A stretch of 22,417 nucleotides of DNA from the IMG/VR virus record IMGVR_UViG_3300015241_000132, positions 1-22,417 of that record. One strand, given 5' to 3'. Made by a program: the position numbers and the translations under genes. Below are positions 1-22,417 of this stretch, one piece after another. The notes under the pieces are model-generated. The model was not told the origin of the DNA and searched no databases. It worked only from the letters and a program-made list of their open reading frames with translations. How positions within the stretch are numbered: position 1 is the stretch's first letter; each line of letters opens with the position of its first letter. This stretch comes from a virus.

Positions 1-1690
1 TGCCTCTAAAACCACTGAGGCCCCACTTAAGAAGTTTAAGGAGTGACGGAAGGGAGCCAGGATCCATCTGAAGAAGAGGAGCAGCGGACTGCATAAATAG
101 AGCCAGCGCATTAATGTACTCCGTGCGGTCTTGCTTCATCTGAGCATAGTCCGCAATCGCGAGTGTTTCAGGGCGAACCGTAATTCGCCAACGCGCGTTA
201 TCGGAGTCTTTTATTAACTGAATGGCCTGTTCAACCAACTGCTGATCTTGTCCATCAACCGTTGAAAGAATGTTACTCTGTTTGACGACAGTTTCGGGCT
301 GATAGTGACGTGAGATGATCTCCACCTTGAGTCCTTGGATATCGCCCACCCACCGAGCAAACTCATTTTGAAGCGCTTCAATCCGAATGGAGCCATAGCT
401 GGCCTCCAGTTGATCCCGAGTAGCACTTGTGCGAGCACTACTTATCGCAGCACCTCGCATAATATCATTCATCCCCGTGACTTGATATAGTTGTTGTATC
501 TTTTCACCCTGCTTCGTGGTGAGGATTTCAATAGCATTGACAACTGCTTCAATGGGAACCCAATCAATGACTCCTTTGAGTCCGCCCTTTTCAGCGAATT
601 GCGCCCAGTTATCAACCGGGATGAGGTCATTCTCAATACCCTCAGTGAAGATGCGCTTAACCCCTTCCTGAGATTTATCGTAAATACCGACGAGTTTGCA
701 AGCATCGGTAAGAAGTGAAATTCTAGTTTGCAGTTTGTCAATCTCACGATACAAATCCTTCGCTATAGAATAGTCACTCCTCGGCATGTATTTAGACGTC
801 GTGGCATTGGCGATAAACGGAGGCGGGTCAGGCCAAAACCCCTTCAGTTGGAGAGGATCATCTTGCTTGTCTAAAGTTTCTTCAAATCCTTCTGTCCACC
901 AAGTGACACATTTATCTTTCTTATCCCAAATTTCCCAAACTTCAACCTGAGGGTCAACCGTACTTTCTTTATCTCCGCGACTTCTCATCACGGGACCCTT
1001 ATTTTTGAAGTCAATCTTCTTAGGGTCTATGTCTGGGAATCTTTCTTTGAATTCGTCCTTATCTAACCACGCTCGGTACGCTTTCCAACGAATTTCTGGG
1101 TGCGTACGAGCGGCTGACCAGAGAATATCGCTCCAATGAGTGTAAACGACGTCGACCCACTCTGTATCAAGTTCTTCTACGACAACAGCAGGAGCGATTT
1201 CTTCTCCTGTATCAGGCTGAATAATAGCCTCAAGATTTGTCTTTTTTGAACTGAACTGATATTGAACTCTAGCTGTCCCCAGCCCAGGGAGCAAACGATC
1301 TTGAAGTCCATTTCGGAAGACGGCTGCTATGTCCTCACCAGCTTCTTCTATGTCAGTATTAAGTATGCGAGTAAGCATAAGACCAGCAACCCGCGCAACG
1401 TTATCATCCGCGTCAGCAAAACGACGAGCAACCTCCACTTTCGGCACCTTACCGTAGAGCATACACATGAGGGTAGTCGTATTTGCATGGAAAAGATTCA
1501 GACGAGTGCTTACATCGCCCCATTCATCTTGTTCAGAAGTACGACTATCTAAAAACTTTTCTATTACTTTCTTAGACTCTTTTTGCCATTTTGCGAAATC
1601 TTTCTTAGCCGCAAGCATTTCAACAGACCACCGCTTCCACTGATCAGCAGGAGTATCTTTATATTCTCTGCCACCAGCATCTTCAGTCAT
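1..1690 (-). CDS. Phage portal protein (partial, C-terminus beyond window)
   Basis: An uninterrupted reading frame of 563 codons starts at ATG 1690 and runs off the left edge. It begins MTEDAGGREYKDTPADQW and contains stretches typical of podovirus/P22-like portal proteins, such as NDIMRGAAISSARTSATRDQ followed by a helical segment (LEASYGSIRIEALQNEFARW) and later QLIKDSDNARWRITVRPETL. Portal proteins form the dodecameric ring at one head vertex through which the terminase pumps DNA. The start overlaps the large terminase stop by eight bases (ATGACTGA), so translation of the two is probably coupled. The terminase-portal order and shared leftward direction support the call. The visible length already exceeds 560 residues, consistent with the 600-750 residue podovirus type, but the exact portal subfamily cannot be fixed by eye. 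Confidence 0.85.
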   Translation of the reverse strand, partial: MTEDAGGREYKDTPADQWKRWSVEMLAAKKDFAKWQKESKKVIEKFLDSRTSEQDEWGDVSTRLNLFHANTTTLMCMLYGKVPKVEVARRFADADDNVARVAGLMLTRILNTDIEEAGEDIAAVFRNGLQDRLLPGLGTARVQYQFSSKKTNLEAIIQPDTGEEIAPAVVVEELDTEWVDVVYTHWSDILWSAARTHPEIRWKAYRAWLDKDEFKERFPDIDPKKIDFKNKGPVMRSRGDKESTVDPQVEVWEIWDKKDKCVTWWTEGFEETLDKQDDPLQLKGFWPDPPPFIANATTSKYMPRSDYSIAKDLYREIDKLQTRISLLTDACKLVGIYDKSQEGVKRIFTEGIENDLIPVDNWAQFAEKGGLKGVIDWVPIEAVVNAIEILTTKQGEKIQQLYQVTGMNDIMRGAAISSARTSATRDQLEASYGSIRIEALQNEFARWVGDIQGLKVEIISRHYQPETVVKQSNILSTVDGQDQQLVEQAIQLIKDSDNARWRITVRPETLAIADYAQMKQDRTEYINALALFMQSAAPLLQMDPGSLPSLLKLLKWGLSGFRG

Positions 1691-3065
1691 AACGGCTTCT
1701 CCTGCGCAGACGTTTCTCTCGCTCGTCGAAAAGTAGTGCCAAACGCATATGATCGTTCGGTAAAATCACTTTCTTTTCTTCCGAATCCGAAATACTAATT
1801 TCTTTGGCCACAAGACATAGATAACGAAAAGCATCGGCCCCATGACTGGACCAATCATGCTGTGGGTGGTCAGAAAAGACCTTACGTTCATCATCGTAAG
1901 CTCGTCTATATGCACGTAAGGCCTCTACTCCAATTTCTGTCTTGTTACTAAAGAAGCAAGTAGGAAGTACCTTTCTAACGGCGTTTATACCGTCCTGAAT
2001 ATCAAGTTTAGGAGCAATACGAATAGGAAACTCCGCCTGAAGAAACTGCTCAACTGTGCTCCTGCCCGTCTGTAAACTTTTAGCTCTAGCATCATGTGGG
2101 AGCCAGATCGTCTTATATCTGTAGTTCTTTGACTCCAAAATGTCAAAGTAATACCTAAGAGGCTTACCGTCCGCTTCCAGGTAGTCAATGAGGGCAGTGC
2201 CTCCTGGTCTACGTTGATAGAACCACACAGCCGTTGAGTCGGTATACCCCAAATCGAAGACGGCATCCACTGACTGGTCGGGTTCGTGTTGAATATCAGC
2301 GTAAATCTGCCCTTTTTCCTCCAACTGACTGATAAGTTTCGCGTAGTAAGTTCCCTTGACGGCCGCATTGGGATCACAGAGGTATTCTTGACGATATTGC
2401 TCGTCATCCATCTCCGCCCGCTGAAGTCGTAGTTCTTCATCAGATAAAATGCCAGATTGATCAGCCCTAAGCAGCAGATTAAACCAAGTTGTTCTATAAT
2501 ACTCAGCATCTTTCTGTTCGCCTTCCCGTAGGTCTAATCCTTGGCTTCTCCGATAAATTCCATAGAAGTGATTCTTCCCCTTGAAAGTTCCAATGAAAAC
2601 CGCCCAACCTTTCCGGTCCGCCAATGTCGGCAGAAGGACCGTCCCCCAGACGCTTGGAGACATGTCGCCATACTCGTCAAGAACGACTCCATCAAAGTAT
2701 TGACCTCGGAAGGCGTCAGGGTTATCAGCGCCGTAGATAGAGATTTCTGCGGCGTTGTGCTTAAATTGAACGGTAAGTTCTGATTCACTCGGTTTTTTCG
2801 CCTCTAAGCCTTTCGTATATTCTTTAAGGTACTCCCAAGCAACCTTCTTAGCCTGTTTAAGTAGAGGTCCGACGTAAGCGTATCTTGGCCGCTTCTTCCG
2901 CGAATATATAGCCCTCGTAACCAACTCGTTGATGGACGCGACTGTCTTTCCAGCTCGCCGATGAGCCACCATGCAAGCAAAACGTTGCGATCTTTCATGG
3001 AAGGGTATAAATTGCTTCCGCGGGACGTAGTCAACACGGATTTCACCGTCTTCAGAGAGCTGCAT
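1683..3065 (-). CDS. terL: Terminase large subunit (DNA packaging ATPase-nuclease)
   Basis: A 460-residue protein from ATG 3065. The ATPase half shows Walker A AHRRAGKT (residues 34-41), Walker B VVLDEY (127-132) and a coupling motif near GTFKGKNHF (159-167). The C-terminal RNase H-like nuclease half shows acidic residues D271 (VFDLGYTD), D325 (PHDARAK) and D411 (GADAFRY). It cuts concatemeric phage DNA and drives it through the portal into the prohead. An in-frame TTG at 3089 would add eight residues, but ATG 3065 has a better ribosome site (AAGGTGG, nine bases upstream) and overlaps the preceding gene by only 14 bases. It is followed directly by the portal gene. Length and motif order are normal for the family. 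Confidence 0.95.
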   Translation of the reverse strand: MQLSEDGEIRVDYVPRKQFIPFHERSQRFACMVAHRRAGKTVASINELVTRAIYSRKKRPRYAYVGPLLKQAKKVAWEYLKEYTKGLEAKKPSESELTVQFKHNAAEISIYGADNPDAFRGQYFDGVVLDEYGDMSPSVWGTVLLPTLADRKGWAVFIGTFKGKNHFYGIYRRSQGLDLREGEQKDAEYYRTTWFNLLLRADQSGILSDEELRLQRAEMDDEQYRQEYLCDPNAAVKGTYYAKLISQLEEKGQIYADIQHEPDQSVDAVFDLGYTDSTAVWFYQRRPGGTALIDYLEADGKPLRYYFDILESKNYRYKTIWLPHDARAKSLQTGRSTVEQFLQAEFPIRIAPKLDIQDGINAVRKVLPTCFFSNKTEIGVEALRAYRRAYDDERKVFSDHPQHDWSSHGADAFRYLCLVAKEISISDSEEKKVILPNDHMRLALLFDEREKRLRRRSRYD

Positions 3066-3459
3066 CAAGGAACGCCACCTTCGCCTCAACAGCCCCCCGA
3101 ATTTTCAACAAATTTTCAGCTATTTTCGCGTGTTTTTCGGGTTCGTGCAGCTTCAACCACTGAATTTGTCGTACTCGTTCGTCCAAGTACGCCGTGCAGT
3201 GCCAACAATCAAGACTTTTATCCGAAAATTCATAAAAAGCTGGAAGATTCACTCCCTGTTGAACTAAAAACTTATCAACTTGTAGATCACTCCAGTCTTC
3301 TAACGGAAAGATATACTCAATTCCGCCAATAGTCATGCCAGATTCAACAGGCGACGTGTACTTCTCTTCTTTTCGCTGCCCTCGATAGATTCTTTCTGGT
3401 TTTAGTTCCATCATCTTATCCCACATTGGCCCCCAAATATTCATACCACAACAATTCAT
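3052..3459 (-). CDS. PAPS reductase-like (PP-loop superfamily) protein, C-terminal part
   Basis: This 135-residue frame is the second half of a phage PAPS-reductase-like protein. It shows the CC pair near its start (MNCCGMNIWGPMW), a RGQRKEE segment, the GIEYIFPLEDWSDLQVDKFL block typical of the family's C-terminal lobe, and a SLDCWHCTAY cysteine pair. It lies in the same frame as the N-terminal half (3484-3750), and only a single TAG at 3484-3486 separates them. The nine codons between the stop and this ATG (reading DDVTIQSW) also look like family sequence, so the two were once, or still are, one ~230-residue protein. Whether this half is made alone from ATG 3459, by readthrough, or not at all cannot be told. 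Its end overlaps the large terminase start. Confidence 0.75.
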   Translation of the reverse strand: MNCCGMNIWGPMWDKMMELKPERIYRGQRKEEKYTSPVESGMTIGGIEYIFPLEDWSDLQVDKFLVQQGVNLPAFYEFSDKSLDCWHCTAYLDERVRQIQWLKLHEPEKHAKIAENLLKIRGAVEAKVAFLDAAL

Positions 3460-3483
3460 CCATGATTGTATCGTTACGTCGTC

Positions 3484-3750
3484 CTATCCTCGTGCAATTT
3501 GACCCTGTAAGGAATTCGTAATCGGCACAATGTCCGATGGGATGCCAAAAGCTTCATTTTGACCTAAAACATCACCTGTGATTTCAAGAAAATGCGGAAC
3601 TAATTTCTTTATTTCTTCCATCTGCTCCACGGTCTGGGGCCATGGAGCGCCCGCATTCATCCAAACAACAGTTAAGTCATTCCACTGCTCTTTGAGCAGA
3701 TAAAGACAGGCTAGAGAGTCCCTGCCCCCACTAAACTGCAGAACGTCCAC
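3484..3750 (-). CDS. PAPS reductase-like (PP-loop superfamily) protein, N-terminal part ending at an in-frame TAG
   Basis: An 88-residue frame from GTG 3750. It begins VDVLQFSGGRDSLACLYLL, and SGGRDS is the ATP-pyrophosphatase PP-loop of the PAPS reductase/adenine nucleotide alpha-hydrolase superfamily. AGAPWPQTVEQMEE and GIPSDIVPI follow, as in phage members that sit next to terminase genes. The frame stops at TAG 3484-3486, yet the same frame continues downstream with the rest of the family sequence. Phage copies are often proposed to act in sulfur or DNA/RNA modification, but no specific substrate is supported here. There is no clear ribosome site before the GTG. It starts 17 bases after the acidic protein gene, so it may depend on coupling. 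A sequencing error at the TAG is possible. Confidence 0.75.
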   Translation of the reverse strand: MDVLQFSGGRDSLACLYLLKEQWNDLTVVWMNAGAPWPQTVEQMEEIKKLVPHFLEITGDVLGQNEAFGIPSDIVPITNSLQGQIARG

Positions 3751-3767
3751 GAAGTGCGTGAGCCAGA

Positions 3768-3998
3768 TTAAACTGCCTCATCAGACTCATCGCCATCGCC
3801 ATCCTCGGATTCATCCTCGGAGGTCTCCCCTGGGCCATCCTGTTCGTCATGAACCTCTGCGTCGGAGGTCGGGGCACTGCTTCCGCTGGATCCGGTGGTT
3901 TCATCATCCCCAACATCGGCCGCCTCCTCAGTCACTTCCGGTTCGTCGTACTCCACTGGTGTGCTGCTCCCCGGATGAACTATCGTTCGTTTCGGCAT
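3768..3998 (-). CDS. Small highly acidic, low-complexity phage protein
   Basis: A 76-residue protein starting MPKRTIVHPGSSTPVEYDEP and continuing as a long run of Asp, Glu, Ser, Thr and Gly, ending GDGDESDEAV. It is predicted disordered and strongly negatively charged. ATG 3998 is chosen over ATG 4013 because GGGGAG lies seven bases upstream. It overlaps the end of the upstream small-terminase candidate by 71 bases in another frame, so part of the acidic sequence is overprinted. It sits between packaging genes, so a role in packaging or head assembly is possible, but no function is recognised. Confidence 0.6.
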   Translation of the reverse strand: MPKRTIVHPGSSTPVEYDEPEVTEEAADVGDDETTGSSGSSAPTSDAEVHDEQDGPGETSEDESEDGDGDESDEAV

Positions 3999-4344
3999 CA
4001 GTGTACTCCCCATCCAATGGACTACGCGGCAGCGCGGGCCGTATAATATGTGTGAGTTGTCCCATCACTTCTAATTGCGAAGATGCTGGGATGGTCTTAC
4101 CCCACAGCTTAAAGAATTCGGTGGGGTTCACGTGAGCCCAGATTGCTAGACGTGGAACCCCACCGATTAGCTGAAATGCTTCGTCAATCGCTTCCAACAC
4201 CCGCCGCCGGGAGAACTGACGTTGGGGTAGCCTAGTGAGTGACTTACCAGATTCAGCTAATTCTGCGAATGTCTCCCCCATCTTACCGAACCCGTCGTCG
4301 TCAATAAATTGTTTGAGTGCAGGATCTGTCGGTATGATTTCCAT
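3928..4344 (-). CDS. Candidate small terminase subunit / phage packaging-region protein
   Basis: A 138-residue protein from ATG 4344, beginning MEIIPTDPALKQFIDDDGFG. The central part (RRRVLEAIDEAFQLIGGVPR, then LAIWAHVNPTEFFKLWGKTI) matches in style a conserved phage protein found beside the large terminase and often treated as a small-terminase-like DNA-recognition subunit. That function is an inference from sequence flavour and position. The C-terminal ~35 residues are polar and look disordered (TDAETNDSSSGEQHTSGVRR). It is the first gene of the leftward packaging operon. Upstream in-frame starts (ATG 4371, GTG 4389) are possible, because the ribosome site is weak. A TTGCCG...TATACT promoter-like pair (4353-4382) lies so close upstream of ATG 4344 that it would give a nearly leaderless transcript. 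Confidence 0.6.
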   Translation of the reverse strand: MEIIPTDPALKQFIDDDGFGKMGETFAELAESGKSLTRLPQRQFSRRRVLEAIDEAFQLIGGVPRLAIWAHVNPTEFFKLWGKTIPASSQLEVMGQLTHIIRPALPRSPLDGEYTDAETNDSSSGEQHTSGVRRTGSD

Positions 4345-4385
4345 GGACTCGGAGTATACCACAATCAGCATGGCATCGGCAACTG

Positions 4386-4407
4386 TCACACCTTATACTA
4401 TAGGGGC
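4386..4407 (-). promoter_or_regulatory. Conserved promoter-like element, copy 1 (head of packaging operon)
   Basis: Read leftward this is GCCCCTATAGTATAAGGTGT followed by GA. The same sequence less two bases occurs at 13078-13097, at the head of the other leftward gene cluster, and similarity extends a few bases on both sides. It contains a TATAGT/-10-like core. A promoter or activator site used for leftward genes is the simplest reading, but no matching -35 box is evident, so a phage-specific or activated promoter is possible. Confidence 0.45.
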
Positions 4408-4493
4408 TGGCACAGCACTGGATTGAACCGCAACCCATGACACCGCAGCGAACTCCCCAAACAATAGACGGCCCGCTCCACGGGCGGGCGGTT

Positions 4494-4543
4494 CCTCCGT
4501 ATGGCGGTGACGGAGGCCGGGTAATAGACACCGCCTTTCTTTT
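4494..4543 (+). promoter_or_regulatory. Leader with two mutually exclusive hairpins (attenuator-like)
   Basis: CCTCCGT (4494-4500) can pair with ACGGAGG (4510-4516). Alternatively GGCGGTG (4503-4509) can pair with CACCGCC (4529-4535), followed by TTTCTTTTC, a terminator-like form. The two cannot form together. It lies just upstream of the rightward gene at 4566, so it may control readthrough into that operon. No rightward promoter upstream is clear, and the second hairpin has a long 19-base loop, so this is tentative. Confidence 0.35.
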
Positions 4544-4565
4544 CATTAACCAAGGAGAGTAAGAA

Positions 4566-4916
4566 GTGGGAACTCAAGCAACCACACGCCAAGAGCGTGA
4601 AGCCGTCCGTACCAGCGGGAAGGTAGACCCCGATGCGTTTAAGGCAGAACCTGCAGACCAGCAGGAAAGCGATACGCTAGGTATCGTGGAACTGGCCGCG
4701 ATCTACATCGCCAACGGGGGCACGGACCGGAGAGCACAGAAGGTGTTCAAGGCTGGACAAAAAGCCGGGCACATTGACTCGACTGGGAACTACGTCGGCC
4801 CGCAGGCGCGGGAGAACAGTGAACCCAGTGACCTGGACAACGCACTAGCCGGAAGCACGCCACTGAATGTGGCGGAACTGATGGACCTGTGCGGTGAATC
4901 GGAGGATGACGACTGA
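4566..4916 (+). CDS. Hypothetical phage protein (116 aa), first rightward gene
   Basis: Starts at GTG 4566 with AAGGAG eight bases upstream. The protein is polar and acidic at both ends (DPDAFKAEPADQQESD near the start, GESEDDD at the end). Between them is a more ordered part, LGIVELAAIYIANGGTDRRA then QKVFKAGQKAGHIDSTGNY. No family is recognised. It is followed at once by a strong terminator hairpin (4922-4948), so it may be expressed as a single-gene unit and perhaps at high level. GC-rich compared with later genes in the same direction. A virion or scaffold-type protein is possible, but nothing in the sequence proves it. Confidence 0.75.
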   Translation: MGTQATTRQEREAVRTSGKVDPDAFKAEPADQQESDTLGIVELAAIYIANGGTDRRAQKVFKAGQKAGHIDSTGNYVGPQARENSEPSDLDNALAGSTPLNVAELMDLCGESEDDD

Positions 4917-4921
4917 TCCTG

Positions 4922-4948
4922 CGGGGGGCGCTCCTGGCCCCCCGTTTT
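4922..4948 (+). terminator. Rho-independent terminator
   Basis: CGGGGGG (4922-4928) pairs with CCCCCCG (4938-4944) around a nine-base loop, followed by TTTTCCTT. It lies directly after the stop of the gene at 4566-4916 and ahead of the next gene at 4971. Confidence 0.75.
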
Positions 4949-4970
4949 CCTTAACAACCATGGAGCCGCC

Positions 4971-5231
4971 ATGAAAGATAAACCCTGCATCATTGAACAT
5001 TGTCCAAACATGGGGCGAGTGCGCAGCCCCCTCTGTTCAGCTTGCGCACACAACTTCAATTACTGGGAAAGAAAGGGGGCCGTGGCGATTATCGCCAGAC
5101 AAAACACGCTTGAAAAATGGCAAGATAGGATGATGTACCTTGAAAACCGAGACAAGGAATACAGAAATGTTGCGAGATCAATCAGTAACCGCAGAAAAGC
5201 CGGAGTCAAAGCCTACGCCGAAGCCTACTAA
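4971..5231 (+). CDS. Small putative zinc-binding protein (86 aa)
   Basis: Starts at ATG 4971 with GGAG five bases upstream. The N-terminus carries four cysteines in a C-x4-C-x10-C-x2-C pattern (C6, C11, C22, C25: KPCIIEHCPNMG then PLCSACAHNF), which fits a compact zinc ribbon. The rest is basic and helical (ARQNTLEKWQDRMMYLENRD). A small DNA- or RNA-binding protein is a fair guess, but no family is recognised. Its last 65 bases are overlapped by the next gene. Confidence 0.75.
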   Translation: MKDKPCIIEHCPNMGRVRSPLCSACAHNFNYWERKGAVAIIARQNTLEKWQDRMMYLENRDKEYRNVARSISNRRKAGVKAYAEAY

Positions 5232-5676
5232 GCAGATCCGTAGGCAGTTCACAGAAAAGCAAAAAGCGAAAGTCATAGCTTACGCAAAAGAGCATGGAGT
5301 CGCCAATGCGGGTAGGCACTTTGACATCACCACTGGCGTTGTGAGTAGGTGGGTCCAAGAAATAAAAGGAAGGGCAACGGCCCCCAGATACACCGAGGCC
5401 TTCAAGGCCAAAGTGGTCGCGTATGCGCGCGAGCATGGAGCGGTGAAGGCAGCAGAAAAGTATGGTCCTCACAACAGCGCCATCTACGCTTGGCTGCAGA
5501 AAGACCGAAAACCGGCACCCTACACCAAGAATGTGGAGCAGAAGCGCGTTCCGGGACCACTTTACCTACTCGCGCGCAAGCTGGCGGGAGAGGTGAAGCT
5601 TAGGCTCCAAGCCACAGGTGAGTTGGACAATTTGGTGATTTACGCCGACATGCTGGTAAAGGAGATATTGAAATGA
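5167..5676 (+). CDS. Tandem helix-turn-helix DNA-binding protein (169 aa)
   Basis: Starts at ATG 5167 with AAGGA eight bases upstream; a TTG at 5140 in the same frame lacks such a site. After a Lys/Pro-rich N-terminal arm, the protein carries two copies of a transposase-type helix-turn-helix. The first is at about residues 28-66 (FTEKQKAKVIAYAKEHG, then GVVSRWVQEI) and the second at about 75-112 (YTEAFKAKVVAYAREHG, then NSAIYAWLQK). The copies share KAKV-AYA-EHG and look like an internal duplication. No transposase catalytic domain follows; the C-terminal ~55 residues are a helical tail. It probably binds DNA with two HTH units and could regulate phage genes. The stop overlaps the next start (ATGA). 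Confidence 0.8.
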   Translation: MLRDQSVTAEKPESKPTPKPTKQIRRQFTEKQKAKVIAYAKEHGVANAGRHFDITTGVVSRWVQEIKGRATAPRYTEAFKAKVVAYAREHGAVKAAEKYGPHNSAIYAWLQKDRKPAPYTKNVEQKRVPGPLYLLARKLAGEVKLRLQATGELDNLVIYADMLVKEILK

Positions 5677-5987
5677 CCCGTGAAGAGTTTGAAAAGACAT
5701 TTATAGCTGTTCTGGGGGAAGCCGTAAAGGCTGGCTTTCTTCATCGAATGGTGTTCATGGCGGACACAGCTGAACATCACGTGATGCTGACCAACATGGG
5801 TCAGAAATCAACCCTACACTTCTTACTACACATGGCTCAGCACGCAGTGGATGGAAGAGGTGACAACGTGGTTGCCTACAACCTTGTCACGGGCGAACGC
5901 CACTTCGGTGAAGACGCTGAAGAAGTCTTTGCCGCAGGCATAGCTGCTTCAAAGAAGGGCAACGGCCGCAGAAAGAAAGCCCACTAG
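5673..5987 (+). CDS. Hypothetical phage protein (104 aa)
   Basis: Starts at ATG 5673, overlapping the stop of the HTH gene by four bases (ATGA), so translation is coupled. Begins MTREEFEKTFIAVLGEAVKA. The fold looks mixed alpha/beta with a histidine-containing middle (ADTAEHHVMLTNMGQ, HFLLHMAQHAVDGRG), and the tail is strongly basic (KKGNGRRKKAH). The family is not recognised. The histidines do not form a clear metal-binding motif. Confidence 0.75.
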   Translation: MTREEFEKTFIAVLGEAVKAGFLHRMVFMADTAEHHVMLTNMGQKSTLHFLLHMAQHAVDGRGDNVVAYNLVTGERHFGEDAEEVFAAGIAASKKGNGRRKKAH

Positions 5988-5997
5988 GGAGGGCACC

Positions 5998-6333
5998 ATG
6001 ACTGTTGAAGTTAACGACGCCATCATTGGCATTTGGCTCGTAATTTCCAAAGATGGCCCGTGGGTACTGACACTTGAACGCGCAGAAGATGGCAAGGTGT
6101 TTCTCAGGGACTACATGAAGGGGAGGTTGCGTGAACGGAAGGAAGTCAGAGACGTGGACCTACCTGAGATTCTTAAGGGAGTGCGACGGGCCGTCCGTAA
6201 GGTTATGGAAGAAACCGAAAGCGACAAGGGATGGGAGGCTATACGCGGCGCGCGCACGATGGAAGAATATATGGAAGTCTTGCGCCGCCTTCCTGCGTTC
6301 AAGGAAAAGGTAAGTGAAGGTTCCAAGAATTAG
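5998..6333 (+). CDS. Hypothetical phage protein (111 aa)
   Basis: Starts at ATG 5998 with a strong GGGAGG site seven bases upstream. The N-terminal third is beta-rich (VNDAIIGIWLVISKDGPWVL), and the remainder is charged and helical (RLRERKEVRDVDLPEILKG, then RTMEEYMEVLRRLPAFKEKV). The family is not recognised. It ends with TAG, and the next gene starts 20 bases before that stop. Confidence 0.75.
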   Translation: MTVEVNDAIIGIWLVISKDGPWVLTLERAEDGKVFLRDYMKGRLRERKEVRDVDLPEILKGVRRAVRKVMEETESDKGWEAIRGARTMEEYMEVLRRLPAFKEKVSEGSKN

Positions 6334-6529
6334 TTGGGTTCTGTTTGTTTGCTCAGTTGTGAATGGGTACTTCGTAGGCTTCTGGCTGATATACGAAACA
6401 GACTACAAACCCGAAGGATTTCGTATTCTTGCCATACTTGTAAATTCATGGGCTACGTGGTATTCGTTTAGAAATTTCTGGCGTTACAGGCAGATTGAAC
6501 AACACTTAGAATCACTAAGGAGATTGTAA
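6314..6529 (+). CDS. Small two-helix membrane protein (71 aa)
   Basis: Starts at GTG 6314 with AAGG shortly upstream, inside the end of the preceding gene. Two hydrophobic stretches (about residues 6-26, ISWVLFVCSVVNGYFVGFWL; about 37-53, FRILAILVNSWATWYSF) predict two inner-membrane helices. A basic/polar C-terminal tail follows (RYRQIEQHLESLRRL). The role is unknown; small phage membrane proteins of this kind can act in superinfection exclusion or lysis, but nothing here singles one out. The stop and the next start overlap as TAATG. Confidence 0.65.
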   Translation: MKVPRISWVLFVCSVVNGYFVGFWLIYETDYKPEGFRILAILVNSWATWYSFRNFWRYRQIEQHLESLRRL

Positions 6530-6729
6530 TGACAAGAGAAGAAAGAATGATGAGACTTCTGTTAGAAACTAGACTTTTCCTCGGAACCATACATTCATGG
6601 TACGTAGAACGAGTACAGGAAGGTCGTGCTCAACAGTACATAGTCCAGCGCATGGAAGAAAGACTTGAAAGATTTGACAAAGAGATGAAAGTGATCGAGA
6701 AACCCCCAGTGGCCTATATCGGCCGATAA
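6529..6729 (+). CDS. Small helical hypothetical protein (66 aa)
   Basis: ATG 6529 overlaps the preceding stop (TAATG), with AAGGAG a little upstream, so translation is coupled to the membrane protein gene. The protein is charged and predicted all-helical (RMMRLLLETRLFLGTIHSWY, then RMEERLERFDKEMKVIEKPP), probably a short coiled coil. The family is not recognised. Confidence 0.65.
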   Translation: MTREERMMRLLLETRLFLGTIHSWYVERVQEGRAQQYIVQRMEERLERFDKEMKVIEKPPVAYIGR

Positions 6730-6739
6730 GGAGACGATG

Positions 6740-7069
6740 ATGGAGATGGTATCACAAGACATTGGTGACACTCGGCTCATGGCGTTAGCAGACGTCTTAG
6801 ATCGGACAGATCACTATAATCAACTCGATGGTAACCTCTGCGCCTACGGTCACTACCGTCGCTATATAAGCGATTTCATTAGCCTCCAGAACGAACTTCA
6901 CCTAACCAACAACGAACTGGTAGAAATCTTCGCCAGCAACGGTTGCGGTGATGCAAGGCGGGATGGAAAGAAGGCAGCTCGGTATATCCGTGAATTTGTT
7001 GCCCGACGCTCGCCCAATCCAGAGTTTCGCGCTGTGCTGGTCGGCCCAATCGCGGAATTGGTGACGTGA
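6740..7069 (+). CDS. Hypothetical phage protein (~109 aa)
   Basis: Two adjacent ATGs (6737 and 6740) are possible. 6740 sits better behind AAGGAG, six bases upstream. Begins MEMVSQDIGDTRLMALADVL. It is mostly helical, with a short Cys/Gly segment in the middle (EIFASNGCGDARRDGKKAAR). No recognised family. Its stop overlaps the GTG start of the next gene by four bases (GTGA). Confidence 0.7.
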   Translation: MEMVSQDIGDTRLMALADVLDRTDHYNQLDGNLCAYGHYRRYISDFISLQNELHLTNNELVEIFASNGCGDARRDGKKAARYIREFVARRSPNPEFRAVLVGPIAELVT

Positions 7070-7374
7070 AGGACTACCTTCAATCCGAGAACGCCCGGAA
7101 TAAGCAGCACGCCGAGCTGTATGAGAAACTGATAAAAAAGGCGTTCGGGGATTGTCAAGTGATGATCGGTCACCACCTGTCGTTCGAGATGGGTGGTGAC
7201 CTAAACACTGAGAATGAAATCCCCTCGGCGGACACGCTCATGTTTTGTCACAACGCGATGGGGAAGGTCTTCGGTGACAACGCCGTGATGGTGATGCGAA
7301 CGCTGGCGACCCTCCCTGCTGAAGAGCGCGATGACATGCTGGCGAAGCTCTATGACCGACACGTAAAGGAGTAA
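7066..7374 (+). CDS. Hypothetical phage protein (102 aa)
   Basis: GTG 7066 overlaps the preceding stop (GTGA), so translation is coupled. The protein has a charged helical N-terminus (KDYLQSENARNKQHAELYEK), a central GDCQVMIGHHLSFEMGGDL segment and a helical C-terminus (LPAEERDDMLAKLYDRHVKE). No family recognised. The next gene follows two bases after the stop. Confidence 0.7.
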   Translation: MKDYLQSENARNKQHAELYEKLIKKAFGDCQVMIGHHLSFEMGGDLNTENEIPSADTLMFCHNAMGKVFGDNAVMVMRTLATLPAEERDDMLAKLYDRHVKE

Positions 7375-7376
7375 CG

Positions 7377-7718
7377 ATGAGAGACGCAATCTTACAAGCC
7401 GCTTTCTTTCTCCAGGAGCATCCGGAAAAATTCAATTTCAGCAGCATCCTAGTCCCCTCTAGTACAAATCAAAGAGCCTGTGCTCTGGGATGGATTGGCT
7501 ACTTCTCAGGTGAACAGTGGAAGCACCGTCCAGTGAGCGAAGTAGCCCACCATCTCTTGGGGATCAATGACTGGGCCTTTTATTTCCGTCTGGACCGGAT
7601 TGTTAAATGGTTCGGCCTTTGGACATTCAGTGGCAGAGCCTGTTCACGTGCTCTGCGGAAGTACGCTGACAAATACTTCCCTGACCCCACGGGAATGAAA
7701 GAATACATGTACGTGTGA
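7377..7718 (+). CDS. Hypothetical phage protein (113 aa)
   Basis: ATG 7377 has AAGGAG five bases upstream, inside the end of the preceding gene. The sequence has an ACALGWIGYF segment, then LLGINDWAFYFRLDRIVKWF and LRKYADKYF. This pattern recurs in small phage proteins of unknown function. No catalytic motif is visible. A terminator hairpin follows at 7733-7762, marking the probable end of this rightward transcript. Confidence 0.7.
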   Translation: MRDAILQAAFFLQEHPEKFNFSSILVPSSTNQRACALGWIGYFSGEQWKHRPVSEVAHHLLGINDWAFYFRLDRIVKWFGLWTFSGRACSRALRKYADKYFPDPTGMKEYMYV

Positions 7719-7732
7719 TGGTGGAAAAAGTT

Positions 7733-7762
7733 GGGCCGAGATCGTTATCGGCCCTCTTTTTT
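7733..7762 (+). terminator. Rho-independent terminator
   Basis: GGGCCGA (7733-7739) pairs perfectly with TCGGCCC (7748-7754) around an eight-base loop, followed by TCTTTTTT. It lies between the stop at 7718 and the next start at 7775, so the following small gene would need readthrough or its own promoter. Confidence 0.85.
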
Positions 7763-7774
7763 GAAGGAGGTTGT

Positions 7775-7969
7775 ATGAGAATAGACCCAAATAGAGAATG
7801 GCATATGCCGGGAACGGGAATCTATACTCGGGCACGAGGTTCGGATGGTCAGTTCGGGTCATTCGACATCGTCAATCTGGATAAAGAATCCCTTATGGAA
7901 TGGATGAAGAGCAAAGAACCTGAGTTCCTAAGAAACTTGGTTGCGATGCTCCTTGATCATAAGGTATAG
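7775..7969 (+). CDS. Small hypothetical protein (64 aa)
   Basis: Starts at ATG 7775 behind a near-perfect AAGGAGG site (four-base spacing). A longer GTG start at 7715 would run through the terminator hairpin and is unlikely. Begins MRIDPNREWHMPGTGIYTRA and has a central SDGQFGSFDIVNLDKESLME. It ends in TAG. No family is recognised. Its ribosome site lies just after the terminator T-run, so expression may depend on terminator readthrough. Confidence 0.65.
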   Translation: MRIDPNREWHMPGTGIYTRARGSDGQFGSFDIVNLDKESLMEWMKSKEPEFLRNLVAMLLDHKV

Positions 7970-8098
7970 TGTCATATCGTCAGATTTAGAATATTATACA
8001 TGGGGGTGGAAGCCTCCTCGTCGCGACGTGCATGGTAAGCACTCCCGGGGGGTACTTGCCTAGGCAAGCATCGGCACAGCGACGTGGACATAACGAAA
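7970..8098. other. Non-coding stretch before the heptad array
   Basis: No credible gene on either strand. It contains the palindrome CGTCGCGACG, a 12-bp palindrome TTGCCTAGGCAA (8056-8067) and the first copy of the 15-bp direct repeat GGTACTTGCCTAGGC (8051-8065). A GC-rich stretch around 8000-8050 does not fold as a tRNA. Confidence 0.5.
8051..8065 (+). repeat. 15-bp direct repeat, copy 1 (left of the 8150-8437 gene)
   Basis: GGTACTTGCCTAGGC, identical to 8552-8566. Both copies are followed, after two differing bases, by GCAT. In this copy the repeat extends into the palindrome TTGCCTAGGCAA. The two copies bracket the small leftward gene and its promoter and hairpin. Confidence 0.7.
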
Positions 8099-8132
8099 CT
8101 AACACCTAACACCTTGCGGTGTTAGGTGTTAG
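8099..8132 (-). terminator. 15-bp perfect hairpin with GCAA tetraloop, probable terminator of the 8150-8437 gene
   Basis: Positions 8099-8113 and 8118-8132 are perfect reverse complements (two heptad units on each arm). The loop read leftward is GCAA, a GNRA-type tetraloop, followed by TTTCG. It lies just downstream of the stop of the leftward gene, so it probably ends or stabilises that transcript, although the T-run is short. Confidence 0.6.
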
Positions 8133-8152
8133 GTGTTAGGTGTTAGGTGTTA
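8118..8152 (+). repeat. Tandem heptad array (GGTGTTA)5
   Basis: Five exact, uninterrupted copies of GGTGTTA occupy 8118-8152. The last overlaps the TAA stop of the leftward gene. Two inverted copies (TAACACC) at 8100-8113 fold on the first two units. Such an array can change length by slippage or serve as a protein-binding iteron; which applies is not known. Confidence 0.9.
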
Positions 8153-8437
8153 CTTTAGCACCACTACACCAGTGCGCACAAAGTACCGCAGCCACCCGGT
8201 TGCCGGTTCGGCAACGCCACTTTTTGGCAGGCTGGGCGGCTTGGCTGTGCAGGCAGCCAAGTAGGCTTGCGCTGGCTGCCCAACGTGCGCCTGTGCCACC
8301 GCGTACCACGCTGCCCGCGCGCCCCGGTACTTAATGCCAGCCTTAACGCTGGCAATAATTTGGGGCTGTGCCTTGCCCGTTGCAGTTACATTAACCGGTG
8401 CCTGCACCACAGCACCCGGCTTTGTTACCTTAACCAT
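8150..8437 (-). CDS. KYRG/GW-domain small protein, paralogue 1 (95 aa)
   Basis: Starts at ATG 8437 with AGGTGG just upstream. The N-terminus is a flexible Val/Pro/Lys stretch (MVKVTKPGAVVQAPVNVTAT). The conserved domain follows: VKAGIKYRGARAAWYAVAQA, then AKPPSLPKSG and TGWLRYFVRTGV. The same domain occurs at 9863-10141 and 21082-21498. The function is unknown; the protein is small, basic and rich in Ala and Val. The gene is GC-rich, with several internal GCC/GGC hairpins, unlike the AT-rich flank. It has its own promoter (8481-8508), a terminal hairpin and flanking 15-bp direct repeats, so it looks like a self-contained cassette. Confidence 0.8.
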   Translation of the reverse strand: MVKVTKPGAVVQAPVNVTATGKAQPQIIASVKAGIKYRGARAAWYAVAQAHVGQPAQAYLAACTAKPPSLPKSGVAEPATGWLRYFVRTGVVVLK

Positions 8438-8471
8438 ATACCACCTGTTACATGTTGCTTGGCGGTTACCA

Positions 8472-8483
8472 AGTGCATGCACT
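8472..8483. promoter_or_regulatory. Operator-like palindrome at the promoter of paralogue 1
   Basis: AGTGCATGCACT is a perfect 12-bp palindrome that overlaps the edge of the -10 box and the expected transcription start of the leftward promoter. That position suits a repressor dimer. No cognate protein is identified. Confidence 0.4.
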
Positions 8484-8508
8484 ATAGCACACTAGCACCA
8501 TGTTGCAA
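8481..8508 (-). promoter_or_regulatory. Sigma70-type extended -10 promoter for the 8150-8437 gene
   Basis: Read leftward: -35 TTGCAA (8508-8503), a 16-bp spacer, and -10 TATAGT (8486-8481) preceded by TGC, giving an extended -10. The start codon lies about 45 bases downstream. The hairpin CTTGG...CCAAG (8458-8473) falls in the leader. Confidence 0.6.
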
Positions 8509-8551
8509 GGTTTATTTTTGGGGACGATTATGTTAAATGCATGGGCACCAT

Positions 8552-8566
8552 GGTACTTGCCTAGGC
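8552..8566 (+). repeat. 15-bp direct repeat, copy 2 (right of the 8150-8437 gene)
   Basis: GGTACTTGCCTAGGC, identical to 8051-8065, with the flanking GCAT conserved after two bases. It lies just beyond the promoter of the leftward gene, so the pair brackets about 500 bp. Confidence 0.7.
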
Positions 8567-9021
8567 TGGCATTGTACCATGCTCGTCTTCTCTCCTCTCT
8601 CTGCTCGTCATCGCGATGACAAATGAGTTAAGATCTTGATTCTTGAGCGGAATCTTGAGTCTAGATTCATGAATTCTTGAGTCGGAGGTTGGACTCGTGA
8701 GTCCCCACCCCAGCGTGGAGGAAGGGTGGGAATCGTCACTGGGAAGGGTCAAGGGGTCGATTACAGACTTTGTAACGCTATGTAACGCTCACTTTGTTAC
8801 CCCACTATAAAATACATACTTCATATCTATTCCTATATGCATGTATGTATTCTAAGTGTTACAGTGTTACAGATTCCATAACCCCCTGTTTATATTAGTC
8901 GTAACACTGTAACACTTCCTTTCCATCTCAGTGTTACATTGGTTACAGACTCTCCTATCCCCTAGCTCCTCCAACATTGGCATGGTAATATAACACTGGT
9001 GGTACAACATAGGAATCTAAC
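8567..9021. other. Repeat-rich non-coding control or origin-like region
   Basis: About 455 bases without a credible gene. It holds a 14-bp palindrome GTCATCGCGATGAC (8607-8620); four TCTTGA boxes in 47 bp (8634, 8641, 8653, 8675); inverted GGACTC-GT-GAGTCC (8691-8704); CCCACCC/GGGTGGG arms (8704-8730); two TGTAACGC boxes ten bases apart (8771, 8781); three TTACAGA[CT]T boxes (8761, 8867, 8943); and AGTGTTAC/GTAACACT units. A/T-rich stretches lie between (around 8805-8855 and 8880-8900). Iteron-like repeats plus AT-rich DNA suggest a replication origin or a dense operator region. Confidence 0.5.
8855..8916. repeat. Perfect 16-bp inverted repeat made of doubled octamers
   Basis: AGTGTTACAGTGTTAC (8855-8870) is the exact reverse complement of GTAACACTGTAACACT (8901-8916). 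Each arm is two tandem copies of an octamer. A fifth copy, AGTGTTAC, sits at 8930-8937. The 30-base centre is AT-leaning. Confidence 0.85.
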
Positions 9022-9267
9022 ATGCGGACTCTTAAAATAGGTGATTCTATACAAGTGCAGGCCAGTGAAATCCTGGGCACACCTGCCGTGGCCGCAGGCA
9101 TTGTTGAAATCCTGTACCCCCCAGGACATCACTACTACAAGGATGGTCTGTACCTAGTGGTGTGTGCTGATGATCCAGTCGGCCAGCAGCCCGGTACCAC
9201 AGTGGATTCGCAAGGGCGTGTCTTCTGTGGCCCACCCCTCCATGGCTATTTGGTGATGTTCCCATAA
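9022..9267 (+). CDS. Small hypothetical protein (81 aa)
   Basis: Starts at ATG 9022 with AGGA eight bases upstream. It begins MRTLKIGDSIQVQASEILGT and reads like a small beta-barrel (GIVEILYPPGHHYYKDGLYL, then GRVFCGPPLHGYLVMFP). No family is recognised. It is the first gene of a three-gene rightward unit directly downstream of the repeat-rich region, so its expression is probably governed from there. Confidence 0.65.
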   Translation: MRTLKIGDSIQVQASEILGTPAVAAGIVEILYPPGHHYYKDGLYLVVCADDPVGQQPGTTVDSQGRVFCGPPLHGYLVMFP

Positions 9268-9281
9268 CAAGGCGCCATAAC

Positions 9282-9467
9282 ATGAAAATCAAGGTAACAT
9301 TTAAGGATCCTGACTTCCACGTGCAAACCGATTTTGCACACCACCCCGCGAGTGATCTGGGTGGGCTAATAGATCAATTCGTTAAGTGGGGCGAATACCT
9401 AACAATAGAAATAGACGTTACGAGCCGCACCGCGCGCGTGGTGCCCACACAGGAAATCACAACATGA
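9282..9467 (+). CDS. Small hypothetical protein (61 aa)
   Basis: Starts at ATG 9282, 14 bases after the preceding stop, with AAGG upstream. The sequence MKIKVTFKDPDFHVQTDFAH and the later VKWGEYLTIEIDVTSRTARV predict a beta-strand-rich small protein. No family is recognised. Its stop overlaps the next start (ATGA). Confidence 0.65.
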   Translation: MKIKVTFKDPDFHVQTDFAHHPASDLGGLIDQFVKWGEYLTIEIDVTSRTARVVPTQEITT

Positions 9468-9817
9468 ACACGCAGCCAGAACACCCTGCTGTGAAGGCCC
9501 ATTGGGATTTCGTGGGTAAGCTGGATTTAGAGTATAACGATTCCAACGTGCCAAATCACGAACAGCTTATACCGTACCTCAGCCAGCTACCACGCGATGC
9601 GACGTACAAGCTGGTAGATACCGAAGCGGAAAACGTGCCGTTGGATTACGGTGATAATCTGGAGCGCATTGGTCTTGATATCATGTGGCACGATAATCAC
9701 GGAAATTACGGTGGTTGCCAGATGATCGTAGCCCCCGGTGGTCGGGTAGGACTTATGATCTATGTAAACGGCTGTCCACTCGCCAGTGCGCCCACCTACT
9801 ACGTCATGCAAGAGTAA
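9464..9817 (+). CDS. Hypothetical phage protein (117 aa)
   Basis: ATG 9464 overlaps the preceding stop by four bases (ATGA), so translation is coupled. The protein starts MNTQPEHPAVKAHWDFVGKL. Its C-terminal half is rich in Gly, Asn and Tyr (DIMWHDNHGNYGGCQMIVAP, then GLMIYVNGCPLASAPTYYVM), predicted beta. No family is recognised. It ends at a bidirectional terminator that separates it from the convergent leftward cluster. Confidence 0.65.
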   Translation: MNTQPEHPAVKAHWDFVGKLDLEYNDSNVPNHEQLIPYLSQLPRDATYKLVDTEAENVPLDYGDNLERIGLDIMWHDNHGNYGGCQMIVAPGGRVGLMIYVNGCPLASAPTYYVMQE

Positions 9818-9824
9818 CGCAGTT

Positions 9825-9858
9825 AAAAAGAAGGGCTAATTACTCAGCCCTCCTTTTT
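9825..9858. terminator. Bidirectional rho-independent terminator between convergent genes
   Basis: AAAAAG (9825-9830) and CTTTTT (9853-9858) flank AGGGCT (9832-9837) and AGCCCT (9846-9851), which pair around an eight-base loop. T-runs follow the stem on both strands, so it can end the rightward unit (to 9817) and the leftward unit (to 9863). Confidence 0.9.
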
Positions 9859-9862
9859 GGCT

Positions 9863-10141
9863 TTACGCCTCGCTTGCCACGCCGGTTCGTTCAAAGAACC
9901 TCAGCCAGCCCGCAGGCTTTTCAGCCTTCCCACTCTTGGGTAGGCTAGGAGGTTTCTTGGCGGTGGCCTCAAGGAATGAGTCCACGCTCTTTCCATCGTG
10001 CTGCTGCAGAACAGCATACCACGCCTCCCGAGCACCACGGTATTTCATACCGGCCTTGACTTTGAGGAGTTTCACCTTCTCCGGTCCAGCTTCTTTCGCC
10101 ACCGTTTTGACTCCCTTACCACGTTTCACTTCGGCTTTCAT
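9863..10141 (-). CDS. KYRG/GW-domain small protein, paralogue 2 (92 aa)
   Basis: ATG 10141 is preceded by AAGGGG with five-base spacing. The frame is open upstream to TTG 10255, which would add 38 residues (INHVWHLDKVHGKVVISSNV...), so a longer form cannot be excluded. A basic, flexible N-terminus (MKAEVKRGKGVKTVAKEAGP) leads into the conserved domain: VKAGMKYRGAREAWYAVLQQ, AKKPPSLPKSG, AGWLRFFERTGV. It is very similar to the 8150-8437 protein and more distantly to 21082-21498. The function is unknown. The gene closes the leftward cluster and runs into the bidirectional terminator. A perfect TTGACA at 10233-10228 (leftward) hints at its own promoter, but its -10 is poor. Confidence 0.75.
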   Translation of the reverse strand: MKAEVKRGKGVKTVAKEAGPEKVKLLKVKAGMKYRGAREAWYAVLQQHDGKSVDSFLEATAKKPPSLPKSGKAEKPAGWLRFFERTGVASEA

Positions 10142-10247
10142 ATAAGCCCCTTCGGTTTTACAGGCTCTGATGAGAGCCTCTGATTTCGCAGCAACATTAC
10201 TGCTTATGACTACCTTACCATGGACTTTGTCAAGATGCCACACATGA

Positions 10248-10430
10248 TTAATCAAGATTGTAATTGTCTAATAACTGCTTTAGAGCCAAGACAATCGCAA
10301 TAGGGCAATCCTTTCCCGCGCACCAAGAGCGAAATTCACGCTCTCCTACCTCCAATGCACGCGAGGCCTGACGCTGACTCCATTTCAGCTGAGCCAGTAA
10401 TTCACGGAGTTCATTAGCTCGATTTGTCAC
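10248..10430 (-). CDS. Small helix-turn-helix protein (60 aa)
   Basis: From GTG 10430 the protein is essentially one Cro/CI-like HTH domain: NELRELLAQLKWSQRQASRA, then LEVGEREFRSWCAGKDCP. SQRQASRALEVGEREFRSW gives the helix-turn-helix (residues about 19-37). The frame is open further upstream to ATG 10550, but that would overlap the preceding gene by 65 bases. The GTG instead overlaps the stop of a 20-codon coupled ORF (GTGA), in line with neighbouring junctions. It probably binds DNA and is a candidate regulator of one of the palindromic operators in this window. Confidence 0.65.
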   Translation of the reverse strand: MTNRANELRELLAQLKWSQRQASRALEVGEREFRSWCAGKDCPIAIVLALKQLLDNYNLD

Positions 10431-10489
10431 GGGCGAAACTGTGGGTAACGACGGAAGAATTCCCAAAAGTCTGAAAGCTGTAGCTTCAT
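10427..10489 (-). CDS. Possible 20-residue translationally coupled peptide
   Basis: ATG 10489 overlaps the upstream stop as ATGA and its own TGA overlaps the GTG of the HTH gene (GTGA). An AAGGTGG site is placed suitably upstream. It encodes MKLQLSDFWEFFRRYPQFRP. Double coupling matches every other junction in this cluster, so it may be a real micro-gene or simply carry ribosomes to the HTH start. Too short to judge by composition. Confidence 0.4.
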   Translation of the reverse strand: MKLQLSDFWEFFRRYPQFRP

Positions 10490-10677
10490 CTTTCCACCTT
10501 GTCACATTCGCGCTGGGCTTCTTCCACCACAGGCTGAAGAGTATGCGCATATTCAGTCGTCACCGTGAGGACAGTCATGCGCTTCCCCTTAGTTACTTCG
10601 TATTCAAACCCAGCTTTATCCAAGTGACGCTTGAATATCTCAAGCTTCCACGGATCAATCACCACCCCGGCTTTCAT
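10486..10677 (-). CDS. Small conserved phage protein (63 aa)
   Basis: ATG 10677 overlaps the preceding stop (ATGA). The sequence MKAGVVIDPWKLEIFKRHLD, then AGFEYEVTKGKRMTVLTVTT, is of a type seen in many phages as a small protein of unknown function: a beta-alpha-beta unit followed by a helix (QPVVEEAQRECDK). No catalytic residues are visible. Confidence 0.7.
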   Translation of the reverse strand: MKAGVVIDPWKLEIFKRHLDKAGFEYEVTKGKRMTVLTVTTEYAHTLQPVVEEAQRECDKVER

Positions 10678-10859
10678 TCCTCCCCCAGCAGCCTTGGGAG
10701 GTCATAATTCAGCCAGCCCTCGATCTCGTCTTGAATGTGCTGGGCAAGAGGTTGAACAATCTCGTCTGGTGGTTCTCTCTTGGCAAAATGATCGTCGTCA
10801 CTGATGAACGACTTGGCGAGATCAAAACACTTTGAATCGTAGCTGTATGGCTTAGTCAT
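10674..10859 (-). CDS. Small hypothetical protein (61 aa)
   Basis: ATG 10859 overlaps the preceding stop (ATGA), and its own TGA overlaps the next ATG. Sequence begins MTKPYSYDSKCFDLAKSFIS. It is acidic and helical at the C-terminus (LAQHIQDEIEGWLNYDLPRL). This pattern is common in small phage proteins of unknown function. Confidence 0.7.
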   Translation of the reverse strand: MTKPYSYDSKCFDLAKSFISDDDHFAKREPPDEIVQPLAQHIQDEIEGWLNYDLPRLLGEE

Positions 10860-11089
10860 GTGCCTTGTGCCTCCTCTATTGAAGCTCCTGCGTCGTTGAG
10901 GGACTGCATCGCGTTGTCCATCGCCTGCACAGCCGCCTCAGCATTCTGCCCTTGCTCGCTCTGCTGTAGGCCCTCGGATAGATTATCAAAGGCCTCTTGT
11001 TCTTCCTCCTTCACAGCGTCTAAGTCTGCGCTGGCTGCTTCGATCTTAGATAAGATTTCAGACAGCTTCTTTCGTCGTGCTGCATTCAT
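10856..11089 (-). CDS. Coiled-coil acidic phage protein (77 aa)
   Basis: ATG 11089 overlaps the preceding stop (ATGA). The sequence MNAARRKKLSEILSKIEAAS, then LDAVKEEEQEAFDNLSEGLQ and AMDNAMQSLNDAGASIEEAQ, predicts two long helices, probably a dimeric coiled coil. Similar small proteins (basic first ten residues, then an EEEQEAFDN-like turn) are frequent in phages. The function is unknown. Confidence 0.75.
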   Translation of the reverse strand: MNAARRKKLSEILSKIEAASADLDAVKEEEQEAFDNLSEGLQQSEQGQNAEAAVQAMDNAMQSLNDAGASIEEAQGT

Positions 11090-11253
11090 ATCATCTCCTC
11101 CTTTACCTTAATCATGATGTGCCCATCGTCGATATGCACATCGTCGATGACGTACAAGAAAGACTCCAGCCCTTGCACGAGTTTAACTAAGATTTGATCT
11201 GAAGCTTTGGGGTTGAGGTTTTGTAAGGCCAAGATCAATTGGTTCTTAGTCAT
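11086..11253 (-). CDS. Small hypothetical protein (55 aa)
   Basis: ATG 11253 (MTKNQLILALQNLNPKASDQ) overlaps the stop of the preceding 49-codon gene by eight bases (ATGACTAA), with GAGAG about nine bases upstream. ATG 11277 in the same frame is less likely. The C-terminal half is beta-like and acidic (VIDDVHIDDGHIMIKVKEEM). No family is recognised. Confidence 0.65.
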   Translation of the reverse strand: MTKNQLILALQNLNPKASDQILVKLVQGLESFLYVIDDVHIDDGHIMIKVKEEMI

Positions 11254-11395
11254 TAAATTTCTCTCGCGGTTGAGCATCTAACCACTCTTGGAATTCATCA
11301 ATCCAGTTTGTAAATTCTTCGTGATCAAATTCCTGTTCTTTTACGAATTCGTCCACTAAAGCGTGGAGTTTTAGAGCTGCCTGTTGCTGAGTCAT
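11246..11395 (-). CDS. Small acidic hypothetical protein (49 aa)
   Basis: ATG 11395 overlaps the upstream stop as ATGA, with AAGGAAAA a few bases upstream. It encodes MTQQQAALKLHALVDEFVKE, then QEFDHEEFTNWIDEFQEWLD, ending REKFND: an amphipathic acidic helix pair. It fills what would otherwise be a gap between neighbours and keeps the overlap pattern on both sides, which supports it as real. Confidence 0.65.
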   Translation of the reverse strand: MTQQQAALKLHALVDEFVKEQEFDHEEFTNWIDEFQEWLDAQPREKFND

Positions 11396-11628
11396 TTGAT
11401 TTTCCTTAGTAAGTCCCTCAATTCTTCCAAATCAGGCCGTGGTTCGCTGGTGTACCCGATTATCACCTTCCCATTCCGGTACACCTTTTGTCGGAAAAAT
11501 CCCTTCTTGCGCAGTTCCTCAGCAATCACGCGCGTAGCGCCCGCGTGGCGAGGTGACACATTGAGCTTGTGATGCGCAATGTATTCTGTCATGGTAAAGG
11601 GTTCGGCCAGTGGGGGTTTCGCGCTCAT
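11392..11628 (-). CDS. Small winged-helix-like hypothetical protein (78 aa)
   Basis: ATG 11628 overlaps the stop of the upstream membrane peptide (ATGA). The sequence FTMTEYIAHHKLNVSPRHAG, then ATRVIAEELRKKGFFRQKVY and RNGKVIIGYTSE, reads as helix-helix-helix followed by a beta hairpin, so a winged-helix DNA-binding fold is plausible (inference). It ends with a charged helix (DLEELRDLLRKIK). No family is named. Confidence 0.65.
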   Translation of the reverse strand: MSAKPPLAEPFTMTEYIAHHKLNVSPRHAGATRVIAEELRKKGFFRQKVYRNGKVIIGYTSEPRPDLEELRDLLRKIK

Positions 11629-11744
11629 ATGTGATGTCTCGCTAGTATTTCTAGCACCTTAATGAAGACCCAAATGCTCACGCATCCCCAGAAAACTTCG
11701 CCAAACCAGCTAAGATTCTTATCGTCTCGATCGTAATTACTCAT
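11625..11744 (-). CDS. Small single-helix membrane protein (39 aa)
   Basis: ATG 11744 overlaps the preceding stop (ATGA) and its TGA overlaps the next start (ATGA). It encodes MSNYDRDDKNLSWFGEVFWG followed by CVSIWVFIKVLEILARHHI. Residues about 13-34 are hydrophobic and could span the membrane once, with a charged N-terminal face. Coupling on both sides supports it. The role is unknown. Confidence 0.6.
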   Translation of the reverse strand: MSNYDRDDKNLSWFGEVFWGCVSIWVFIKVLEILARHHI

Positions 11745-11899
11745 GTGTGCAGTTCCTGTAGTCTTTCAAATAGTTCCAAGACCCCATTGCATTTCTGCAA
11801 TATGTCTAGGTCTTGGTGGGTCATGTTTGGTTCCTCGTCTACATACTCTTCAAACTCACCCAGCAGGCTGAAGAGAAGCTGCTTGGCTGCTTCATTCAT
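11741..11899 (-). CDS. Small acidic hypothetical protein (52 aa)
   Basis: ATG 11899 overlaps the upstream stop (ATGA); an upstream in-frame start at 11923 would overlap more. The sequence MNEAAKQLLFSLLGEFEEYV, then HQDLDILQKCNGVLELFERL, predicts two amphipathic helices. No family recognised. Confidence 0.65.
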   Translation of the reverse strand: MNEAAKQLLFSLLGEFEEYVDEEPNMTHQDLDILQKCNGVLELFERLQELHT

Positions 11900-12159
11900 T
11901 TTCTTAACTCCCATTCTCGCCACGCTTGTTCGTGTGCTTGTTTTTCTATGGCGTAATCTAACTGGGCACTAGTCAGGCCGAATCGACCTGCCACAGCCTC
12001 CAGTAGTTTTTCACGTATTTCTTGGTGTATTTCACAACTAGCCGCGTCGCTCCATTCTCCACCATCAAATTGATGGTCTGCCGCAGCTCCTATGTCAAGG
12101 TCAGTTGCTATGGGTTCCCATATACGGTGGAAAGCCCGAACAGCCTGCATGGTATTCAT
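11896..12159 (-). CDS. Hypothetical phage protein (87 aa)
   Basis: ATG 12159 overlaps the preceding stop (ATGA). Sequence MNTMQAVRAFHRIWEPIATD has a polar middle (HQFDGGEWSDAASCEIHQEI) and a helical C-terminus (GRFGLTSAQLDYAIEKQAHE). No family or catalytic motif is recognised. Confidence 0.7.
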   Translation of the reverse strand: MNTMQAVRAFHRIWEPIATDLDIGAAADHQFDGGEWSDAASCEIHQEIREKLLEAVAGRFGLTSAQLDYAIEKQAHEQAWREWELRK

Positions 12160-12359
12160 ATTAGATTGTCCTGTTTCAGCAGGTCGTAAATCGCAGCCTG
12201 CGCATCAATGGCGTAAGTTGAACAGCCTAACTCACCAAGACGGTCAGTAGTAAGCGTTTCTTCAATTTGCCTCGCCATAGTTTGTAGTTCTTCTCCTACA
12301 ATTCGCAGCGTTTTAGCGAATAGCATATCCTTCTGCATTTGGTCTGTTAGCCTTACCAT
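12156..12359 (-). CDS. Small hypothetical protein (67 aa)
   Basis: ATG 12359 is preceded by GGAGG and a G-rich stretch. A GTG three codons upstream is less well placed. Sequence MVRLTDQMQKDMLFAKTLRI and the later QIEETLTTDRLGELGCSTYA are mainly helical. No family is recognised. About 70 bases without coding separate it from the upstream micro-ORF, the only real gap inside this cluster. Confidence 0.65.
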   Translation of the reverse strand: MVRLTDQMQKDMLFAKTLRIVGEELQTMARQIEETLTTDRLGELGCSTYAIDAQAAIYDLLKQDNLI

Positions 12360-12431
12360 CTTTCCCACCCTCCAGCAGCCCCATGCTGCCCATGTACCCT
12401 ATGGTACCACGGAACGCCGCACGAGGGCCCC

Positions 12432-12539
12432 TTATACGTCGTATAGCCACCGAACCAGCACATGCCACGCCAGCGCGCGCACCCGTGGATTTTGGATTAA
12501 CAGCACGCGGGACATTTTGAAGCCTGTGTTCGTTTTCAT
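12432..12539 (-). CDS. Possible 35-residue peptide
   Basis: ATG 12539 overlaps the stop of the SWIM-like gene (ATGA). It encodes MKTNTGFKMSRVLLIQNPRV then RALAWHVLVRWLYDV, basic and amphipathic. The coupling fits the cluster pattern. A competing longer frame (12313-12555) would overlap the next gene and lacks these junctions. Real but modestly supported. Confidence 0.45.
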   Translation of the reverse strand: MKTNTGFKMSRVLLIQNPRVRALAWHVLVRWLYDV

Positions 12540-12805
12540 GGGTTGGAGCCTCCAAACCCCTTCAGGTCTTCGTGCCGCCATGTGCCGTCTTTCTCCGGCC
12601 AGAAACACGCAATCGGTTCGCCCAGCTCTTGCCAGCGCTTAACGAGCTTGACGTGCTTGCAGTCAAATCCGACCCAGCACGTGCAAGACTCATACGTCAC
12701 TGTATGAAGCGCCGTAGGGCGAACAGTCATGTTGAACTTAGCTACTTCACAACGATGCGGGCCAAGTCGTTTGACATAATATTCTTCACCCCACGCGCGG
12801 CTCAC
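12536..12805 (-). CDS. SWIM-type zinc-finger protein (89 aa)
   Basis: GTG 12805 overlaps the preceding stop (GTGA). The centre carries CTCWVGFDCKHVKLVKRW (about residues 41-58), which matches the SWIM zinc-finger pattern CxC-xn-CxH, with a charged helix after it. SWIM domains bind DNA or proteins and occur in plant transposase-derived factors, bacterial SNF2 proteins and phage proteins. Here it stands almost alone. An SNF2 helicase is encoded in the same phage (19267-20748), but a partnership is only a guess. Confidence 0.75.
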   Translation of the reverse strand: MSRAWGEEYYVKRLGPHRCEVAKFNMTVRPTALHTVTYESCTCWVGFDCKHVKLVKRWQELGEPIACFWPEKDGTWRHEDLKGFGGSNP

Positions 12806-13008
12806 AGCCTCACCTCAATGTGGTACGTGAGGAAAGTTACCCCGCGTCGCAGGGTCTGGGCAATGGGCACTCCCCAGCCCACTACTTCCAAATCATCTAG
12901 TAGTTCTTGGATTACTTCACCATTCTGGCTGCCAATAGTCAGCAGTACAGTGATGTCATGGGAAGGATCTGTTAGCTTAGATCCCCGCCTTGGGTCAATT
13001 CGTGCCAT
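12802..13008 (-). CDS. Small hypothetical protein (68 aa), first gene of leftward cluster
   Basis: ATG 13008 follows AGGTGG at close spacing; ATG 13020, four codons upstream, is the alternative. Sequence MARIDPRRGSKLTDPSHDIT, then VIQELLDDLEVVGWGVPIAQ and GVTFLTYHIEV, is a basic start followed by an alpha/beta body. No family recognised. A conserved promoter-like element (13078-13097) lies about 70 bases upstream and should drive this cluster. Confidence 0.65.
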   Translation of the reverse strand: MARIDPRRGSKLTDPSHDITVLLTIGSQNGEVIQELLDDLEVVGWGVPIAQTLRRGVTFLTYHIEVRL

Positions 13009-13077
13009 ATTCCACCTCATGCTACCTACCTAGCACCATGTTACCACACGGAGTAAGGAGGAACTATAGGTGGAACT

Positions 13078-13097
13078 TCACACCTTATTATAGGGGC
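13078..13097 (-). promoter_or_regulatory. Conserved promoter-like element, copy 2 (head of the small-gene cluster)
   Basis: Read leftward: GCCCCTATAATAAGGTGTGA, containing a perfect TATAAT. It equals the 4386-4407 element except for two inserted bases there. It overlaps the last codons and stop of the primase gene, yet lies at the head of the next leftward cluster. No consensus -35 is present. The repeat in two equivalent places supports a regulatory role. Confidence 0.45.
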
Positions 13098-15085
13098 GGC
13101 AGCGTGCTAGGGTCGTAGATATACCATCTCCCCACGGCCCCTGTATCTGGATGTCTTGAAGTCTTAGTCGGCTTTATGCATTTCATTTTCTGAAGAATAG
13201 CAGAAACTTCTCGAGTTAAATGAGGATTAGAAGCTTGATGCCCCATTTCTAGATGGGCAAGCACTTCAGTCATCTTAAAGAGGGTGGGACCGTTTTCCTT
13301 TCCTGGAGTTATTTTATCTGTTTGTTTTCTAGATAAGAATTCTTCAACCTTGTGTTCTAACAAATTAGGAATCACATATTCTTCTGCGTGTTCACTAGCT
13401 CCCTCTACTTCCCAGTATTTGCAGGTTCCTGATTGGTATATGGACCAAGCTTCGGCCCATAGTTGATCTCTTCCACCTTCCAGCCGTGCGAAGTCAAGAA
13501 GTCGATTAACTTCCACAATGGCGTATCGCCGATATCCAGTGGGATCGTGTTGCAGAAAATCATGCCTATTTCCACACCCGTATAACGTGAATCGTCGTGG
13601 AAAAACTTCAACTGACGCACCATACGGGGGTCTAAAGCTATCTTCATTTCTAGTCACCATCGCTTTAAGGTTAGACGACTCTTTACGATTGAATGAATCC
13701 AACTCATCAAATCCCACGCATAGGGCAGAATGTAGGAGCATATGAAGATCTTTATCATCGTGTTCCCCATATAGCGTGAGGTTTGCATCCTTGAATAAGA
13801 TAGATGGCATTGAGGTCTTGCCAGTTCTTTGAGGCCCAACAGTAATGAGCATCCAGTCTATTTTTGTTCCGGGTTTGTCCATTCGGGCACACGCCGATAT
13901 GAGCCACTTACTTCCGACTTCACGTATGAAGGCAGAGTCTCCCACTCCCCAAAAATCTTGAAGCCAAGTACCAAGTCTAGATTGACCGTCCCATTGTAGG
14001 CTTCGTACATATTCAAGGAATGGCGATCTGGCATTTCGCTTCCCCAAGGCTTGAATACACGTGAAGACCGTCCGATGAGTGACTTTGTCGAACCCGAGGT
14101 TATGTTGCAGATAGTTAGCGATGTCAACCTCGGTAAGATCAGGCTGAGCAGGGTTTTCGCCCACCATGATTTTATTGTTATCCTGATTTCGCCATATTCT
14201 TGGGAATGCACTGTGATTCTCCATTAGCTTCATTATGTTTGAAGTATGTTGATAAACAAGCGGCCTGTCTTTCGCATCAGTCTTAAATGCAAGACCATAT
14301 CGCTTGATAAGTGCAGCAGGGGATTGAACGAGATCTTTAGCTTCAATGGCTTGAAGTTCCACAAAACGCTCACGTGCAGATTCCCCCCATTGAACAATGA
14401 GGTCATCAATCTTGCCTGGAACCGAGAGGATTTTGACTTGGATACCCTCAAGTTCCAAGGCGCGAGCGAAGTTTCCATATGCGGTGGAAATGTCATATCT
14501 ATATACGTCGCCGTCTGGAACGATTGCGACCCTAGAGATATTTCTTTGAGCCAACAAGCGCCGTATCCAGGGATGGACAGTTCCAGATCCATCGGGATGC
14601 CGCCAAAGGAAACAGCCTCCAATCCCAAAGGCGGGGAGATTAAGATACTTGAGAATGGATACCGTCTTTTTCTCTCCTTCGGCACAAATCATCTCCTCAC
14701 CGTCGAGTAAGAGCGTTAGAGGATGTATATAGGGAACACTAGAAGGGAGGTCGAACTTTGCTAATTGTTCTTTGCTAGGCTGTGAATACCTTGCTTCCCG
14801 ACTGTATTCGGGCAACTTAAATCTAGTCCTGAACATGATCGGCATGTTCTGGGCGTCGACAATAGGATTCCCTGTTAGATCAAAATAGGGGATATTATAT
14901 CCAGCTTGAGCTCCTTCCTTCAGCGGAAGGATGCCTGGAGTGAATGCCCAGATATCTTTTTGTTCTAACCCAGATCTAGCTAAATCTTCTTCCAGAAACT
15001 TTTGATTTGTACTGTCGTCAACCCTAAAGAATTGTGTTTCGTGCAAGGCCGGGATTTTGAACGGCCGAAAGGAGAGTACCGACAT
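13088..15085 (-). CDS. Primase-helicase: TOPRIM-like (DUF3854-type) plus VirE-family P-loop ATPase
   Basis: A 665-residue protein from ATG 15085, which has AAGGGG four bases upstream; an upstream in-frame start at 15184 lies in a structured control region and is less likely. The N-terminal half has a TOPRIM-like core: MICAEGEKK (about residues 132-140) and VAIVPDGDVYRYD (about 186-198), the acidic pattern of DUF3854/primase-associated domains. The C-terminal half is a virulence-associated-E-type ATPase with Walker A GPQRTGKT (417-424), Walker B GFDELD (458-463) and an arginine-rich sensor region (YGCGNRHDFL, TGYRRYAIVEV). Such proteins prime and unwind DNA for phage replication. It is transcribed away from the polymerase operon, from a shared control region. 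Its stop overlaps the conserved element at 13078-13097. Confidence 0.85.
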   Translation of the reverse strand: MSVLSFRPFKIPALHETQFFRVDDSTNQKFLEEDLARSGLEQKDIWAFTPGILPLKEGAQAGYNIPYFDLTGNPIVDAQNMPIMFRTRFKLPEYSREARYSQPSKEQLAKFDLPSSVPYIHPLTLLLDGEEMICAEGEKKTVSILKYLNLPAFGIGGCFLWRHPDGSGTVHPWIRRLLAQRNISRVAIVPDGDVYRYDISTAYGNFARALELEGIQVKILSVPGKIDDLIVQWGESARERFVELQAIEAKDLVQSPAALIKRYGLAFKTDAKDRPLVYQHTSNIMKLMENHSAFPRIWRNQDNNKIMVGENPAQPDLTEVDIANYLQHNLGFDKVTHRTVFTCIQALGKRNARSPFLEYVRSLQWDGQSRLGTWLQDFWGVGDSAFIREVGSKWLISACARMDKPGTKIDWMLITVGPQRTGKTSMPSILFKDANLTLYGEHDDKDLHMLLHSALCVGFDELDSFNRKESSNLKAMVTRNEDSFRPPYGASVEVFPRRFTLYGCGNRHDFLQHDPTGYRRYAIVEVNRLLDFARLEGGRDQLWAEAWSIYQSGTCKYWEVEGASEHAEEYVIPNLLEHKVEEFLSRKQTDKITPGKENGPTLFKMTEVLAHLEMGHQASNPHLTREVSAILQKMKCIKPTKTSRHPDTGAVGRWYIYDPSTLPPL

Positions 15086-15093
15086 ACGACCCC

Positions 15094-15122
15094 TTGCAAT
15101 CCGCCTAACAGGCGGGTATGAT
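15094..15122 (+). promoter_or_regulatory. Rightward sigma70-type promoter with an operator in its spacer
   Basis: -35 TTGCAA (15094-15099), a 17-bp spacer, and -10 TATGAT (15117-15122). The spacer is filled by the palindrome CCGCCTAACAGGCGG (15101-15115), a 6-bp inverted repeat with a 3-bp centre. A repressor bound there would block polymerase and also sit ten bases or so before the leftward primase start. The expected start is near 15128. Confidence 0.6.
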
Positions 15123-15127
15123 TGACC

Positions 15128-15205
15128 GTGTCGGATGCACGACCCCCTTGGCACCGACACATTCAGCGCCGATAGGAAGCTCAATCCTGTCGGCGCTTTC
15201 CTTTT
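15128..15205 (+). promoter_or_regulatory. Attenuator-like leader with competing hairpins and terminator
   Basis: GTGTCGG (15128-15134) can pair with CCGACAC (15154-15160). A second strong hairpin has AGCGCCGA (15165-15172) paired with TCGGCGCT (15190-15197), extended by a T-G wobble and AGGA/TCCT, followed by TTTCCTTTT, which is a rho-independent terminator for rightward transcripts. CCGACA (15154-15159) can instead pair with TGTCGG (15188-15193) in the terminator arm, giving an antiterminator. A 28-codon ORF (15135-15221) overlaps the terminator. Confidence 0.5.
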
Positions 15206-15313
15206 GGGGGTAAGCGGGTAGTATGCGCCACGTTATGCTCGTCGTAAATCGCCTGTGGTATCAGAAAGGGTCTAGCAGTAAAATAGTGGGTATGGTGGTG
15301 ATAGGGAAGAGTC

Positions 15314-15523
15314 ATGAGCACGAAAAAAGAAAAGATCCAGATGTGGGTCGCGTGCATCCTCACGGCCGGCGAATGGGCGATCGCCATAGTTGTTCTTGTG
15401 CAACGTGGTGACTTGGTCATGATCTATTTGGCTGTGACTTACCTCATTCGTGAGACGAGCGGTGGAAAGCACTATCACGAAATTGTCGCTGCTGCTATTC
15501 ATCGGCTCATAGTCAAAGTCTAA
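15314..15523 (+). CDS. Small membrane protein (69 aa)
   Basis: ATG 15314 has GGGAAGA shortly upstream. Hydrophobic segments at about residues 11-29 (WVACILTAGEWAIAIVVLV) and 34-46 (LVMIYLAVTYLI) predict two membrane passes, after a basic start (MSTKKEKIQ). A basic amphipathic tail follows (HYHEIVAAAIHRLIVKV). The role is unknown. It is first in the rightward replication operon, just after the attenuator-like leader. A hairpin follows at 15532-15560. Confidence 0.65.
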   Translation: MSTKKEKIQMWVACILTAGEWAIAIVVLVQRGDLVMIYLAVTYLIRETSGGKHYHEIVAAAIHRLIVKV

Positions 15524-15531
15524 GAGTAAAA

Positions 15532-15560
15532 AGCACTAGCCTCGGCATGGGGCTAGTGCT
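15532..15560 (-). terminator. 10-bp hairpin with T-run on the minus strand
   Basis: AGCACTAGCC (15532-15541) pairs with GGCTAGTGCT (15551-15560) around a nine-base loop. Read leftward, it is followed by TTTTTAC. Read rightward, no T-run follows. It may block antisense transcription entering from the right, or act as an mRNA stabiliser in the rightward transcript. Confidence 0.6.
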
Positions 15561-15581
15561 ATCCTACTCCTATTGTTGCGG

Positions 15582-15631
15582 GCGTCACGATCAGCTTCGA
15601 TTGATCAGCAAAGCCACGACCCGAGTGACGC
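15582..15631 (+). ncRNA. Possible structured RNA leader upstream of the ssDNA-binding gene
   Basis: Outer arms GCGTCAC (15582-15588) and GTGACGC (15625-15631) pair perfectly. Directly inside, GATCA (15589-15593) pairs with TGATC (15602-15606), leaving an 18-base unpaired stretch on one side. Too short for a tRNA. It may be a leader element for the gene at 15723; no known riboswitch is recognised. Confidence 0.3.
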
Positions 15632-15722
15632 AGGGAACTGGACTCAAGCGGTCACGAGAATAAGTGCTAGGGCGAGCAAGCAGACCGTAGCCCTCATTTC
15701 TAACTACTACGAGCGGTGATTT

Positions 15723-16451
15723 ATGAGCGAAAACATGCCAGTCCGGTGGGATGAGAAGCTTGCTGAATCTGCAAAGGAAGTCGCCGCATTAGAGCGACCA
15801 GCACTCAGTCAGATAAGTCTTCGTGCAGGACAGATGACGTATATGAAGCAAGCTGTTCCTGGGAACAAGCTAACTGTCGTTGTTCTGGCAAGCTGCTTTG
15901 AAAACAAATTATTCAAGGGCAAGTTTGATCCCAATAAGTACGAGGCACCTTCATGCTACGCCTTGAGCCTTACTGGGGAAAACATGGCTCCTCACGAAGA
16001 CGCAAAGGACAAGGAAAGTGAAGTATGCGAGACGTGTGAACAGAACAAGTGGGGATCTGCTGGGGGAGGGTCCAAGGGCAAGGCGTGCAAGCAAGTTCGT
16101 CGCCTCGCACTCATCCCAGCAGGAGCTCTCCAAGACGGAAATGTCGCTTCTGCTGAGCTGGCTGTTATGTCCATCCCTGTTACATCAGCACGGAACTGGG
16201 CCAATTACGTCAACGCCATTGCCGCTGAGCATCAGCGACCCCCTTGGGGAATGCTTACAGAGATCCGTACAGAGCCCGACGCCAAGACTCAATTCCAAGT
16301 GAAATTTGAAGCGAAGGGCATGGTAGCAGAGGACTATCTACCTCAAATCTATAAGCGTGTCGCCCCAGCAGCCCAAACCCTCCTAACTCCATACGACGAC
16401 AGTGGTGTTGTCGCACAGGCTCCGGATCCTCTGCCAAATCGGAAATACTAA
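15723..16451 (+). CDS. Probable phage single-stranded DNA-binding protein (242 aa)
   Basis: Starts at ATG 15723 (an in-frame ATG follows at 15735; the ribosome site is weak for both). The body has beta-rich segments (NKLTVVVLASCFENKLFKGK, SCYALSLTGEN) around a probable zinc site: C102-x2-C105 (VCETCEQNKWGS), then C122 after a Gly/Ser/Lys loop (GGGSKGKACKQVRRL). The C-terminal tail is flexible (YDDSGVVAQAPDPLPNRKY). Proteins of this type commonly sit directly before a phage PolA and are proposed to coat ssDNA at the fork. That role is inferred from position and pattern, since no OB-fold signature can be proven by eye. The stop overlaps the polymerase start (TAATG). Confidence 0.6.
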   Translation: MSENMPVRWDEKLAESAKEVAALERPALSQISLRAGQMTYMKQAVPGNKLTVVVLASCFENKLFKGKFDPNKYEAPSCYALSLTGENMAPHEDAKDKESEVCETCEQNKWGSAGGGSKGKACKQVRRLALIPAGALQDGNVASAELAVMSIPVTSARNWANYVNAIAAEHQRPPWGMLTEIRTEPDAKTQFQVKFEAKGMVAEDYLPQIYKRVAPAAQTLLTPYDDSGVVAQAPDPLPNRKY

Positions 16452-18331
16452 TGGACATCATAGTTGTAGACTATGAAACAGAAGCCATTGTAGGAAATCC
16501 AGTTGTTAATCCGCCGAAGGCGGTAGGAGTCGCAGTCTGGGCTCCAGGAGAAGAGCCAGCTTATCTAGCTTGGGGGCATCCAAGTGAAAACAACTGCTAT
16601 TTCGGCGACGCCCACAAATACCTTACTCGGATTGTGGAGAGTGGACTACCTCTGTTATTTCATAATGCTGCGTTTGACATCAGCGTCAACAATAATACCT
16701 TCTGTAACGCTCAAATCTCTTGGTTAAATGAAGGATGGAAGCGCATCCATGACACGATGTTCTTACTTTTTCTTGCTGATCCTTACAGCCCCACTCTGTC
16801 TCTCAAGCCCAGCGCTGATCGTTATCTTGGCCTCGCAGCCGATGAGCAAACAGCGCTCTATGACTGGATTCTTACCAATGTTTCTGAAGCTACTCGTAAA
16901 ACCGCCGGAGCTTACATTTGTAGAGCACCTGGCGATTTGGTCGGCCGCTATGCAGTTGGTGACGTGGTTCGTACTCGCGGGTTGTTTGATCTACTTCACG
17001 CTAAGATAGTTGAGGAGGGGATGGAAAATGCTTACGATCGTGAGCGTCGTTTACTCCCTATCCTTATGCGCGGGACTCAGCACGGTATCCGTATCGATCG
17101 TGACACTTTGGAAAGACATGAGTCGCAGTACACTGAAGCCGTCCGAAGTGCAGATATACGTCTTGCTGATCTTCTTGGGTGCCCTGTTGATCATCTCGAA
17201 CATGACGAGTCTCTTGCAAACGCCTTGGAAGTGTCAGGAGCCGTAAAAGAATGGATTCTTACTCCTAAGTCTGGTAAGAGGTCGATGGCGAAAGGCAACT
17301 TGAACATCGTCATCCCAGAAATAAAAACTCTGATGGAGTATAGAAGTGGCGTTTCTACATGTTTGCAGACCTTTATGCGTCCGTGGCTCAAGTTTAGTGC
17401 ATCTGATGGACGCGTGCATCCCGGATGGAATCAAGTTCGAACACGAGGGGAGAATGGTGGAGCCGATTCTGGAACACGAACTGGGCGTTTGTCTAGCTCA
17501 GGTCCAAATTTCCAAAACGTGCCGACGGAATTTGTTGATTCGTTGGGCCAACCTCTCCCTGTTCCAGAAGGTCTGCTGCCTTTCCCACTTATGCGACGCT
17601 ATTGCCTCCCAGAACTCGGGCATGTTTGGCTCAAACGTGACTTTAGCTCGCAAGAAATTCGCATTCTTGCTCACTTTGAGGACGGGGGCTTATGTGAGGC
17701 ATATAGAGCTAACCCATCACTAGATCCTCACCAGATGGCAGCAGACCTCATACTCAACCTCATTGGAATTAAGTATGCCAGAAAAGACGTTAAAATCACA
17801 GGATTCAGCATCATCTACGGAACCGGAGCTAACGGACTATCTATACAGCTTGGAACTTCAAGAGAGGATGCTTTTGTTATCAAAGAAGCCTATCTTAATG
17901 CTATGCCCGGAGTGCGGGCCGTCATGCAAGACGTTCAACGTAGAGGCAAGACTGGGCAACCAATCCGTACGTGGGGCGGACGGCTCTATTACGTTGAGGC
18001 TCCTAAAGAGATTGACGGACAACTACGAGATTTCGCTTATAAGCTGCTCAACTATCTCATCCAAGGAAGCGCGGCTGACCAAACTAAAGAATCCCTTAAC
18101 GATTGGAGTGAGACTCGCGGATGGGATCATGTCTTTCTTGCTACCGTTCACGACGAAATCAACATCAGCGCCCCTAAAGAAGACTGGATTGCCGCCATGG
18201 AAAGACTTACGATAGCTATGAATGCTGAGAGATTTGATGTTCCCATGCTCAGTGAAGGTTACATAGGTGAAAACTGGCAAGACATAGACAAGGAAGAAAA
18301 TTATGTTGCGAATCAAAGTGTTGCAGCCTGA
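16451..18331 (+). CDS. Family-A DNA polymerase with 3'-5' exonuclease
   Basis: 626 residues, replicating phage DNA. Proofreading domain: Exo I VVDYETE (D7, E9), Exo II LLFHNAAFD (N72, D76), Exo III YAVGD (Y167, D171). Polymerase domain: TGRLSSSGPNFQNVP (about 344-358); motif A KRDFSSQEIRILAHF (D397); motif B with R444, K448, F452, Y456 (RKDVKITGFSIIYG), which align one-for-one with E. coli Pol I R754, K758, F762, Y766; motif C TVHDE (H567-E569). All catalytic residues are present. There is no 5'-3' exonuclease domain, as is usual in phages. Translation is coupled to the upstream probable SSB (TAATG). The equivalent of Pol I residue 762 is Phe, a choice reported in viral ecology to go with mostly lytic phages. 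Confidence 0.97.
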   Translation: MDIIVVDYETEAIVGNPVVNPPKAVGVAVWAPGEEPAYLAWGHPSENNCYFGDAHKYLTRIVESGLPLLFHNAAFDISVNNNTFCNAQISWLNEGWKRIHDTMFLLFLADPYSPTLSLKPSADRYLGLAADEQTALYDWILTNVSEATRKTAGAYICRAPGDLVGRYAVGDVVRTRGLFDLLHAKIVEEGMENAYDRERRLLPILMRGTQHGIRIDRDTLERHESQYTEAVRSADIRLADLLGCPVDHLEHDESLANALEVSGAVKEWILTPKSGKRSMAKGNLNIVIPEIKTLMEYRSGVSTCLQTFMRPWLKFSASDGRVHPGWNQVRTRGENGGADSGTRTGRLSSSGPNFQNVPTEFVDSLGQPLPVPEGLLPFPLMRRYCLPELGHVWLKRDFSSQEIRILAHFEDGGLCEAYRANPSLDPHQMAADLILNLIGIKYARKDVKITGFSIIYGTGANGLSIQLGTSREDAFVIKEAYLNAMPGVRAVMQDVQRRGKTGQPIRTWGGRLYYVEAPKEIDGQLRDFAYKLLNYLIQGSAADQTKESLNDWSETRGWDHVFLATVHDEINISAPKEDWIAAMERLTIAMNAERFDVPMLSEGYIGENWQDIDKEENYVANQSVAA

Positions 18332-18485
18332 AGAATGTGCGCCTGGAGGATACTATCTTGTCGTTGCTCTAACGAGGTCTCCGGAAGAAATAGAAGAACG
18401 AAAAAGACACGATAAGCCGGGGGTTCTTCAGAGCAACGCCAACGGAGAATGGGAGGATATTCCAATTGTCATGGTCTTTGAGTAG
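18303..18485 (+). CDS. Small hypothetical protein (60 aa)
   Basis: ATG 18303 with AAGGAAG upstream, overlapping the last 29 bases of the polymerase gene in another frame. Sequence MLRIKVLQPEECAPGGYYLV, then SPEEIEERKRHDKPGVLQSN, ends in a beta strand (DIPIVMVFE). No family is recognised. Its last 20 bases overlap the following nuclease. Confidence 0.6.
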   Translation: MLRIKVLQPEECAPGGYYLVVALTRSPEEIEERKRHDKPGVLQSNANGEWEDIPIVMVFE

Positions 18486-19098
18486 TCTAGGAACTTGGGA
18501 GCAGTGCGGCCTCAAGTACAAACTGAAGTACGTAGACAAGATATCGGACAGGCCGAGCGAAGCGGCTGCCCGAGGCACGGACAATCATGCCCTTATAGAA
18601 GCTTATTTGAAGGGCGAAGTCGCCATTTTGCCCTCAGTCCTGAGTTTTTATCAATCTTTTCTCTCTGGCTTGAAGTTATATCCGGTCTTTCCAGAGCATC
18701 GTATTGCCCTAGACAAGAATTGGAGTCTAGTGGATTGGAAAGACGGATGGTTCCGATGTGTTCTGGACTTAAAGCTTATAGACGGAACTGGAGCGGTAGT
18801 ATACGACTGGAAAACAGGGAAGATGTATGACGACCATTACGATCAAAAAGAGCTCTACGCTCTTGCCGTACTCAGTGAAAATCCGGAAATCACACGTGTC
18901 AGATCCGTCCATGTGTATCTTGATCTTAACAAACACACCGAACGAACGTATGAACGATCTGATCTTATCAGTCGTCGTCAAGGATGGGAAAATCGTGTCA
19001 GCAAAATGGAGGCCGATAAAGAATATATTCCCAACCCTTCTTGGAAGTGTCGCTTCTGCTCGTTCAGTAAATTCAAAGGCGGCCCTTGCCAGTTTTAA
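18466..19098 (+). CDS. PD-(D/E)XK nuclease, RecB/Cas4-like
   Basis: A 210-residue protein from TTG 18466, with GGGAGG about ten bases upstream. Hallmarks: the N-terminal WSLSSLGTWEQCGLKYKLKY segment, RGTDNHALIE (H41), acidic D101 (VLDLKL), the catalytic D114-x-K116 (VVYDWKTGK) and the QxxxY motif (Q127, Y131). Cysteines C14, C195, C198 and C208 (WKCRFCSF...GGPCQF) are laid out like the four ligands of the Cas4/AddB/Dna2 iron-sulfur cluster. It probably trims DNA ends during replication or recombination. There is no CRISPR array or other cas gene here, so the Cas4 likeness is one of fold. Start-codon choice is fairly secure because the family sequence begins almost at once. Confidence 0.85.
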   Translation: MSWSLSSLGTWEQCGLKYKLKYVDKISDRPSEAAARGTDNHALIEAYLKGEVAILPSVLSFYQSFLSGLKLYPVFPEHRIALDKNWSLVDWKDGWFRCVLDLKLIDGTGAVVYDWKTGKMYDDHYDQKELYALAVLSENPEITRVRSVHVYLDLNKHTERTYERSDLISRRQGWENRVSKMEADKEYIPNPSWKCRFCSFSKFKGGPCQF

Positions 19099-19106
19099 GG
19101 AAAAAT

Positions 19107-19694
19107 ATGTCAATTCTAGAACGGGAAATAGAAGGAAAAGTCGTAACATGGGCACGGAAGCACGGCTTTTTGACGACGAAGGTTAAGTTCGTTGAAGTTG
19201 GCTATCCAGATCGTCTGTTTATTTCTCCTTTCGGCCACACTATATTCATAGAATTCAAGGTGCTCGGTGGAAAACCAGATCGTATCCAAGCCCACAGAAT
19301 TAGTGAGCTCCGAACCAGACACATCCCAGCTTTCTGCTGTGACACAGAACTCGACGCCCTCAATATCCTCAAAGCAGCTTTGGAACCCCCATCCTTACCA
19401 GGAGAGAGCGATCCGGCTGATGTTGTCCCAATCCGCAGTGGGCCTCTTTCTAGACCCCGGCCTAGGGAAATCCTCCGTGGTACTAGCTTCGTTAAAACTA
19501 CTCCTAGCGAAGGGATTAGTCCACCGGGCATTGATCGTAGCCCCGTTAAGAGTGATGATGAAGACTTGGCCGGACGAGATCAGCAAGTGGGAGGATTTTC
19601 AACACCTAACGTGGACGATCTTACACGGCGGGAAGAAATCGTTAGCGGTTCAGGAGAAGGTGGACATACACCTGATAAATCCGGAGGGGATTGA
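19107..19694 (+). CDS. VRR-NUC domain nuclease with overprinted C-terminal tail
   Basis: ATG 19107 with AAGGA upstream. The first ~90 residues are a VRR-NUC domain: MSILEREIEGKVVTWARKHG, then GYPDRLFIS (D35), FIEFK (E49, K51) and Q61, with a C-terminal HIPAFCCDTELDALNIL. This domain acts as a structure-specific or end-processing nuclease. The reading frame then continues another ~105 codons, low-complexity and Pro/Ser/Asp-rich, while the SNF2 helicase is already encoded in the +1 frame over 19267-19694. Stand-alone phage VRR-NUC proteins are usually about 90-130 residues, so the tail may be non-functional overprinting, or a small sequence error may have removed a normal stop. Confidence 0.8.
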   Translation: MSILEREIEGKVVTWARKHGFLTTKVKFVEVGYPDRLFISPFGHTIFIEFKVLGGKPDRIQAHRISELRTRHIPAFCCDTELDALNILKAALEPPSLPGESDPADVVPIRSGPLSRPRPREILRGTSFVKTTPSEGISPPGIDRSPVKSDDEDLAGRDQQVGGFSTPNVDDLTRREEIVSGSGEGGHTPDKSGGD

Positions 19695-20748
19695 ATGGCT
19701 CTCAAAGAGCGGACACATGGACCAGTACGACGTACTGGTCATAGACGAAAGCAGCAAGTTCAAAGACGGGCAAACGAAGCGATTCAAATCGTTGAAGCCT
19801 TGGATTCCGCAATTCAAGAGGCGATGGATATTGACTGGAACTCCCGTCCCCAACGGCCTAATGGACCTCTTTGGGCAGATTTATATCTTGGACTTAGGAC
19901 GAGCACTGGGTCGGTTTATTACGCACTACCGACGAAATTATTTCATTCAATCAGGCTTTGGAGGCTACACATGGAGTCCTCAACCGAACGCCTTCCAGAG
20001 AATTACAGAACAAATCGCGCCCCTAGTACTCCAGCTCTCGTCAGCGGACTACCTAGAAATGCCAGAACTAATAAACACGAACGTTATAGTGGATTTACCA
20101 CCGACTGCCTTAAAGATCTACAAGGACGTGGAAAACGAATTCATAAGTGAGCTTGAAGATGGACCAATCGTAGCTGCCAATGCAGCCGTCGCGGGTGTAA
20201 AATGCAGGCAGATAGCCAACGGGGCAGTCTACGATGAATTCGGTAATTGGAAAGATATCCACTTTGCGAAGCTGGAGGCCCTGGATGATCTCTTGGAGGA
20301 GCTCGGAGGTGCTCCTACAATTATACTCTATGAATTTGACCATGACAAGACGAGAATTAAGTCGTTTCTTAAGAGAGACGCCATTCCGGTTCTGGGGAGT
20401 GGGCTTGGTGAGAAGAGGCTCTCAGACGTCATTGACAGGTTTAATGCTGGAGATACTCCCATACTCCTCGGACATCCGGCATCAATGGGGCATGGACTTA
20501 ACCTTCAGGGCGCGTGCCATCACATTATATGGTTCGGAATTCCATGGAATCTTGAGCACTACGTCCAGGCTATTGCTAGAGTATACCGTCAGGGGCAAAA
20601 AAGTGATCGTGTATTCGTTTATCACATCGTAGCAAAAGGAACCTTAGACGAACATGTACTAATGACCCTCCAAAAGAAGGATCATACTCAAAATTCTTTA
20701 CTCCAGGCACTCGCCAGCTATAGGCGTGAGCACCTGGAACGGGCATAA
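19267..20748 (+). CDS. SNF2-family (superfamily 2) DNA helicase/translocase
   Basis: A 493-residue protein. Conserved sequence begins at about residue 39 (LWNPHPYQERAIRLM, Q-motif-like). Motif I is DPGLGKSS (63-70), motif II DESS (160-163), motif III LTGTPVPNGLMDLFG (189-203), motif V GHPASMGHGLNLQG (402-415) and motif VI QAIARVYRQGQ (434-444), all as in compact phage SNF2 helicases. It moves on DNA using ATP. GTG 19267 is chosen for its AAGGTG site, but GTG 19303 or 19339 are possible because residues 1-38 are not conserved. It overlaps the VRR-NUC frame by 428 bases. Its stop overlaps the next start (TAATG). Confidence 0.92.
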   Translation: MENQIVSKPTELVSSEPDTSQLSAVTQNSTPSISSKQLWNPHPYQERAIRLMLSQSAVGLFLDPGLGKSSVVLASLKLLLAKGLVHRALIVAPLRVMMKTWPDEISKWEDFQHLTWTILHGGKKSLAVQEKVDIHLINPEGIEWLSKSGHMDQYDVLVIDESSKFKDGQTKRFKSLKPWIPQFKRRWILTGTPVPNGLMDLFGQIYILDLGRALGRFITHYRRNYFIQSGFGGYTWSPQPNAFQRITEQIAPLVLQLSSADYLEMPELINTNVIVDLPPTALKIYKDVENEFISELEDGPIVAANAAVAGVKCRQIANGAVYDEFGNWKDIHFAKLEALDDLLEELGGAPTIILYEFDHDKTRIKSFLKRDAIPVLGSGLGEKRLSDVIDRFNAGDTPILLGHPASMGHGLNLQGACHHIIWFGIPWNLEHYVQAIARVYRQGQKSDRVFVYHIVAKGTLDEHVLMTLQKKDHTQNSLLQALASYRREHLERA

Positions 20749-21023
20749 TGCAGGCCATGCGCCCACCCAGTAAATCAGAGGCGACCGGGTATGATGTTAT
20801 TGTCTGGGTGGACGAAGATGGTGACATTGTAGCCCGAGGTTTCAGTAGGCAAGGACACTCAGCCTTGCGAGCATTCGTCAACAAGTACCACGCTGGCGAC
20901 ATAGTACAAATCTACTGCACTCCCGAAGCGTTTATGGATGAACTACCCACAGATTTAGCCGTTGGAGTGCTCAATTCAAGAACAGAGAAGGTAATGCCGT
21001 TCAATCCGGCCCACTTGCATTAG
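20748..21023 (+). CDS. Small hypothetical protein (91 aa)
   Basis: ATG 20748 overlaps the helicase stop (TAATG), so translation is coupled. Sequence MQAMRPPSKSEATGYDVIVW, then VDEDGDIVARGFSRQGHSAL and DIVQIYCTPEAFMDELPTDL, predicts a small alpha/beta protein. No family recognised. It is the last gene before the promoter of the next unit at 21015. Confidence 0.7.
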   Translation: MQAMRPPSKSEATGYDVIVWVDEDGDIVARGFSRQGHSALRAFVNKYHAGDIVQIYCTPEAFMDELPTDLAVGVLNSRTEKVMPFNPAHLH

Positions 21024-21043
21024 CTGATCGGCTATGCTATCAT
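21015..21043 (+). promoter_or_regulatory. Sigma70-type promoter for the 21082-21498 gene
   Basis: -35 TTGCAT (21015-21020), 17-bp spacer, -10 TATCAT (21038-21043). It overlaps the end of the preceding gene and gives a ~30-base leader to ATG 21082. Confidence 0.5.
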
Positions 21044-21081
21044 GCAATTGAATTGACAAACCCCCATTTCTGGAGAAAACA

Positions 21082-21498
21082 ATGACTGATGCACATGCGA
21101 ATTTGACCCCACCGACCAAGAAGATTCCTCCAAAGGCGGCCACGACCGGAAATGGTGGTCCTGTAGGAGCGAAAGAAGCAAAGCCAGCGAAGGATCCTAA
21201 CGCTCCGAAAAAGCCCCGCGCGGCCCGCGCAGACTATGGCTTCAGCCCGGACAGCACGATTCATATCGTGAAAGATAAGGACAACAAATACCGAGGTCAG
21301 CGTCTGGACTGGTTCAACAAGATCGTGGCTTTTGAAGGGAAGAAGGTTTCCGAGTTCATGACCAAGTACGAAAAGGCCCAGACGTCTAAGGGCACGGCTG
21401 ATCCGCCCCGTGGATGGGTCCGCTTTTTCGTACAGGATGGTACGGTGACGCTCAGTAAGCCTCCGGCGACTCCTGCGGCCACTCCCGCCGCAGCCTGA
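21082..21498 (+). CDS. KYRG/GW-domain small protein, paralogue 3 (138 aa)
   Basis: ATG 21082 with GGAG upstream. A long basic, Pro/Ala/Lys-rich N-terminal arm (residues 1-55, with KKPRAARAD) precedes the domain: DNKYRGQRLDWFNKIVAFEG, then PPRGWVRFFVQDGTVTL. A short Pro/Ala/Thr tail follows. The KYRG-x4-W and GW-V/L-R-F/Y-F signatures match the proteins at 8150-8437 and 9863-10141, but the PPSLPKSG linker of those two is replaced by a different segment. The charge and disordered arm suggest nucleic-acid binding (inference). It has its own promoter and is followed by a hairpin, so it is a single-gene unit. Confidence 0.8.
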   Translation: MTDAHANLTPPTKKIPPKAATTGNGGPVGAKEAKPAKDPNAPKKPRAARADYGFSPDSTIHIVKDKDNKYRGQRLDWFNKIVAFEGKKVSEFMTKYEKAQTSKGTADPPRGWVRFFVQDGTVTLSKPPATPAATPAAA

Positions 21499-21508
21499 GG
21501 CTTCTTTT

Positions 21509-21533
21509 GTAGAGCTCCTTCAAGGAGCTCTAC
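21509..21533 (+). terminator. Terminator-like hairpin after paralogue 3
   Basis: GTAGAGCTCC (21509-21518) pairs perfectly with GGAGCTCTAC (21524-21533) around a TTCAA loop. The tail GTGTCTTT has only a weak T-run, so it may be a partial terminator or an mRNA 3' end stabiliser. Confidence 0.6.
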
Positions 21534-21562
21534 GTGTCTTTGAAGTCGACGAGGTATAGAAG

Positions 21563-21811
21563 ATGGAGTATAAAATTGAACATGGGAAAGAAATAACACC
21601 GCCAAGACTAACGGAAAATCAAATTGGTCTTAGATCGGCGCTTAGAAAAATGAAACTTAATACTGATTCTATATTTATTCCATTTTCATCATTAGATGGT
21701 AAGAAACGAGAAAGTTTTAGAGGTAACATCTATACAAATGCTAGAACTGGAGGTATGAAGGTGGTCATTAGAACACTTAAAATGGGGTTTAGAGTTTGGA
21801 GGATACGATAA
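21563..21811 (+). CDS. Small basic hypothetical phage protein (82 aa)
   Basis: ATG 21563 with GAGG upstream. Sequence MEYKIEHGKEITPPRLTENQ, then SALRKMKLNTDSIFIPFSSL and ending TLKMGFRVWRIR. The layout (alpha helix, beta, then a final RVWR) is common in small phage proteins of unknown function. The gene is clearly more AT-rich than its neighbours on the left. Its stop overlaps the next start (TAATG). Confidence 0.65.
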   Translation: MEYKIEHGKEITPPRLTENQIGLRSALRKMKLNTDSIFIPFSSLDGKKRESFRGNIYTNARTGGMKVVIRTLKMGFRVWRIR

Positions 21812-21990
21812 TGGGCCATGCATTTAAGATTCTTGTCATTTTTGAAAACGGAGACCATGAAGTTCTTCATTACACAGAAGAACGTGCGGCTAATGAAGCA
21901 TATGATGCTCTAAAGGAATTTCCAGCAAAACTCAGTTTTACAAAACTCTACGTACCATTTGAACGATATAGAGTGAGACGAAATGACTAA
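21811..21990 (+). CDS. Small hypothetical protein (59 aa)
   Basis: ATG 21811 overlaps the preceding stop (TAATG), with GGAGG upstream. Sequence MGHAFKILVIFENGDHEVLH, then YTEERAANEAYDALKEFPAK, is a compact beta-beta-alpha-beta protein. AT-rich like its upstream neighbour. No family recognised. Confidence 0.65.
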   Translation: MGHAFKILVIFENGDHEVLHYTEERAANEAYDALKEFPAKLSFTKLYVPFERYRVRRND

Positions 21991-22066
21991 CTGGGATCTT
22001 CTTCGTAAGCTAATTATAAGATACGCTGAGGCATCTCGGGCAGATGAAACGCCTCGTTCGAGGTGA
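21983..22066 (+). pseudogene. 5' end of a phage gene cut by the junction with chromosomal DNA
   Basis: ATG 21983 overlaps the preceding stop by eight bases (ATGACTAA). The first codons (MTNWDLLRKLIIRY) look like a normal phage start, but from about 22014-22025 the sequence is the reverse complement of glutathione reductase and the frame soon ends in TGA. So only the first 10-14 codons are likely to be phage. The rest of the gene is missing. Confidence 0.55.
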
Positions 22067-22417
22067 TCGCCAGTTCCTTGCCCGGAATATCGGGAACATA
22101 TGGCCAGCCGCCGGTTGCGATCAGGATGCGCTCAGCCGTCACCCGCTCTCCGGTTGACAGCGCAACTGTGTGAGCATCGACCAATGAGGCGCGCGCCTCG
22201 TAAATCTTAACCCCGACCTTTTCCATGATCTGGCGATAGATCACGTTCAGGCGCGAAATTTCCGCATCCTTGTTGCGGATCAGGTCGGACCAGGTGAAAA
22301 CCGCCTCGTCGACCTTCCAGCCATAACCGGCGGCATCTTCGAAGCCATGTCCAAAGCCGGCGGAATAGGCGAGCAGCTTTTTCGGAATGCAGCCGACATT
22401 GACGCACGTGCCGCCCA
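22014..22417 (-). pseudogene. gor: Glutathione reductase fragment (foreign, chromosomal origin), truncated at both ends
   Basis: Leftward from the window edge the frame reads GGTCVNVGCIPKKLLAYSAG, the redox-active disulfide motif of glutathione reductase (NADPH-dependent flavoprotein). It continues through GYGWKVDEAVFTWSDLIRNK, IYRQIMEKVGVKIYEARASL, ILIATGGWPYVPDIPG and FHLPEMPQRIL, then hits TAA at the junction. The true protein would go on (NAD-binding and dimerisation domains). The FAD-binding start lies beyond the window. The stretch is GC-rich, unlike the AT-rich phage genes just left of it. The style suggests an alphaproteobacterial chromosome, but this is an impression. It shows a contig chimera or, less likely, a real insertion boundary. 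Confidence 0.9.

Follow-up and report, generated by a model that had tools for sequence, protein, structure and literature searches.

The stretch at 8761-8951 of the window, the term used here for the whole of a linear IMG/VR virus record of 22,417 bp, is very probably, as read from its sequence, the replication origin of this phage, of the SF3/VapE initiator helicase kind. The origin reading, raised in an earlier note on this DNA, is supported by a layout conserved in relatives, a tie to VapE and a repeat cluster located directly behind the VapE gene in distant relatives. What is new here is that a free-standing phage would have its origin apart from the initiator gene.

Repeat cluster and gene setting in the window

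The repeats in the window are real and far beyond chance. They occupy the gap between an ORF starting on the minus strand at 8482 and another starting on the plus strand at 9022. As the earlier note had described for 8567-9021, no convincing gene is present, and the cluster stretch is overlapped only by a mechanical 63-aa ORF with a TTG start (8561-8752). The element common to the window and its relatives is narrower than 8567-9021, extending over about 8761-8951, and the features of the region are as follows.

8607-8620: 14-bp palindrome GTCATCGCGATGAC
8771-8789, minus strand: left iteron pair, leftward, TGTAACGC at 8771-8778 and 8781-8788, each with one mismatch to the rightward consensus AGTGTTACA; pairs occupy the same place in most relatives
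8790-8854: AT-rich stretch, 65 bp, 71% A+T, starting near CCCCACTATAAAATACA; proposed melting region (DNA unwinding element)
8854-8870 and 8901-8917: perfect 17-bp inverted repeat, arms 30 nt apart
8855-8871, plus strand: doubled rightward iterons AGTGTTACAGTGTTACA, period 8 bp
8872-8899: spacer from the rightward to the leftward pair, its length alike in most relatives
8900-8916, minus strand: doubled leftward iterons, pairing with 8855-8871 as the 17-bp inverted repeat
8930-8951, plus strand: rightward iteron AGTGTTACA (8930-8938), then a weaker copy GGTTACAGACT (8941-8951)

The octamer AGTGTTAC occurs five times in the entire window, always inside 8855-8937 (at 8855, 8863, 8901, 8909 and 8930), which bears out the doubled octamers and the fifth copy at 8930 reported earlier; its mean in shuffled windows is 0.37, and five copies were reached in 0 of 100. 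With correction for looking everywhere, the top 8-mer density per 100 bp is 5, against a maximum of 3 when the whole window was shuffled 60 times with dinucleotides preserved. The inverted repeat is perfect, as had been claimed, but is 17 bp and not 16 bp long. The three TTACAGAYT boxes (8761, 8867 and 8943; 0.30 expected) were recovered and abut or overlap iterons, as were the two TGTAACGC boxes ten bases apart (8771 and 8781), a word with two more copies elsewhere in the window. Two other components of the original description are present but fall outside the conserved element, namely the palindrome and the four TCTTGA boxes (8634-8680), the latter being an ordinary word with 22 copies in the window against 15.7 expected. 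A GC-skew switch, suggested as a check, does not mark the origin: the cumulative skew peaks locally near 8 kb, tracking gene direction.

GANTC, the CcrM methylation site of alphaproteobacteria, has eight sites within 120 bp at 8638-8735 (0.47 expected), beside the proposed origin, and 13 within 250 bp of it (2.3 expected). As a conserved methylation-controlled part the cluster was rejected, since 16 relatives pooled give 47 sites against 41.6 expected, and GANTC was therefore left out of the model; methylation control in the window's phage alone is conceivable. Seven copies of GGTGTTA at 8100-8152, two leftward followed by five rightward and arranged about a short loop, lie immediately 3' of the minus-strand gene at 8150-8482 and could constitute a hairpin terminator or a repeat-length switch.

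The terminase and putative portal genes lie on the left of the window on the minus strand, followed by small plus-strand genes at 4.5-8 kb and the repeat stretch, after which comes a minus-strand block with VapE at its upstream end. Rightward from 15.7 kb are aligned the 15723-16451 protein, the family-A polymerase, an exonuclease, an ORF that we take to be VRR-NUC-like (Pfam gave no match there) and an SNF2 helicase. The genes relevant to replication and packaging are listed below.

2-1690, minus strand: putative portal, by place and size; homologue in locus L062, no Pfam match for this ORF
1683-3089, minus strand: terminase large subunit (PF03237, 5.9e-7)
13088-15184, minus strand: proposed initiator, a VapE-type SF3 helicase whose N-terminal part resembles DnaG primase (PF05272, 2.3e-51; 7pds_A profile match, 5.2e-73)
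13088-13387, minus strand: C-terminal domain of VapE (residues 600-698), modelled with a winged-helix-like fold; proposed from distant relatives as the reader of the iterons
15723-16451, plus strand: protein with PHROGs matches only of unknown function, its gene immediately preceding that of the polymerase in almost all relatives
16451-18331, plus strand: family-A DNA polymerase with 3'-5' exonuclease domain (PF00476, 4.3e-48; PF01612, 1.9e-6)

The VapE start at 15184 is a mechanical TTG, and an in-frame ATG at 15085 is likelier. The AlphaFold model of the window VapE (mean pLDDT 82) displays a strand-helix-helix-strands arrangement at 634-690. Structural search using Foldseek returned first SaPI PriRep1 bound to dsDNA (7pds; E 7e-23), which is the best solved relative of this protein, followed by NrS-1 and D5-type helicases and by the DnaG-type primase 2au3 (E 2e-6). 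The proposed origin lies 4.07 kb from the VapE stop, with a block of small genes between them. The 15723-16451 protein occupies the place of an SSB-like partner in related systems, as compared with portions of PMC10061031.

Other genes of the window include three paralogous small proteins (8150-8482, minus; 9863-10255, minus; 21082-21498, plus) that share a core of KYRGxR...W and GW(L/V)R(F/Y)F, have no Pfam or PHROGs match and are present in several relatives too. The plus-strand gene at 5140-5676 encodes 178 aa with two tandem transposase-type helix-turn-helix units, in which a catalytic domain was not seen, and its product is a predicted tandem DNA reader. At the right end, 22014-22415 (minus) encodes part of a flavoprotein resembling glutathione reductase (PF07992, 1.1e-15); the segment may be either a carried gene or host DNA beyond the edge of a prophage.

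Conserved layout in relatives and clusters behind VapE

Doubled inverted octamers (two GTGTTAC octamers, with inverted copies following within 20-50 bp) were sought by pattern across 2.9 million viral contigs, and locus L006 was the sole match. L006 is a true relative, with VapE and TerL 62% and 55% identical to those of the window, respectively, and its element is placed between TerL and VapE, as in the window, with identical words. Single-sequence search revealed no close VapE relatives, no DNA-level relatives were found among cultured phages, and L003, considered as a relative via the 9022 gene, was a chance match. Further relatives were collected with a polymerase profile (best 80 of 208 loci) and a VapE profile (best 80 of 93).

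The same layout was observed in 14 of 18 close regions, a count that is descriptive and not blind since limits and iteron words were picked by eye: two leftward iterons, an AT-rich gap, two rightward iterons, a spacer of ~30 bp and a leftward copy, the common form ending with leftward and rightward copies after the spacer. The expectation that the repeats would be kept in relatives thus held: L006 carries an identical word at the matching position, and most others have the layout with other words. The words number at least ten across the regions of this layout, those of the relatives comprising TTAGTTACA, TTGGTTACA, ACTGTTGCA, TGACTACAC, ACTTGGCAAC, TCGGTTACC, ATCAGTTAAG, AGCCCTACA, CTGCTTACA, CCGGTTAC, AGTGTTGCA and AGTGGCACA/G. 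The full iteron order is missing in the remaining four regions (L007, L011, L094 and L100), and in L095, L104 and L107, which are close VapE rows, no cluster could be assigned to the layout. Of the 16 regions measured, window included, 15 have an AT-rich gap of 53-87 bp with 62-74% A+T, the exception being L096 (121 bp, 76% A+T). Across the window (8790-8899) and 15 relatives, the AT-rich stretch tends to open with CCCCTATAAAAA and the spacer with CCCTTGTAAAAACA; both words look enriched but were chosen after viewing the same sequences, so that their p-values are not independent evidence; in L063, L089, L098 and L103 the spacer opens with CAAGCACTT. All three boxes are possible opening or priming sites.

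Other repeats were noted in these relatives. In L107, 11 copies of TCGGAGA lie on mixed strands 1.9 kb behind VapE (2888-3104), an arrangement not shared by the family's other origins. Many copies of TTATGTTAA/TTAACATAA are present in L007 (1300-2210), L010 (3340-4130) and L015 (750-1340), where they surround a gene of the KYRGxR...W paralogous family and, in L010, are interleaved with the origin iterons; they are possibly operators of a shared regulator.

In distant relatives the cluster lies directly behind VapE. The distant set comprised 66 distinct VapE loci with 27-38% identity, for the most part prophages of Paenibacillus type and metagenome contigs, obtained from 110 loci by removing 22 duplicates (judged on the last 250 aa) to leave 88, and then 20 close loci and two that were too short (L140 and L142). 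A blind test took the commonest 7-mer, counted on both strands within 260 bp, in the region reaching from 50 bp ahead of the VapE stop to 500 bp beyond it. At least five copies of one 7-mer were found in 54 of the 66 loci, many of which are closely related to one another, against 2 of 1388 control tiles from the same loci, and at least six copies in 48 of 66 against 0 of 1388. When the control was restricted to other intergenic gaps, the corresponding values were 2/98 and 0/98. The cluster behind VapE is missing in 12 of the 66. The words vary among the distant loci (CTGATAC, ACTGTCC, CGGCAAC, CTGTTAC, CTGCAAC and others), and a cluster directly downstream of VapE is also found in L090/L091/L093, L108 and L109. 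Seven cultured phages present a mixed picture, with a clear cluster in Marinobacter phage PS3 (GGTCACC, seven copies; cluster 27-261 bp behind VapE) and Enterococcus phage phiFL4A (GTATCCA, nine copies), a moderate one in Caulobacter phage Jess A (GGTTACA, four copies forming two divergent pairs) and in NatCom_6238, an Agathobacter phage (four copies), and neither grade reached by S-2L, Javan100 and BU2-2.

The behaviour of the cluster in relatives also bears on what else it might be. The earlier note had set a multi-operator switch beside the origin. Such a switch would be a control region where a phage regulator acts on the repeats to control the divergent genes (8150-8482, minus; 9022, plus). 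The repeats do lie in a divergent gap between two small genes, a dimeric regulator would suit inverted repeats, and small regulator-like proteins are encoded in the window (10248-10550, PHROG transcriptional regulator, 2.5e-4). Such a region is nevertheless unlikely, as the neighbouring genes differ in relatives while the AT-rich layout and the link to VapE persist, the doubled iterons of 8-bp period with an AT-rich gap better fit published VapE/SaPI-type origins, and the single promoter-like match at 8400-9300, fewer than the 1.6 expected by chance, lies outside the repeats.

A site for recombination, partition or packaging (att arm sites, parS-like or pac) is very improbable. Sites of this type also bear clusters of short direct and inverted repeats, and the terminase genes are at the same end of the window as the cluster; however, no integrase or ParA/ParB family was found among the 16 window proteins scanned, and the cluster accompanies VapE and not terminase, being located behind VapE in distant loci. 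Slimmer still is the chance of an RNA element, with the inverted repeat folding into a leader hairpin of the 9022 gene. A transcript across the repeat could fold into a 17-bp stem with a 30-nt loop, but the iterons of relatives are oriented on the two sides of the AT-rich stretch in a way that does not give a single hairpin, in several relatives the rightward pair is followed by one leftward copy only, and the stretch has no Rfam match and, at 8400-9300, no terminator-like site.

VapE wing residues and iteron words

Co-variation between VapE and its repeats was analysed in 60 distant loci whose iterons could be used, which gave 1653 usable pairs. Iteron 6-mer sharing follows the identity of the C-terminus, with a partial rank correlation of 0.56 when core and N-terminus are held constant, a value reached in 0 of 500 permutations (largest 0.12), and the partial correlations for the core and the N-terminus are -0.19 and -0.07, respectively. 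The loci L122 and L148 have cores 99%, N-termini 92% and C-termini 75% identical, and their iterons are wholly different. By residue association in 48 loci of three iteron classes, position 777 (L, V or K) stands 1.3 bits above shuffles; the peaks are at 777, 769 and 779, with lesser ones at 754 and 771. Third codon positions at conserved residues of the same stretch give 0.00-0.03 bits, and as these silent positions are uninformative, simple linkage to a nearby origin does not explain the residue signal. Residues 784-785 were set aside because they overlap the iterons in many loci.

The link is weaker in the window's own family (16 genomes), where the partial correlation is 0.26 and 40 of 2000 permutations were as high; the window and L006 share AGTGTTACA while their VapE C-termini are only 27% identical. 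For these reasons, we infer iteron reading by the window's VapE C-terminal domain and do not regard it as shown. No clear rule emerged when the code described below was carried over to this family.

On a tree of the N-terminus and core (52 rows, C-terminal domain excluded), the iteron class changes at least 19 times. T779 accompanies ACTG words and another residue accompanies CGG words in 51/51 labelled loci, a count that leaves out one of the 52 rows ('other', L115) and includes labels refined by hand, from the consensus displayed beside the residues, for L191, L125, L120, L190 and L132. The residue 779 rule agrees in 11/11 independent pairs on supported branches (p = 0.00098), and the class pairs of residue 777 agree in 36/37, 21/22 and 32/33. 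L120, which combines V777 with T779, has the mixed word ACTGCAAC. In the model of the L152 C-terminal domain (146 residues; mean pLDDT 79, about 90 in the wing), residues 769 and 771 are on one strand of a hairpin and 777 and 779 on the other, and the strand register suggests that 769/779 and 771/777 would be facing pairs. When this model was compared with known structures, 7pds was the sole match below 0.001.

The rules, fixed beforehand, were applied to 38 held-out loci drawn from overlapping sets of 104, 392 and 398 genomes, of which 12 were already in training, six had no ORF passing the filter and 20 were new, 19 of these being predictable. Scorable loci were the 11 that carry one of six known words at least three times; the whole word was predicted correctly in 9/11 and its first half in 11/11, the misses being L215 (I777, ACTGCAAC) and L236 (K771 with ACTGATAC). 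The latter defeated a further rule, taken from L125 and L191, by which K771 turns ACTGATAC into ACTGTTAC. The other eight loci carry other words. L209 (K777) has ATCTGTC, and L213, L230 and L231 (V777) have CAAC words without CGG; this loosely supports the 777 rule and goes against the K/L779 rule. Four held-out Q777 loci have no rule.

These observations point to a reading that we consider evenly poised between holding and failing, in which VapE initiators carry a small recognition code: the wing pairs 769/779 and 771/777 (L152 numbering) would read the iteron halves, and phages would switch origin identity repeatedly by changing these residues and the repeats together. Within that reading, T779 would specify ACTG and R/K/L779 CGG, while L777, V777 and K777 would specify xTAC, CAAC and TCC, respectively. 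No description of a wing/iteron code for VapE phages was found in the full texts of the open-access PMC library, and the recognition-code lead is the part that would be likely to surprise a specialist.

Proposed initiation and known replicons

At the proposed origin, the winged helix of the VapE C-terminal domain would bind the iterons in opposite orientations; VapE would probably do so as two hexamers facing each other across the AT-rich stretch. Binding would melt 8790-8854 and allow the VapE helicase to load on each strand, after which the primase-like domain and the family-A polymerase of the phage would begin synthesis. Since a block of small genes separates VapE from the origin, the initiator would act across about 4 kb. 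Iteron word and wing residues would change together, and therefore close phages could have mutually unreadable origins.

The α protein of phage P4, a primase-helicase initiator that binds octamer iterons at ori/crr, is alike to the window system. It differs in belonging to another protein family and in its iteron word, and ori and crr are two separate sites.

The closest comparison is with SaPI/PICI replicons, for which the sources were drawn on in part. According to passages of PMC7581432, SaPI Rep has iterons directly downstream of its own gene that are read by its C-terminal domain, and Cch2 has three 5-nt iterons, its C-terminal domain binding the repeats downstream of the gene and, when isolated, its own site. 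Excerpts of PMC6092414 describe E. coli PICI origins as always displaying an AT-rich region flanked by two iteron sets, and a PICI rep-ori segment as driving plasmid replication in E. coli. The window resembles these systems in its two iteron sets around an AT-rich stretch (8771-8938, 65-bp gap, 71% A+T; definition from the legend of Fig. 2 in PMC6092414), in its element-encoded SF3-type helicase (PF05272, 2.3e-51; 7pds, 5.2e-73) and in the C-terminal domain as reader, which is published for SaPI Rep and Cch2 in the portions seen of PMC7581432 and PMC6092414 and inferred in the window. In contrast, the window origin does not directly follow the initiator gene but stands 4.07 kb away from the VapE stop, and the phage has its own terminase and family-A polymerase and is no satellite. 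The window element would thus work like a PICI replicon but is not one. The comparison with satellites also drew on parts of PMC7145576.

Sections of PMC10061031 describe pairs of family-A polymerase and SSB alongside such helicases and annotate Cch2-related helicases as COG3378/D5_N. SCCmec Cch2 / CCPol-MP is similar to the window in combining an initiator helicase, a family-A polymerase and a partner protein; as judged from the portions seen of PMC7581432 and PMC10061031, the window differs in its PF05272 VapE, its 8-9-nt iterons and its putative partner at 15723-16451. Compared with the TV-Pol / PolA-SSB module, the window has the polymerase and the helicase, and 15723-16451 matches only PHROGs of unknown function.

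A two-sided iteron cluster behind the VapE gene would allow origins to be found from sequence alone in many uncultured phages. For one subfamily, the analysis offers a testable link between the DNA word that an SF3 initiator helicase requires and a few of its residues; naturally occurring pairs that are almost identical, such as L122 and L148, can serve as controls. If the code is true, co-resident phages or satellites would be unable to fire each other's origins. How initiators choose their origin, and how an origin changes without killing the replicon, would become directly testable.

Follow-up and report, generated by a model that had tools for sequence, protein, structure and literature searches.

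A probable antisense RNA gene in the leader of a phage primase-helicase

Plasmids provide the classical cases of replication genes under antisense control; CopA of plasmid R1, for one, is made up of stem-loops with a U-turn loop. Among phages, lambda OOP is to our knowledge nearly the sole antisense case near replication genes that has been studied. RNAII of plasmid pMV158 is a 48-nt terminated countertranscript that lies immediately upstream of the repB translation signals and inhibits repB translation, and YUNR is the recognition-loop motif in antisense systems that start by loop-loop pairing (PMC4485353). For lambda pO/OOP, a short antisense RNA has been described in the replication region, with pO opposing pR, and an effect of this promoter opposition has been proposed (PMC3985674). 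Small RNAs of phages were reviewed in 2025, with no mention of primase (PMC12197685). Our text search of the literature found no antisense RNA described as lying opposite the primase leader of a phage, and absence there does not prove novelty.

The predicted RNA presented here resembles RNAII and CopA in that it would be a short terminated countertranscript, fully complementary to an mRNA just upstream of the start of a replication gene. It differs from them in its likely target, which is the primase-helicase of a phage and not the initiator of a plasmid, in its unrelated sequence, and in that repression is here a matter of prediction. Also, unlike RNAII, it would leave a gap of about 43 nt to the start codon, which its own promoter fills. 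The likeness to OOP and pO lies in a short terminated RNA situated in a phage replication region and opposite to the transcript of a replication operon; the antisense target of OOP, however, is the cII portion of the pR transcript, whereas that of the present RNA would be the primase mRNA's own 5' leader, and the RNA would end at the primase promoter. We consider it probable that the element is the gene of a ~78-nt cis-encoded antisense RNA in the primase-helicase leader, which restrains the expression of the primase-helicase.

The sequence under study, 22.4 kb in length, is the IMG/VR record of a phage and is hereafter called the window (Table 1). The start codon of the primase-helicase gene was fixed at 15085 by alignment with the homologue in locus L006, and a rightward operon on the plus strand comprises a 69-aa ORF, the ssb-like gene of a conserved protein and polA. 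Searches of phage records by DNA similarity to the region gave no match, and neither did searches of viral contigs with the primase as a single query, so that an alignment was required to find relatives. Protein alignments led to a group of uncultivated phages; their primases share 28-61% identity with that of the window and up to 77% with each other. The comparison of the region upstream of the primase covered 22 genomes, namely the window and 21 related phage loci (numbered with L), and repeated searches for close relatives with the upstream region returned nothing further. No host was found, as the searched genome contigs gave only a single 30% fragment. One of the relatives, IMGVR_UViG_3300046736_000171, is probably a complete genome, since by eye its 40.3-kb contig begins and ends with the same ~130 bases (L002:1-129 and L006:3802-3930).

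Table 1. Features around the divergence of the primase and polymerase genes in the window
Feature	Position	Strand	Remarks
Primase-helicase gene	13088..15085	-	665 aa, VapE-like domain, PHROG helicase/primase
Predicted primase mRNA 5' leader, ~128 nt	15086..15213	-	inferred
Primase Shine-Dalgarno AAGGGG	15095-15090	-	
Short antisense RNA promoter, TTGCAA-17-TATGAT	15094..15122	+	predicted, sigma70-type
Palindrome CCGCCTAACAGGCGG = CCGCCT-AAC-AGGCGG	15101..15115	.	inside promoter spacer, single copy
Predicted ~78-nt antisense RNA	15128..15205	+	predicted 5' end to terminator tail; layout recurs in relatives
5' hairpin GTGTCGG/CCGACAC, loop ...ACCCCCUUGG...	15128..15160	+	
Intrinsic terminator	15165..15205	+	13-pair stem 15165-15197, tail TTCCTTTT
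Primase operon promoter, TTTACG-17-CATACT	15220..15248	-	predicted start near 15213; -10 at 15225-15220
Candidate rightward operon promoter, TGGTAT-17-TAAAAT	15256..15284	+	score 8.3; would drive 69-aa ORF, ssb-like gene, polA
Conserved phage protein, PHROG 27714, function not assigned	15723..16451	+	adjoins polA, ssb-like position
DNA polymerase A family gene (polA)	16451..18331	+	

A preliminary description of this DNA had pointed to a sigma70 promoter, to a hairpin at the predicted transcript start and to a strong terminator where the primase and polymerase operons diverge. All of these sequence parts are present, and together they predict a short terminated RNA. The promoter scores 12.0 on a sigma70 matrix, which only 0.28% of the 51-nt bins in these phages reach. 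The RNA from 15128 to 15215 folds at -43.2 kcal/mol (z=-6.1), a value that none of 200 shuffles equalled, and a 77-nt RNA from this place ranks sixth in stability among the 4062 window segments of equal length. The same ranking gave 1/2062 in L007, 1/1378 in L009 and 3/1552 in L023. Modelled in this way, the element has the makeup of a promoter-driven, terminated and highly structured short RNA gene. The Rfam search gave no match to the element, the lambda OOP RNA family included, the only match being a sub-threshold one to sraL at 15422-15562, and the exact hairpin pattern gave no match in viral contigs.

In nine of the 22 genomes, the region upstream of the primase has an antisense-strand terminator of -15 kcal/mol or below whose end lies 78-139 nt from the primase start; the distance is 112-119 nt in six of these genomes (window, L007, L009, L021, L023 and L043). 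The expectation for such terminators is 0.017 per genome, and the resulting P of about 5e-11, like that of about 2e-11 for the seven genomes left at a threshold of -20 kcal/mol, is optimistic in assuming a uniform background, given that promoters and terminators are enriched between genes. On the sense strand the same zone holds one terminator at -15 and none at -20 kcal/mol. Intergenic enrichment alone is an insufficient cause of clustering this tight.

A TTGCAA-like promoter stands before the terminator in the window, L007, L009, L020, L021, L043 and L049 (scores 7.4-12.7). Counterparts of the window's promoter occur at an equal distance from the primase start in L009 (12.7), L008 (12.3), L043 (9.7), L020 (9.2) and L007 (7.4), and at shifted positions in L049 (10.8) and L021 (10.7). 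The matching promoter of L023 is weak (5.8), that of L048 is of another type, and L008 combines its promoter with a very long hairpin that has no T run. In the window, L007, L009, L023 and L043, whose sequences here are unrelated, the RNA would open with a hairpin, placed at its predicted 5' end or close to it, and finish with a terminator hairpin. Sister pairs, such as L007/L043 (primase identity 72%) and L020/L021 (73%), keep the layout and not the letters, and the stems of the relatives' antisense RNAs are unalignable, their primary sequence having strongly diverged. The place of the terminator is conserved, its sequence is not. The layout is less strict in L013, L048 and L024, where the opposing promoter is also indistinct, and at least seven relatives are without the antisense RNA, which makes it dispensable.

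The best-conserved stretch upstream of the primase in an 11-genome alignment is AGTRTRYGCC...GCAAT on the plus strand, located beyond the terminator. Read on the minus strand it becomes ATTGC..17..YAYACT, which is evidently the primase promoter, and the preliminary description had overlooked it just past the terminator. It is kept in 11/11 aligned genomes, with or without the antisense RNA; L014, L022 and L027 have the primase promoter, no short RNA and a short leader only. Given the position of this promoter beyond the terminator, the primase mRNA should begin at the start listed in Table 1, and its leader from about +8 to +84 would be complementary to the whole short RNA. The ~78-nt RNA, predicted to be transcribed from the strand opposite to the primase mRNA, would thereby be a countertranscript of the primase leader. 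Within this leader, at window 15125-15160 (minus strand), the primase ribosome site recurs in an imperfect form, CCAAGGGGGTCGTGCATCCGACA versus GCAAGGGGTCGTATGTCGGT; judged by eye, the copy (AAGGGGG-TC-GTG) could start an 11-codon leader peptide that ends within the palindrome.

What the computations show is the anatomy of the element, its matching placement across related phages, and the conservation of the primase promoter that opposes it. In the proposed mechanism, the promoter at 15094-15122 would yield an RNA with a 5' hairpin and a 3' terminator hairpin that ends some 8 nt before the point where the primase transcript is predicted to start. The primase transcript would run the opposite way from its promoter at 15248-15220, and every base of the antisense RNA would be complementary to the leader. 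Repression may then take one or more of several routes. The RNA may pair with the leader, starting by loop-loop contact and ending in a duplex open to RNase III, with cleavage or block as the outcome; the two promoters, about 85 bp apart, may interfere head-on; or a C-rich loop may pair with the primase ribosome site. A CUUGG loop of the YUNR U-turn type is present in the window, L007 and L023, and other YUNR loops in L009 and L043, YUNR tetramers being frequent by chance. The primase ribosome site lies outside the region covered by the antisense RNA, and blocking the covered part of the leader moved the predicted accessibility of this site from 0.43 to 0.39 in the window, with an inconsistent effect across genomes. 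We therefore rejected a simple refolding switch of the leader that hides the ribosome site; covering the leader without a consistent effect on the site argues instead for interference, degradation or direct pairing with the site.

One alternative, possible though on balance unlikely, is that collision of polymerases or occlusion of primase transcription is what matters and that the RNA is a by-product. The antisense promoter outscores the primase promoter that it faces (12.0 vs 8.4), and in lambda pO affects replication largely independently of OOP RNA (PMC3985674). The complete turnover of the hairpin sequences among relatives and the ribosome site left open by blocking of the leader fit this alternative as well. 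Interference alone, however, has no need of the 5'-end hairpin that several relatives keep, and the terminator ends just before the opposing start.

We are more doubtful of an action in trans, in which the C-rich loop (ACGACCCCCUUG) would pair with ribosome sites, that of the primase (AAGGGGUCGU) first and possibly those of other phage or host genes. In the window, the duplex of the RNA with the primase ribosome site reaches -28.2 kcal/mol, and direct repeats of 8 and 7 nt tie the RNA to the start-codon region, but C-rich loops fit any Shine-Dalgarno sequence. Own pairs beat swapped pairs over 11 genomes (permutation p=0.014), a modest signal that is strongest in the window, L049 and L021 and comes from a test devised after the repeats were seen. 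It can also be speculated, at still longer odds, that the fast-changing antisense loops exert a plasmid-like copy control in trans by pairing with the primase leader and ribosome site; the RNA of a resident genome would then limit further primase synthesis in phages that share its loop type but in no others, so that incompatibility or superinfection groups would arise.

The preliminary description took the element for a repressible promoter and attenuator of the rightward polymerase operon, with either an alternative fold or a leader peptide controlling read-through, a reading which we now regard as very improbable. Like trp-type attenuators, the locus has a promoter, a 5' hairpin and a terminator ahead of an operon and oriented towards it; unlike them, it has no conserved leader ORF, no competitive antiterminator and a separate operon promoter downstream. 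The complementarity of CCGACA and TGTCGG on which the alternative fold relied does exist, but the forced CCGACA:UGUCGG antiterminator folds at -23.4 against -40.9 kcal/mol (17.5 less stable), or at -17.6 against -24.0 kcal/mol (6.4 less stable) with the first 23 nt masked, and the alternative pairing of 6 nt in the window shrinks to 3-5 nt in relatives. Similarly, the 28-codon ORF at 15135-15221 can be read in the sequence, but it begins 7 nt from the predicted RNA start without a Shine-Dalgarno sequence and has no counterpart in the relatives, and the antisense RNA, lacking a conserved ORF, is predicted to be non-coding. A leader-peptide attenuator was rejected because there is no start signal, no kept ORF and no antiterminator that competes with the terminator. 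The palindrome in the promoter spacer is present as described, and its reading as a repressor operator was given up: perfect 6+3+6 palindromes number nine in the window versus 5.9 expected (p=0.03 for the TTGCAA-17-TATGAT promoter alone), a weak signal near chance level, the palindrome is not repeated, and most relatives are without one. The claim that the same promoter drives the replication operon is not supported, given the separate rightward candidate 3' of the terminator, which has counterparts of the form TTG..-17-CATACT at the same place in L013 and in L014, L022 and L027, the last three being without the short RNA. Further along this operon, AGCACTAGCC/GGCTAGTGCT (window 15532-15560) form a perfect 10-bp inverted repeat directly behind the 69-aa ORF, possibly a second terminator without a good T run.

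A role as primer or activator transcript at a replication origin was once proposed for lambda oop. Such a role at the operon divergence is the least probable reading here, since the location between replication operons and the GC skew sign change near 14-15 kb are set against a skew change expected from divergent genes, the lack of iterons, a phage-encoded primase-like protein, the strong terminator and the lack of the RNA in several relatives whose replication genes are the same.

If the antisense reading holds, an RNA that is conserved in position and variable in sequence would extend plasmid-style replication control to uncultivated phages. Such RNAs would be missed by sequence-similarity searches, and it is the position of promoter and terminator that reveals them.

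Other parts of the window gave some minor observations. Part of a bacterial-type glutathione-disulfide reductase lies at the right end of the record (22014-22415, minus strand; NCBIfam TIGR01424, E 2.8e-51), which is unexpected in this phage; the gene may have been acquired, may belong to host DNA at the edge of a prophage or may reflect a chimeric assembly. The proteins encoded at 8150-8482 (minus), 9863-10255 (minus) and 21082-21498 (plus) look paralogous by eye; the first two have the C-terminal motif PPSLPKSGxAE..GWLRxFxRTGV in common, and the third has a looser version, GWVRFFVQDGTV. Also, the small protein encoded at 10248-10550 (minus), with a helix-turn-helix-like segment and a weak MqsA-type match, is a possible regulator.
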